From positions 1 through 54,169 of the forward strand of contig NZ_CAIUXT010000171.1 of assembly GCF_903903185.1 (NCBI RefSeq): a DNA stretch of 54,169 nt, read 5' to 3'. Within the stretch, counting starts at the first letter, position 1. Each line of letters starts with the position of its first letter. Shown in pieces: positions 1 to 54,169 of the stretch. The DNA comes from an uncultured Rhodoblastus sp. (GTDB taxonomy: Bacteria; Pseudomonadota; Alphaproteobacteria; Rhizobiales; Beijerinckiaceae). A program made the position numbers and the translations under genes. Below the pieces are notes generated by a model. It was not told the origin of the DNA, did not search any database, and worked only from the letters and a program-made list of their open reading frames with translations.

Positions 1-661
1 CCCCGACGTGGTCGTTCCCGGCCTGATGGCGCTCGGGGAGGCGGCCTGCGTCTCGGTCCATGGCGCCAATCGCCTCGGCTCCAATTCGCTGATCGATCTG
101 GTGGTGTTCGGCCGCGCCGCCGGCCTGCGCGCCGCCGAAATCGTCAAGCCCGGCGCGACCCAGGACAATCTGCCGGAAAATTCCGCCGATCTCGCCTTGT
201 CGCGCCTCGACCATTACCGCCGCGCCAAGGGCGGCACGCCGACCGCCGAGCTGCGGCTGCGGATGCAGAAGGTGATGCAGAACAATTGCGCGGTCTATCG
301 CACCGGCGACGTGCTCGAAGAAGGCTCGAAGTTGATCCACGACGTCTGGAAGGCCCGCGACGACGTGCGCGTCACCGACCGGTCGCTGATCTGGAATTCC
401 GACCTCGTCGAGACGCTGGAATTCGACAATCTGATCGTCCAGGCGGTGGTGACGATGGATGGCGCCAACAACCGCAAGGAATCGCTCGGCGCCCACGCCC
501 GCGAGGATTTTGCCGACCGCGACGACGCCAACTGGATGAAACACACGTTGGCGACCATCGACGACGCCGCCAAGTCGGTGACGATCGATTACCGACCGGT
601 GCATAATTACACCATGACCGACGAAGTCAGCTACATCGAGCCGAAAGCGCGCGTGTACTGA
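1..661 (+). CDS. sdhA: Succinate dehydrogenase flavoprotein subunit, C-terminal part (5' end outside window)
   Basis: This is the C-terminal third of the FAD-binding subunit of respiratory complex II, which oxidises succinate to fumarate at the inner membrane. The reading frame is open from the left edge, so the gene is cut by the window. Visible family marks are the [11 protein letters not shown] segment and the basic C-terminal helical region ending [12 protein letters not shown]. sdhB follows after 85 bp on the same strand, as in the usual sdhCDAB order. Identity is firm from the conserved segments and the neighbour. Confidence 0.97.
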
Positions 662-746
662 GTTTTTTCCCGGCAGGGGTTTTTTAAAATGCCCCTTTGA
701 AGCGTTCTTTCGCCCGGCAAGGGTGAAAAGTGAGAGAGCAAGCCCA

Positions 747-1526
747 ATGGTCGAACTCGCACTGCCAAAAAATTCCGTGGTCGGCAAGGGCAAGATCTGG
801 CCCAAACCCGCCGGCGCCAACAACGTGACGGAATTCCAGATCTACCGCTGGAACCCGGACGACGGTCGCAACCCGTCGATCGATACCTATTATGTCGATC
901 GCGACGATTGCGGACCGATGGTGCTCGACGCCCTGCTCTATATCAAGAACAGCATCGATCCGACCCTGACCCTGCGCCGCTCGTGCCGCGAAGGCATTTG
1001 CGGCTCCTGCGCGATGAACATCGACGGAACCAACACGCTCGCCTGCACCCTGGCGATCGACGAGGCCAAGGCGCCGGTCAAGGTCTATCCGCTGCCGCAT
1101 ATGTCGGTGGTCAAGGATCTGGTGCCCGATCTGACCAATTTCTACGCCCAGCACGCGGCGATCGAGCCCTGGCTCAAGACGCAGACCCCGGCGCCGGAAA
1201 AGGAATGGCTGCAATCGCCTCAGGATCGCTCGAAACTCGACGGACTCTATGAGTGCATCCTCTGCGCCTGCTGCTCGACCTCCTGCCCGAGCTACTGGTG
1301 GAACGGCGACCGCTATCTCGGCCCCTCCGCGCTGCTGCAGGCCTATCGCTGGCTCATCGATTCGCGCGACGAATCGACGGGCGAGCGGCTCGACAATCTC
1401 GAAGACCCGTTCCGGCTCTATCGCTGCCACACCATCATGAATTGCGCCCGCGCCTGCCCGAAAAACCTCAACCCGGCCAAGGCGATCACCGAAATCAAGA
1501 ACATGATGATTTCGCGCCAGATCTGA
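747..1526 (+). CDS. sdhB: Succinate dehydrogenase iron-sulfur subunit
   Basis: SdhB passes electrons from FAD to ubiquinone through three Fe-S clusters. The protein has 259 residues, normal for the family. The [2Fe-2S] ligands lie in [10 protein letters not shown] near residue 82 with a further Cys in NTLAC. The [4Fe-4S] ligands are in [12 protein letters not shown] and the [3Fe-4S] ligands in [12 protein letters not shown]. The ATG at 747 was chosen over an in-frame GTG at 723 because MVELALPKN is a typical SdhB beginning and a purine-rich stretch (GAGAG) precedes it. It is probably co-transcribed with sdhA, and a hairpin terminator follows. Confidence 0.98.
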
Positions 1527-1552
1527 AGCGCCGGCCCCATTGTCAAAAAAAC

Positions 1553-1583
1553 CAGCGCGCCGGACCAAACCGGCGCGTTGTTT
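1553..1583 (+). terminator. Hairpin terminator after sdhB
   Basis: An 8-bp perfect stem, CGCGCCGG (1556-1563) and CCGGCGCG (1570-1577), encloses a six-base loop. A short T-containing tail follows on the plus strand, and a run of A precedes it. It lies 30 bp after the sdhB stop and probably ends the sdh operon. Confidence 0.7.
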
Positions 1584-1629
1584 CGCTTCGCCCGCAATAA
1601 CGCCCTGTTGGAAAATGACGCAATTCATT

Positions 1630-1664
1630 AAAAAAAGCGCGCCTTTCTCGCGGCGCGCTTTTCT
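1630..1664 (-). terminator. Intrinsic terminator, bidirectional, serving the GNAT gene
   Basis: An 11-bp stem, AAAAGCGCGCC (1633-1643) and GGCGCGCTTTT (1652-1662), has an eight-base loop. Read on the minus strand it is followed by a clear T-run (the A-run at 1630-1636). It sits between the convergent sdhB and GNAT genes and can stop transcription from both sides. Confidence 0.82.
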
Positions 1665-1702
1665 AAACTGCGAGTCCCGTCGCCGAAGCGAACGGAGAAT
1701 TG

Positions 1703-2290
1703 TTACGCACGGGGCTGGAGCGAGAACACCCGGGTCTGCAAGTCCAGCATGGCCGTGGCGAAACTCGTCGCATTATCGGCGAATTCGCCCCAGACCGTGG
1801 CGGCGGAGGGTCCGCGCGCCACCATCCTGCCGGTCAGATCGTCGGTTTCGAAACGCAGGTCGGCCTCGAACTTGCGCGCCAGCGCCTGCATTGCGACATT
1901 GCGCGCAAGGCACGACATGTAGAGCGCGTCGGCGCGACGGTTGCGGGCCGCGCGCACGATGCGCGACATCAATTCGGTGCCGACGCCGCGACGCCGCCAC
2001 GCCTCTTCGACGCTGAACGCCGCTTCGACCGAACCGCCGATGATGTTATTGCCCACCGCCCGCAATTCGCCGGCGCCGCGCATCGTCCCATCGACATAAT
2101 ACCCATAGATGACGTCGTCGATACCGAAACACCGCTCGGCATAGCGAACCAGAAACGCATCATTGACCGCCATCGCAAAGCGGTCGAACCTGCTTTGAGT
2201 GTCGAGTCGCAGAAGGTGCTCCCGAAAGGCGGGAAGATCGGCAGGCCATAACCTGCGTATGACGCCGCCATGGATCATCGAATGTTCCAT
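1703..2290 (-). CDS. GNAT family N-acetyltransferase
   Basis: A 195-residue GNAT-fold acetyltransferase that would move an acetyl group from acetyl-CoA to an unidentified amine or protein. The acetyl-CoA pyrophosphate-binding loop is seen as EEAWRRRGVGTELMSRI (the R-x-x-G-x-G type motif), preceded by the strand ELRAVGNN. The ATG at 2290 is preceded by AAGGA at good distance, so an upstream in-frame start at 2392 is not needed. The gene ends at a strong terminator. It stands alone, 258 bp downstream of mutT on the same strand. The substrate cannot be deduced. Confidence 0.88.
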   Translation of the reverse strand: MEHSMIHGGVIRRLWPADLPAFREHLLRLDTQSRFDRFAMAVNDAFLVRYAERCFGIDDVIYGYYVDGTMRGAGELRAVGNNIIGGSVEAAFSVEEAWRRRGVGTELMSRIVRAARNRRADALYMSCLARNVAMQALARKFEADLRFETDDLTGRMVARGPSAATVWGEFADNATSFATAMLDLQTRVFSLQPRA

Positions 2291-2548
2291 GTGGTTGTTC
2301 CTTGTCTTTCCGCGGCGTAGAGCCGCTGTTGCACCCTGCCTCCCGAACGTTTCCCTTACCCGAATTATGCTGCAATGCAGCAAAAAGATCAAGCCCCAAG
2401 TTTGGGTAAATTATCGATCTCTTTTTTTGTCCCGATCTTGTCACAAATGCTAACACCGTCATTTCCCGCAAAAAAGGCAAGTAGAACAAAAGCGCAATCT
2501 TCAATGCTGCGTTGCAAAATATGAATTAATCCTTGCGACCTGAACGGT

Positions 2549-2974
2549 TTATGAACCGCCATGGCGCCCAGATCCGGGCAACAGGTCGATCAGCGAGGGA
2601 ATCAGCGGCGCGTCGGCCGGCGGCATGGGAATATCGCGCAATTGCCTCGCGTGGAGCCATTTGAGCGCCTGGCCCTCGCGCGGCGCCGCCAGTCCCTGCC
2701 AGCGGCGACAGACGTAAAGCGGCATCAAAAGATGAAAATCCTCGTAGGCATGACTGGCGAAAGTCAGCGGCGCGAGGCAGGCTTCCTTCACCTCGATGCC
2801 GAGTTCCTCGCGCAATTCGCGAATCAGCGCGGCCTCGGGCCGCTCGCCCACATCGACCTTGCCGCCGGGAAATTCCCAAAGACCGGCCAGTTGCTTGCCC
2901 GGCGGGCGCTGGGCGACGAGAATCCGGTCGTCGGCGTCGATCAGGGCGACGGCGACAACGAGCAGCAGTTTCAT
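2549..2974 (-). CDS. mutT: Nudix hydrolase, MutT type (8-oxo-dGTP diphosphatase)
   Basis: A 141-residue Nudix protein expected to hydrolyse 8-oxo-dGTP and so prevent A:T to C:G transversions. The full Nudix box is present: a GGKVDVGE start followed by REL-REELGI, with the metal-binding glutamates intact. It begins 16 bp after the argJ stop on the same strand, so the two are probably co-transcribed; the argJ-mutT order is common in alphaproteobacteria. Length and motif match MutT closely, although other (d)NTP substrates are possible for Nudix enzymes. Confidence 0.92.
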   Translation of the reverse strand: MKLLLVVAVALIDADDRILVAQRPPGKQLAGLWEFPGGKVDVGERPEAALIRELREELGIEVKEACLAPLTFASHAYEDFHLLMPLYVCRRWQGLAAPREGQALKWLHARQLRDIPMPPADAPLIPSLIDLLPGSGRHGGS

Positions 2975-2990
2975 TCGCGCCGCCCCGCCT

Positions 2991-4238
2991 TCAAGACCGG
3001 TAATCGCCGTTGATGGCGATATATTCCTTGGTCAGGTCACAGGTCCAGACTTTCGCCTTGCCCTTGTCGAGGCCGAGATTGACCCGGATCACGATCTTGT
3101 CCTGTTTCATCAGCGCCGACACCGCCGCCTCGTCGTAATTGGGATCGCGCAGGCCTTGATGGGCGACGCGGATGTCGCCGAACCAGATCGACAACAGGTC
3201 GCGCTCGGCCTTTTCGCCCGCCTTGCCGACCGCCATGACGACGCGGCCCCAATTGGCGTCCTCGCCGGCCACCGCCGTCTTGACCAGCGGCGAATTGGCG
3301 ATGGAAAAGGCGATTTTTTTGGCCGCCTTGTCGCTTTGCGCCCCGAAAACCTGCACTTCGACGAATTTGCGCGCGCCTTCGCCGTCGCGCGCCACCTGTT
3401 GCGCCAGATCGAGCAGCAGCGCGTCGAGCTTGTCGGCAAAATCGCGCAAAAGCTTGTCGTCGGCCTTCCTGATCCTTTTGGCGCCGCGCTTTTCCGCGGC
3501 GCCGGTGGCGAAAAGCAGCAAGGTGTCGGAGGTGGACGTGTCGCTGTCCACCGTCACCGAATTGAACGAGCCCTTCACGCCGCTCGTCAGCAGCTTTTGC
3601 AGCGCTTCCGGCGAAATGGCGGCGTCGGTGAAGACATAGGCCAGCATCGTCGCCATGTCCGGGGCGATCATGCCCGCGCCCTTGGCGAAGCCGTTGATCG
3701 TCACCTCGACCGCGCCGATTCTGGCGCGCGCCGTGGCGACTTTGGGAAAAGTGTCGGTGGTCATGATCGCCTTTGCCGCGTCGAGCCACCCTTCGGGACG
3801 CGCCCGCGCCGCAAGCTCGTCGAGCACGCCTTCGAATTTCGTCGCGTCGAGCGGTTCGCCGATCACCCCGGTGCTGCTGAGGAAAATCTCGTCCTCGTCG
3901 GCGCCGACCGCCCTGGCGGCCAATTTCGCGGTCAATTCCGTCGCTTCCCGCCCGAGTTTGCCGGTGAAGGCGTTGGCGTTGCCCGAATTGACCACCAAAG
4001 CGCGCGCCATGCCATGGTGAAGGTTCTTCCGGCACCAGTCCACCGGCGCCGAGGGGCATTTGGAGGTGGTGAACACCCCGGCGACCGAGGCGCCCCTTTC
4101 GAAAACCGCCAGCATCACGTCGGTGCGACCCTGGTAGCGAATGCCCGCCGCGCCGGTCGCCAGCCGCACGCCGTCGATGGCCGGCAGTTCGGCGAAATTT
4201 TTCGGCGCAAGCGGAGAGACGTGAGCGGCGGCGGCCAT
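2991..4238 (-). CDS. argJ: Bifunctional glutamate N-acetyltransferase / amino-acid acetyltransferase
   Basis: ArgJ moves the acetyl group from N-acetylornithine to glutamate and so recycles acetyl in arginine synthesis; many forms also acetylate glutamate from acetyl-CoA. The protein has 415 residues, the normal precursor length. The self-cleavage site is recognisable at [16 protein letters not shown], where the Thr becomes the N-terminal nucleophile of the beta chain. [17 protein letters not shown] is also typical. AGGAC lies eight bases before the ATG. The gene follows a parvulin gene, but an intrinsic terminator separates them, so it probably has its own promoter and is transcribed with mutT. 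Confidence 0.97.
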
Positions 4239-4390
4239 GGCTTTGTCCTGACGTTTCGATCACGCGGGATTTGCGTCGGTCCATGCCGCGGCGTCAAGAC
4301 GCTTTGACGACGCGGAGACGAAAATCGCGCGGCGCTCGCGCAGGCCATGCTCGAACGCATGTTGGCGCCGCAACATCCGGGGGCGATCCC

Positions 4391-4425
4391 GGCACGCAAA
4401 GCAAAGCCCCGCCGAAGCGGGGCTT
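4391..4425 (-). terminator. Intrinsic terminator after the parvulin gene
   Basis: A 9-bp perfect stem, AAGCCCCGC (4404-4412) and GCGGGGCTT (4417-4425), has a four-base loop that reads C(TTCG)G on the minus strand, the stable UUCG tetraloop. A T-rich tail follows. It ends the foldase transcript 33 bp after the stop. Confidence 0.85.
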
Positions 4426-4457
4426 CCCTTGAAATTTATAGTCGCGGGGCGAAAAAC

Positions 4458-5327
4458 TTACTTCTTCGGGACGACGGTAGGCTTGGCGGGCTCAGCCGGC
4501 GCCGGTTCGTCGGCGCGCGTGATCTTCGCGCCTTCGCGCAACTTGACGATGGCCTCGCTCTGCGCCTTCTGCGCGACGAAATGTTCGAGCTGGTCCTTGA
4601 CCTGATCCATCGGCGGGAAGCCGCGCTCGCGGACTTCGAGCACCTTGATCACATGCCAGCCGAACTGGGTCTTGACCGGGTCCGACACTTCGCCCGCCTT
4701 GAGCTTGAAGGCGGCGTCGGCGAATTCCGGCACCATGCGATCCCGGGTGAAGAAGCCGAGATCGCCGCCCTTCGAGCCGGGATCCTTGGACAATTGGTCG
4801 GCCAGCTTGCCGAAATCCTCGCCGGCCTTGAGGCGCTTTTCGACGGTCTTGGCCTCTTCCTCGGTGGGAACCAGAATATGCAGGGCGTGAACTTCGACTT
4901 CCGGCTTCTGCGCCTTGGCGGCCTCGTCATAGGTCGCCTTCATCGCCGCCTCGGTCACGCTGCTCTTGGCGATGACGCCAAGAAAGCTCTCCATCAGCAG
5001 TTTTTCGCGGAAATAGGCGAGCTTCTTCTGGAAATCGGGGGTCGCGTCGAGCTTGTCGGCGATGGCTTTCTGGGTGACCAGTTTCACGTCGATCAGATAA
5101 TCGAGCAAGGCCTTGTCGCGCGCCGCGTCGTTCATCTGCTTGGGCAGGGTCGAGCCGACGTCGTCGCGCGCGGTGGCGAGATCGGCGTCGGTGATATCGG
5201 CGCCATTGACCGTCGCCAGCACTTTCGCCGAAGCCTGGACTTGGCCGAGCGCCAGCGCCGAGGCGCACAACGTAACAACGAGGGCGGCGCGACGCGCACC
5301 GGTGAAGAGGGATTTGAAATGGACCAT
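4458..5327 (-). CDS. Periplasmic peptidyl-prolyl cis-trans isomerase, parvulin type
   Basis: A 289-residue exported foldase (PrsA/SurA/PpiD-like) that isomerises prolyl bonds in secreted proteins. A signal peptide is clear at the N-terminus, with a basic start, a hydrophobic ALVVTLCASALAL core and a cleavage region near VQASA. An N-terminal SurA-like helical region is followed by one PpiC domain carrying VHALHILV, GGDLGFFTRDRMVPEFADA and FGWHVIKV. The C-terminus is Pro/Ala-rich. The ATG at 5327 puts the signal peptide at the right place, with GGAG about 14 bases upstream. A terminator separates it from argJ. Confidence 0.93.
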   Translation of the reverse strand: MVHFKSLFTGARRAALVVTLCASALALGQVQASAKVLATVNGADITDADLATARDDVGSTLPKQMNDAARDKALLDYLIDVKLVTQKAIADKLDATPDFQKKLAYFREKLLMESFLGVIAKSSVTEAAMKATYDEAAKAQKPEVEVHALHILVPTEEEAKTVEKRLKAGEDFGKLADQLSKDPGSKGGDLGFFTRDRMVPEFADAAFKLKAGEVSDPVKTQFGWHVIKVLEVRERGFPPMDQVKDQLEHFVAQKAQSEAIVKLREGAKITRADEPAPAEPAKPTVVPKK

Positions 5328-5722
5328 TTTCAGGCTCGAAGCTCCGGTTGAAAAATAATCCGAACCTTTCCCATCGGAACGATTCGGGCGCAAGACGGCG
5401 CCGTTCAATCGGACGGGCGCCGCCTTGCCGGTCGGCTCGAGCCATCCCCCGGCCACACCTGTCGGCCGGCAGGATGACGCCCCCCGGCGGCAAACTGGCG
5501 CGCTGTTCTGCCCCAAAATGCGCGCCGCGACAAGCGCCGCGACGCAGGATAACCTTGTTGGCCCGCGTCCAGGGAACATCGGTTCGCCTGACGCGTCCGA
5601 TCCTCGCGTTTTTTTGAACTTTTTCCTCACGCAAACCGGCGCCCGCCTGGCTCGAAAACGCGCTTAAGGCCCGATTGCGCCGCGCGCCTCGATGGTTTAG
5701 ACCTTTTGCTTCACACAGAGAC
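5328..5722. other. Intergenic region between divergent parvulin and small membrane protein genes
   Basis: This 395-bp region must hold both divergent promoters. I see no convincing coding sequence, repeat or strong dyad in it. Confidence 0.6.
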
Positions 5723-5965
5723 ATGACCTTGGCGGAACAAAAACCCATCAACTGGACCAATGCGCGGACGCTGATCGCTTTGGCGATTCTCGTCGGCACG
5801 GAACTCGTCGGCGCCTCCTGGGCGGCGGGCTGGGCGCTCGGCGGCCTGTTTCAACTCGGCCCCACCGTCGGCCACGCGTTCGAAGCGGTGTTTATCGCGA
5901 TAGGTTTCGTCGGCCTGTATTATTTCATGCGCGCGGCTGTCGCCCATGAGCCTTTCCGGAACTGA
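5723..5965 (+). CDS. Small two-helix membrane protein, function unknown
   Basis: An 80-residue protein with two predicted membrane segments, TLIALAILVGTELVGASWAAGWAL and FEAVFIAIGFVGLYYFM (given in part), joined by a short loop. The ATG at 5723 was chosen because the hydrophilic start MTLAEQKPINW precedes the first helix, with AGAG just upstream. It lies 41 bp before opgD on the same strand and may share its transcript. I do not recognise a family. Confidence 0.7.
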   Translation: MTLAEQKPINWTNARTLIALAILVGTELVGASWAAGWALGGLFQLGPTVGHAFEAVFIAIGFVGLYYFMRAAVAHEPFRN

Positions 5966-6006
5966 TTTCCCGCCCCCCTTCGCCTGACGCAAAAAGAATC
6001 CGCCTC

Positions 6007-7602
6007 ATGCCGAATCCTGTCGATCGCCGCCATTTCTGCCAATCGCTCACCTTTGCCGCCGCCGCCGGGATCGTCGCCGGCGGTTCAGGCGCCGTCGCCG
6101 CCACGCCCGGCCTCAAATACGGACCCGTCGCGCCCTTTTCCTTCGACGCCCTGAAGGCGGAAGCGAAAAAACTCGTCGGACAGCCGTTCGAGCCAAGGGT
6201 TTCCGCGGACAAGGAGCTGATCGAAAAGCTCGACTACGACGTCTGGGGCAAAATCCATTACAAGCCGGACTTTGCCCTTTATGCCGAGGGGCCGGAGCGT
6301 TTCCCGGTCGAATTCTATCATCTCGGCCTGTTCTTCAAAAAACCGGTGCGCATGTTCCGCGTTGACGGGAGCCAGTCGCGCGAAATCCTCTACGACCCGT
6401 CCTATTTCGACATGCCGGCGGATTCGCTGGCGCGCAAACTGCCCGCCAATGCCGGGTTCGCCGGCTTTCGCGTGCACGAGCCCAAGGGCGGGCCGATCGA
6501 CTGGCGCAAGGACGGCGGCGCGGACTGGGCATCCTTTCTGGGCGCCTCCTATTTCCGCACCATCGGCGAATTTCATCAGCCGGGTCTTTCTGCGCGCGGG
6601 GTCGCGCTCGACACATGGGTCGCTGGGCGCAACGAGGAGTTTCCCGATTTCACCCGGGTCTATATCGGCCCGGAAACCGAAGACGGTGTGATCGTCCACG
6701 CCTTGCTGGAAGGGCCCGCCATCGTAGGCGCCTTCCGCTTCCTCATGCGCCGTCTGAAACATGTCGAGATCGACGTGGACAGCCAGCTTTTCCTGCGCGG
6801 CAGTATCGTGCGGTTCGGCGTCGCCCCTCTGACCTCGATGTACTGGTTTTCCGAGACCCGCAAGCCGGAAGGGGCGGACTGGCGCCCCGAGGTGCACGAT
6901 TCGGACGGGCTGGCCTTGTGGACAGGCGCCGGCGAACGGCTCTGGCGCCCGCTCAACAATCCGCCGCGCGTCATGGCCTCGGCTTTCGTTGACAATAATA
7001 TCAAGGGCTTCGGCCTTTCGCAGCGCGACCGTAACTTCGATCACTATCTCGATGGCGTCCGCTACGATCTGAGGCCGACGGTCTGGGTCGAACCCAAGGG
7101 CGATTGGGGCAAGGGGTCGATCCATCTCGTCGAAATTCCGACCGACGACGAGATCTACGACAATATCGTCGCCATGTGGGTTCCCGCCGAGCCCGCCGCC
7201 GCGGGCTCCGTGTTCGATTTCTCCTACCGGCTCTATTGGCAGGCCGAAGAGCCCTTTCCGAGCGGGCTCGCCCGCGTCGTCGCCACGCGCCTTGGCAATG
7301 GCGGCCAGGCCGGCCAGCCCCGCCCCAAGGGCTTCAGGAAATTCATGATCGAGTTTCTCGGCGGCGGCCTGTCCGACCTGCCCAAGGGCACCAAGCCGGA
7401 ACTGGAAGTCTCCGCCTCGCGCGGCACTTTCGGCAATTACCGTTTCCTTGAGGCCGCGCCCGACGATGTCCCCGGCCATTGGCGGGCGCAATTCGACCTC
7501 GGCAATATCGAAGGCAAGGATCCCGTCGAATTGCGGGCCTTCCTGAAGCTCGGCGACAAGGTCCTGTCGGAAACCTGGATTTTCCAATATCATCCGTTCT
7601 GA
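6007..7602 (+). CDS. opgD: Glucan biosynthesis protein, OpgD/MdoG family, Tat-exported
   Basis: A 531-residue periplasmic protein that shapes osmoregulated periplasmic glucans. It matches the MdoG/OpgD family over its length: FSFDALKAEAKKL near the start, YDVWGKIHYKPD, and RDRNFDHYLDG with PTVWVEP in the core. The N-terminus has a Tat-type signal (DRRHFCQS followed by an Ala-rich core and AVAA), as in OpgD rather than Sec-exported OpgG, so the D assignment is preferred. No glucosyltransferase gene (opgH or ndvB type) is in the window. Confidence 0.93.
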   Translation: MPNPVDRRHFCQSLTFAAAAGIVAGGSGAVAATPGLKYGPVAPFSFDALKAEAKKLVGQPFEPRVSADKELIEKLDYDVWGKIHYKPDFALYAEGPERFPVEFYHLGLFFKKPVRMFRVDGSQSREILYDPSYFDMPADSLARKLPANAGFAGFRVHEPKGGPIDWRKDGGADWASFLGASYFRTIGEFHQPGLSARGVALDTWVAGRNEEFPDFTRVYIGPETEDGVIVHALLEGPAIVGAFRFLMRRLKHVEIDVDSQLFLRGSIVRFGVAPLTSMYWFSETRKPEGADWRPEVHDSDGLALWTGAGERLWRPLNNPPRVMASAFVDNNIKGFGLSQRDRNFDHYLDGVRYDLRPTVWVEPKGDWGKGSIHLVEIPTDDEIYDNIVAMWVPAEPAAAGSVFDFSYRLYWQAEEPFPSGLARVVATRLGNGGQAGQPRPKGFRKFMIEFLGGGLSDLPKGTKPELEVSASRGTFGNYRFLEAAPDDVPGHWRAQFDLGNIEGKDPVELRAFLKLGDKVLSETWIFQYHPF

Positions 7603-7636
7603 ACGGGAAAAAAATCCAGGCGGGAGCAGCAGCCAG

Positions 7637-7789
7637 ATGCGCGCCGAACACCATGCGCACAGCCACGAGGCGCGGGGGCGCAAGGCCGCCGCGTTTTCGC
7701 TGTTGCGTCTGTCCGCCGCGCAAAGGCTGGCGATTGTGTCGTTAGCCGTCGCCGCCCTGTGGGCCGGCGTCTATTGGGCGCTGTCATGA
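7637..7789 (+). CDS. 50-codon His-rich single-helix membrane protein, coupled to the ABC ATPase
   Basis: A short gene encoding 50 residues. The N-terminus is histidine-rich (MRAEHHAHSHEARGRK), followed by one membrane helix (LAIVSLAVAALWAGVYWAL). GGGAG lies upstream near 7622. Its stop overlaps the next start as ATGA (7786-7789), a strong sign of translational coupling with the ABC ATPase. Histidines before a membrane helix suggest metal binding, but that is inference. No family is recognised. The alternative is a chance open frame, made less likely by the overlap, RBS and helix. Confidence 0.65.
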   Translation: MRAEHHAHSHEARGRKAAAFSLLRLSAAQRLAIVSLAVAALWAGVYWALS

Positions 7790-8529
7790 CCGACAAGACC
7801 ATCCGGTTGCGCAATCTGACGCTTGGCTACGACCGCCATCCCGCCGTGCACCATCTCGACGGCGAGATCGCGCCGGGCGCGCTGCTGGCGGTCTGCGGTC
7901 CCAATGGCGCCGGCAAATCGACTTTGCTCAAAGCCCTGACAGGGGTCTTGAAGCCGATGGGCGGGTCCATCGATTTCGGCGCCGCGCGGCCGCGCGACAT
8001 CGCCTATCTGCCTCAGGCGGCGCAGATCGACGCCGGCTTTCCGATCGATGTTTTCGACATGGCCGCGATGGGCCTGTGGCGGCGCATCGGGCTGTTCGGC
8101 GGCATGACGCGCGCCGACGAACAAAGCGTCCGCGACGCGCTCGAAACCGTCGGCATGTCGGGCTTCGAGCGGCGCCCGATCGGCGCGCTGTCGGGCGGGC
8201 AGGCGCAGCGCCTGCTGTTCGCGCGGCTGCTGCTGCAGGACGCGCCGATCATCCTGCTCGACGAGCCTTTCGCGGCGATCGACGAGCGCACGGTGAGCGA
8301 TCTCCTGCGCCTGATCGCGCAATGGCATGGCGAGGGCCGCACCATCGTCGCGGTGCTGCACGATTATGACCTCGTGCGCGCGCATTTCCCCGACTGCCTG
8401 TTGCTGGCGCGCGAGAAAATCGCCTGGGGGCCGGCCGAAGCGGCGCTCGGCCCGGAAAATCTCGGCCGCGCCCGCCGCCTGATCCAGGCTTTCGACGATT
8501 CCGCCGGCGCCTGCGAGCGGGTCGCCTGA
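7786..8529 (+). CDS. ABC transporter ATP-binding protein, metal (Zn/Mn) type
   Basis: A 247-residue nucleotide-binding subunit most like the ZnuC/AztA/MntB group. It has Walker A GPNGAGKST, Q-loop AYLPQAAQID, signature LSGGQAQRLLFAR, Walker B IILLDEP and the switch His in AVLHDYD. The ATG at 7786 overlaps the stop of the His-rich gene. Unusually, no permease or binding-protein gene adjoins it; the next gene is a WD40 propeller. The metal assignment rests on family resemblance and the His-rich partner. Confidence 0.85.
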   Translation: MTDKTIRLRNLTLGYDRHPAVHHLDGEIAPGALLAVCGPNGAGKSTLLKALTGVLKPMGGSIDFGAARPRDIAYLPQAAQIDAGFPIDVFDMAAMGLWRRIGLFGGMTRADEQSVRDALETVGMSGFERRPIGALSGGQAQRLLFARLLLQDAPIILLDEPFAAIDERTVSDLLRLIAQWHGEGRTIVAVLHDYDLVRAHFPDCLLLAREKIAWGPAEAALGPENLGRARRLIQAFDDSAGACERVA

Positions 8530-8556
8530 ACTCCCGCCGATTTGGATTTTTTCTCG

Positions 8557-9570
8557 ATGAGTCCCTCCTCCCTGACCCCGTCCTCGCTGACCCAATACGT
8601 CACCCCCATCGAGGTGAAGGCCGGCGTCGTCGCCGCGCATTTCCTGGGCCGCACGCCGGCTCTGGCTTTGACGGACGGTTCGGTGCTGCTGGCCGACACA
8701 GGCGGCGGACGCCTTGTCTCCGCCCATGACGACGCCGCCATTCTCGTCGCCGCCGGCAACGGCAAAAAACTTTATACCGGCGGCGACGACGGCAAAGTCG
8801 TCGCCACCGACGCCGACGGCGCCAGCGAAACTTTGGCGCGGGAAAAGGGCTGGATCGACGCCCTCGCCTGTCGCGACGACGGCGCGCTGGCCTGGTCGCG
8901 CGGCAAATCGGTCCGCGCCCGCGACGCAAGGGGCGAAATCAGGGAATGGCAGGCGCCCTCCACCGTGCGCGGCCTCGCCTTTTTTCCCAAGGGCTATCGC
9001 CTCGCCATCGCCCATTATAACGGCGCGAGCCTCTGGTTTCCCAACATTGCCGCCGCGCCGGAAGTCTTGCTTTGGAAAGGCTCGCATCTCGACGCCGCCG
9101 TCGCGCCGGACGGGCGGTTTGTCGTCACCTCGATGCAGGAAAACATGCTGCACGGCTGGCGCCTCACGGACAAGAAGGACATGCGCATGTCCGGCTATCC
9201 GGCCAAGAGCCGTTCGCTGTCGTGGTCGCAGGATGGCGGCTGGCTCGCCACTTCCGGCGCCGACGCCTGCGTGGTCTGGCCGTTTTCCGGCAAGGAAGGA
9301 CCGATGGGCCAGGCGCCGCGCGAATGCGGCGTGCGTCCCGACGTGCTCGTCACGGCCGTCGCTTTCCACCCCAAAGCGCCGGTTGTCGCCATCGGCTATG
9401 ACGATGGCTGGATTCTGCTGGTGCGACTGGGCGACGGCGCGGAAATTCTGGTGCGCCGCGCCGAGGGCGAGCGCGACGCCATCGCCGCGCTGGCTTTCGA
9501 CGCCAAGGGCGCCCGAATGGTGTTCGGAACCCTCGGCGGACAGGCCGGCGTGCTGGATTTTCCAGGCTGA
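8557..9570 (+). CDS. WD40-repeat beta-propeller protein
   Basis: A 337-residue protein built of repeated blades, with segments such as DGSVLLADTGGGRLVSAHDD, KLYTGGDDGKVVATD, SWSQDGGWLATSGADACVVW and VAIGYDDGWILLVRL. There is no signal peptide, so it is probably cytoplasmic. The ATG at 8557 is preferred to a TTG at 8542. It starts 27 bp after the ABC ATPase stop and is probably in the same transcript; WD40 proteins beside metal or CobW-type genes occur in related genomes. The role is unknown; a protein or metal-handling scaffold is possible. Confidence 0.85.
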   Translation: MSPSSLTPSSLTQYVTPIEVKAGVVAAHFLGRTPALALTDGSVLLADTGGGRLVSAHDDAAILVAAGNGKKLYTGGDDGKVVATDADGASETLAREKGWIDALACRDDGALAWSRGKSVRARDARGEIREWQAPSTVRGLAFFPKGYRLAIAHYNGASLWFPNIAAAPEVLLWKGSHLDAAVAPDGRFVVTSMQENMLHGWRLTDKKDMRMSGYPAKSRSLSWSQDGGWLATSGADACVVWPFSGKEGPMGQAPRECGVRPDVLVTAVAFHPKAPVVAIGYDDGWILLVRLGDGAEILVRRAEGERDAIAALAFDAKGARMVFGTLGGQAGVLDFPG

Positions 9571-9801
9571 GGCGCGCGGCGGAAACCGGATCGGCGCGGC
9601 GCGTTTGCGGCGAGGGCATGGGAATTGAGAGAAGCGCTTGACGCAAAAACTTGGTGGAAGAACTTGGCGGGAGAGACAAAATTCAGCGCCTTTTTTATCG
9701 AATTGTCCTAGAATGAAGCCATAAGGAAAGCGTCTCCCGCTTCTCCCGCGTCAGGCCGACCCAAGGCTGGACCTGCCGCGCCCACAGGGATTGATCCCGT
9801 C

Positions 9802-11457
9802 TTGATTCGAACGGAGCCCTCGACGCCGCGCCCGGCGACCCAGGTTGACGCCGGCGCCGACGGCGCGGCTGAACAAGGCGGCGCCGATGACGCCGCCGCG
9901 AAAGACACCGCCGCCGAAGCCGAAAAACCCTCGGCAAGCGCGCGCGAAGTCGAAATCAAGTTCCGAGCCGATCCGGCGGGCCTTGCCGCCGCGCTCGCCT
10001 CGCCGCTGCTGGCGAGCGCAGACAAATCGCCCGGCCGCAAGCTGACCTCGGTCTATTTCGACACGCCAGACTGGATTTTGCATCGCAACCGCATCGCCCT
10101 GCGCGTGCGGCGAAGCGGTCGCGCCGCCCCGGTGATGACGCTCAAATGGCAGGCGGACGCCTGCGAGGGGAGTTTTGCGCGCGGCGAAATCGAGTTTGGC
10201 GTCAAGAAACTCCAGCCGGACCTGTCGCTGCTCGATGGCGACCTGGCCGAGCGCCTGCGCGACCTGATTGGCGACGCCCCGCTCGAACCCCGATACGAAA
10301 CCAGGGTTATGCGGGTAGCGCGGGAGTTGCGCTTTGGCGGCGCCGGAATCGAAGCGGCCATCGACGATGGCGTCGTCGTCGTCGGCGAACGCCGCCTGCC
10401 GCTGCGCGAGGTCGAACTGGAGCTGAAATCCGGCGAGGCGCGGGATCTTTACGAATTCGCCGCGATTCTCGCCGACAGCCTGCCGCTGGTTGTCGATATC
10501 GTCAGCAAGGCGGAGCGGGCCTGTCATTTTGCCCTCGGCGCCGTCGCTGCGCCGGTGAAGATGCGCCCGGCCGCCCTGCCGCGGGAAATCATACTGGACG
10601 AGGCCGTGGCGCAAATCGTTCTTGGCTGCTGCGACCATTTCCTCGCCAATTGGGCGGCGTTGCGCGACAGCGAAGACCCCGAATCCATCCATCAGATGCG
10701 GGTGGCGCTGCGGCGGCTGCGCTCGGCGCTCGCCATGTTCAAGCGCGCCATCCCCAGCGCCGAATTCGAACGTTTCCGCGCCGAGGCCCGCGAACTCGCC
10801 ACGATTTTGGGGCCGGCGCGCGATTGCGACGCCTTGCGCGAACTGATCGAGGACGGCCCGCTGGCGCATTTCGGCGACGGCAAAGATTTTTCGCCGCTGC
10901 TCGACGCGCTGGAGCAGCGGCGCGTCGAGGGTTACCGGCAGGCGCGCGCCTTGCTCGCAGCAAAACGCCCGACGATTTTCGTGCTGCAACTCAGCGCCTT
11001 CGTCGCGCGGCGTGGCTGGCGCAATGCGCTTTCCGGCGAGGAATTGTCGGTCCTGACCCGCCCAATCGACGTTTTCGCCGGGGAGGCGCTGGAGCGGCTT
11101 TACAAACGCGTCTTGCAGCGCGGCAAGAATCTGAGCCAATTGCCCGACGAGGCGCGCCACCAGGCGCGCATCGCGCTGAAAAACCTGCGCTATGGCGCGG
11201 AATTCTTCGCACCCGTTTTCGCCCATGTCCGCAATCCCGCCAGTTTCATCCGCGCGACGGCGCGGTTGCAGAACGTGCTCGGCGCCCATAATGACGCGTC
11301 GAGCGCCGATCATTTTTTGAGCGGGCTTCACGACAGCGGCGCCGCGCGCGCCGCCGGCCTCGTCACCGGCTGGTACGCGCGCGGCGCCCTGCTGGCCGAC
11401 GAGGAACTGGCGCAGGACTGGAAGGATTTCAAGCGGATCAAACCGTTCTGGCGGTGA
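9802..11457 (+). CDS. CYTH-CHAD domain protein (inorganic triphosphatase/polyphosphate-binding type)
   Basis: A 551-residue protein. An acidic, Ala-rich N-terminal tail is followed by a CYTH tunnel domain from about residue 48 (EVEIKF, then SVYFDTPDW and alternating charged strands) and a CHAD helical domain in the second half (QMRVALRRLRSALAMF, and HQARIALKNLRYGAEFF). CYTH domains hydrolyse triphosphates, and CHAD domains bind polyphosphate through conserved His and Lys/Arg. The start is uncertain: TTG at 9802 has AGGGA 11 bases upstream, but a start nearer the CYTH domain is possible. It resembles E. coli YgiF. Confidence 0.9.
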   Translation: MIRTEPSTPRPATQVDAGADGAAEQGGADDAAAKDTAAEAEKPSASAREVEIKFRADPAGLAAALASPLLASADKSPGRKLTSVYFDTPDWILHRNRIALRVRRSGRAAPVMTLKWQADACEGSFARGEIEFGVKKLQPDLSLLDGDLAERLRDLIGDAPLEPRYETRVMRVARELRFGGAGIEAAIDDGVVVVGERRLPLREVELELKSGEARDLYEFAAILADSLPLVVDIVSKAERACHFALGAVAAPVKMRPAALPREIILDEAVAQIVLGCCDHFLANWAALRDSEDPESIHQMRVALRRLRSALAMFKRAIPSAEFERFRAEARELATILGPARDCDALRELIEDGPLAHFGDGKDFSPLLDALEQRRVEGYRQARALLAAKRPTIFVLQLSAFVARRGWRNALSGEELSVLTRPIDVFAGEALERLYKRVLQRGKNLSQLPDEARHQARIALKNLRYGAEFFAPVFAHVRNPASFIRATARLQNVLGAHNDASSADHFLSGLHDSGAARAAGLVTGWYARGALLADEELAQDWKDFKRIKPFWR

Positions 11458-11513
11458 GCGCGCGCCGGCTTTCGGCTTTACCGCGCCTTGCCAATCAAGG
11501 AGACCGGCCCCCG

Positions 11514-12251
11514 ATGCGAAAGCTCGTTGTGCTCAGCGGCAGCGGAATTTCCGCCGATTCGGGGCTGGACACCTTCCGGACGTCGGGCGACCGCAGCCTC
11601 TGGGCGCAATATGACGCCGATCAGGTTTGCAATTTCGATTGCTGGGAAGAATATTTCGATCTCGTCCATGAATTCTACTCGCGCCGCCGCGAGCAATTGG
11701 CCGAGGTCGCGCCGAACCCGGCGCATTTTCTCGCGGTCTCCTGGCAAAAACGTTTCGCCGCCGACCTCATCACCCAGAATGTCGATGACCTGTTCGAACG
11801 CGCGGGCGCCCAGGACGTGCTGCATGTCCATGGCCGTCTGACCTCGATGTGCTGTTTCGAATGCGGGGCGCAATGGGACATCGGCTATTCTAAATTCGAC
11901 CCCGCCCGGGACCGCTGCCCGCAATGCCAGGGCGTACACGGGGTCAAGCCCAATGTGGTGTTTTTCCGCGAACCGGCGCCGCTCTATGGCGAAATGTGGC
12001 GTCGTCTCGCCGCGTTGACCCGCGACGACGTGCTCGTGGTGATCGGCACCTCCGGCGCGGTGTTGCCGATCGCGGAAATCGCCCGGCGCTGTCCCGCGAC
12101 TTCGATTCTGTCCAATCTCGAATCCGAACCGGGGCTCAATGAGCAGCCTTTCGACCATGTCCTGCATGGACGCGCCGCCGAAATCGCGCCGCAACTCGAT
12201 GCGCTGGCGACCCGGCTGATGGAGCGCCCGGGGTTGAAGGCAACGATATGA
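11514..12251 (+). CDS. cobB: NAD-dependent protein deacylase, Sir2 family
   Basis: A 245-residue sirtuin that removes acyl groups from lysines using NAD+. NAD-binding GSGISADSGLDTFR, the LITQNVDDL motif, the catalytic His in LHVHGRL, two zinc Cys pairs (CCFEC and CPQC) and VKPNVVFFRE are all seen. The ATG at 11514 follows AAGGAG with good spacing, so the in-frame start at 11454 that overlaps the CYTH-CHAD stop is rejected. It probably shares a transcript with the CYTH-CHAD gene. Confidence 0.95.
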   Translation: MRKLVVLSGSGISADSGLDTFRTSGDRSLWAQYDADQVCNFDCWEEYFDLVHEFYSRRREQLAEVAPNPAHFLAVSWQKRFAADLITQNVDDLFERAGAQDVLHVHGRLTSMCCFECGAQWDIGYSKFDPARDRCPQCQGVHGVKPNVVFFREPAPLYGEMWRRLAALTRDDVLVVIGTSGAVLPIAEIARRCPATSILSNLESEPGLNEQPFDHVLHGRAAEIAPQLDALATRLMERPGLKATI

Positions 12252-12342
12252 AAGTGTTGGATTTTTCTGGCTTTTTTGACAGGCCGGGGCGAGGGGAATA
12301 TAAACCCGGCCTCGAAAGCGCCGGGTCGGGGAGAAGCTCGCA

Positions 12343-12987
12343 ATGACGTTACGCTATCTTGACCTCGATTCTTTCAAGGCCGTTGCGCTGACCCGCGCGC
12401 CGTTCGAGTTTCTGACCGTGCCGAACTTCCTCACCCCCGAGGCCTGCGAGGCGATCAACCGCGACTATCCCAAAATCGCCGAGAGCGGCAGTTTTCCGGT
12501 CGCGCAACTCAGCTTCGGCCCCGCCTTCCAGCAATTCCTCGACGAATTGGCGTCGGACGAATTTCGCGCCGCTTTTGAAGAGAAATTCAGCGTGGACCTG
12601 ACCGGGCGCCCGCATACGGTGACGGTGCGCGGCCGTTGCGCGGCCAAGGACGGCCGCATCCACACCGACACCAAAAGCAAGATCATCACCATCCTGATCT
12701 ACATGAACCCGGAGTGGGAACATTCCGGCGGCAGGCTGCGGCTGCTGAAATCCAACGCTGGCCTCGACGACCCGATCATGGAAGTGCCGCCTGCCGCCGG
12801 AACCCTGCTGGCTTTCAAGCGGTCCGAGAATTCCTGGCACGGCCACCTGCCCTATGAGGGCGAACGCCGCGTCATCCAGTTCAACTGGGTGACGTCGGAG
12901 GGCGACCGCCGCGTCGCCATGTTGCGCCACCAGATTTCGGCGGCGTTCAAGCGGCTTATGGGCAAGAAGCAGGACGAATACGCGTGA
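12343..12987 (+). CDS. 2-oxoglutarate/Fe(II)-dependent oxygenase family protein
   Basis: A 214-residue protein with a double-stranded beta-helix oxygenase pattern. The iron-binding HxD is HTD in RIHTDTKSKI, the distal His is in NSWHGHL, and the 2OG-binding Arg is in GERRVIQFNW. The ATG at 12343 is preceded by GGGGAG. It ends four bases from the convergent glycosyltransferase stop. A polysaccharide or small-molecule hydroxylation role next to a GT4 gene is a guess; the substrate is unknown. Confidence 0.85.
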   Translation: MTLRYLDLDSFKAVALTRAPFEFLTVPNFLTPEACEAINRDYPKIAESGSFPVAQLSFGPAFQQFLDELASDEFRAAFEEKFSVDLTGRPHTVTVRGRCAAKDGRIHTDTKSKIITILIYMNPEWEHSGGRLRLLKSNAGLDDPIMEVPPAAGTLLAFKRSENSWHGHLPYEGERRVIQFNWVTSEGDRRVAMLRHQISAAFKRLMGKKQDEYA

Positions 12988-12999
12988 CCTCTCACGCGT
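12980..12999. terminator. Stop-codon hairpin shared by convergent genes
   Basis: A perfect 8-bp inverted repeat, ACGCGTGA (12980-12987), CCTC, TCACGCGT (12992-12999), contains the TGA stops of both convergent genes. It is a compact dyad that could act as a bidirectional barrier, although no T-run follows. Confidence 0.5.
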
Positions 13000-14062
13000 C
13001 CCAAAGCTTGCGGTAGACGCCGACGATCTCATCGACCTCGCGTTCGCGATTGAAATCCCGCAACACCACTTCCCGCGCCTTTTCGCCGATCCGCAAAGCC
13101 TTTTCCGGCTCGCACATCAGCGGCTCGATCGAAGCGACCAGCGCCTCGACGTCGCCCGTCGGCGCCAGCACGCCGCTCTTGCCGTCCTCGATGACGATTT
13201 CAGCGGCGCCGGCGCGCGTCGCCACCACGGCGTTTCCCGCCGCCATGGCCTCCAGCATGGTCAGGCCAAAACCCTCGATGCGCGAGGCAAACACATAGAT
13301 CGAGATGCGCTTGTACCAGAGCGGCACTTCCTCGATCGGCAATTCGCCAAGGAACAGAATGCGCTTTTCCAGCCCCGCCCGCGCGACCTGGCTTTTCAGA
13401 CTTTCGAGAAAGGCGCGGTTGTCGGCGGTGGTCAGGCCGATCACCACGGCGGTGAAGTCGGGATGGCGCGGCAAAAGCCGGATCATCGATTCGACGAACA
13501 GATCGACGCCCTTCTGCTTGCGCACCCGGCCGAACACGCCGATTCCATATTTGCCCGGCAGGCCCGATGCCGCGAAGGCTTTTAGCCGGTCGGCGGGCGG
13601 CGCATAGGTTTCGACGTCGATGCCGTGATGGATGATTGTCGAGGGAAATTCGAGAAAGTTTTGGGCGATTTCGCTGGTGGCGACAATCGCGTCCATTTTC
13701 GCCAGCAGCAACCTCGTATAGCGCGAATGACGGCGCTGCGCGGCGGAATTGAAAATCAGTTTGATTTTGAAGCCGAGCGCCTTGAGCGCCAGTCCGGCCA
13801 GCATTTCGACATTGCGGCGCGCATGGAAAATGCGGAAGGCGTGATTTTTCGGGGCGCGAAAACGCAAGCGCAGAAGATCGCCCCAGGCCAATCCCCTGAT
13901 GCCGTCGGGCCGGTCGACGCCGAGCCAGGCGGCGTTGCAGCGCTGGGCGATCAGCGGCGCAATGGTGCGGTTGACCGCCGTGCCGCCGGAATAGCGCGCG
14001 CTCAGATTGGGAATAATGACCTCAAGCTCGTCCAGAAAAAGGTCGTCGCATTCCCGCTTCAT
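12992..14062 (-). CDS. Glycosyltransferase family 4 protein
   Basis: A 356-residue GT-B fold glycosyltransferase. The C-terminal Glycos_transf_1 domain shows GVFGRVRKQKGVDLFVE, RILFLGEL, and the donor-binding ASRIEGFGLTMLEAMAAGNAVVAT followed by AGAAEIVIEDG (shown in pieces), with the E-x7-E pattern of retaining enzymes. The N-terminal acceptor half begins IIPNLSARYSGGTAVNR. It is probably used in lipopolysaccharide core or exopolysaccharide synthesis, but no sugar pathway genes adjoin it. Confidence 0.92.
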   Translation of the reverse strand: MKRECDDLFLDELEVIIPNLSARYSGGTAVNRTIAPLIAQRCNAAWLGVDRPDGIRGLAWGDLLRLRFRAPKNHAFRIFHARRNVEMLAGLALKALGFKIKLIFNSAAQRRHSRYTRLLLAKMDAIVATSEIAQNFLEFPSTIIHHGIDVETYAPPADRLKAFAASGLPGKYGIGVFGRVRKQKGVDLFVESMIRLLPRHPDFTAVVIGLTTADNRAFLESLKSQVARAGLEKRILFLGELPIEEVPLWYKRISIYVFASRIEGFGLTMLEAMAAGNAVVATRAGAAEIVIEDGKSGVLAPTGDVEALVASIEPLMCEPEKALRIGEKAREVVLRDFNREREVDEIVGVYRKLWDA

Positions 14063-14396
14063 CCGCCCGTCCCGATCAAAAAGCCGCGTTCCGGGGACGG
14101 TCTACAGCATTTTTGGCGATTTGCACGAGGCTTTGGCAATCCGGGACAATTGGTCGTCGTCGCGAGCGGGCCGATCCGCCCTGCTCCGCCCAAACGCGCG
14201 ACGCGAGGATTCGGGGGGCGTTGGCGGCATTCTTGCGATTTGGGGATTTAGAAAGGCGACACCGGATTGGCCGGAATGCTTGACGGGTTTGAAAACAACG
14301 CTGTCAAGAAAGATTGACGTCAACACAAATAGACACAGAGCAAGAAATGAAATATTGCGGTGCAATATATCGGCGGGATCGCTGGCATAAATACTG
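14063..14396. other. Gene-poor region with an operator-like dyad
   Basis: Between the GT4 start and the small membrane gene there is no convincing coding sequence. Composition turns AT-rich from about 14280. A 7-bp dyad, ATATTGC (14352-14358) GGT GCAATAT (14362-14368), lies 30 bp before a promoter-like sequence and could be a regulator site. Confidence 0.45.
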
Positions 14397-14426
14397 TTGG
14401 CATCAACTCGATTTATGTTATATACT
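14397..14426 (+). promoter_or_regulatory. Probable sigma-70 promoter of the small membrane gene
   Basis: TTGGCA (14397-14402) and TATACT (14421-14426) are separated by 18 bp. They lie 27 bp before a start codon that has its own GGGAGG site at 14439-14444. Matches are close to consensus for a GC-rich genome. Confidence 0.55.
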
Positions 14427-14452
14427 GATTCGCGCAACGGGAGGCACATGCT

Positions 14453-14668
14453 ATGTCCGACATAGTCATCCGCTTGGCCATTCTTTTAGGTGTTTGTTTT
14501 GGTTTTCTCGCCGCGCTCGGAGAGTCGGCTTATTTGGCGATTGCAGTGTTCAAGCTACCCTTGCTTGTCATTGTGCTGGCCGGTTTGATCGCCAGCTTTT
14601 TGGCGGTCAGCTTTTTGTTCTTCGTCGGGAATGTTTCACCGGTAAGAGAAGGCCGGCGCTACGAATGA
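14453..14668 (+). CDS. Small two-helix membrane protein, function unknown
   Basis: A 71-residue protein with two hydrophobic segments (LAILLGVCFGFLAALG and a longer one running from LPLLVIVLAGLI to FLFFV) and a short charged tail. GGGAGG eight bases before the ATG and a promoter-like sequence support it as real. It is AT-richer than its neighbours, suggesting later acquisition. No family is recognised. The 156 bp after it hold nothing I can identify. Confidence 0.6.
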   Translation: MSDIVIRLAILLGVCFGFLAALGESAYLAIAVFKLPLLVIVLAGLIASFLAVSFLFFVGNVSPVREGRRYE

Positions 14669-14824
14669 TGCATGGTAAAGGCGCATCAGATTACGGCCGA
14701 AGATGACGGGATTACCGTGGGGCCACGGGCTTGCTCTGTGGGTTGCGCTGGACCGCACACCTCCCGTTAGCCGCTGCCAATTCGGCGACAGCACACATCC
14801 AGCCCGCAGGAGATCCACTGCGTC

Positions 14825-17191
14825 TCAATGCAGGCTGGTTCGCACCACCGCCGGGCTGACGCGTTCGTAGCGTTTCATCCAGGGCGCGCAGGGCGGCAGG
14901 ATCAGTTTGCGGCCCCGGATCAATTGCGCGGGATCGGCGACCAGTTGGGCGATTTCGCGCGACGGGCGCGGCTTGCTGAACAGAAAGCCCTGCGCCTCAT
15001 CGGCGCCGTTCTCGCGCAAGATGTCGAGCTGGTCGAGGGTTTCGACGCCCTCGACCAGCATATCCACGCCCAGTTCGAACACCAGCGCCTTGACCGCCTT
15101 GATGATCGCCAAAGCCGCGCCGTTCATTGCCATGTCGCGCACAAAGGTCTGGTCGATCTTGACCTTGTCGGGCCGGAACCGGCTCAGATAGGACAAGGAG
15201 GAATAGCCGGTGCCGAAATCGTCGAGCGCCACGCGCACGCCGAGATCGCGCAATTCGTCGAGCGCCGCCAGCACCGAATCGGCGTCGTTCATCAGCACCG
15301 ATTCGGTGATTTCCATTTCGAGCCGCGCCGCCGGAAACTTGGTCTCGCGCAACACCCTCTTGACCATTTCGACCAGATTGCCGCGCCCGAATTGCACGGC
15401 GGAGAAATTGACCGCCAGAGCGACTTCCCTCGGCCAGGATTTGGCGTCGATACAGGCCTGCCGCAGCACCCATTCGCCGAGCGGCGCGACGAGCCCCGAT
15501 TCCTCGGCGATGGGGATGAATTCGCCGGGCGATATCATCCCCTGCTTGGGATGGCGCCAGCGCACCAGCGCCTCGCAGCAACAGATGCGGCGACGGGCGA
15601 TGCTGACGATGGGCTGATACCAGACTTCCAGCTCGTTGCGCCCGATGCCGACGCGCAGGTCCGATTCGATCTGCTGGCGGCGGCGGGCCTTTTCCGCCAT
15701 GGCGGTTTCGAAGAAACGAAAGGCGCCGCGCCCCGCGTCCTTGGCGGCGTAAAGCGCCATGTCTGCCGCCCGGATCAGTTCGTCGCCATTGGCGCCGTCC
15801 TGCGGCGCCATGGCGACGCCGATGGAGGCGCCGATGGTCAGCTTGTCGCCATCGATCAGATAAGGCTGACTCAAGGTCTCGACCGCCTCGGCGGCGAAAG
15901 CGCCGGCGTCGTCGCGGTCGCCGGTGCGCAGCACCACGAATTCGTCGCCGCCGAGCCGGGCGACGAAATCGTCGATCTGGGCCAGATTCTGCAACCTCTC
16001 GGCGACCCGCTTCAAGAGTTTGTCGCCGACCGGATGGCCGAGCGAATCGTTGACCTGCTTGAACCGGTCGAGATCGATCATCATCACCGCGAAGCAACCG
16101 GAATCGTCGCGGCCCCGCGCCATCGCAGCTTCGAGTTTTTCACGGAAATGCACGCGGTTGGACAGGCCGGTGACGTCGTCGTTGCGGGCCATGCGTTCGA
16201 TCCGCGCCTCGGCCTCGCGCCGCCGCGTGACGTCGTCGAGCAGCAGCGAAAACCCCTCCGCCATCGGCTGGAAGGAGAATTCGAAGAAGCGTCCGTCGGC
16301 AAGGCTCATCACGATGCTGTCGCGCGCGCGGCGGCGAACCGCCTCCTTCCTGATCTCGACCAGCCGCAGGCTGTCGTCGCTTTGCATGAGCCTTGTGGCG
16401 AATTTGCCCGCAAGCCAGGCGTCGAGGTCGAGGTCGGCCGCCGCTTTGGCGCTCAGGCCGGTCAATTCGGCGAAGCGGCGGTTGCCGGCGACGAAGCGCG
16501 CCGACGCGTCGAACAGCGCAAAACCATGGGCCACGCCGTCCATCGCCGCCGCCAGCTGACGTTCGGTCCCTTGAGTCTCCACAACCTTTCGGGTCTGCGC
16601 CCTGGTCTGCTGCACCAAGGCGTAGACGAGGCCGAGCGCCGCGGCGACGACCACCGGCGAATAGAATTCCCAGCGAAAGTAAAGGCCGACGAGAAACGGC
16701 GCGACGGCGAGGGCCGCCTGGAGATGGACGATTCCGGGCCGTTCCCTTTCGCGCAGGGGCGCCAGCGCGGCAAAGCCGATCGCGCCGATGGCCGAGGCCA
16801 TGCCGATACTGGCCGGCGTCTTGACGATCGACGTCGCGCAGGCCAGAAAGCCGATCGCCGCCGCCATGGCGATACTCGCCGCCACATAGAGCTTTTCCCA
16901 GAACAGGACGGAGGGATCGTTGTCGGCGCCGGCCTTGCCGTTGAGGCCCTGCGCGACGCCGACCTTGATCGCGGCAGCGGCGATCAGCGCCAGAGCGGCG
17001 CAATTGGCGAGCAGGCTGAAATCGCCTGTCAGCAGCGCCCCGCCGAGCGCCAGGGCAAGGGCGACATCGAAGAAAACCGGCCGCTTCGCCCGCCCGGAGG
17101 CAGCGACCGCGCTTCTTCCGGACGAAGCCGGCTTCGCGGGCGCAACCGCCTTGCCCTTGCGCTCCGCCGGCTCGGACTTCGATCTCAACAC
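14825..17191 (-). CDS. Membrane-bound GGDEF-EAL protein with PAS domain (c-di-GMP turnover)
   Basis: A 788-residue signalling protein. A basic cytoplasmic start is followed by about six membrane helices, a PAS-like domain (AAAMDGVAHGFALFD), a GGDEF domain with intact GGDEF (RLGGDEFVVLR) and an EAL domain with intact EALVRWRHP and DDFGTGYSSLSYL. Both catalytic signatures are kept, so it could make or degrade c-di-GMP. The GTG at 17191 has AAGGAG seven bases upstream, which decides the start over an in-frame codon at 17326. It is divergent from the autotransporter gene. Confidence 0.93.
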   Translation of the reverse strand: MLRSKSEPAERKGKAVAPAKPASSGRSAVAASGRAKRPVFFDVALALALGGALLTGDFSLLANCAALALIAAAAIKVGVAQGLNGKAGADNDPSVLFWEKLYVAASIAMAAAIGFLACATSIVKTPASIGMASAIGAIGFAALAPLRERERPGIVHLQAALAVAPFLVGLYFRWEFYSPVVVAAALGLVYALVQQTRAQTRKVVETQGTERQLAAAMDGVAHGFALFDASARFVAGNRRFAELTGLSAKAAADLDLDAWLAGKFATRLMQSDDSLRLVEIRKEAVRRRARDSIVMSLADGRFFEFSFQPMAEGFSLLLDDVTRRREAEARIERMARNDDVTGLSNRVHFREKLEAAMARGRDDSGCFAVMMIDLDRFKQVNDSLGHPVGDKLLKRVAERLQNLAQIDDFVARLGGDEFVVLRTGDRDDAGAFAAEAVETLSQPYLIDGDKLTIGASIGVAMAPQDGANGDELIRAADMALYAAKDAGRGAFRFFETAMAEKARRRQQIESDLRVGIGRNELEVWYQPIVSIARRRICCCEALVRWRHPKQGMISPGEFIPIAEESGLVAPLGEWVLRQACIDAKSWPREVALAVNFSAVQFGRGNLVEMVKRVLRETKFPAARLEMEITESVLMNDADSVLAALDELRDLGVRVALDDFGTGYSSLSYLSRFRPDKVKIDQTFVRDMAMNGAALAIIKAVKALVFELGVDMLVEGVETLDQLDILRENGADEAQGFLFSKPRPSREIAQLVADPAQLIRGRKLILPPCAPWMKRYERVSPAVVRTSLH

Positions 17192-17561
17192 TCTCAAACT
17201 CCTTGACCGACAATTTCCGGGCTTGAGGCGCCGGACGGAGGTCGTCGGATCGCGCGGCGGCAAAACGGATCGGTCGAGCGAAACCTTTGTGCGAATTCTG
17301 GCGCCTTGCGGTAAACAAGCGCTCAACCTGCGCGCGTATCGACTCGAATTTTAAATTCAGACGTGTGGGTAGAAATTTCGCGGCAGGCGCCGACAAAAAG
17401 GCGAAAATCGCGCGGGGATCGAGGCCGGCGGCGCCGGCGCACCGACAAAAGTGACAATTTCATCACAGCAAGGCAAGTTTCAGCGCAGGCGCCAACATTA
17501 CGTTGAGCAAAGGTCCCGGGCGCCATAGAGTCTTCAAAAGAAAAGGATTTGGGAGAAAAAA
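17192..17561. other. Intergenic region between divergent GGDEF-EAL and autotransporter genes
   Basis: 370 bp with no gene. It must hold the promoters of both genes. I see no well-formed dyad or repeat. Confidence 0.55.
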
Positions 17562-20500
17562 ATGTCGCCTGCGGCGGAACGCGGAATGTATCGTGTTGAC
17601 TGCGAAAGGTCGGCAACGCGCCCTTCTCGGCTGGCGCCGCTGTTTTGCTGGGCGGGACCGCTTGGCGGCCTTATCCTTGCCGCCGCATCGCAACCGGCGC
17701 TGGCCGCGTGCAGCAACGTCGGCGTGAACGGCTTTATTGCGCCCGGCGCAGCGGGAAGCCCCACCATCGTGACCTGCGATTCCATCAGCACCCAGACGAG
17801 CCGCGTGGGGCAAGGCGGCCTGATCCCGCCGGCTCCCCCCAACGCCGACTATGTCAACGCCACCGTCAACGCCACTGCGCAGATCCAGGTCGTAAACGAT
17901 AATTCGATCAGCCTCGGCAGCAATTCCAACGTCGTCGTCAACCCCGGAGCGGTGGTGCGGACCACAAGTTCAAGCTCCGGCGCCACGGGGCAGTATAAAA
18001 CTGGCTACAACACCATCGAATTCAACAACAACAGCACTGTTTTCATCGCAGCGGGCGGGTCCGTCATCGCTGCGGGAACGCAGAACAATTCCGAGGCGAT
18101 CAATCCCTACGGCGCCGGCAACACGATCGTCAATTATGGCCTGATTCAGGGCGGAGGAAGCTCCGCTTTGTTCTTCGAGAACAAAAACACGACGTCGGCG
18201 AGTCCGCGCAACCTCGTCGACAATTTTGGAACCATTCAAGTCGTGCGAAACGGTCAGGTGACCCCCGACCCGAATGGCCAGGCCATCGGGAGCTTCAACA
18301 ACGTCGGCATGGATTTCATCAACGAATCCGGGGCTCACGTCATCGGCAATCTGGTTTTCGCCGGCGGCAACGACACCATCACGCTCAATCCCGGGTCGTC
18401 GATCACCGGCAACATGGATGGCGGCGGCGGCACCAATCTCATTACCCTCAATGCTTCCGCGACTTCGTCGGATTCGATGTCGGGCTCCGTCACCAATTTT
18501 CAGACCATGAAAAAGACCGGCGCGGGAACCTGGACCCTGACCGGTTCGATCGGCAATAACGGCGGCGCGACCCCGCTCGCGGTCGAGATCGTCGGCGGCA
18601 CGCTGGTGCTCACCGGCAACAACAGCAATTTCAATGGCAGCGTCACCATCGATTCCGCCGCGACCCTGGAGGCGCGCGCCCAGAGTCTGCCGCCGGTCAT
18701 CAACGACCTGCATGGCGACCTGCTCATCAACCAGGTCTCACCGGACGGGATTCAGCCCAATGATGGAACCTACGCCGGCGTGATCAATGGCTCGGGCATC
18801 GTCACCAAGATCGGCGTGGGCACGGTGACCCTGACCGGCGTGAACACCTATTCGGGCGGAACCTATTTCAACGTCGGCGCAGTCGCCGTCGGCGCCGATT
18901 CGGCGCTCGGCGCCCCGACCGGCCCGCTGACCTTCAATGGCGGCGCCTTGCAACTGCTCTCCAGCTTCAACCTCTCCGCCGCGCGCCCGATCGTCCTCAA
19001 CGGCCCCAATAACGGTCTTCCCGGCGGCGGAACCATCGATTCCAACGGTTTCCAGACGACGATCTCGCAAGGCATTACCGGCGCGGGCGGCCTCACGGTG
19101 ACGGACAGCACGGCCTCCACCGGCAAGGTGATCCTGACCGGCGCCAACACCTATGCCGGCGGCACGACCATAGCGGCGGGAACCTTGCAACTCGGCGATG
19201 GCGGGGCCAGCGGAAGCATTCTGGGCAATGTCGTCGATAATGGAACGCTGGCCTTCAATCGCTCCGACGTCGTGACCTTTGCCGGAATCGTTTCGGGAAC
19301 GGGCGGCGTGAACCAGATCGGAAGCGGCACGACGATCCTCAACGCCGTCAATCCTTATACCGGCCCGACCAATGTGCTGGCCGGCGCGCTCGCGGTCGGC
19401 GACGCCGCGCACCCTTCCGCCCAGCTGTCGGGGGGCGGACCCGTAAACGTCGCGTCCGGCGCGACGCTGGGCGGCTATGGCGGCGTCGCGGGCAATGTCG
19501 CCAATGCGGGAACGGTCGCGGTCGCCAACGCCCTTGCAGCCTTTACCGGCGGCCCAACCGGCGTTTTCACCATCGGCGGCAATTTCCAGAATTCGGGCGT
19601 AGCGCAAATCGCCGGCGCGGGCATCGGCAACGTGCTCGCCGTCAAGGGCGATTACGGAAACGGGTCCGGCGCCGGCGTCGTGCGGATCAACACCCTTTTG
19701 AACGCCGGCGGTCCTTTGTCGAACCAGTCCACCGACCGGCTGCTCATATCTGGCAACGCCTCCGGCGCCACCTCGGTCTCGGTCGCGGCCTTCGGCTCCG
19801 GCGCCTATACCGGCGCGCAGGCGCCGAGCGCCAATAGCGGGATCTCGCTCATCCAGGTGGCGGGCGCTTCTTCGGTCGGCGCCTTTAACCTGGCGGGCGG
19901 CTATGTCACGGGCGGCACACCCTATCAATATCACCTCTACGCCTATGGGCCGGGTTCGCCCAACGGGCCGGCTTCGGCGACGCAAAGCCTCGTCGGCAAT
20001 GCCGGCGGCCAATGGGACTACCGGCTTGAGAACGTTTACGTGACTCCCTCGGGGCCGGTTTCTCCGCTCGATCCGCTGCCGCCGAACGCGCGGCCCGAAC
20101 TCGCGCCGCAGGTTCCCGCCTATGTCACTTTGCCGACCGCGCTGTTCAACGCCGGATTCCAGGATCTCGACAGCCTGCATCGCCGTCTGGGCGAGATCCG
20201 CGACGATCAGAGCCATGGCGTGAGCCGGGATGGCGAGGTCTTCATCCGCGGTTTCGGCAGCCTGCTCAATTACCGCTCGGATCGCAGTTTTCAGGGTTTT
20301 GGCTATAATTCGACGCAGGACTATGGGGCGACCCAATTCGGCGGCAATCACATCGTCTATCGCGACGCCGGCGGCGCGCTGAGGGCCGGCGTCGCCGCAA
20401 CCCTCGGTCAATTATGGTTCCAGCCGCAAGAGGTCGACGGCGTCAGCAGCGGCCTGTTCAACAGCTATTCTTTTGCCGGCACGCTCACCTGGCAGTCCAC

Positions 20501-21053
20501 GGCGGGTTGGTATATCGACGCCATTTTCTCGGGCGGATGGTTCAACGGCAATGTTTCGACCGGCGCCCATGGCTGGTCCACCAGCATGAACGGGACGTCG
20601 TTTTCCGGTTCGCTGGAAGTGGGCTATCCCATTCCGCTCGGCTGGCAGGGGCTGGCGTTAGAGCCGCAGGCGCAGTTCGTGTTCCAGAATCTCAATTTCA
20701 CTCAGACGACCGACGCCGACAAGGTTACCGCCCGTTTGGGCAGCCCCGATCAGGGCGTGTTTCGTGGCGGCGCGCGCCTGACCCGATCCTTTGTTTCACT
20801 CGAAGGCCAGCTGTTCACGCCCTATCTCAAGGCAAATGTGTTGCAGGGAATCGGGGGCGGCGCCGCGGTCAACATCGGCAACACGACTTTTCTCACCGGA
20901 CATTTCGGCACGTCGCTGCAAGCCGGCGGCGGCGTCACCGGCATGATCACCAAAAACCTGTTCGTCTATGGCGACCTCGCCTGGCAGGATGGCGTCGGCG
21001 GCGGCGGCAGCCGCGGCTGGGCGCTGAACGGCGGTCTGCGCTACGCTTTCTGA
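17562..21053 (+). CDS. Autotransporter with beta-strand passenger repeats and C-terminal barrel
   Basis: A 1163-residue type V secreted protein. An extended N-terminus leads to a signal peptide ending near AAASQPALA. The passenger is Gly/Asn-rich and contains repeats of the autotransporter-associated strand type, such as GTVTLTGVNTYSGGTY, GKVILTGANTYAGGTT and ILNAVNPYTGPTNV. The last 280 or so residues form the outer-membrane beta-barrel and end in phenylalanine (LNGGLRYAF), as required by the Bam machinery. GGGAG precedes the ATG. It is probably a surface adhesin; the ligand is unknown. Confidence 0.93.
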   Translation: MSPAAERGMYRVDCERSATRPSRLAPLFCWAGPLGGLILAAASQPALAACSNVGVNGFIAPGAAGSPTIVTCDSISTQTSRVGQGGLIPPAPPNADYVNATVNATAQIQVVNDNSISLGSNSNVVVNPGAVVRTTSSSSGATGQYKTGYNTIEFNNNSTVFIAAGGSVIAAGTQNNSEAINPYGAGNTIVNYGLIQGGGSSALFFENKNTTSASPRNLVDNFGTIQVVRNGQVTPDPNGQAIGSFNNVGMDFINESGAHVIGNLVFAGGNDTITLNPGSSITGNMDGGGGTNLITLNASATSSDSMSGSVTNFQTMKKTGAGTWTLTGSIGNNGGATPLAVEIVGGTLVLTGNNSNFNGSVTIDSAATLEARAQSLPPVINDLHGDLLINQVSPDGIQPNDGTYAGVINGSGIVTKIGVGTVTLTGVNTYSGGTYFNVGAVAVGADSALGAPTGPLTFNGGALQLLSSFNLSAARPIVLNGPNNGLPGGGTIDSNGFQTTISQGITGAGGLTVTDSTASTGKVILTGANTYAGGTTIAAGTLQLGDGGASGSILGNVVDNGTLAFNRSDVVTFAGIVSGTGGVNQIGSGTTILNAVNPYTGPTNVLAGALAVGDAAHPSAQLSGGGPVNVASGATLGGYGGVAGNVANAGTVAVANALAAFTGGPTGVFTIGGNFQNSGVAQIAGAGIGNVLAVKGDYGNGSGAGVVRINTLLNAGGPLSNQSTDRLLISGNASGATSVSVAAFGSGAYTGAQAPSANSGISLIQVAGASSVGAFNLAGGYVTGGTPYQYHLYAYGPGSPNGPASATQSLVGNAGGQWDYRLENVYVTPSGPVSPLDPLPPNARPELAPQVPAYVTLPTALFNAGFQDLDSLHRRLGEIRDDQSHGVSRDGEVFIRGFGSLLNYRSDRSFQGFGYNSTQDYGATQFGGNHIVYRDAGGALRAGVAATLGQLWFQPQEVDGVSSGLFNSYSFAGTLTWQSTAGWYIDAIFSGGWFNGNVSTGAHGWSTSMNGTSFSGSLEVGYPIPLGWQGLALEPQAQFVFQNLNFTQTTDADKVTARLGSPDQGVFRGGARLTRSFVSLEGQLFTPYLKANVLQGIGGGAAVNIGNTTFLTGHFGTSLQAGGGVTGMITKNLFVYGDLAWQDGVGGGGSRGWALNGGLRYAF

Positions 21054-21174
21054 GCGGCGGCGACCCCGGTCCCGGAGCGCGGCAAGACGGCCTCGATGGT
21101 TTCGCAGGTTCGATTGTCGCGAGTATTTGATATTCGCGCCGGTCCCGGTTTTTCCGAATACGCTGCTGTCTTGA

Positions 21175-21251
21175 TGGTAGCGGGGGAGGGACTCGAACCC
21201 CCGACCCCAGGATTATGATTCCCGTGCTCTAGCCAGCTGAGCTACCCCGCC
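21175..21251 (-). tRNA. tRNA-Met (CAT anticodon)
   Basis: The minus strand folds into a full 77-base tRNA with encoded CCA. The acceptor stem GGCGGGG pairs with CCCCGCT, the D-arm is AGCTC-AGCTGGCTA-GAGC, the anticodon loop reads AATCATAAT, and the T-arm contains GGTTCGAGTCC. Acceptor and anticodon arm resemble elongator tRNA-Met; a lysidine-modified tRNA-Ile with CAT anticodon is the alternative. Confidence 0.95.
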
Positions 21252-21341
21252 AAGAAGCGCTTGTCGCGCACGCTCCAAGTGGGAGGTCTATAAGCCGCCG
21301 GCGCCGGGATTGTCAAGGAACGCCGGTCAAGCAACGCCGCC

Positions 21342-22001
21342 TCATTTCAATCGCCCGATCCGCGTCAATGTGAACAAGCCCAGAGGCGCGATTTTGCGCC
21401 GCTCGACGAGCCGCATGTCGTCACGCGACAAAAGCCAGTCGCTCAAGATGCTCCAGGGAAATTCCGGGCGCCAGCCCAGCGCGGCGGATTTCTGGCCCAG
21501 CCAGCGCTCGGCCCAGGCGATCGGACCCGATTCGGCGCCGACATGATTGACCAGCACGATCTCGCCGCCGGGCTTCACCACCCGCGCCAGTTCGTCGAGC
21601 GTCGCGGGCGGATCGGGGACGACTGTGAGCACATAGGGCGCGACCACCGCATCGAAACGGGCGTCGGCGAAAGCCAGCCGCGTCGCGTCCATCACACAGA
21701 GCCCCGCCACCTGCCGCAGCTTTTCCCGCTCCACCCGATTTTGGGCGCGGCGCAGCATCGGCTCCGACAGATCGACGCCGACCAGTTTTACGCCTACGTC
21801 GAACAGCGGCAATTCGAGACCGGTGCCGACGCCGACGTCGAGAATGAGTTCGGCGCCCCTTTGCGCCGCGGCTGCGGCGGCGCGCCGTCCCGGCGCCATG
21901 ATCGTGGCGAAGGCGAGGTCGTAGACCGGCGCCCAGCGGGCGTAGGCCTCTTCGACATGCGCATTTTCCATCTGCGCGATTTCGCGGCGGGGCTGGTTCA
22001 T
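21342..22001 (-). CDS. pmtA: SAM-dependent methyltransferase, PmtA-like
   Basis: A 219-residue class I methyltransferase resembling the soluble Rhodobacter-type phosphatidylethanolamine N-methyltransferase, which makes phosphatidylcholine. Family marks are [16 protein letters not shown] at the start, the SAM motif [15 protein letters not shown], the acidic [10 protein letters not shown], and [16 protein letters not shown]. The start overlaps the mnmA stop as ATGA, so it is translated from the mnmA message. Another small-molecule methyltransferase is possible, but the N-terminal motif favours PmtA. Confidence 0.78.
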
Positions 22002-23212
22002 GCGCGGACGGCGGGCCTTTGTCCCGGCGCGTCCGCGAAACGTGCGGCGGATTCGGCGCTGCGGATGAACCCCCCGCCGAGCATTCTGCCGCGCGGCGCG
22101 GCGCTCTCGTAAAACACGCAGGCCTGGCCGGGCGCGACGCCGCTTTCGTCATCGACGAATTCGACGCAAACCTCGCCGTCCCTGATTTCGAGCAGCGCCG
22201 GCGCGGGCGGCCGGGTCGAGCGCACCCGCACCGCGATTTCCAGCCCCGCCGCCGCAACCTGGTCGAACGCGCCGGGGCCGATCCAGTTGACGTCGCGCAA
22301 AAACACCCGTCGCGTCGCCAGCTCCGAACGCGGTCCCACGGTGACGCGCGCCTGACCGGCGTCGATCCTGACCACATAGAGCGGTTCGCCGGCGACGGCG
22401 CCCGCCGCGCCAAGTCCGAGTCCTTTCCTCTGGCCGATGGTGTAATGCATCACGCCGTTATGGCGGCCGAGCACGCGCCCATCGACATGGACAATGTCGC
22501 CCGGACGGGCGGCCTGCGGCGCCAATTTCTCGACAATGTCGCTGTAACGGCCGGTCGGCACGAAGCAGATGTCCTGGCTGTCTGGCTTTTCGGCGATGGC
22601 AAGGCCGAAGCGCCGGGCGTGTTCGCGCACTTCCGGCTTGCTCATCTCGCCGAGCGGAAAACGCAGCAGCCGCAATTGTTCGCGCGTCGTGGCGAACAGG
22701 AAATAGCTCTGATCGCGGTCGCCGTCCACGGCCCGGTAAAGGGCGCGCTCGGCGCCGTCGGCGCGCGAGGCGATATAATGGCCCGTGGCCAGCGCGTCGG
22801 CGCCGAGATCGCGCGCCATGTCGAACAGGTCGACGAATTTGATCTGCTGGTTGCAGGTGACGCAGGGGATCGGCGTTTCGCCCTCGGCATAGGACTGGGC
22901 GAAAGCGTCGATCACCTTGGCGCGAAACCGCGTTTCGTAATCCAGCACGTAATGCGGCACGCCGAGCCGCGCCGCGACCTGGCGGGCGTCGAAAATATCC
23001 TGGCCGGCGCAGCAGGAGCCGGGCCGATGCTCGGCCTCGCCCTGGTCGTAAAGCTGCATGGTCACGCCGACCACGTCATAGCCCTGCTCCTTGAGCAGCG
23101 CGGCGACGACCGAAGAATCGACGCCGCCGGACATGGCGACGACCACGCGGGTTTCCCCCGGCGGCTTGGGCAGGTCGAGGCTGTTGAGCGGTGGCGAGGC
23201 GGCGGCGTTCAT
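21998..23212 (-). CDS. mnmA: tRNA-specific 2-thiouridylase
   Basis: MnmA thiolates U34 of tRNA-Lys, -Glu and -Gln. The 404-residue protein has the ATP-pyrophosphatase loop [12 protein letters not shown], the catalytic-region Cys motif [22 protein letters not shown] and [11 protein letters not shown]. The ATG at 23212 was chosen because the preceding codons are not conserved in the family; the RBS is weak (GAGA). The intergenic region to sciP is 320 bp, and mnmA is divergent from sciP. Confidence 0.96.
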
Positions 23213-23340
23213 GAACTGGGATCTCGCGGACACACCCTTCAATAGGGACTATTGCGCCGATTTTCAACGTATATGCCTCAACAGCGCGGTTTTGCGCCCT
23301 TGCTTGCGGCGCCTGAGAAAATTCGCCGTGCGCCGACAGG

Positions 23341-23348
23341 ATGGTTAA
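23341..23348 (-). promoter_or_regulatory. CtrA 8-mer site between mnmA and sciP
   Basis: The minus strand reads TTAACCAT, one of the two motifs described for CtrA binding in Caulobacter. It lies in the divergent mnmA-sciP region. The same 8-mer is found upstream of ctrA at 25882. Confidence 0.5.
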
Positions 23349-23400
23349 CGCCGGCCTTTGATCTGTGCCGAACGGAAACACAATCGCCGCCACGCTAAGA

Positions 23401-23428
23401 ATTTGGCAAGAAAATACTCTTGCCAAAT
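23401..23428. promoter_or_regulatory. Perfect 11-bp dyad upstream of sciP
   Basis: ATTTGGCAAGA (23401-23411), six bases AAATAC, then TCTTGCCAAAT (23418-23428), an uninterrupted 11-bp inverted repeat. There is no T-run after it, and it lies 105 bp before sciP, so an operator is more likely than a terminator. The binding protein is unknown. Confidence 0.55.
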
Positions 23429-23532
23429 CTCATCATCGCGTAAATTCACCCCGACGGCTTAGGCGTTTCTTAAGCCGCGCGGATTAATGTCGAAACATAG
23501 TCAGGGTTCTTTGCGTAACGTGAGTATCTAGC

Positions 23533-23808
23533 ATGACCGAGCCCCACCGCCCGAGGGTAAAATATGTCATCGGGCCCGATGGCAGTCCGCTGACCATCGC
23601 CGATCTGCCGCCACCCTCCACCAAAAGGTGGGTCATCCGTCGCAAGGCGGAGGTCGTCGCCGCCGTCCGCGGCGGACTGTTGTCGCTGGAGGAAGCCTGC
23701 AGCCGCTATACGCTGACGGTGGATGAATTCCTGTCCTGGCAGATGTCGATCGACCAGCATGGGCTCGCCGGCCTGCGCACCACCCGCCTGCAACAATATC
23801 GCATGTGA
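23533..23808 (+). CDS. sciP: CtrA inhibitor SciP (DUF1153 helix-turn-helix protein)
   Basis: A 91-residue protein that in Caulobacter binds CtrA and blocks activation of CtrA-controlled genes in G1. The sequence matches the family throughout: RVKYVIGPDGSPLTIADLP, TKRWVIRRKAEVVAAVRGG and the helix-turn-helix SLEEACSRYTLTVDEFLSWQ. Length is normal. A CtrA motif lies in its upstream region, in keeping with CtrA control of sciP in other species. ctrA itself lies 2.2 kb to the right. Confidence 0.95.
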   Translation: MTEPHRPRVKYVIGPDGSPLTIADLPPPSTKRWVIRRKAEVVAAVRGGLLSLEEACSRYTLTVDEFLSWQMSIDQHGLAGLRTTRLQQYRM

Positions 23809-23904
23809 AGCGTTTTCAAGCGAAGCGGATACCGGTTCGCGTTAGCAAAACGCGTAAAAAAAATAGACTGGAGCCGCGATCTGATCCAGTCGGATCGGGG
23901 CTCT
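23809..23904 (+). repeat. Interspersed repeat, copy 1
   Basis: It begins AGCGTTTTCAAGCGAAGCGG, continues with ACCGGTTCGCGTT and ends in a hairpin between GAGCC and GGCTC around GATCTGATCC. It matches copy 2 at 30239-30340 and resembles a repeat widespread in Hyphomicrobiales genomes. It starts directly after the sciP stop. Confidence 0.75.
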
Positions 23905-23942
23905 GAAGCCGGCGGCAATCCGCGCCGCGCGCATGTTCCCCA

Positions 23943-24971
23943 TCAATCCCTGTGGGCGCGCGTTTTCGCGTGAATATCCGCCTGTTCCCCGGCTCGTTGC
24001 TGGTGATGGCGGATCGCCTCGGAAAGGCGGCGCTTTTCGAATCCCAGCACGATGAAAATGGCGAAGCCCAGCGGGATCAGCAGGTAAAGCAGGCGAAACA
24101 GCAAAAGCGCCGCGAGCACGCCTTCCTGCGGCGCGCCGGGCATGCTTTTCAGAAACACCAGTTCGAACACGCCCAGTCCGCCGGGAGCGTTGGAGGCCAG
24201 CGCGGCGGAAAACGAAAAGATGAACACCGCGAGGACGACGATGAAGCCGGGATTTCCGGTTTCGGGCAAAGCGAAATAGATGATCCCCGCCGCGCCGAGA
24301 ATTTCCGCCGGCGCCGCGATCAACTGCCGCAGCACGATGTCCCAGCGCGGATATTCGATGCGCACGCCAAACAGCGTGCGTGTCGGCAGGCGCAGCACCG
24401 AACCGCCGACATAGAGCGCGATCAGAACGAGACAGCCCGCGCCGAGTATCCGCGCCGTCGATTCATGGGTAAGAAAATCCGGCAGCAGGTCGCCAAGCTG
24501 CGCGAGCGCCTGCGGACGAAGGATCAACGCCACGCCGCCGACGAGGATCTCGCCAAGGACGAAGGTGAGCGAGGTGATCGCCACGAGAATCGCGATCTGC
24601 GCCGGCTTGAGGCCCTTCGACGAATAGCCGCGATAGCGCACCATGGCGCCGGAAACGACGGAAGCGCCGATATTATGCGACAGCGCATAGGTGGTGAAGG
24701 AACAGGCGGCGATGAAACGCCAGGAGATGTGCCGGACGCCAAGATGCAGCAGCGCGATCCGGTCGTAGAACGCCAGGGCGACATAGGCCACGATGGTCGA
24801 GGCCAGCGCCAGCAGATAATGCGTCGGCGGGATGGCGCGGAAGGCGGCGATGAGTTGCGGGCCGAGCGCCTGGCCCTGGAATTCCCGATAGAGCAGCCAG
24901 AAGGAAACCAGGACCGCGGCCAGGCCGAGCACGGGCCAGACGTAATCGAGATTGCGCTTGATGAAATTCAT
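23943..24971 (-). CDS. YbhN/UPF0104 family integral membrane protein
   Basis: A 342-residue protein with about eight membrane helices, matching the LPG-synthase transmembrane domain family (AglD/YbhN). Typical segments are YALSHNIGASVVSGAMVRYRG, in which the Asn and Arg are conserved (shown in part), and ASNAPGGLGVFELVFL. It lacks the cytoplasmic lysyltransferase domain of MprF, so it is a stand-alone flippase-like membrane unit of unknown substrate. It lies downstream of fliJ with a 125-bp gap. Confidence 0.88.
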   Translation of the reverse strand: MNFIKRNLDYVWPVLGLAAVLVSFWLLYREFQGQALGPQLIAAFRAIPPTHYLLALASTIVAYVALAFYDRIALLHLGVRHISWRFIAACSFTTYALSHNIGASVVSGAMVRYRGYSSKGLKPAQIAILVAITSLTFVLGEILVGGVALILRPQALAQLGDLLPDFLTHESTARILGAGCLVLIALYVGGSVLRLPTRTLFGVRIEYPRWDIVLRQLIAAPAEILGAAGIIYFALPETGNPGFIVVLAVFIFSFSAALASNAPGGLGVFELVFLKSMPGAPQEGVLAALLLFRLLYLLIPLGFAIFIVLGFEKRRLSEAIRHHQQRAGEQADIHAKTRAHRD

Positions 24972-25096
24972 CCGGGCTCAGAACGCTCCGCTGGCGGCGG
25001 ACGTTTTTTATGCGTCGGCCCTCGCCTCCTTTGCAACAGCGAGGCGCCAAGCGCAAGCCCGGATGTTTTTCGCGGCGGAGAGCGGCAAAGCGCCGT

Positions 25097-25495
25097 TCAG
25101 GCGCGCGCGCCCCGGAAAACCGCCATATCCATGACGTCGCGGCTCAGATCGTTGAGCACGGGCGCCTTGTCGCGGCCTTCCAGCACCTGCGCCTTGGCCA
25201 ACTCGTCATTGGCCTGTTCGAACTGCGCGCGCGCTTCGTCGAGCTGGCCTTTCAGCTCTTCCGATGAATGAAGCAGATTGTCGCGGCGCGCGCGCGCCGC
25301 GCGGGCATAGGTGGAATAGGCGAAATGCGCCAAATCCCTGACCCCGGATTTCTGTTCCTCGACGGCGATTTCGCGGTCGAGTTCGCCGGCCATCCGGTTG
25401 AATTCGGCGATCATCATTTCGATCTGCGTCAGGCGGCGGCGCTTTTCCTCCACCTGGAACCGCTTAAGACGGACCAGCGTATCCCGCGATTTCAT
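25097..25495 (-). CDS. fliJ: Flagellar export protein FliJ
   Basis: A 132-residue, almost wholly helical coiled-coil protein, the expected form of FliJ, the chaperone-like stalk that links the FliI ATPase to the export gate. It begins MKSRDTLVRLKRFQVEEKRR and continues in charged heptads. The ATG at 25495 has GGAG eight bases upstream; an in-frame GTG nine bases earlier would overlap that site. It is divergent from ctrA, a link seen in related genomes, and motility is a known CtrA output. Confidence 0.88.
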   Translation of the reverse strand: MKSRDTLVRLKRFQVEEKRRRLTQIEMMIAEFNRMAGELDREIAVEEQKSGVRDLAHFAYSTYARAARARRDNLLHSSEELKGQLDEARAQFEQANDELAKAQVLEGRDKAPVLNDLSRDVMDMAVFRGARA

Positions 25496-26011
25496 CAGTT
25501 TCACTCCAAGGACGCAGGCTGAAAGACCCTTTCAACCCCCAAAAAACCATTTCCGCGAGACAATTCAAGAGTGACGCACGGAGGTTGCCGTTTCCTTACT
25601 CCAACGGCAAAAAGTTTTTTTTGTCGAAAATCCTGCCGCCGCCGGGGCAAAGCGCCGCAGCCGCTAAGCCTTCGTTAACCGCCATGCTTAACACTCCTCT
25701 CCATGTTCCCGCCCCGAAGGCCGAGCGGCGGTGCCAAAGGCGGGAACGAGAACGCGAAGCGATTGCGGCCTCGACGCCGGCGCCCGCGTTTTTCCACAGT
25801 CTTTTTCATGCGGGCCGGGAGCCGCAGGCGGTCAAACGCGAATTAACGTCGAAGGCGCTTGCCAGGATGGATCATCGTTTGTTAACCATTCTGCATTAAG
25901 CGTTTTCCGAAGCGATTTGCGTGGGCGCTCTTCTCGCGTCGAAGGCAGCCGGCGGTCCGGCGGCGGCATCGACCGGCGTAGCAGTTTCTTTGGGCGGGGT
26001 GAGGACTTCAC
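25496..26011. promoter_or_regulatory. ctrA-fliJ divergent control region with CtrA-type TTAAC sites
   Basis: This 516-bp non-coding region holds TTAAC at 25675, 25688, 25843 and 25882. The last is a full TTAACCAT 8-mer (25882-25889), and TTAA recurs at 25896. None forms the exact TTAA-N7-TTAA pair. No GANTC methylation site was seen. The spread of sites suits CtrA autoregulation and control of fliJ, by inference from Caulobacter. Confidence 0.6.
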
Positions 26012-26713
26012 ATGCGCGTATTATTGATCGAAGATGACAGCGCCACCGCGCAGAGCGTCGAACTGATGCTCAAGTCCGAGAATTTCAACGTCTACACCAC
26101 CGATCTGGGCGAAGAGGGCATCGACCTCGGCAAGCTCTACGATTACGACATCATCCTGCTCGACCTCAACCTGCCGGACATGTCGGGCTATGAAGTATTG
26201 CGCACCCTGCGCGTCGCCAAGGTGAAAACGCCCATTCTGATCCTGTCCGGTCTCGCCGGCATCGAGGACAAGGTGAAAGGACTCGGCTTCGGGGCCGATG
26301 ACTATCTCACCAAGCCTTTCCACAAGGACGAGCTGGTGGCGCGCATTCACGCCATCGTCCGCCGCTCCAAGGGCCATGCCCAGTCGGTGATCGCCACCGG
26401 CGACCTGGTGGTCAATCTCGACCAGAAGACGGTCGAGGTCGGCGGCGCCCGCGTGCATCTGACCGGCAAGGAATATCAGATGCTGGAACTGCTTTCGCTG
26501 CGCAAGGGAACGACGCTGACCAAGGAAATGTTCCTCAACCATCTCTATGGCGGCATGGACGAGCCGGAACTCAAGATCATCGACGTGTTCATCTGCAAAT
26601 TGCGCAAAAAGCTCGCCAACGCCAGCGCCGGCCGTAATTACATCGAGACGGTCTGGGGCCGCGGCTATGTGCTGCGCGAACCTTCCGACGCGGATGAGCG
26701 CATCACGGCGTGA
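26012..26713 (+). CDS. ctrA: Cell-cycle response regulator CtrA
   Basis: A 233-residue OmpR-class response regulator that controls the cell cycle, flagella and DNA methylation in alphaproteobacteria. The receiver has the acidic pair at [10 protein letters not shown], the phospho-acceptor Asp51 in ILLDLNLPD, and Lys in [12 protein letters not shown]. The C-terminal winged helix has the CtrA-typical [20 protein letters not shown] and [20 protein letters not shown] (given in pieces). Length and sequence are near-identical in style to other CtrA proteins. A terminator follows 28 bp later. Confidence 0.98.
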
Positions 26714-26740
26714 GTTTTTTCGAGCGGACGATCAAGGCTG

Positions 26741-26772
26741 AAAACCCCGTCTAGTTGCGGGGTTTTTCTTTG
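26741..26772 (+). terminator. Intrinsic terminator of ctrA
   Basis: AAAACCCCG (26741-26749) and CGGGGTTTT (26758-26766) form a 9-bp perfect stem with an eight-base loop, followed by TTCTTTG. A classic terminator. Confidence 0.92.
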
Positions 26773-26875
26773 CTTCAATCATCGCAAAAAATTCGCTTCG
26801 GCAATTTTCAGTCTTCCGCTTAAGCGAAGCGCATAAGATGATGACCTTTATCAAAAATGATTTCTGGACCGTCCG

Positions 26876-27430
26876 ATGGCCGATCTTTCAACGATAAAGA
26901 CACAATTGCTGGAGAAGCATCGCGCGCAAAAGATCCCTGCCTCGGTCGGGGCAGGCGTCTATGCTTTTTTTCTCGCCGAAGCGAACGTCATTGACGGGCT
27001 GAGCGTCGAACCACCAGGATTGATTTATCTTGGCATGACCGATACCAGTCTGGAAAAGCGCAATCACTTCCATCATGCGCACAGCGGATTTTCATCGCTG
27101 CGTCGCTCGCTTGGAGCCTTGCTCAAGGAGCCCCTGCGACTCCGAGCGATCCCGCGCGCGCCAGGGCAGTCCCCAAGCAATACGCGGAACTATCGCTTCC
27201 GTGATGAAGACGAACTGCGTCTGACGGATTGGATGAAGTCTCATCTCACCTATGGCTTCGCTAACGTCGAGGTCGCTGCCAACATGGTCGAGAAGGAGCT
27301 AATCGCCACGCTTCAGCCACCCCTAAACCTGAAGGGATGGCCCAATCCGCAGCGGCGACATTTGCTTGCATTAAGGGCGGTTTGCAAGGACGAGGCCTTT
27401 GCCGCTCGTTTCCTGGACCATCAAGAATGA
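26876..27430 (+). CDS. GIY-YIG domain protein
   Basis: A 184-residue protein whose N-terminal third fits the GIY-YIG nuclease fold: GVYAFFL for GIY, then LIYLGMTDTSLEKRNHFHH for YIG with the conserved Arg and His region, and a late Glu in MVEKELIATLQPPLN. Such proteins cut DNA or serve in restriction and repair. The ribosome site is weak. Its stop overlaps, as ATGA, the start of an integrase stub, suggesting a mobile origin. The substrate is unknown. Confidence 0.72.
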   Translation: MADLSTIKTQLLEKHRAQKIPASVGAGVYAFFLAEANVIDGLSVEPPGLIYLGMTDTSLEKRNHFHHAHSGFSSLRRSLGALLKEPLRLRAIPRAPGQSPSNTRNYRFRDEDELRLTDWMKSHLTYGFANVEVAANMVEKELIATLQPPLNLKGWPNPQRRHLLALRAVCKDEAFAARFLDHQE

Positions 27431-27558
27431 ACCAGCCCGTTTTCGCCCTTGTCGATTGCGCCCCCACCGCCATTATCGCCGCCGAGGGCGCGCGCGCGTC
27501 CCATCGCTTATTTGCATTCTTCACGGCGCAGATCAGAAATCCGCATACGCTACCCTAA
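27427..27558 (+). pseudogene. N-terminal stub of a tyrosine-type integrase
   Basis: 43 codons. The end, SHRLFAFFTAQIRNPHT, resembles the N-terminal SAM-like region of alphaproteobacterial phage-type integrases (RFLEFFTANIRNPNT and similar) and then runs into a stop. No catalytic domain follows. It overlaps the GIY-YIG stop by ATGA. Probably a remnant of an integrated element. Confidence 0.5.
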
Positions 27559-27585
27559 GTTGGCACAATTCTCTTCGCGGCGACG

Positions 27586-27954
27586 TCAGCCGAGCAACCC
27601 GTTCGCGGCCAGTTTTTCCTCGATCGCCAGACGGTCGAAGGGCTTGAGCATGACGTCGTCGGCGCCGGCGCGCAGCGCCCGGCCGATCGCCACGGAATCG
27701 TTTTCGGTGGCGCAATAGATGACCTTGGGTTCGCCGCCGCCCGGCAGCGCCCGCAAGGCGCGCAAAAATTCCAGCGTGTCGGTCTGCGGCAGCTTCCAGT
27801 CCAGCAGGATCACATCGGGCATCGCAGCGGCGCAGATGTCGAGCGCCCGGTGGCCATTTGCCGCCGTGGCGCTGGCGAAATGCAGCAGTTCGAGAATGCG
27901 GCTGGCCACTTTGCGGATCACCGCCGAATCGTCGACAATCAGCCCCCGTTTCAT
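27586..27954 (-). CDS. Single-domain response regulator (receiver only)
   Basis: A 122-residue CheY-like receiver. Acidic residues at LIVDDS, phospho-acceptor Asp52 in VILLDWKLP, the Thr in YCATEN and the Lys in VMLKPFD are all present, and there is no output domain. It could serve in chemotaxis or in the CtrA phosphorelay, as DivK and CpdR do, but the sequence does not decide between them. No histidine kinase lies nearby. It ends near an integrase stub and starts 78 bp from the trxB stop on the same strand. Confidence 0.88.
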   Translation of the reverse strand: MKRGLIVDDSAVIRKVASRILELLHFASATAANGHRALDICAAAMPDVILLDWKLPQTDTLEFLRALRALPGGGEPKVIYCATENDSVAIGRALRAGADDVMLKPFDRLAIEEKLAANGLLG

Positions 27955-28032
27955 TTTCCCGCCCTCGAACGCGCCGGCGCCGCCCGAAACGACTGCCCGT
28001 GCGCAGCTTAGGAGCGAAGCGTCAAAAAAGCT

Positions 28033-28995
28033 TTAGCCCGCCTGCGCCGCAAGCCAGCGTTCGGCTTCGAGCGCCGCCATGCAGCCGAGGCCCGCAGCCG
28101 TCACCGCCTGGCGATATTTGTCGTCGGCCACGTCGCCGGCGGCGAAGACGCCCTCGATATTGGTCGCGGTCGAATCCGGCGCGGTCCGGATATAGCCATT
28201 GGCCTTCAGTTCGATCTGGCCGACGAAAAGCTCGGTCGCCGGCCGGTGGCCGATGGCGATGAAAACGCCCTCGGCGTCGATCTTCTCGGTCGCGCCGGTC
28301 TTGACGTTCTTCAACCGCACGGCCTCGACCGAAAGCGGGTTTTCCGACCCGAGAATCTCGTCGATGACGCTGTTCCAGCGCAATTCGACATTTGGGCGGG
28401 CGAACAGCCGTTCTTGCAGGATGCGCTCGGAACGCAGCGAATCGCGGCGATGGACCAGCGTGACTTTCGCCGCGATATGGGAGAGGTAAAGCGCCTCCTC
28501 GACCGCCGAATTGCCGCCGCCGACGACGACGACATTCCTGTTGCGGAAGAAGAATCCGTCGCAGGTGGCGCAGGCGGAAACCCCGAAACCCTTGAATTTC
28601 TCTTCCGATTTCTCGCCGAGCCATTGCGCCTTGGCGCCCGTGGCGACGATCAGCGCGTCGGCGGTATAGACGCGGCCGGAATCGCCGGTGAGCCGGAATG
28701 GACGCTCGCTCAGCTCCGCCCGCACGATATGGTCGCTGACCAGATCGGCGCCGACATGTTCGGCCTGCAACCGCATCTGCTCCATCAGCCACGGCCCCTG
28801 GACCGGATCGGCGAAGCCCGGATAATTCTCGACGTCGGTGGTGATCATCAATTGGCCGCCGGCCTCGAAACCGGCGATCAGCACCGGCTTGAGCATCGCG
28901 CGGGCGGCATAGATCGCCGCCGTATAGCCGGCGGGGCCGGAGCCGAGGACGATGAGTCTGGCGTGATTGGGCGGCGTTGGATCGGCGTTCGGCAT
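28033..28995 (-). CDS. trxB: Thioredoxin-disulfide reductase
   Basis: A 320-residue FAD/NADPH flavoenzyme that reduces thioredoxin. FAD-binding VLGSGPAGYTAAIYA, the redox-active CATC with CATCDGFF near residue 141, the NADPH-binding VVGGGNSAVEEALYL, and the C-terminal GVFAAGDVADDKYRQ are present. The ATG at 28995 is preceded by CGGAGA; an upstream in-frame ATG at 29016 overlaps that site and is less likely. It could be co-transcribed with the receiver gene downstream. Confidence 0.97.
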   Translation of the reverse strand: MPNADPTPPNHARLIVLGSGPAGYTAAIYAARAMLKPVLIAGFEAGGQLMITTDVENYPGFADPVQGPWLMEQMRLQAEHVGADLVSDHIVRAELSERPFRLTGDSGRVYTADALIVATGAKAQWLGEKSEEKFKGFGVSACATCDGFFFRNRNVVVVGGGNSAVEEALYLSHIAAKVTLVHRRDSLRSERILQERLFARPNVELRWNSVIDEILGSENPLSVEAVRLKNVKTGATEKIDAEGVFIAIGHRPATELFVGQIELKANGYIRTAPDSTATNIEGVFAAGDVADDKYRQAVTAAGLGCMAALEAERWLAAQAG

Positions 28996-29155
28996 GCATT
29001 CTCCGGCAAAGCGCATTCAACCCAGGCGGACAAGGGTTCGCATGAACCGAATTTCCGCGTCGGCGAATAAAGCGCGAATTGGATTGAGACCCTGGTCCTG
29101 TTCGCCTTCTAAATCGACCAAGGAAAAAGCGAAAGCCGGATTATTTAAACGCCGA

Positions 29156-29395
29156 TCATTTGCGCACCGGATTGAGCAGCGCTTCGAAAGCCACGCGCTC
29201 GTAATCCTCGCGTTCGCTCTTGATGCGATATTGCGGCCCTGACCCGCCGTCGGGGAGTTGCCGGGTGATCTTGAATGTGGCCTGTTCCGCCCGGCCGATC
29301 AACGAGACGAAGGTTCCGACGCCGAATTTGTGGCTGGCGGCGACGGTTTGGCGGCGCGCCTTGTCCGCTTCGAGTTTTCGTAGATTGTCGCTCAC
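29156..29395 (-). CDS. Small conserved protein of unknown function
   Basis: A 79-residue basic protein beginning with GTG at 29395, with GAAGGA seven bases upstream. It has a short N-terminal helix followed by a probable beta-rich part (FVSLIGRAEQATFKITRQL and QYRIKSEREDYERVA). I do not recognise a named family. It lies between cspA and trxB on the same strand, after the cspA terminator. Confidence 0.75.
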   Translation of the reverse strand: MSDNLRKLEADKARRQTVAASHKFGVGTFVSLIGRAEQATFKITRQLPDGGSGPQYRIKSEREDYERVAFEALLNPVRK

Positions 29396-29446
29396 GATCG
29401 GTCCTTCCAGAATGGCCTGCGTCAGGTTCCCCCGACGGAAAAGCGC

Positions 29447-29478
29447 AGAAAAAAAGCCCCAGGCATGGCCCGGGGCTT
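29447..29478 (-). terminator. Intrinsic terminator of cspA
   Basis: AAGCCCC (29454-29460) and GGGGCTT (29472-29478) form the stem, and a run of seven T follows when read on the minus strand. It lies 66 bp after the cspA stop. Confidence 0.85.
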
Positions 29479-29543
29479 CCCGATCTCGCGCCGCGCCGCG
29501 CCATTTTATCCGTGGGCGGCGACGCGGGTGCGAGCTGTTTCGA

Positions 29544-29753
29544 TCATTCCGCCTTGAGACGGGACGCCGAAGATTTTCCGGTGCGGCTATCCGCGGTCAA
29601 TTCATAGCTGATCTTCTGACCTTCGTTGAGGCCGCGAAGACCCGCCTGTTCGACGGCGCTGATATGGACGAACACGTCCTTGCCGCCATCGTCGGGCTGG
29701 ATGAAGCCGAAGCCCTTTTGACCGTTGAACCATTTCACTACGCCGGTAGCCAT
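29544..29753 (-). CDS. cspA: Cold-shock protein, CspA family
   Basis: A 69-residue single cold-shock domain that binds single-stranded RNA and DNA and melts RNA structure. RNP1 (KGFGFIQP) and RNP2 (DVFVHISAV) are intact, and the start GVVKWFNGQ is typical. The gene is monocistronic, with a terminator behind it and an unusually long non-coding stretch upstream that may hold a long leader, as is common for csp genes. Confidence 0.96.
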
Positions 29754-30195
29754 GCGTGACGCTCCTTAAAGCAAGTTAAACCGGTCCGTTGCAAGCAATG
29801 AACCATTTCATATCGATATCTCTAGGGAGGTCGTCAGCTGCGTCTTCGACGCAAGGCCAAGTCTTCGGCCGAAAGTTCGATCAGGATAAAGTAAACTGCT
29901 CCGGCGGCAAAAACAAGGCCATCTGAAAATTATTTCGGGACCACGCATTTTCCCGTCGAGCGGGATTATATTGCATCAAACGACAAAGTTGCCGCCCGCC
30001 CGTCCAGCCTGGGAGCGGGCGAGCGCGGATAACTCGAATTCACCACGCCGCCGCCTAGGCCCGGCGAGGGACTCTGGAATAGCGGCGACTTCCTTGTTGG
30101 AGAATGCGCCGCGAATGGCGATGTTACCATCGGCCCTTGAAAAGGACCGATGGCGTCCGCTCGGACTGGCGCGGCGCCAGCTGAAGCCGGCGGGC
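29754..30195. other. cspA upstream region
   Basis: No convincing gene. It presumably contains the cspA promoter and leader. Open frames here on either strand lack ribosome sites and family resemblance. Confidence 0.5.
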
Positions 30196-30227
30196 GCCTT
30201 TGCTTCCGACGAGTGGGAAGCAAAGGC
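30196..30227. repeat. Perfect 12-bp hairpin
   Basis: GCCTTTGCTTCC (30196-30207), eight bases, then GGAAGCAAAGGC (30216-30227). There is no T-run on either side. It lies next to repeat copy 2 and downstream of the MCDYSL-type gene; it could slow or end that transcript. Confidence 0.6.
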
Positions 30228-30238
30228 CGTTGGTATGA

Positions 30239-30340
30239 GAGCGTTTTCCAGCGAAGCGGACCCCGGTTCGCGTGCAGAAGCCGCGTAAAGACGATAAACC
30301 AGAGTCCCTTTTCCGTTCAATCGGATCGGAATAGGCTCCA
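30239..30340 (+). repeat. Interspersed repeat, copy 2
   Basis: It starts AGCGTTTTCCAGCGAAGCGG, followed by CCCGGTTCGCGTG, ATAAACCAGAGTC and CAATCGGATCGG. It is clearly the same element as copy 1 (23809). It lies three bases beyond the stop codon of the gene ending at 30344, again at a gene 3' end. Confidence 0.75.
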
Positions 30341-30343
30341 GCG

Positions 30344-30733
30344 TCACTCGGCGGGTTCGAGTTCCGTCGCCGCCTGACGGGCGGTTTCCCTGACCGCAGG
30401 CTTTTCCGCATCGATGAGGCTCACGAGAACGCCCGAGCCCATGCGATGCAGCGGCATTTCGGCGCCATTGGCGAATTTCACGCCGTCATGATGCAGACCG
30501 CTATCGAGACGGGTGAAGACGACGTCTTCGAGCGCCGCGACGCCTAGCGTTTGCTGAAGCTCGATCGGCAGGTTTTCGAGCCTCAGCCGCGTTCCATAGG
30601 AGACGCAGACCGCCGTCGTGCAATCGCCCGGCGCGGCCATGCCGATCGATCCGCTCGGGAAGCGGGTCGTGACATAGATTTCGCCCTCGCGGGCGGGACG
30701 GGACGAATACATTTCCAGTGAGTAATCACACAT
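30344..30733 (-). CDS. Conserved hypothetical protein (MCDYSL type)
   Basis: A 129-residue protein. The start MCDYSLEMYSSRPAREGEIY is of a type I recall from small conserved Hyphomicrobiales proteins. GGAG lies eight bases before the ATG at 30733, so the longer in-frame reading from 30940 is rejected. It has no signal peptide or membrane helix and contains two cysteines in GDCTTAVCVSYG. Function unknown. Confidence 0.72.
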   Translation of the reverse strand: MCDYSLEMYSSRPAREGEIYVTTRFPSGSIGMAAPGDCTTAVCVSYGTRLRLENLPIELQQTLGVAALEDVVFTRLDSGLHHDGVKFANGAEMPLHRMGSGVLVSLIDAEKPAVRETARQAATELEPAE

Positions 30734-31111
30734 GGCATCGCTCCATTGACCAGAGCCAAGCCCCGTCCCGGCGAAACGCGCGCAAGCGGCGCACGGCTGT
30801 CGATTATTGTCAGGCGGCTGGCATGGACGAGGCGCTACAGGCGGCCGCCGGTGATTGGTGCAGAAACCAATCAGCGCGAAGAAAGTTGCATCGCGCCGTC
30901 CAAACGATCGCCTCAAAAACGCCGGCGGCGGCTCAGCCATGCCAAAGGGTTCGAGCCCAGGCTTGGATCACGACCACGAGGCGTGGAGAGCGAACCGAAA
31001 AACTGTATCTTCCGGCGGCGCAGTCCATCCATGGACCGAACTGGCAATGTCGAATAATTGATACGGAATACGCCAAAATCGCAGGTTTTAAAGTTAAAGT
31101 CCGGAAGATCA
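30734..31111. other. Intergenic region before the broken Crp/Fnr gene
   Basis: 378 bp. Several overlapping open frames exist, but none has a ribosome site or recognisable sequence. The right end is AT-rich (31035-31110) and probably held the promoter of the regulator. Confidence 0.5.
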
Positions 31112-31740
31112 ATGATAGGGACGTTTCGCTTGAAACAGGAACCGGCTACGGCTTGGCTTGACGCTTTTCCGCCGCTTGCACGCCTCGAAGATCCGTCACG
31201 TTCGGCGCTTGCTCGCTGTTTGCCGATGGACATTCGCAAAGGCAGATGCCTGTTTGCACCGGGCGAACCGTGCCCCGGTTTTGTGCTGCTTCTGACCGGG
31301 CGCATCCGCGTCGGCTTGACCGCTGAAAATGGCCGCCGGTTGGTGCTTTATCGCGTACTCCCTGGCGAAACCTGCGTTCAGACGACGCTTTGCATGCTCG
31401 GCGACCTAAAATATTCCGCCGAGGGCATGGCGGAGAGCGATCTGCGCCTTGTAATTGTTCCGCCGATTTTGTTTCTTTGTCTTTTGCGCGAGTCAGCGAT
31501 TTTCGCACAATTCGTGTTCGAACGTTTTAGAGCGCGGCTCTCGGAAATGACCCGTTTGATCGCGACGATCGCTTTTTTCGGGTGGACGCCCGGCTTGTCG
31601 CTGCATTAGTGGCCCGCGCCGGGGAGCATGGGGCGGTCACCGCGACGCATCAAAATCTGGCGGAAGACATCGGCGCCGGCCGTGAGGTGGTCAGCCGGCA
31701 GTTGGCCCTGTTTCAGCGTGCCCATCCTCGACGGTTATCC
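31112..31740 (+). pseudogene. Crp/Fnr family regulator, frameshifted
   Basis: The cyclic-nucleotide-binding-like domain reads in one frame (from MIGTFRLKQE through GFVLLLTGRIRVGL and GETCVQTTLCML). The continuation, with DARLVAALV and the helix-turn-helix THQNLAEDIGAGREVVSRQL, lies in another. The switch falls in the T6 tract at 31573-31578, where one more base would restore DARL after FFR. The C-terminal wing after REVVSRQLALFQR is also unrecognisable, so a second lesion is likely. The original would have been an FNR-like sensor-regulator, but I see no Fe-S Cys cluster at the N-terminus. Confidence 0.75.
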
Positions 31741-31802
31741 GGCCACGATCCAGAAAGATCAGTGCGGCAATACACCTGTTCGGAGCAAACGCGCCCGAGG
31801 TC

Positions 31803-31970
31803 TTGCGCGCCGCGTCCGGCGACGTGCGGATGAAATTGAAAAGTGAAGCCGTCGTCACAAACGGCAACGTCAACAGCTTTCACGTCGCCCGGCGATGTGT
31901 GCAGCAAATGGCCGGGAACATGCAGGCGCTGGATCCGTGGCGAATTGCGAAAAGGGCTGGGGGGCGAGGT
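31803..31970 (+). pseudogene. Possible BON-domain remnant
   Basis: About 40 codons (VRMKLKSEAVVTNGNVNSFH and on to ARRCVQQMAGN) recall the strand-helix pattern of a BON domain, which usually binds phospholipid or other hydrophobic ligands. There is no good start codon or downstream continuation. The resemblance is weak. The rest of 31741-32081 holds nothing else I can support. Confidence 0.25.
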
Positions 31971-32081
31971 GGCAAAAGGCTTTCGCTGCCCTCGGCGTCG
32001 GAACCCTCGCCGCCAAAGCCATGCCTGATTTGGACGCGAGCCGGCGGCTAGGCGTTTCCCTAAAACTGCGCCCCGTCATTC

Positions 32082-32397
32082 GCGTCGACCGCCGACGCGG
32101 GGATGAACCAGCTATTGCGACTCCGGCGCACGGCCGGCGCTCGGCTGCCACGCCCACGCGGGCACGCGCGTATGGACCCTGCCTGATCCCCGCATGGGCG
32201 CGGCGTGGCTCCCCCACCCATGCGGGGATGGACCCGCTTGTGACGTCGCGGGCTTGCGCTGGCCTTGGCTCCCCGTCCACGCGAGCGGGGATGGTCCCCA
32301 ACTTCATGGCGAATGGTATGCGATAGATTAGGCTCCGCCGCCCACGCGGGGATGGCCCCCCGGATTCGCGGGCTTGCCGTTAGCTTCGTTGGCTCGC
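32082..32397 (+). CRISPR. Degenerate CRISPR-like array, left part (type I-E-like repeat units)
   Basis: Units start at about 32082, 32143, 32207, 32267, 32331 and 32391, with spacings of 60 to 64 bp. Better units read GGCTCCCC, then CCCA(C/T)GCGGGGATGG, then CCC, about 29 bases, close in form to type I-E repeats. The stretches between are 27 to 32 bases and mostly differ. The last unit is cut after GGCTCGC by an inserted element. Repeats have diverged from each other, and no cas gene is in the window, so this would be a dead array. Some spacers share short words, so a diverged tandem repeat is the alternative. Confidence 0.55.
32388..32397 (+). repeat. Target-site duplication, left copy
   Basis: GTTGGCTCGC immediately left of the element end. 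It matches GTTGGCTCCC at 35731-35740 in nine of ten positions. Confidence 0.65.
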
Positions 32398-32446
32398 CAG
32401 GCTGCTCAACGCTCCTTGCTGAAGGTCATTACAAGCACTGATTTGA

Positions 32447-32624
32447 AGGACTTCCGCATGATGAATCGCACGGTCCACGAGTCGTTCCAAACTCAGGTCG
32501 TTGTGTTTTACGATCCCGTGTCTGCAGCGCACCGCTCCGCGCTGCGCCGCGCACAGGATGACGCTGCGTGCGCCCCAATTTCGGGCGTGCGGGCCACAGC
32601 GGTGGAATCGCCAGGCGCTAAGAC
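32447..32624. other. Non-coding stretch between the IS remnant and the RuBisCO-like gene
   Basis: No gene, terminator or repeat that I can support lies in these 178 bp, although this is where transcription from the RuBisCO-like operon should end. Confidence 0.4.
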
Positions 32625-33926
32625 TCAGGCTCGCTGGCCGAAGGCCTCCAGCGCGGCGTGAAGCTCAGCATGTGTTTGCGCATATTTCGCAAGTGGGATT
32701 CCCTGCGAGATGGCATCCCATGCCTGCCGTATGCTTGCGGCGCCGCCACGCGGTCCCATCGGATGGCCGAAAACGCCGCGTCCCGGTACGAAGCCGAAGT
32801 CCACGCTGCCAACCTTCCGGTAGACGCCATCCAGGGTGCCTGCCCAATCGCTGCCACCGGGCACTGGCAGGCAGGGCTTTATATGCCCCATGGGCTCCAG
32901 GCATGCGCGGACGCATTCCAGAACCTCGTGCTCGGGCGTCATCATGCGGCTGCCGAAGCCCGGCATGATGACCGCGTCGAACCCTGCGAGCCGCTGCAGC
33001 CGGGTCAGCACCCGGGAATGAATGCCGTAGCCCGAAAGCCGGCTGAATGCGGCAATGAATGGGAAATGCGCGACAAGTGGCGCCGTGGCGTGCTTGCGCA
33101 GCATCCGAACGCCGCTCAATCCAACCGGCATCGCGTTGATGAGGAGCGCATTTGCGCCTTTCGCGACCGCCAGATCGTGGAGTTCCGCAAGCCGGTCGAC
33201 CTCATCGGTAATATTGGCCAGATAGATCTTCGGAACGCCCGTCTCACGCTCCGCCCGGAGGCGCGCTTCGCCCAACGCCGCAGCGCGCTCGCTGAGCGGG
33301 CACCAGCCGATGTCGGCCAGCATCTCATCGTCCTTGGCGATGTCGAGGCCGCCAAGCCAGCTTTGAAACCCGAGCTCCGCGAAAGGCTCCGCGGGAAGCC
33401 CGATGTTCGGCTTGATGACACCGAAAAAGATGGGGCGGCCGAAGGCTTGCAGGCGCTCGCGCAAACCGGCGATGCCGAACCTCGGCCCCTCGAATCCCGC
33501 GAGGTAGGAGTCCGGAAAGCGGATGTCCTGCAGCCTGATCAGGGGAATGCCGGGCGAGAAGAAAACGCCTTCGCCGCAGACAGCGGACAGCAGATTGGGA
33601 ATGCGCGGCCCGAAATTGCCATGCGGGTGGGCGATGGCAGCACGCACCGAATATACTGGACCCAGGACCGCGCACTCGACCGGGATGCTGAACCCGGAAG
33701 GGCGCGGCTCGGATTCCAGGTCGAGCACCTTCGCCGCGAAGCGCGGGCGGAAGTCTTCGTCCACGCCGACGCGACGCCATTGCGCCGTGGATTGCTCGCT
33801 GCAAAGATGTGCGGCAGCTTCGCGCGGATCGCCAGCGCATTCGAAGGTGAAATCAAGCTCGATGTAGTCTTCGGGATTGAGATCACCCCGCTTGGCGTAG
33901 AATCCCGCAATATCGCCCGGCGTCAT
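32625..33926 (-). CDS. RuBisCO-like protein (form IV)
   Basis: A 433-residue member of the RuBisCO large-chain superfamily. The N-terminal alpha/beta domain begins [10 protein letters not shown]. In the barrel, [11 protein letters not shown] keeps the Lys equivalent to Lys175 but replaces the second (KPK becomes KPN). [12 protein letters not shown] keeps the Lys-Asp-Glu metal and carbamate set. Loop 6 reads [10 protein letters not shown] and lacks the CO2-gating Lys. That combination points to an enolase, isomerase or transcarboxylase-like RLP rather than a carboxylase. GGAGAAG of its ribosome site lies within the end of yjbQ, and the genes are three bases apart. Confidence 0.9.
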
Positions 33927-33929
33927 GGA

Positions 33930-34358
33930 TCAAGCTTCTCCCATGATTTGAAGCTCAAGCCCGCGACGTTCCCTCGGGCCATCAAGTTCAATAAAAAGGA
34001 TGGAATGCCAGCTGCCGAGGACCACCTCGCCGTCCGCAACCGGAATGCTCTCGGATGAATTCATGAGAAGCCCGAGGATGTGGGAGTGAGCGTTGTCGCG
34101 TCCGTCGACGGCGACAAGATTGTGCAGCCAGTCTCCATCGCAAGGCACAAATCGCTTCAGCCATGTCACCATGTCCTTTTGCAGTTGCGGCTCGCGCTCA
34201 TTCACATTGACACGCGCCGTCGTATGAGGCGACGTCACGGTTAGAAGACCCTCGCGAATTCCGGTCGTTCTCAGCCAATCGCGGACCCGTCCTGTAATAT
34301 CGAGGATCTGGATCGGTTCGACGGTCTCGAACTCGATCCGCGTTCTTAGGATCTTCAT
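33930..34358 (-). CDS. YjbQ/UPF0047 family protein
   Basis: A 142-residue protein of the UPF0047 family, some members of which have been reported to form thiamine phosphate in vitro. Family marks are TSPHTTARVNVNE, the acidic patch in DGDWLHNLVAVDGRDNAHSH (metal-binding His and Asp) and LGSWHSILFIELDGPRERR. The start at 34358 (MKILRTRIEF) fits the family; an in-frame ATG at 34418 would add 20 unlikely residues. It is translationally close to the RuBisCO-like gene and is its only partner in the element. Confidence 0.88.
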   Translation of the reverse strand: MKILRTRIEFETVEPIQILDITGRVRDWLRTTGIREGLLTVTSPHTTARVNVNEREPQLQKDMVTWLKRFVPCDGDWLHNLVAVDGRDNAHSHILGLLMNSSESIPVADGEVVLGSWHSILFIELDGPRERRGLELQIMGEA

Positions 34359-34462
34359 GGGGTTACCTGGGGGGCGGGAAGCAAGCCGAACGTTATCGCA
34401 CATGCTATTGATAGGCAAACCCTAAAGGCTTCGCGCAGGTTTGATCAGTGGCAAGCCCGCAT

Positions 34463-35594
34463 TCAACGCTCTCTGCTGAAGGTCATTGCAAGCATTGATT
34501 TGAGTCCGCCGAAAGCGGCGGCGAGGCGGTCCTGTGGGGTCGTGTCGGTTTGATGGCACTTCAGGATATTGTAAGCGAAGCTGTGCAACCTGGCGAAAAA
34601 GCCAGGATTCTTTCGGATTCTCGATGCATCTTCACGGAACGTGACATCTCGCGAGTGATGCGAGGTATTTTCTATTCGCCAGTGTCGGCGGACTGCGGCT
34701 GCGGCGGTTTTGGCCGTGATGGGGCGGCTGGACAGATAGAACGAGATTTCGCTGCTGTGCTCCCAGGGTCCTGTGGCTGGCAGGAAACGGAGGACCGTGC
34801 GCTCGACCCGGATGATTGCCGCCACATGCGGCTCCAATTCCGTTCCAGCGACCGCCGGCTTGGCTTCGAACACGGCGACTGCTCGGGTTTCGTGGCGGTT
34901 GCGCCGGTTCTTGTCGACGCGCTTCTCGCTGGACAGGGGCGTGGCTGTCGCGCAGGCGGCTTCGACGTCGTGGCGCAGGATCGGTTGATTGTCCTTGAGC
35001 TGAACAATCTGATGGGCGTTGGCGGCGGCAGCGGCTTCAAAGGTTCTTTTGCGCGTGCTTGGCGTCGCACGTGAAAATGCGTCCGGCAACGTCGAGTTCG
35101 GCCAGCAATTTCTGCACGGCCGGGATTTCATTAGATTTCTCATCGATCTCGATGTGCGCGAGCACCAGCGCCGTATCGACCGCGAACGCGCTGAGCACCT
35201 GTTTGGCCTTGGCGTCGTTGAAATTGTCGAAGCTGCCTTTCAGCGTCTTGCCGTCGAACGCGAAGACGCAAGTCTCGGCGCCACCGGGCGCGACGCTGAG
35301 GTTGGCGCTGTGTTCGCGAAAAGCCTTTTCCAGATTCGTGGCGTCGAGGCCCTGCAAAATGTGGCGGATGGCCGTATGCGCCGGAGCCCTCTTCCACTTG
35401 ATCTTGAAGACTTTGTTCAGCGCCTGCCGATACGCCGTGAAGTACGTCTGGATGCCGCGATACGAACTGGCGCCGGTGACGATGGCAAAAATAGAAAACA
35501 GCAACACGTGCGGCAACTGGTAAAGTTTGCCCTCCGCGCGGCGCGGGTCGGGGATTGTGGCGAGTATCGAGAGCAACGGTCCCGAAGACTTCAT
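34463..35594 (-). pseudogene. ISAs1 family transposase, frameshifted
   Basis: The N-terminal part (MKSSGPLLSILATIPDPRR to TCDAKHAQK) contains the first two catalytic Asp, in FDGKTLKGSF and FTCDAKH. It then hits a stop at about 35037. The rest continues in the next frame from TFEAAAAANAHQIVQLKDNQ to HWRIENTSHHSRDVTFREDA, which holds the catalytic Glu. One missing base at about 35045 explains the break. The ATG at 35594 has CGGAGG upstream. All three acidic residues are kept, so the loss looks recent, or the base could be a sequencing error. Confidence 0.85.
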
Positions 35595-35730
35595 GGCGAC
35601 CTCCGATTGACTCGGTCGCCTCATAGGCATTCAGACTTTTCCGCTCGGCGGAATCGCCCGGCGCGCCCTACGCATCAAACCTTCAAAGCTGTTGTATCTG
35701 GGACTCAGTAAAGAGGGTTGAACAGCCCTG

Positions 35731-35823
35731 GTTGGCTCCCCTGCCCACGCCGGGATGGACCCGCCGCAAGCCCGATGCAGCGCAGGACGAAGACGAATCT
35801 CCCGACCACGAGCGGATAGATCC
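35731..35823 (+). CRISPR. Degenerate CRISPR-like array, right part
   Basis: A 29-base unit at 35734-35762 begins GGCTCCCC and ends CCGGGATGGACCC. A weaker unit (CTCCCGACCACGAGCGGATAG) starts about 35795, 61 bp later. If the inserted element and one duplication copy are removed, the unit at 35734 becomes the next repeat of the left part at the same 60-bp step, so the two parts were one array. The first ten bases (35731-35740) are also the right target duplication. Confidence 0.5.
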
Positions 35824-36007
35824 CGGCCCCAACCTGCTCGACACTGACCTTACCCCCGAACAAGCTGGACTTCAAGTCCAAGCCAAGCATTGTTTGGCTC
35901 CGGGCGGCGCCGATCGAGGCCACGTTTTCTCCTACCCTGCCGGCTTTCGAGCCCTCGCGGGGTCGCGCTGGTGACGGCCGATGCTGTCGCAAGCAAAGGC
36001 GAGGAAA
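35824..36007. other. Unassigned stretch before the DUF3489 gene
   Basis: No further 60-bp units and no supported gene. It presumably holds the original promoter of the DUF3489 gene. Confidence 0.4.
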
Positions 36008-36486
36008 ATGCCAAAACTTACCGACACTCAAGTCATTATCTTGTCAAAGGCCGCGGCACGGGACGACGGCGCGGCGACTATTCCAGCAAATTTGAACAAG
36101 GCCAGCGCCGCCTTGGTCGGATCGAGCCTTGTGGCGCGCAACCTGATGCAGGTGGTTGTTGCTGAGCGGGGAATGCCCGTCTGGCGCGAGGTTGAAGAGG
36201 GCGAGCGCATCAGCCTTGTCATTACAACCGCTGGCCGCGAGGCGATCGGCGTCGTCGACGACGGCGGCCCGTTTGAGGCGCAGCCGACGGAAGCGGTAAG
36301 CGATCCTGCGAAAGACGAATTGCCGCGCGCTGACGACGAACAGAAACCACCTGTGTTGCCGCCGCGCGCCGGTTCGAAACAAGCCCTGGTCATCGACATG
36401 CTGTCGCAAAACGCGGGCTCCACGCTTGACGCTCTGGTCAATGCGACCGGTTGGCTGCCGAATACGCCCCGGGCCGCGCTCACTGG
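36008..36486 (+). pseudogene. DUF3489 protein, 3' end deleted
   Basis: GAGGAAA precedes an ATG whose product begins MPKLTDTQVIILSKAAARDD. The DUF3489 helix-turn-helix-like region is recognisable at PRAGSKQALVIDMLSQNAG and LDALVNATGWLPNTPRAAL, but it breaks off at about residue 160 where the family continues. The DNA then matches the inside of a serine recombinase in another frame. These genes are often neighbours of recombinase genes in this order, so one deletion could have joined them. Confidence 0.75.
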
Positions 36487-37085
36487 CTTATCGGTACTAT
36501 GTCTCACACCCAGTGCTGCAAAACCGCAAGGCGGAAGCGGGAACCATAAAACGTGTCAGCGCGCCCGACGTCGAGGGCCTCGTTTGCCAAGTCATCCGTC
36601 GTGTTCTCCAACCCAATGCTGAAACCACGGATAGGGACTTGGCGGCCGAAGAAATCGAACGCGTCATTGTTTTCGCCGATCATATTGCGGTCGCTATGAA
36701 AAGGCCGGATGCCAATGGAGGAACGGAACGGAACCTCCCGTTTGTCCCAACGGTCCCCTTGCTCAAAGGCGTCGCTTATGTTTCCGGCCAGCCGCCCAAG
36801 CTCGACGCTCGAGACCGCAACGCCTTGTTGCAGGCGATCGCCCGCGCCCGCAAGTGGATGGATGAAATTATCGGCGGCAAGGTCGCGTCCTTCGAAGCAA
36901 TCGCCGAGGTCGAGAAGATCGGCGTGCGTTACGTCTGACGGCTTGCTCCGCTGGCCTTCCTCTCGCCGAAAATCATTCAGGCTCTCGCCAACGAAGTGAC
37001 GTCCACCGGCCTGAGCGTTTCCAGGCTCCCCCTGGCGCTGCCTCATTCGTGGGCGGAGCAGGAAAAAATGTTCGGCCTGCACTGA
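36487..37085 (+). pseudogene. Serine recombinase, C-terminal fragment with in-frame stop
   Basis: The fragment starts in the zinc-ribbon region (YRYYVSHPVLQNRKAEAGTI) and runs through the C-terminal part with SAPDVEGLV and LLQAIARARKWMDEI. TGA at 36936-36938 interrupts RYV-RLAPLAFLSPKII; the natural codon was probably CGA. After it the frame continues to WAEQEKMFGLH and a proper stop at 37083. The resolvase catalytic domain is missing, so it is inactive. Confidence 0.8.
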
Positions 37086-37693
37086 AGAGCCCAGCTTCCC
37101 TCGCAACCGGCGAGGCAAAGCCGAACCAGTCTCTGCCCAAATCGAACCGGTCTGAGCGGAAGTTTCCTAGACATTGCAACTTCGCGGCGTCAGACCGGGC
37201 GAAGAATTCCGCCAAAACCGCGTTGAATAGCACCTGGAAGCGGTCTCAAATATGACCGGCTTACCCAAAAGCCCCGGAAACGCGGGGCTTTGCGCCCGTG
37301 CGGCCAAAAGTCTCAATTTCCAGGAATGTATGGCTGCCATGTAGTGATTCGAACTCGAATGTGTCGAAAAATTTTAAGCCTTTGAAATTACGTCGGCTTA
37401 TGCGCTCAAACTCATTGCACAGACTTTTCTCACGTTGTGATCGCCTCCGTGCGACGCACAGTGACTCAAAATCTCCGCGTTCGCCCACAATGGAGTCTGA
37501 ATCTCACAGGAAAAGTCTTCAAAATCAATGACTTGCTGGCTGGGGCGGGAGGATACCCACCCAGCGGCATGGCGCCACGCAAACCCTTGATTCCCTTGCC
37601 CGTCGCACACGCCGGGTACAGTCGGAGCATACACTTCCGGGGACGGAGCTCAAGGCGAAATGCGCGCCCTGCCCGTTCTGAATTCAGGCGCCT
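37086..37693. other. Gene-free region with one hairpin
   Basis: 608 bp between the recombinase remnant and fic. A hairpin, AAAGCCCC (37268-37275) and GGGGCTTT (37284-37291), could end transcription, but no T-run follows. The AT-richer part around 37350-37420 shows no gene. A small palindrome, ATTCGAACTCGAAT, lies near 37346. Confidence 0.5.
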
Positions 37694-39235
37694 TCAGGAG
37701 GCAAATGCTTCGGCGTAGATCGCTTCGATCCGCGCCACCTCGTCGTCCGTCAGTTCGGCGAATTCCCGCTCGCGGCCGCGCTTCGACAGCTCGCCGTCGT
37801 TTTGCCGCAAGAAACGAAACAGCAGGTCGGCGGTGCGGTCCGGCATGTCGATGACGTTGGCCAATTTGCGTCGAAAACTGTCGTAGGCCTTTAGGAAAGC
37901 CGTTTCGGCCGGCAGATCCACGTCGATGGTCCGCTCGACGCATTGATAGAGAAATTCCGCCTGCGGCGTGGCGTCGAAGAAGCGATAAAAATCCGCCGTC
38001 TGGTTGAGAACCCGGATATTGCCGCCGGGCGTCGGCTCCCACTGGATTAGCGGCAAAAGACGCGTTGAATAGCTTTCCAATGCGCGGCGGTAATCGTCGA
38101 TCCGGTCGAGGATCGCCGCCGACACCGGAAAGACCATGCCGGGCGGATTGAAGCCGCGCTCGGCGAGAACGTGGTGGATGAGATAACGGTGCAGCCGGCC
38201 GTTGCCGTCCTCGAACGGATGAATATAGACGAAGCCGAAAGCGAGCGCCGCAGCGGCCAGCACCGGATCGAGATGGAGCGCCGCCACGCGGTCGAACTCG
38301 ACCAGACCGGAAATCAATGACCCAAGGTCTTCAGGGCGCGCGCTAATATGGACAGGCAGCGGAGCGCCGGAGTCGCGGTCGTGCTCGCCGACGAAGCCGC
38401 CCTCCTCGCGCAGACCCAAATGGACAAAACGGGCGTCGCCGATAACGAGGCGCTGCAACCGCAGCAGTTCTTCGAGATTAATTGGATGGCGGCCGGCGTC
38501 GCCGATGGCGCGGCCCCAGCGCTGAATCCGGTCCTGCGGCGGATTTTCGTTTTCAATGGCGAAACTGGACTTAGAGTCCTTCAGCAGCAGAAAGGCGGCC
38601 GTGCGCCCCAATAGATCCGCCGGAACCTTTGCGACCGCAGCGCGCGCGCGCTCCTTCAGGTTGCTCGCAGTCAAGGCGCGCAACCGGTCCGTCCAGGTTA
38701 TCATCGGGCAGAAATTCGGCGTTCCCGGCAGGTTATTCTTGACGCGGTGGCGGGGCGAAGTCGCGCCGGGCGCCGCCCATTGCAGCTCGGGATCGACCAC
38801 GGCGGCATAGGCGCCTTTTTCGGCGTCGGGCAGGTCCAGTTTGGCCTCGAGCAGCCATTCGTAAAGGAACCAGGTCCGTCTGGCGTAGGCGCCCGTCGGC
38901 GTGGCACGGACGATCGCTTCGATCGGCGCCGGGCCCGTGGCCAAGAAGAGCGCCTTCAGAACACCGAGATCAAGCCCTTCATATTTGAGAGCGAAGGTCA
39001 GATGACCCTCGATATCGGCCTTCGGGGCATGGCGCGGCGTGTAAATACGCCAGCCGTCCTGCTCGTATTGCTTGTGGCGCGGGCCGATGGCGGACAAAGT
39101 GCGCGGCGTCGGGACGTGCAGATGAAGGGCGTCGATCAGGGCGGCGTAGCCGATGGGCACGGCCTGCTCCGGGAGCCTTCGGTCATGAAAAACCGTGACT
39201 GGCCCTGAAAATTTGTGCTTTGGCGCACGCACCAT
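37694..39235 (-). CDS. Fic domain protein, class II (probable AMPylase)
   Basis: A 513-residue protein with the full Fic catalytic motif HPFEDGNGRLHR. An inhibitory helix motif of the (S/T)xxxE(G/N) form, SFAIEN, lies N-terminal to the core, placing it in the self-inhibited class II. Fic proteins usually attach AMP to target hydroxyls. The long N-terminal region includes PRHKQYEQDGWRIYTPRHAP, and a C-terminal helical part follows the core. The ATG at 39235 is the first available; a GTG further in is possible. Its 5' region overlaps direct repeats. No separate antitoxin gene is seen. Confidence 0.88.
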   Translation of the reverse strand: MVRAPKHKFSGPVTVFHDRRLPEQAVPIGYAALIDALHLHVPTPRTLSAIGPRHKQYEQDGWRIYTPRHAPKADIEGHLTFALKYEGLDLGVLKALFLATGPAPIEAIVRATPTGAYARRTWFLYEWLLEAKLDLPDAEKGAYAAVVDPELQWAAPGATSPRHRVKNNLPGTPNFCPMITWTDRLRALTASNLKERARAAVAKVPADLLGRTAAFLLLKDSKSSFAIENENPPQDRIQRWGRAIGDAGRHPINLEELLRLQRLVIGDARFVHLGLREEGGFVGEHDRDSGAPLPVHISARPEDLGSLISGLVEFDRVAALHLDPVLAAAALAFGFVYIHPFEDGNGRLHRYLIHHVLAERGFNPPGMVFPVSAAILDRIDDYRRALESYSTRLLPLIQWEPTPGGNIRVLNQTADFYRFFDATPQAEFLYQCVERTIDVDLPAETAFLKAYDSFRRKLANVIDMPDRTADLLFRFLRQNDGELSKRGREREFAELTDDEVARIEAIYAEAFAS

Positions 39236-39321
39236 GAAAATTCATCCCAAATTCTGATTTTTCGTTCGCAATACGTGTTTATCATGAAAACTCGTTTAGA
39301 GTTATGAAAAACCGTAACTGG
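39183..39321. promoter_or_regulatory. Phased direct repeats at the fic start (probable operator array)
   Basis: ATGAAAAACCGT occurs at 39185 and 39304, both followed by (G/A)ACTGG. Related ATGAAAA elements lie at 39234 (ATGAAAATTCAT) and 39284 (ATGAAAACTCGT). Start-to-start distances are 49, 50 and 20 bp, whole helical turns, so the sites face one side of the DNA. They span the fic start codon and the sequence upstream. Confidence 0.6.
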
Positions 39322-39811
39322 AGCGAATTTATTCGAAAAGCTGAAATTGGGCATTTTCCTGCAAGGAGTGATGGCTAATGGGTTTTTCGTGGAAAATTCC
39401 GCAGCCGCCCGGGAAAGCCGGTCGGGCAGGCGGCTGGAACCGCAGTTCTCGTTTGCTCCCCGCCTGATCGGCTTTGGGCCCAGTGGGCATTACTGCTTCT
39501 CCGCCCATTTTATGAAATTTTCCCATGAAATTTCCACACCATTCAGGAGCGTGGTTTTGCCATGGCGCCAAACCAAGCAGGTCATGATGGTCTCAAGTCG
39601 GACCGATTGCTGACCTTCCCGACCCGCCAGCGACCGTCGCATCCTGACCCGAAGCGGCCAGTCGCCAATCTTGCGCGCTATGGGAGGAAATGATCGGAAC
39701 CGGACCTTGACGTCAGGACAATCAATCCTAGGATCTCTCCTTCATACGTCCGCTTCTGTCGTAGTGGTATGGCATAGTCGTTTCATTGAATGAAACCGGT
39801 GCGGAGCGAGC
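39322..39811. other. Gene-free region upstream of fic and the 123-residue protein
   Basis: 490 bp with no supported gene. TATGAAATTTTCC and CATGAAATTTCC near 39511-39536 recall the fic repeats loosely. Promoters for both divergent genes must lie here. Confidence 0.45.
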
Positions 39812-40183
39812 ATGAAAAACGAAAAGACCGACCGAAATTTCCCGGCAATCCGTCTGGCGGATGGACCGCAGGTCGACAATCCGGCGGAAACCCATAAGCG
39901 TATGCTGTCGGAACTAGCCGAACGTCTGGACCAATATAATGTTTTTGCCAAGGGACAGTTCGTGATGTGGAAGCCGGGACTGAAGAACAGGAAATTCCCC
40001 GATTACGGCGAGCCCGCGATCGTCACCGCTATTTTGCCGACCCCGCAGTTCGATCCCAGTGAAAATGCTGCTGCTAGCCCGTATTTTCAGGAGCCTTTGA
40101 CACTGGTTATCGGGACTTTTCGCGACGATGATTTGCTTGAGTTCCGTGTGGATGGGCGTCGCTTCGAGCCGGCTGACGGCTGA
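39812..40183 (+). CDS. Hypothetical protein, 123 residues
   Basis: GGAG lies before the ATG. The protein begins MKNEKTDRNFPAIRLADGPQ and has a helix (HKRMLSELAERLDQY) followed by a beta-rich region (GQFVMWKPGLKNRKFPDYGE, EPLTLVIGTFRDDDLLEFRV). That second part resembles small barrel-like domains, but I do not recognise a family. Its last 97 bp overlap the 3' end of the convergent WYL gene. Confidence 0.68.
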   Translation: MKNEKTDRNFPAIRLADGPQVDNPAETHKRMLSELAERLDQYNVFAKGQFVMWKPGLKNRKFPDYGEPAIVTAILPTPQFDPSENAAASPYFQEPLTLVIGTFRDDDLLEFRVDGRRFEPADG

Positions 40184-41169
40184 GACGCGACATAATGCGC
40201 GTGCAGCGCCTCAACCTGCTCGCACATCTCGTCTTGCAGCGTCGGCGGCGCGACGATGGTCACCGCCGGCCCCCACGTCATCAGGTGGTAGGCGATCTGC
40301 TTCACGCCGCCTGCATGGAAGCGCACCGTCAGCGAGCCGTCGGCTTCGTAGGCGAAGGTTTGAGTAGGGTGAAAGAGGTAAGTGCGAGCGTCGCGCGCCG
40401 CCGATGGCGCGAAGCGCAACTCCACGTCTTCGGGATCTTCTTGAAACACGCCGAAAGAACGCTCCGCGTAGGCTTTGAGGTTGAAGTCGTCCGGCGGCGC
40501 GCCCGGCTCTTCCGTCGCCTTTGCGTCGTGGATCATGTCCAGGCGAAACAGCACCGGACCGGGCCGGCTCTTGACGCTGGCGACAAGATAATAACGCGGC
40601 CCGAATAGCAGGCCGTAGGGCACAACCTTGCGCCAGCGCGGTGGTTCTCCGTCATCGCCGCCGTAATTAAAGCGGACGACGCGCCCGGCCAGCAAAGCCT
40701 CGCGAAGGGAAGAAAGCACGGACGGGTCAGACATCGGGCGCGGGCCAACCTGACAGGCAAATGCCTCGGCCCGGATCTGGTCTTCGACATTGCGGCTAAG
40801 AACGCGGCGTTCGTCGGTGCGGAGGCTGGCGCCGATCTTGTCTCGCAACGAGTGGAGATGCGCGGCGCGATCAGGGGCCTGGGCCGTTTCGAGCGCGCGG
40901 GCCGCGTTTTCCAGTTCGGTCAGTTCGTCGATCGTCGGCGTCGTGACAAAACGATCGAGTCCGCGCGCGGCAAGGCGAAAGCGTCGCTTGCGGCCATCAT
41001 CGATGTGGTCCAGCACGCCGAAAACATCTTCCACCACGTCGCGCATGCGCTCGGCCGTGCGCCGCCCCGCACCGATAAAATCGGCCATTTCGTCGAGGGT
41101 CATCCCCTCCCAATTGCTCGCCAGCGCGCGCGCCAGCTTGAGAACGGCGGTGGTTTTTTCCAGTCTCAT
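40087..41169 (-). CDS. WYL domain transcriptional regulator
   Basis: A 360-residue regulator. The N-terminal winged helix-turn-helix (ALASNWEGMTLDEMADFIGA and GRRTAERMRDVVEDVF) is followed by a WYL domain (ALLAGRVVRFNYGG, KVVPYGLLFGPRYYLVA) and a C-terminal WCX-like extension (FHAGGVKQIAYHLMTWGP). WYL regulators of this layout (BrxR, CapW type) often control defence genes and respond to nucleic-acid ligands. It is divergent from the AAA gene, with 80 bp between them, so it probably regulates it. The 3' end overlaps its convergent neighbour by 97 bp. Confidence 0.88.
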   Translation of the reverse strand: MRLEKTTAVLKLARALASNWEGMTLDEMADFIGAGRRTAERMRDVVEDVFGVLDHIDDGRKRRFRLAARGLDRFVTTPTIDELTELENAARALETAQAPDRAAHLHSLRDKIGASLRTDERRVLSRNVEDQIRAEAFACQVGPRPMSDPSVLSSLREALLAGRVVRFNYGGDDGEPPRWRKVVPYGLLFGPRYYLVASVKSRPGPVLFRLDMIHDAKATEEPGAPPDDFNLKAYAERSFGVFQEDPEDVELRFAPSAARDARTYLFHPTQTFAYEADGSLTVRFHAGGVKQIAYHLMTWGPAVTIVAPPTLQDEMCEQVEALHAHYVASQPSAGSKRRPSTRNSSKSSSRKVPITSVKGS

Positions 41170-41249
41170 GTCGAGAAGCCCAACGTTACCATGTCCGATC
41201 CTGACGTACCAGCGTGCTATTTCCTGTTCCTGTCAAGAGGGCGCCAATC

Positions 41250-43271
41250 ATGCACATTCACGACCGATGGACGATCCTTCAATATTTTTGTGCGTTTATA
41301 AGCGCGAAGCGATTTAACGTTTCCCCCGACGGCGACGGCGATATCCTCGATTGGATCAAAACCTATGGACGCGGCCTTCGGCTTCCGCATCTGAATGAGC
41401 GCGTCGACTATGAACTTGGAAACCTGGTGGAAACCCGGCGTGTGCGTCGGGAGGAGTGGCGGGTCTGGCGCGCTGCCGCCCTGGCCAGGGCGCGCGAGAT
41501 CGAACCGGCCGCGTCGCCGCTGCAAAAGCGGGTTGATTTCTTCGTCAAATGTTGCGGGCTGACGTCGTCTCAGGGCTACCTGCTCGCGCTGCTGGCGCTG
41601 GCGTCCCGGAATATCATGTGTAGTGAACTCCTGATCGTCGCCAATGGGGCCTCCCATTACCGGTGTCGCCAGCAGGCCTTTGACCTAAAGGAGCTGTCCA
41701 TGGTCTTCCGTCCCGGCATCGACATGCGCGATTTGAGCAAGGATGGCGCCTTGTTGCGGTTCGGGCTCATGGAAATGGATTCGAGCGAAAATCTGAGCCT
41801 CACCGACACGGTCGAGCATATCCTTTCGATGCGCCGGCTTTCCGGGCGGGAGGTGCGTGACCAGCTGTTGGGGCTGGCGCGTCATGCGACGCTGGATTGG
41901 GATGATTTCGCTCATATCGGCGCGCGCGATCTCGCCGCCCGCATTGTGGAGAACAGTGAGGGCGGAGGAGCCAATATTCTACTTTATGGCCCGCCCGGCA
42001 CGGGCAAGAGCGAATTTGCCAAGACGCTGGGCGCCCGCGTGAAGCGCGGCGTTCATTTCATCGGCGAGGCAGACAAGCAGGCCAACGAGCCCAATCGCCG
42101 CGAACGGGTCGCGGCGCTGATGATCGCCACCGAACTGGGCGCGGCGGCAGGAAAAATGATTGTCGTTGTCGATGAGGCCGACGACCTGTTTGCCGGCGTC
42201 GATGAGGACGACGCCGCGACGCGTCATGGTTCAAAGGTCTTCATGAACCGTCTGGTCGAACAGACGCGCGTGCCGACGATCTGGATCACCAACGATCTTT
42301 CGCGGCTTGGGCCGGCGGTCGTGCGGCGGATGAATCTGGTGGTGCGTTTTCCTCGTCCCGGCATTGCGGTGCGCCAAAGAATTGTCGAACGCGTCGCCAG
42401 CCGGACCAGCATCGACCTTGACGTGAAAGCCATCGGCCAGTTGGCGCGTTTGCCGGCGGCCCCGGCGCTGATTGAAAACGCCATCCTGTCCGCCGCCCGC
42501 ATGCGCGGTTCTGGCGAAGAGGCGCTGCAAATTCTGGGCGGCGGCCTGAAGGCGATGGGTTTTGGCGAGATCGCGTCGCCGCCGGCGCCGATTGCTTTCA
42601 ATCCGTCGCTCAGCCGCGCCGACGTCGATCTGCGCGCCCTTGCGGCGAAGATCAAGGCGGCGCCTTCCAAGGCTCTGTCGTTCTGCCTGTCCGGACCGCC
42701 GGGTACGGGAAAGTCGGCCTATGCCCGGCATCTGGCGGCGGAACTTGGTCTGGAGGTTCTGGAAAAGCGCTATTCCGATCTGGCGTCGAGCTATCTCGGC
42801 GAGTCGGAAAAGGCGATCGCCGCCGCCTTCGAGGAGGCCGCCGATCTCGGCGCCTTCCTCATCCTGGACGAGGCGGATTCCCTGCTGCGCGATCGCGGCG
42901 CGGCTCGGCATTCCTGGGAGGTCACCCAGGTCAATGAAATGCTGACGTGGATGGAGCGGCATCCGCTCCCCTTCGCCTGCACGACCAACGCGCCGGAGAT
43001 GCTCGACCCGGCCACGTCGCGGCGCTTTCTGTTCAAGGTGCGGTTTCTGCCGATGGACGAAGGACAAATCGCCGCAGCGTTTTTTAGGGCTTTCGGAATC
43101 GAGGCGCCGAGGTCTATTCTCAAGCTGGAGTTTTTGACGCCGGGGGATTTCGCTATCGTTGCGCGCAAGGCTGAGATTTTAGGCGAACGCGATCCCGTGC
43201 AGTTTGCAAAGTGGTTGGAGGAAGAGGTCGCGGCCAAGCCGGAAGCAAGCCGAACGAAAATTGGCTTTTGA
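41250..43271 (+). CDS. Tandem AAA+ ATPase
   Basis: A 673-residue protein with two AAA modules. Module 1 has Walker A LYGPPGTGKSEFAKTL near residue 246 and Walker B MIVVVDEADDLF near 304, with sensor-like IWITNDLS. Module 2 has SGPPGTGKSAYARHL near 481 and FLILDEADSLLRD near 536, with FACTTNAPEMLDPATSRRF. A unique 200-residue N-terminal helical region precedes them. GAGGG stands eight bases before the ATG at 41250. It resembles CDC48/Vps4-like remodelling ATPases; module 2 also has the pore-type SSYLGESE. A nuclease gene follows 38 bp later. Confidence 0.9.
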   Translation: MHIHDRWTILQYFCAFISAKRFNVSPDGDGDILDWIKTYGRGLRLPHLNERVDYELGNLVETRRVRREEWRVWRAAALARAREIEPAASPLQKRVDFFVKCCGLTSSQGYLLALLALASRNIMCSELLIVANGASHYRCRQQAFDLKELSMVFRPGIDMRDLSKDGALLRFGLMEMDSSENLSLTDTVEHILSMRRLSGREVRDQLLGLARHATLDWDDFAHIGARDLAARIVENSEGGGANILLYGPPGTGKSEFAKTLGARVKRGVHFIGEADKQANEPNRRERVAALMIATELGAAAGKMIVVVDEADDLFAGVDEDDAATRHGSKVFMNRLVEQTRVPTIWITNDLSRLGPAVVRRMNLVVRFPRPGIAVRQRIVERVASRTSIDLDVKAIGQLARLPAAPALIENAILSAARMRGSGEEALQILGGGLKAMGFGEIASPPAPIAFNPSLSRADVDLRALAAKIKAAPSKALSFCLSGPPGTGKSAYARHLAAELGLEVLEKRYSDLASSYLGESEKAIAAAFEEAADLGAFLILDEADSLLRDRGAARHSWEVTQVNEMLTWMERHPLPFACTTNAPEMLDPATSRRFLFKVRFLPMDEGQIAAAFFRAFGIEAPRSILKLEFLTPGDFAIVARKAEILGERDPVQFAKWLEEEVAAKPEASRTKIGF

Positions 43272-43309
43272 GATAGGTCCCATTTCCGCTGTCCAATGGA
43301 TACACGCAC

Positions 43310-44518
43310 ATGGATTATGAAACATTTGTAAATGGAATAGTTTCCGTAAATAAGAGCGTGACCCACGCGAAGAAGCTTTATGCGGCTGAATGTGCGCCGG
43401 ACTTTAACTTTCTCGAAATTATTAAACCAGATGAGCGTCGTATTTCGTCTATATTGGCTTGGTTATTGAACCCTAATGCAAGTCACGGACAAGGGGTAAT
43501 ATTTTTAAATTTATTTTTTAAAATTATTAGCAAAAAATGGGCTGCAAGGTCACCGAAAACGGTTTCTGTTAGACGTGAGGCATATATTAACCAGAGATAT
43601 ATCGATATAGTCGTTCAAGAAAAAGAATGGGTAATTGCCGTTGAGAATAAATCTAATGGCGCGGTAGATTTAAAAAATCAGGTATCTGATTACATTCAAT
43701 TTATTAAAAAAATAAATGATGATAATTATTGCCTAGTGTATTTATCGTTAGACGGTAGAGATCCAAAAGATCACAGTATTAAACAGGAGTGTATGCTAGA
43801 AGAGTGTAGCTCTGGACATCTAATTATGATTGGCGTCATTCAACTTATTCCTTGGTTGCGCGAATGTCGAAGTCTATGCCGTGCTCTAAACATAAACTGT
43901 ACGTTATTAGATATTGAGAAGTATCTTGATAAAAACTTTGGCAATGGAGGGCTTGATATGGCGGAGCAAATGCGCGTGGTCGAGTATGTTATTGAGAATG
44001 AGGAGCGAGTCGCAGCGGCTATGGACGTCGCAAGTTCAGTTGATGCGATTAAAAACAAGCTCGCCTTCGTTCTTATAGATAAGTTAAAGCAAAAGTTGGG
44101 TGATGAGTATATTGTAAATATAGAAAATAAACCTGGAGAAGAAAATTTTTCATGGAATATTAAACTACGTGCCGCTCACACATTTCGTTTATGTTTTCAG
44201 TTTGATTTTAAAAATTATAGAAATTTTGGCTACGGTATCGTAAAAGAGAATGCGGTGCAGGAAACGCATCCAGAACTTCGTGAAATTTTGACAAAAGAAT
44301 TTAACGACAGCGGAGATTGTAGCCCAGTTACATTGAAATGTTGGTATTGGGTAAAAGTTGCATGCCCTGACTACGGCATATTCCAAGCAGATCGTGACTG
44401 GACTAACAAGGCGGCTTCTTGGGAGGAAATTGCCTCGCGTGAAAATATTATGGCCAATAAAATGGCCGAATTAGCGAAGAGGGTAGAGAGAATCCTCGCA
44501 GTTAATAACCTCCTTTGA
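43310..44518 (+). CDS. PD-(D/E)XK nuclease family protein
   Basis: A 402-residue protein of the PDDEXK_4-like group. The core is seen in the N-terminal third: Glu in IKPDERRISSILAWLLNP, Asp in NQRYIDIVVQ and the E-x-K of WVIAVENKSNG near residue 111, followed by LKNQVSDYIQFI. Its base composition is far more AT-rich than anything else in the window, so it was probably acquired recently. It follows the AAA gene by 38 bp and should be co-transcribed. A role as the effector nuclease of a defence module is inferred. Confidence 0.82.
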   Translation: MDYETFVNGIVSVNKSVTHAKKLYAAECAPDFNFLEIIKPDERRISSILAWLLNPNASHGQGVIFLNLFFKIISKKWAARSPKTVSVRREAYINQRYIDIVVQEKEWVIAVENKSNGAVDLKNQVSDYIQFIKKINDDNYCLVYLSLDGRDPKDHSIKQECMLEECSSGHLIMIGVIQLIPWLRECRSLCRALNINCTLLDIEKYLDKNFGNGGLDMAEQMRVVEYVIENEERVAAAMDVASSVDAIKNKLAFVLIDKLKQKLGDEYIVNIENKPGEENFSWNIKLRAAHTFRLCFQFDFKNYRNFGYGIVKENAVQETHPELREILTKEFNDSGDCSPVTLKCWYWVKVACPDYGIFQADRDWTNKAASWEEIASRENIMANKMAELAKRVERILAVNNLL

Positions 44519-44751
44519 TGCGCGAGAATTTATCATGGATATCCTGGATCTGAGTCAGGCGGGTGAACCTTTGGCGATTTGAATAATTTGCCATCGGGTC
44601 CAAGTCGAATGCTTCAGACCATACATGCGTCCGTATTTGACGCAACTTGCGCCTATTGTCCTTTTGTGACGCCAAGCGGCGAGGCTAAGCTTTCGATACC
44701 GCCGCAGCGTCGGCGCCGAAAGGCGACCATTCGTGCGAAGGGAAATGTGTC

Positions 44752-44958
44752 ATGGCGATTGGCAACGTGGTTCAGCGCGGAATTCAGATTTTTGTTTACG
44801 ATGAAAAGGGGTGCCAAGTCTGCACGATTCCAGCGGGGCCTGGACCTCAGGATGGTCTGGTTGGTTATACGTCTTCGACCATCAACGTTCGCAGGTGCCA
44901 GGTCATTCTGACCTTCGACGAACATGGGCGGCAAATCGCGACCACTCCGGCGCGGTAA
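44752..44958 (+). CDS. Small hypothetical protein, 68 residues
   Basis: AAGGGAAA lies before the ATG. The product has a beta-like pattern with two similar strands: GIQIFVYDEKGCQVCTIPAG and CQVILTFDEHGRQIATTPAR. That internal repeat suggests a small beta sandwich or barrel. No family is named with confidence. The 233 bp before it hold no gene. Confidence 0.55.
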   Translation: MAIGNVVQRGIQIFVYDEKGCQVCTIPAGPGPQDGLVGYTSSTINVRRCQVILTFDEHGRQIATTPAR

Positions 44959-45094
44959 GCCAAAATTTGCGGTCAAACGAGAATTCAATTATTGGGAACA
45001 CCATGACCTAACCTCCTTCCCCTGCTCGCGAACCGAAACGCGCTGCGATTTCCGCAGCGTGGGTTCCGTTCGCTTTGAGCCAGAGGAGGCAGTC

Positions 45095-45439
45095 TTGCCA
45101 GAAATCACCATACGCCTGCATCAGGACCTCGCGGATCAAATTCTGGCCGCGGGGCCGGATGGAGCGCGGTCGCTTTCGGCCCTGTGGCGTCAGGCCGGAA
45201 ATGCAATCAAATCGCACGGGCGGCATATCGCCTATGCACCTGCCATCCTGCCCGACGGTTTGCATTGCGCCATGAGCGTCCATGTCGGCCTTCGCGGCAT
45301 GGTCATCGAGGTCGACCGGCCGGGAACTCTGATCCCCGGCCGGGGCGTCGTGCCGGACCCGACGCCCGACCCGAACCGGTGCCCGGGGTCGAAATCGGGC
45401 AGGAAGCCGGAGCAGCGTCCGGCGTCGAAACGACGCTGA
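45095..45439 (+). CDS. Hypothetical protein, 114 residues, TTG start
   Basis: The strong ribosome site GAGGAGG five bases before a TTG at 45095 decides the start; a longer frame from 44924 would overlap its neighbour. The product begins with Met, then PEITIRLHQDLADQILAAG, continues SLSALWRQAGNAIKSHGRHI and ends in a Pro/Arg-rich tail. No known domain is recognised. Confidence 0.55.
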   Translation: MPEITIRLHQDLADQILAAGPDGARSLSALWRQAGNAIKSHGRHIAYAPAILPDGLHCAMSVHVGLRGMVIEVDRPGTLIPGRGVVPDPTPDPNRCPGSKSGRKPEQRPASKRR

Positions 45440-45528
45440 CATTTCGGGCCGGGATTTCCCGCCCGCTCTTTTCCACTTCGTTGCCGGCGCCAAGGTGGGC
45501 GTCGGCAATTCAATCGTCGGTGGATCGC

Positions 45529-46080
45529 ATGCCGCGTCGCAAAATCCAACGTGCTTTCTCGTCGTGGCTCGATAAGAACCATGACCGCTTCAGCGTGAAA
45601 ATCCGGCTCGGAAGGCGAACCGACAGATTTTGGGAGTTTTCCTTCGTCGGGATCAACACCGCCATCCAGGGCGTGCTGACGACTTACGAAATCAATGTCG
45701 CCGCGGAATATGCGGACGATTGCTGGGATTTGCTGCTGAGCCTCGAAGCGGAGCCGCGACAAGCGCGTGGCGGCGGCGTTTTCTGCGATTTATGTTTGCC
45801 GGAGGCGCGGCGTGTGTTTCCCGACCGACCGGCGCTCTGGGTCGACCATCTGTTCGAGCCCTTTCTGGAATGGGTCAACGACAACCTCGCCAAGGCCAAA
45901 TGGCTGGCGCTGCATGGCGATCCGGACTTTGCCACCTGGGCGCGGCTGCTGCCGAACGATGACCAGACGGAGCATCTGCGTGGCGGCGGCTGTATGATCA
46001 ATTTTTCGGCTTTGACCGACAAGAACCCGCGCGCCGAGCGCGATCCACCGCCAATCCTTTTGCCCTGTCGCGTTTCGTGA
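45529..46080 (+). CDS. Hypothetical protein, 183 residues
   Basis: The protein begins MPRRKIQRAFSSWLDKNHDR and has an alpha-beta pattern with Trp-rich stretches (CWDLLLSLEAEP, ALWVDHLFEPFLEWVNDNL, DPDFATWARLLP). There is no signal peptide. The ribosome site is weak (GGTGGA). It lies in a rightward run of small genes ending in a phosphatase, 76 bp before it. Family unknown. Confidence 0.6.
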   Translation: MPRRKIQRAFSSWLDKNHDRFSVKIRLGRRTDRFWEFSFVGINTAIQGVLTTYEINVAAEYADDCWDLLLSLEAEPRQARGGGVFCDLCLPEARRVFPDRPALWVDHLFEPFLEWVNDNLAKAKWLALHGDPDFATWARLLPNDDQTEHLRGGGCMINFSALTDKNPRAERDPPPILLPCRVS

Positions 46081-46156
46081 ACGAAACATTCAGCCGCCGC
46101 AATCTGGCGTCCGATTTTGTCGTAGGTTTTCGTTGTGAGCAAGGAGCGGCGCGGCA

Positions 46157-46834
46157 ATGCGAACCTACGTGATCGGCGATATTCACGGGTGCTTCCAAGA
46201 GTTTGTCGAGTTGCTCGATCTGTGCGGCGCGCACGCGGCGGGCAAGCCCGCGCGCTTGATCACCTTGGGCGACTATGTGGATCGCGGGCCGGACTCGTTT
46301 CGGGTGGTGCGTCTGATCCGGCATCGTTTGCGAAGCTTATATCCCGGTTTCGCCTCCATCATAAATCTGAAGGGCAACCACGAACTCATGATGGCGCAGG
46401 CTGCGCTGGGTGGCGAGCTTGGCGTCAAGCAAACCTGGGTGAGCCCGGATAACGGCGGCGACGCGACGGTCGAGAGTTATCCGAATATCGAACTCTTGCG
46501 CGATGACGCCGCGTGGCTCGCCGAACTGCCAACGTCCTGCGAAGACGAGCTGCGCTATTACGTCCACGCCGGCATCCGTCCGGGCGTCAGGCTGAAAGAT
46601 CAGAACGACTCCGACAAATTGTGGATCCGGCATTCGTTCTTAAAGGACAGAAGGCCGCACGAGAAATACATCGTCCACGGTCACACGCCCGTCCTGAAGT
46701 CGGACGTGCAGGAGAATCGCATCAACCTCGACACCGCCGCAGTTTATGGAGGGCGCCTCACGGCTGCGGTGTTCGACTGCTTACAACCGAAGCCTGTCGC
46801 GATTCTTCAGGTGAAAGCTTCGAGCACGCGCTGA
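46157..46834 (+). CDS. PPP-family metallophosphatase (serine/threonine phosphatase or ApaH/PrpE-like)
   Basis: A 225-residue two-metal phosphatase. All four signature blocks are present: GDIHG, GDYVDRG, GNHE and HGHT, plus a His in YYVHAGI. The size suits bacterial PrpA/PrpB or ApaH-like enzymes, which dephosphorylate proteins or cleave diadenosine tetraphosphate; the sequence alone does not decide. AAGGAG lies 13 bases upstream of the ATG. It may be co-transcribed with the small genes before it. Confidence 0.9.
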   Translation: MRTYVIGDIHGCFQEFVELLDLCGAHAAGKPARLITLGDYVDRGPDSFRVVRLIRHRLRSLYPGFASIINLKGNHELMMAQAALGGELGVKQTWVSPDNGGDATVESYPNIELLRDDAAWLAELPTSCEDELRYYVHAGIRPGVRLKDQNDSDKLWIRHSFLKDRRPHEKYIVHGHTPVLKSDVQENRINLDTAAVYGGRLTAAVFDCLQPKPVAILQVKASSTR

Positions 46835-46900
46835 AGCTATTGGGCCGCGTGGACGAATTTGGATAATGCAGCGCCTATTCCCGATCCTTTTCGGGCGGTA

Positions 46901-46979
46901 CGCGCCGACGTCGATCTGCGCGCCCTGGCGGAGAAGATCAAGGCGGCGGCAGCGTCCAAAGCCCTGTCGTTCTGCCTGC
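46901..46979 (+). pseudogene. Fragment duplicated from the tandem AAA gene
   Basis: About 79 bp encode RADVDLRALAEKIKAAAAS and KALSFCLP, closely matching nucleotides 42615-42690 of the AAA gene (RADVDLRALAAKIKAAPS, KALSFCLS). It ends where module 2's Walker A would begin. No start or stop fits it, so it is a remnant of a related gene or a partial duplication. The rest of 46835-47111 has no gene. Confidence 0.7.
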
Positions 46980-47111
46980 CAAACAAGGGCCTGCGCGCCG
47001 CGCGTACTTGATCGCCCATCGTTCTACCCAGTCGCATTTGACGAGATACGTCCGATATTGGCGTGGATACTGATTAGATTTCGTTCGGAATTTGAAGCGC
47101 GAGGTTCATGA

Positions 47112-47677
47112 GCGAAGAGTTGGACCATCAGTGTTTTTTCAACCGAGGAGCTGCGTCGATCAAAATGCGACCGGGACGCTTTTGCGGCAAAACCGCGCTT
47201 TCCGATCATGGTCGTGCTCGACCGGGTGACGCAGGGCTATAATACGGGGCGATTTTCAGGCTTTGCGATGCGATGCTGGTCCAGCGGCTTGTGGTCACGG
47301 GCGCCGAAATCCACTTGCGCAATCGTCGCCTGTCGCAATCGGCGCGCGGAACGCAATATTGGACGCCCTGGTCGCAGGAAAGCTCAGCCGAGGAAGCGGT
47401 TATCCGTGCGAAGGCCGACGGCAACCAGATAGTGGTTGCTGAACTCGCGGCGAACAGCGTTCGTCCGGAAGCGTTCATCCCAAGCTTTCCGGTGTGCCTG
47501 GTCCTTGGCGGTGAAACCGATGGCGTCTCTCAGGAAGTCGTCAATCTGGCCGACGCCGTCATCGAGATCCCAATGCGCGGCATGGCAAATTCGATCAATG
47601 TCTCCACGGCGGCCGCGATCGTTCTTTACGAGCTGTCGCGTCGCGCCGAGGCCGAGAGTTCGTCTGCGGGCGTTTAG
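47112..47677 (+). pseudogene. SpoU/TrmH-type RNA methyltransferase, frameshifted
   Basis: SpoU motif 1 (MVVLDRVTQGYNTG) reads in one frame. The rest reads in another, from MLVQRLVVTGAEIHL to motifs 2 and 3 (LVLGGETDGVSQEV and ADAVIEIPMRGMANSINVS). One G lost in the G-run at about 47246-47249 explains it: adding it gives YNTGAIFRLCDAM. There is little room for a complete N-terminus, so it may be a short 2'-O-methyltransferase or an already truncated copy. Confidence 0.78.
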
Positions 47678-47681
47678 CGGA

Positions 47682-48392
47682 TCAGCGTTCCGTTCCCGCG
47701 CCTGTGGCCGGCTTCTTGAATGAAATTGCAATGACGGCGGAGGCGCTCGCGCCGCAATATGAGGTCACCAGGGCGGGGCGCGCGCGCGACTCTCCGAGAA
47801 GCGAAGTGAAAAGTTCGTCGGATTTTACAAGGTCGAACTGCTCGTCGTCGGCTTCGGAAATGGATTGGAGGATGAAGACGCCGTCATCGAATTTTGTTTC
47901 GGCGAACAAGCGCAATGCATTTTCGAGATCGCACTGCACAACGTCGCCGTAAAGCCCTTCGACGACCGCTCCTCGTCCGAAATGCGGAACGAAAGCGTGC
48001 CCACCTGCGACGTCCAAGGCGTCGGCCAAATCTACGCCAATCATCAATGGTCCGCAGACCAACCGCAAAAAGGCCTCGGCGATGATGTCGAGATCTCGCG
48101 CGGTCGCGCTGATCGCCCATATAGCGCCGTCGGAAATGAAATTCTCGGGCGGGAGAGCGTCATCGACGACCAGCATTAGCCAAGGCGCGTTGGCGCCTGT
48201 GGCCGCCCCGGACGACAGCTTGGTCGCAAAATCGGGCGCCGCCTCGCGGACGATCAATATCTCAACGGTCGGCGTCCCTGTTAAGGGCGGAAATCCTGCC
48301 GCCCATTCGGGACATTCTCCACCGATTGTTCTGATGGCCAAAACACCGAAATCGGTCGACGGCGCCTGTTTGGCATGCAGCGATGAATTCAT
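47682..48392 (-). CDS. Hypothetical protein, 236 residues
   Basis: An acidic, Ala-rich protein of mixed alpha-beta pattern: APWLMLVVDDALPPENFISD, LRLVCGPLMIGVDLADALDV, and a C-terminal SYCGASASAVIAISF. No motif I know is present. It ends four bases from the convergent SpoU remnant. Codon use and length support a real gene, but the function is unknown. Confidence 0.6.
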   Translation of the reverse strand: MNSSLHAKQAPSTDFGVLAIRTIGGECPEWAAGFPPLTGTPTVEILIVREAAPDFATKLSSGAATGANAPWLMLVVDDALPPENFISDGAIWAISATARDLDIIAEAFLRLVCGPLMIGVDLADALDVAGGHAFVPHFGRGAVVEGLYGDVVQCDLENALRLFAETKFDDGVFILQSISEADDEQFDLVKSDELFTSLLGESRARPALVTSYCGASASAVIAISFKKPATGAGTER

Positions 48393-48712
48393 TGGGCGAC
48401 ATCCTGTGGGCGATATTCAAGCCAGGTTTAGCGTCGTCTGCGTCAAATGCGGACGTAGATCCCCGAGGAGCGCAACTTGCACCCTTATCCAAATCAGCGA
48501 CGCGCGGCATTACCGGAGGCAGGCAGGGGCCATTTGCAGTAGCACGGCACGTGTGAATCTGAGCGGGCGGCGCGGGGAAATCAGCGCGTTACCGCGTCCC
48601 TCCTTCCTGAATGCCATGGTGATCGAGGCGACACCAATTTGGCGCGAGCACGGGTCAAACCGGAGCGTCTTGACGAAGTTTATTCGACGTACATCGAAAC
48701 CGTCGGCCATTA
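48393..48712. other. Unassigned 320-bp stretch
   Basis: Short open frames exist on the minus strand, but none has a clear ribosome site or recognisable sequence. It may contain the promoter of the hypothetical gene on its left. Confidence 0.4.
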
Positions 48713-50263
48713 TCAAGGGGCCAAGTTGATGGTCGGTTGCCCCGCGAGTTCTAGGAGGGCTGCGTGCGCCTTCACCATGGCGAGGGTGTCGCGTTCACAA
48801 TAAGCGAGCAACTGGCGTCGCAATCGCGCGGTCTCATCTGCATCGACGACGGCGCCACTGGCGATTTGCAGGAAGGCGCCGGCTGCGGCGAGTCCGTCGG
48901 CCACACCGTCGAGGTCATCGTAGCCGAAATCCGGACACAGGGCCGGTCCGACAGTCTTGATCGAGAAGCTGAAGTCGAAAGCCGGGAGATAGACCGATTG
49001 GCGGACGACAGGAAGTAGATCGGCCAATCGATCGATCACAGCCTCAAGGGACGAGCGGAGATCGGGGAAAACCTCGGCAAGTTCCCGCAGTCGGGATTTT
49101 TCGTAGGACGAATAGACAATGATCGGCGAATAGGATCGCCTTAACGCAGCGATCAGGGTCTCTGCGAATTCCCGTCGCGGATCGCCTGCGCCGTCGGCCA
49201 GAAATTCGAGATGACCGAGCCTGCCGACGCCGTCGATTTCGTGCAACGACCACTGGAAGGGCAGCGTCTGATAGGGACGCGTTCCCTGATAGAGCGGAAT
49301 CGGCGGGGCCATCGCTTCGAAATCGAGGTAACAGGCCGGCGGACCGAACGCCGTCAAAAGGCGTGGCAGATCATCCGAGATATACGGACGGTCGCTAACA
49401 ATGGCTTCACGAATGACCGACTGCTTGGCGGTGAGCGGAAACTCTGCCGGAATCGACGAGACCGCCTCGACCCCCAGCGCCTTCAACTCAGTAGCGTTTG
49501 CTTCCGACAGGCGCGGCAGCCGAATGATCCAATCAACGGGCTTGCCAGCGGTGCATTGATCCCAGTATTCGCAGCCGTAGGGCGAACTGCACTGGCGGCC
49601 GGGTTCGATGAATGGAGCCTGACCACTGGCCAGGCATTCGCGCATCGCCGGCAGTCGGGAAGGGATTTCGGCGAGCCTCGCCTCGACGCCGGCTTCAACG
49701 TCGACGCGCACGAAATAGGCGCGCCACTCGACGCCATCGAGGCAGCGCACGTAGGCGTTGTTTACGTGAACTAGTTCGATCGACGAAACCGTGACGCCAG
49801 CGCCCCGAACGACGTGGGCTTGAAGCGCGATGTCGTCGAGATGGTGATCCTTCGGACCGGTGCTGCTTTTGACCTCTCTCAGGCCCCAGCTTCCATCTGG
49901 CAGTCGCTCCAGAACATCGACGCGAACGCGAATGCCGTCGTGCTTGAACGCGGCTTCGAAGATCGCCGGCGTGTTGGCGTCGGCCATCAAGGCGATTGTC
50001 CTTGCGACGGCGGCCGCGTGCGCCCATGGCGCCTCGTCAATCAAAACGCCGCCCGGAAAGAGCAAATGGGCCTTGAGTCCGATTTGTTGGCCGATGTCCA
50101 ACGGCGAGCCCGGTTCAGGCGGCTCATAGGGCGGCGGCTGATTGACCAGAAGCCAAAGGCGTCGAAGGCATTGCAGACCGGCGATATAGCGCGACTTGGT
50201 GAGATGCGGGATGCCCACTCGATCCTCGGCAAGAACTTCGACACGATCCCCATGTTCGTCCAT
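48713..50263 (-). CDS. DUF2779 protein: Cas4/RecB-like nuclease joined to an exonuclease-like domain
   Basis: A 516-residue protein. The N-terminal half looks like a PD-(D/E)XK nuclease of the RecB/Cas4 kind: QCLRRLWL, then IRVRVDVLERLPDGSWGLRE with VKSS (the D and E-x-K set), and a Cys set (C in QCLRR and CSSPYGCEYWDQC) that may bind an Fe-S cluster. The C-terminal half is the DUF2779 domain, RNase H/DEDD-like, with Asp-Glu in YLDFEAM and a late Asp in YCERDTLAMVKAH. The ATG at 50263 is preferred to a TTG at 50326. It is divergent from the TrlF gene. The DNA target is unknown. Confidence 0.82.
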   Translation of the reverse strand: MDEHGDRVEVLAEDRVGIPHLTKSRYIAGLQCLRRLWLLVNQPPPYEPPEPGSPLDIGQQIGLKAHLLFPGGVLIDEAPWAHAAAVARTIALMADANTPAIFEAAFKHDGIRVRVDVLERLPDGSWGLREVKSSTGPKDHHLDDIALQAHVVRGAGVTVSSIELVHVNNAYVRCLDGVEWRAYFVRVDVEAGVEARLAEIPSRLPAMRECLASGQAPFIEPGRQCSSPYGCEYWDQCTAGKPVDWIIRLPRLSEANATELKALGVEAVSSIPAEFPLTAKQSVIREAIVSDRPYISDDLPRLLTAFGPPACYLDFEAMAPPIPLYQGTRPYQTLPFQWSLHEIDGVGRLGHLEFLADGAGDPRREFAETLIAALRRSYSPIIVYSSYEKSRLRELAEVFPDLRSSLEAVIDRLADLLPVVRQSVYLPAFDFSFSIKTVGPALCPDFGYDDLDGVADGLAAAGAFLQIASGAVVDADETARLRRQLLAYCERDTLAMVKAHAALLELAGQPTINLAP

Positions 50264-50425
50264 CGTCAGCTCGGATGCAACGGGCTCATTCGCGAGTGGC
50301 GGAAACTTCTGACCGATTTGTCGCAACTATGGCGTTCAACATTTGTCGCTTTCCGGATAACACCCTTCCCGCCAAAGAGGCGTGGCCATGTCGGGTTCGC
50401 AGTGATTTCGACGATTGTTGGAAGC

Positions 50426-50445
50426 GGCGCTTTAATAGCAGCGCC
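50426..50445. promoter_or_regulatory. Small dyad in the divergent DUF2779-TrlF region
   Basis: GGCGCT (50426-50431), eight bases, AGCGCC (50440-50445). It lies 51 bp before the TrlF start in the 232-bp region that must hold both promoters. It may be an operator, but six-base dyads occur by chance in GC-rich DNA. Confidence 0.3.
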
Positions 50446-50495
50446 CAAGCGGTAAAGTTCAGGTGTTTCGAATCGCTTTCACGTTTGGATCACCG

Positions 50496-53360
50496 ATGAC
50501 TTTCGCAAAAGGACACCATCCCGGCGCCGTCTGGCACAAGGCCGACCTCCAATGCCATACTCCTCGGGATCATGGCTGGGCTGGGTCTCCTGATCTTCCC
50601 GGCGGAAGCGAAGAGGGCGAGGCGGCGCGATTGGCCTGGGCGGGATCGTTCATCGCGGCCTGCCAGGACAAAGGCCTGAAGGCGGTCGCGATAACGGATC
50701 ACCATGACGCCTGCATGGTGGAGTACGTCCATCGCCACCTTCTCGCTAGCGGCGAGAGCAACATAAAGGTCTTCGCCGGGGTCGAGATCACCTGCAACGA
50801 CGCCGTACAGGCCATCGCGCTTTTCGATTCCAGTTCAAATCCAAGGGATTGGGAGAAGCTCCTTTCGAAGCTTGGCAACGTGACCCCTTCGGCGCCTGCG
50901 GACGCTAAGACCTGCCCCACGGAGATCTGCGGTTTTTCGATCAAGGAACTGTTCAAGACCGTTTCCGACGACAAGCGCCTCAAGGAAGTCTGCCTTCTGA
51001 TCCCCCACTTCGGAAATCCTTCCGCCCACAAGTCGCTAAACGCCGCAGGTCACCACGCGCGCTTCGAGGAGCTCGATTGCGACGGCTTCTATTTCGAGTC
51101 CCATCATTCCGAACTGGAGGAGGGGACGCTCCAGAAGGCCAAGGGCGAGGTTCGGGAATGGGGACTGCGTCGGCGCGCGTTGATCGCCACCGGCGACAAC
51201 AAACGCGCGACATGGGAACGGCTCGGCGCCCGCGACTGCTGGATCAAGATCGGCGAATTCAGCACCGAGGCGCTTCGGCAGGCGTTTCTCGCCGACGAGG
51301 CGAGGATTTCCCATGTCGCGCCTTCGATCCCCGGCGAGAGGATCGTGGAGTTGCGGGTCCTGTCGAAGCTGACGGGGATCGAGCCGCTGACGTTGACCTT
51401 CAACGCGGGATACACGGCCTTTATAGGCGGACGAGGCTCGGGCAAAAGCGCCCTGCTTGAATACCTGCGGTTTGGTCTTGGACGGGCTGACGGGGACTTC
51501 CCGGCGCCGAGCGCTTCCGAAATCGGCGGCCGCGAAAGGGAGGCAAAGCTCCTGTCACAGACCCTCGACGGAGGGTATGTCGAGGTCGTTGTCGAGCGTG
51601 AAGGCGCGACGGAGACCTGGAGGCGCACCGGCGCCGACAGCGCCATGATCGAGGTCACGACCGTCGGACGCGCAGCCGAAAGGATCACGCCAGACTTGGC
51701 GCAACGCAGATTCCAGGCGCGCGCATTCCATCAAAAAGAGCTGTCGACGACGATGACCGACAGCAAGGCGAATGTCGCGGACCACATCACGGGAATCGTC
51801 GCGGCCGAGGAGCTCGACCGCCGCCGGAAAGTCGATCGCGAAGTCCAGAACTCGAAGCGCAGCTTGACGACCGCGCTACAAAAGGTCGCGTCCGGTTGGC
51901 AGGCCGAATATGAGTATGGCCAAGCCACGCTGGTCGTCGAGGACCTTTCCTTCAGGATTGCGGCACTCAACAAGCGACTAAAGGAGGAAGGCGTAGACGC
52001 CGCGAGCATGGAAGCGCTTGAGAAAGCGCCGCTGTATGGACGTGCAAGAAACTTCTTCATGGCCGGGGCGAACAAGGCCAAGGAGGACCTGCTCGTCCTG
52101 CACAAGCTCAAGGATTCCATCCTCCGGTTGGAAACCGGCGCTTTGCAGGACGCCGGAGCGTTTCCCGAGGTTGCCGAAGCCGACGCCGCTCTGGCGTTCG
52201 TCAAGCAGACGGTCGCCGGTCATTTGCAGGCGATCGGCGGGGCGATCCAGTCGTTGAGTGACACGTTTGTCGCCTGCGGCGGAAAATTTGAGATCTCCAG
52301 CGCGCCGTTCGTGGAAAGCCTGAAGCAGGCGACAGTGGCTCAGCAGGCCCACAGGGTCTTGCTCGAAGAGCTCAAAAAGCTGACGGATCAGCGGACCGAG
52401 GCCGAGGCCGCCCAGTCGAAGGCCGCCGAGAAGTTCATGGACACGAAGGCTTACCAAGCCGAGTTTGACGCGGCGATCTCCGAGTTCGACGGTCTGCTTG
52501 AAAAGAGACGTCAGATCCTGCGCGACGCTGCGGCTTTGGTGGAGAATAGATCGGCGAATCTCACTGCCAAAATGAAGCCTGACAGGAAGCCGGATGAATA
52601 TGTCCGGACGCTGGCTGCGATGCTCGAAGGCAGCACGGTCCGCGAAGCCCTCGGCAGGTGCGAACTATGGGTGAGCGCGGTCGCAAAGGATGGCGGTCCC
52701 GGCTGGAGCAAGGTCCGCGACGACATCATGGCCATATACAAGAACAAGATTTCGACAGGGAAGCCGCAGGCGCCGGGCAAGGAAATCAGCCAGCAGATCA
52801 TCGATTTCTGCGCCGGAGAAAGAGCGATTACCGACCAGGCTGCCGCCAAGATTTACGCCAAGCTCTCGGACCAGATCGTGGGCGAGATCATTTCCGCCGT
52901 CCCGCGCGACTACATCCAGCTGACATACATCGACGAGCGCGGGGACAAGGTCTCCTTCGATCTTGCCTCGCCGGGACAGCAGGCCTCGGCCCTCCTTGAG
53001 CTTCTCCTGAACCAGGCCGCCGGAACATTGGTGATCGACCAGCCGGAGGACGATCTCGACAATCGCGTCATCATGCGGATCGTGGACCTCATCAAGACGT
53101 CCAAGAACATAAGGCAGCTGATCTTCGCCACGCATAACCCGAATCTCGTCGTCAACGGCGACGCGGACAAGGTCATTGCCATGGCTTCGCTAGTGTCGGA
53201 CGGACGGCCGTTCGAAAACGCCGCCCGCGTCGTCATCGACGTTGACGGAGCGATCGAGACGCCGCCGGTGCGCGCCGCAATCACCACCGTCATGGAGGGC
53301 GGCCAGAAGGCCTTCGACCTCCGGAGAAAGAAATACCGTTTCGAGGGGGAAGGCAGGTAA
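50496..53360 (+). CDS. TrlF-type protein: PHP domain fused to SMC-like ATPase
   Basis: A 954-residue fusion. The N-terminal PHP phosphoesterase domain has its metal ligands in KADLQCHTPRD, AITDHHD, FAGVEIT, LIPHFGN and ATGDNK. A Rad50/SMC-like ATPase follows: Walker A FIGGRGSGKSALLEYL near residue 310, long coiled coils in the middle, signature ASPGQQASALLEL, Walker B TLVIDQPEDDLDN and switch ATHNPNLVVN. Such PHP-ATPase proteins may cleave nucleic acid in an ATP-gated way, by analogy with SbcCD and OLD nucleases. The ATG at 50496 starts MTFAKGHHPGAVWHKADLQ. Confidence 0.88.
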   Translation: MTFAKGHHPGAVWHKADLQCHTPRDHGWAGSPDLPGGSEEGEAARLAWAGSFIAACQDKGLKAVAITDHHDACMVEYVHRHLLASGESNIKVFAGVEITCNDAVQAIALFDSSSNPRDWEKLLSKLGNVTPSAPADAKTCPTEICGFSIKELFKTVSDDKRLKEVCLLIPHFGNPSAHKSLNAAGHHARFEELDCDGFYFESHHSELEEGTLQKAKGEVREWGLRRRALIATGDNKRATWERLGARDCWIKIGEFSTEALRQAFLADEARISHVAPSIPGERIVELRVLSKLTGIEPLTLTFNAGYTAFIGGRGSGKSALLEYLRFGLGRADGDFPAPSASEIGGREREAKLLSQTLDGGYVEVVVEREGATETWRRTGADSAMIEVTTVGRAAERITPDLAQRRFQARAFHQKELSTTMTDSKANVADHITGIVAAEELDRRRKVDREVQNSKRSLTTALQKVASGWQAEYEYGQATLVVEDLSFRIAALNKRLKEEGVDAASMEALEKAPLYGRARNFFMAGANKAKEDLLVLHKLKDSILRLETGALQDAGAFPEVAEADAALAFVKQTVAGHLQAIGGAIQSLSDTFVACGGKFEISSAPFVESLKQATVAQQAHRVLLEELKKLTDQRTEAEAAQSKAAEKFMDTKAYQAEFDAAISEFDGLLEKRRQILRDAAALVENRSANLTAKMKPDRKPDEYVRTLAAMLEGSTVREALGRCELWVSAVAKDGGPGWSKVRDDIMAIYKNKISTGKPQAPGKEISQQIIDFCAGERAITDQAAAKIYAKLSDQIVGEIISAVPRDYIQLTYIDERGDKVSFDLASPGQQASALLELLLNQAAGTLVIDQPEDDLDNRVIMRIVDLIKTSKNIRQLIFATHNPNLVVNGDADKVIAMASLVSDGRPFENAARVVIDVDGAIETPPVRAAITTVMEGGQKAFDLRRKKYRFEGEGR

Positions 53361-53685
53361 GCCGCAGAGCCATCGGGAGCCGAGTGGCAAATTGTTTCCA
53401 ACAGATCATGACGCCGAGGTAATTGGCGGCCTTAAATCGGAAGCCTGGATCCGTGCGAGTAGCACGTGTATTGTGATTGGACTTATAAACTCCGCTTATC
53501 AATGGCGTCTGCGGGAACGGCCGCTTCTTGAAAAAACGCTTTGCGCCTTTGTGCATCAATGAATTTCTGGTGTTGGCGCCGAGCCGGCGTACAGCCGCCA
53601 TTTCGAACGGCAGCTATATGCGCGTAGGGAGTTTCCGCGTGGCTTGGGAGTTGTGTTCCGAGCTGGCGGAACCGGATAAGCAAGG
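53361..53685. other. Gene-free region between convergent TrlF and helicase genes
   Basis: 325 bp. I see no gene, strong terminator or repeat. Confidence 0.5.
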
Positions 53686-54169
53686 TCAAATCACGCGCAG
53701 ACCGCCTTCATTCGATTCCGGAACGCCTCGGTCGCCCATCAGCCACTCCCGAAGCTTCGTCCACCGCCGCCTTGATCCATGGCTGCGGATGGCGATGGCC
53801 AGCGCTTTTCGCTGCCCGACGATGACGACCAGCCGCTTCCCGCGGGTGACCGCCGTATAGACAAGGTTGCGGGCGAGCATGGTGTAGTGTTGCTTCGCCA
53901 GCGTGATCACCACGGCGGGATATTCCGATCCCTGTGACTTGTGGATCGTCGTGGCGTAGGCGGGGATGAGTGCATCGAGTTCGCCGAACTGATATTCGAC
54001 CTCGCGCCCGTCGAAATCGGCGATCAGGACGCCGTCGGTCGGGTCGATGCGAGTGACCCTGCCGAGATCGCCGTTGAACACCTCGCGGTCGTAATCGTTT
54101 TCGGTCTGCATGACCTTGTCGCCGGGAGCGAAGGCCGAGCCGAAACGTTCGATTTTCTCGCCCATGTTC
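53686..54169 (-). CDS. RecD2-like DNA helicase, C-terminal part (5' end outside window)
   Basis: The last 160 residues of a superfamily 1 helicase. FAPGDKVMQTENDYDREVFNG (in part) is the SH3-like segment typical of RecD2/TraA. Motif V is ALIPAYATTIHKSQGSEYPAV and motif VI is NLVYTAVTRGKRLVVIVG (both shown in part). The frame stays open to the right edge, so the ATG at 54165 is internal. It converges on TrlF. Confidence 0.9.
   Translation of the reverse strand, partial: NMGEKIERFGSAFAPGDKVMQTENDYDREVFNGDLGRVTRIDPTDGVLIADFDGREVEYQFGELDALIPAYATTIHKSQGSEYPAVVITLAKQHYTMLARNLVYTAVTRGKRLVVIVGQRKALAIAIRSHGSRRRWTKLREWLMGDRGVPESNEGGLRVI

Follow-up and report, generated by a model that had tools for sequence, protein, structure and literature searches.

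The window analyzed here, a 54,169-nt stretch of DNA from an uncultured, photosynthetic Rhodoblastus sp., contains seven decayed copies of a 29-nt repeat with start-to-start distances of 60–64 nt, five of them at 32082–32359 and two at 35734–35823, on the two sides of a mobile element. Directly to the left of this array, at 31722–32092, four fragments of cas genes follow one another in shuffled order and orientation: cas1 (minus), the middle of cas3 (plus), the C-terminus of cas3 (minus) and cas6e (plus). Two relatives are referred to throughout, namely G004, a member of the same family with an intact array, and the congener G171, which matches Rhodoblastus sphagnicola DSM 16996 (the alignment coordinates are identical). 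The features of the locus are as follows:

31025–31722, plus strand: crp/fnr-type regulator gene and its upstream region, in a duplicate copy that is truncated and frame-shifted (cNMP-binding domain, E = 7e-10)
31722–31762, minus strand: putative cas1 fragment, residues 34–21 of G171 Cas1 (13/14 aa; 83% of 41 nt)
31764–31832, plus strand: putative cas3 middle fragment, residues 327–349 of G171 Cas3 (74% over 23 aa; 71% over 91 nt)
31821–31976, minus strand: inverted cas3 C-terminal fragment, residues 840–789 of G171 Cas3 (48% over 52 aa)
31976–32092, plus strand: cas6e fragment, residues 88–125 of G004 Cas6e (58% over 38 aa, E = 2e-8), running into the first repeat
32082–32110, plus strand: repeat unit 1, a cas6e/repeat chimera with the repeat part from ~32090 (22/29 to the consensus)
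32143–32179, plus strand: repeat unit 2, with ~8 extra nt
32186–32203, minus strand: inverted partial repeat within interval 2 (18 nt, 89% complementary to part of unit 3)
32207–32235, plus strand: repeat unit 3 (27/29 to the consensus)
32267–32298, plus strand: repeat unit 4, with 3 extra nt
32331–32359, plus strand: repeat unit 5 (27/29)
32388–32397: left target copy GTTGGCTCGC, including the start of the split unit
32398–35730: ISAs1-type element, 3.33 kb, splitting the array
32398–32446: lone IS end, part of which (32406–32446) is repeated at 90% identity at 34463–34503
32625–33926, minus strand: RuBisCO-like gene in the element (Pfam)
33930–34418, minus strand: UPF0047/YjbQ gene in the element (Pfam)
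34463–35630, minus strand: transposase of the element, read in two frames (Pfam)
35731–35740: right target copy GTTGGCTCCC, 9/10 like the left copy
35734–35762, plus strand: repeat unit 6 (27/29)
35795–35823, plus strand: repeat unit 7, decayed (21/29)

To the left of the element, units start at 32082, 32143, 32207, 32267 and 32331, followed by an 8-nt stub of the split unit (GGCTCGCC, 32391–32398), and to the right units start at 35734 and 35795. The preliminary description had the two units on the right, whereas its "about six" on the left are five units and the stub; in its first unit, only the 3' half is repeat, fused to a 5' half (32082 to ~32090) of cas6e-like sequence. The start steps of 61, 64, 60, 64, 60 (to the stub) and 61 nt fit a period of ~61 nt, and the intervals are 32, 27, 31, 32, 31 and 32 nt long, compared to ~32 nt for type I-E. 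A gapped scan was performed on the joined stretch of 958 nt, i.e., the array without the element and without one target copy, and yielded seven peaks, in line with the about seven units given in the preliminary description for this joined array, with scores of 37, 40, 52, 41, 52, 52 and 34 and end-to-end steps of 69, 56, 63, 61, 60 and 61. In 100 dinucleotide shuffles, the best score of each averaged 27.3, with a maximum of 35.0; six of the seven units exceeded every shuffle, and the seventh (34) was below the shuffle maximum.

The consensus of the decayed copies matches the repeat of the intact G004 array (GGCTCCCCCGCCCACGCGGGGATGGACCC) at every position (29/29) and the repeats of G188 and G171 at 28/29 and 27/29 positions, respectively. 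The G004 array adjoins type I-E cas genes, with Cas3 (recognized by the NCBIfam core and HD models), Cse1, Cas7, Cas6e and Cas1e above the NCBIfam cut-off. Because this ~29-nt repeat of known I-E type, located beside cas6e in G004, is identical, the type of the array is tested rather than guessed, and the original proposal of a type I-E array relic interrupted by a transposon is upheld. The G004 system has the same repeat consensus and the same 61-nt period; however, its genes are intact and its fetched stretch has 39 places with at least 25/29 identity, whereas here the repeats number seven and are decayed, and the cas genes survive as scraps. The type I-E locus of the congener resembles this one in its repeat, and of the proteins tried, its own matched the cas1 fragment and both cas3 fragments best. 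Its operon, however, is full-length (cas3-cse1-cse2-cas7-cas5-cas6e-cas1-cas2-leader-array) and ends in no more than about two repeats.

The statement that the window contains no cas gene was wrong in substance, given the fragments of 14 to 52 aa (41–156 nt) directly left of the array, for each of which the bit score was higher than in any of 300 shuffles of the respective protein. The C-terminal cas3 fragment has E = 1.6e-9 in the window and E = 2.1e-8 in the whole genome, and the cas6e fragment aligned with the G171 protein (46% over 68 aa, E = 4e-10) passes the junction into the array. The cas3 middle fragment (35.0 bits, E = 0.02 in the whole genome) scored above all 4,200 shuffles, whereas the cas1 fragment (30.8 bits) was outscored by 2/4,200 shuffles, from two other proteins (31.2 at best). 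When G171 Cas1 was compared to the genome at E ≤ 1, the sole match overlapped the cas1 fragment (E = 0.04), and the matches of G171 Cas3 at E ≤ 0.1 were confined to this mosaic. It should be noted that the cas1 and cas3 middle identifications rest partly on position, because DNA matches of similar size occur in other genomes. Three of the four fragments were long enough to be submitted to NCBIfam (all but the cas1 piece) and gave no match at E ≤ 1; the same scan matched three parent G171 proteins. A cas1-like match to the right of the array (E = 0.02) was rejected as weak and containing an internal stop.

A family-wide DNA search with the mosaic stretch, in which two first-look candidates were scored per genome, found a match at E ≤ 0.001 in 25 of 397 genomes, the own genome and G171 included; the matches listed, own stretch aside, were 22–57 nt each. 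Among nine matching loci examined, only that of G171 encoded a Cas protein (E ≤ 1e-5). A 34-nt match in G101 (88%) across the cas6e/repeat junction was taken as chance, because the repeats at that locus reach at most 18/29 and no Cas match there was better than E = 0.05. The genus and family searches, with few first-look candidates scored, yielded no second genome with the mosaic. On its left, the mosaic is bounded by the crp/fnr duplicate, which stops abruptly at the start of the cas1 fragment (31722) and is 91% identical over 699 columns to the copy on contig C154 of the same genome; the latter continues beyond the break. In this 91%-complete genome, Cse1, Cas6e and Cas1 family matches were absent at E ≤ 0.001, and G171 Cas3 and Cas1 found fragments only, so the cas3, cse1, cas6e and cas1 genes of a working type I-E system were not detected; nor does a leader precede repeat 1, which is directly joined by cas6e-like sequence.

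The transposase of the element contains, across its two frames, DDE_Tnp_1_assoc (E = 3e-19) and DDE_Tnp_1 (E = 6e-8), a combination that we take to denote the ISAs1 family. Members of this family have inverted ends and duplicate ~10 bp (8–10 bp) of their target, and the element shares with them the transposase domains, the inverted ends and a target duplication of 10 bp (9/10 alike). Unlike them, it has RuBisCO-like and UPF0047 genes, flanked by a lone IS end on one side and an IS copy on the other, and a transposase read in two frames. An Rfam scan of 31500–36500 produced a single sub-threshold match (E = 0.16), within the RuBisCO-like gene, that was judged to be chance.

The spacers are decayed, and neither the left part of the array, compared to phages and plasmids, nor intervals 3–6, compared to viral contigs, had a convincing target. 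The left part (intervals 1–5) had one match in phages (E = 0.08) and matched 66 plasmid records, 57 of them from Streptomyces; among the 15 plasmid matches listed, both repeats and intervals were spanned at 67–75% identity, and the Streptomyces matches may be arrays of their own. Exact words of intervals 3–6 were absent from the viral contigs.

We consider it very likely (probability of about 0.9) that these are the remains of a defunct type I-E CRISPR-Cas locus that rearrangement has truncated and scrambled and the ISAs1-type element has split. We infer that the fragments descend from the operon of this very array and that the events took the following order. The ancestor would have had the usual I-E operon, leader and array, ordered as in G171; DNA breakage and repair would have removed nearly the whole operon together with the leader and the adjoining end of the array, leaving small cas1, cas3 and cas6e pieces joined end to end in a new order and orientation, with the truncated crp/fnr duplicate as the left boundary. 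With the adaptation and interference genes gone, the repeats would have drifted, and the element carrying the RuBisCO-like and UPF0047 genes would then have inserted at the start of one repeat. The mosaic may stem from repair by copying or joining (template switching); a Ku gene, searched for in support of end joining, was not found, which speaks against Ku-type end joining. More speculatively, and in our view doubtful, one catastrophic repair event, with template switching that involved the array, the cas operon and a copy of the host's crp gene, might have turned an immune locus of ~8 kb into a 0.4-kb mosaic of alternating orientation. This would be the equivalent, in a bacterium, of shattering and reassembly, and the locus' own Cas3 might have triggered it.

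Self-targeting, in which a spacer acquired from the host leads to a cut in the chromosome and to selection for loss of the operon, is a recognized cause of cas loss and large deletions, and a piece of a duplicated host gene does adjoin the relic. However, the stretch of intervals 1–5 matched only the crp copy in its own genome (40 of 70 first-look candidates scored), and self-targeting would usually end in a deletion rather than in small inverted fragments, so that we regard this route as unlikely. An assembly artefact, with a genuine array relic but a mosaic misjoined from small pieces of a decayed operon and of crp, would be in line with an assembly of 257 contigs that is 91% complete, with the small size of the fragments and with the finding of the mosaic in this genome only among the few candidates scored. 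Conversely, the assembly holds no other parts of cas3 or cas1, which leaves the pieces without a visible parent, and the 9% divergence of the crp piece from its counterpart is probably too high for a read-level chimaera; a misjoin is thus quite improbable.

From the three units that retain 27/29 bases, it could be argued that transcription of the array, and its processing by cas genes located elsewhere, still go on. However, the assembly has no Cas6e, Cse1 or Cas1 family match, and no leader is left because cas6e-like sequence leads straight into the first repeat, making continued processing very improbable. A dispersed or tandem repeat (REP-like or coding) might be suspected from the inverted partial copy inside interval 2 and from the word CGGGCTTGC, which occurs in either orientation in 3/6 intervals and around which three interval pairs share words of 9, 10 and 12 nt. 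This word was found eight times across the window (three in intervals) compared to 1.4 expected, and its sharing was set aside for that reason; the other 12 of 15 interval pairs resemble each other only at chance level. The preliminary description had named two observations that would speak against a CRISPR array, multiple copies of the unit elsewhere in the genome and the lack of a related I-E repeat in any relative. Neither was seen: a 17-nt repeat core had four matches in the genome with up to two mismatches, every one in this array, and G004 has the same repeat in a true array beside cas genes, which refutes a non-CRISPR repeat and leaves it with hardly any probability.

Degenerate or orphan CRISPR arrays, with decayed repeats in genomes without working cas genes, occur in many bacteria, and the dead locus described here shares both properties, but in its case a shuffled mosaic of cas remains is still joined to the array. 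This kind of relic is ordinary and well known, but it is unusually readable here, and the mosaic is its unusual part. The locus should give no immunity and should be seen as a record of loss, a clear case in which the repeats of an adaptive immune locus decay, only scraps of its cas genes persist and its site is used by a mobile element. The small inverted cas fragments beside a host gene duplicate form a testable record of repair, and a relic array that appears orphan by profile search can retain cas remains that are revealed by the proteins of near relatives.

Seven units of a 29-nt repeat (consensus GGCTCCCCCGCCCACGCGGGGATGGACCC, read by eye from the decayed copies) are interrupted by an inserted element and preceded by a mosaic of cas fragments. 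The array has no leader.

Features of the array and its surroundings (coordinates, strand where assigned, description)
31025-31722: crp/fnr-type gene copy, truncated and frame-shifted, abutting the mosaic on the left
31722-31762, minus strand: cas1 fragment, residues 34-21 (tblastn, 30.8 bits)
31764-31832, plus strand: cas3 fragment, residues 327-349 (tblastn, 35.0 bits)
31821-31976, minus strand: cas3 fragment, residues 840-789 (tblastn, 52.8 bits)
31976-32092, plus strand: cas6e fragment (tblastn, 51.2 bits)
32082, 32143, 32207, 32267, 32331: starts of the 29-nt repeat units left of the element
32186-32203: inverted partial repeat inside interval 2
32398-35730: inserted element, 3,333 nt, between units 5 and 6
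35734, 35795: starts of the 29-nt repeat units right of the element

The three best units match the consensus at 27, 27 and 27 of 29 positions and the other units at 19-22 (ungapped); elsewhere in the window, array excluded, ungapped matches on both strands reach at most 19/29. When the joined stretch was scanned with gaps allowed, the seven units scored 34-52; over 100 dinucleotide shuffles the best score averaged 27.3 and peaked at 35.0, so that six of the seven exceeded every shuffle. On its own this test is partly circular because the consensus was drawn from the same units; the repeats of relatives are an independent test. Their loci were fetched through a Cas6e search, which gave a match in 16 of 199 family genomes. 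In G004, a family member with an intact array, the repeat beside cas6e is letter-for-letter the same as the consensus; the repeats of another relative (G188) and of a congener, G171 (apparently Rhodoblastus sphagnicola DSM 16996), agree at 28/29 and 27/29, respectively. All four matches to the 17-nt repeat core in the own genome lie within the array. The array of the preliminary description is real. The motif CGGGCTTGC is common to three of the six intervals in one or the other orientation (32249-32257, 32369-32377 and 35766-35774) and is over-represented in the window (8 found vs. 1.4 expected).

The type I-E assignment is also right. The G004 locus has 39 places with the repeat at 25/29 or better, and its five tested proteins pass NCBIfam (Cas3 core and HD, Cse1, Cas7, Cas6e, Cas1e). 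In G171 the operon order is cas3-cse1-cse2-cas7-cas5-cas6e-cas1-cas2; Cse1, Cas7, Cas5, Cas2e and Cas1e are above the I-E NCBIfam cut-off, Cas3 is above the cut-off for the core and HD models and below it for the whole-length model, Cas6e is above the Pfam and below the NCBIfam cut-off, and cse2, which has no model match, is named from position only. Only about two repeats come after the operon, and the last of them is incomplete (L021 11804-11893), possibly an early step of array loss. Two further congeners, G143 and G071 (apparently R. acidophilus DSM 142 and MO), have long arrays of a different I-E-like repeat (25/29).

The preliminary description reported no cas gene in the window, which is contradicted by the cas1, cas3 (two) and cas6e fragments directly left of the array. 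The tblastn queries were 609 open frames of nine relative loci, then 14 Cas proteins (eight from G171, six from G004). The 14 proteins gave eight matches at E<=0.01 in the whole window, seven of them within 31721-32249; the eighth lies elsewhere at 30% identity. DNA comparison gave the same fragment edges. When each of these proteins was shuffled 300 times, the top score was 25.8 bits for Cas1, 29.6 for Cas3 and 26.9 for Cas6e; the maximum over 4,200 shuffles (14 proteins) was 31.2 bits, reached by two and higher than the cas1 fragment. In searches of the whole own genome, the two mosaic places were the sole matches to G171 Cas3 (E 2e-8 and 0.02; limit 0.1), and the cas1 fragment was the sole match to G171 Cas1 (E 0.04; limit 1). 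The cas1 and middle-cas3 fragments, weak alone, are putative cas remains by their position beside two strong fragments. Pieces of cse1, cse2, cas7, cas5 and cas2 were not found in the window at these limits (cse2 and cas2 queries from G171 only). The mosaic was not found in other genomes by DNA searches of the genus (up to 40 candidates scored per genome) and the family (two per genome); a 34-nt match across the last junction in the family genome G101 looks like chance.

In the junctions as assembled, the cas6e fragment passes into the middle of repeat unit 1, the 5' half of which is cas6e-like and the 3' half repeat. On the left, the crp/fnr-type copy has a counterpart on contig C154 of the own genome (91% identical over 699 columns) that continues beyond the break, and the sequence downstream of this counterpart is common to three congeners. 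Junction overlaps appear to be only a few bases, not exactly measurable because the reference pieces are only 64-83% identical. We infer that the operon was lost and small pieces were joined end to end in both orientations. A single event of template switching in repair would yield both the alternating orientation and the copied crp piece; reaching the mosaic through successive inversions and deletions would take a large number of steps. A search for Ku in the own genome was negative, and Ku-type end joining is therefore not supported. Self-targeting would be a possible trigger of the locus loss; intervals 1-5 gave no self-match in the own genome (40 of 70 candidates scored). Nor did a convincing outside target emerge from phages and plasmids (left part of the array) or from viral contigs (exact words of intervals 3-6).

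The transposon split is borne out by an ISAs1-type element with flanks GTTGGCTCGC and GTTGGCTCCC (9/10 alike), the transposase of which is read in two frames. Its two passenger genes encode RuBisCO-like (E 2e-51) and UPF0047 (E 1e-35) proteins. Near its left tip, 41 nt (32406-32446) recur at 34463-34503 (90% alike); the passenger genes are therefore bordered by a lone IS end on one side and an IS copy on the other. DNA identity of the passenger stretch is 95% to G171, 89% to G143 and 87% to G071, whereas that of the crp region is 68-71% to G171, G143 and another genome, G100, suggesting that the pair likely moved recently within the genus. In R. acidophilus DSM 142, broken IS remains follow the pair. 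Among the 80 of 227 RuBisCO-like relatives listed, those of purple and green phototrophs and of Gemmatimonadetes predominate. Elsewhere in the window, a dispersed repeat (30125-30344, ~110 + 105 nt) has many own-genome copies at 78-93% identity and copies in congeners. The right flank (35981-36938), a DUF3489 gene piece beside an apparent C-terminal part of a site-specific recombinase (recognized by eye; no Pfam match), looks like more broken mobile DNA.

Most likely the host belongs to the Rhodoblastus group of purple bacteria, since its genus-mates G171, G143 and G071 give alignments that agree in identity and length, and for G171 also in contig coordinates, with those of the named Rhodoblastus records. 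The window is contig C171 of its draft genome, which comprises 4.96 Mb in 257 contigs and is 91% complete (~9% may be missing). No Cse1 or Cas6e family match at E<=0.001 was found in this draft, and Cas1 family matches at that limit occur in 3 of 11 genus genomes, the own genome not included. The organism is predicted to be without a working type I-E CRISPR-Cas system. Decayed CRISPR loci are common, and the novelty is low for this reason; the corrected picture with cas remains is richer than that of the preliminary description, and its point of interest is the shuffled cas mosaic.
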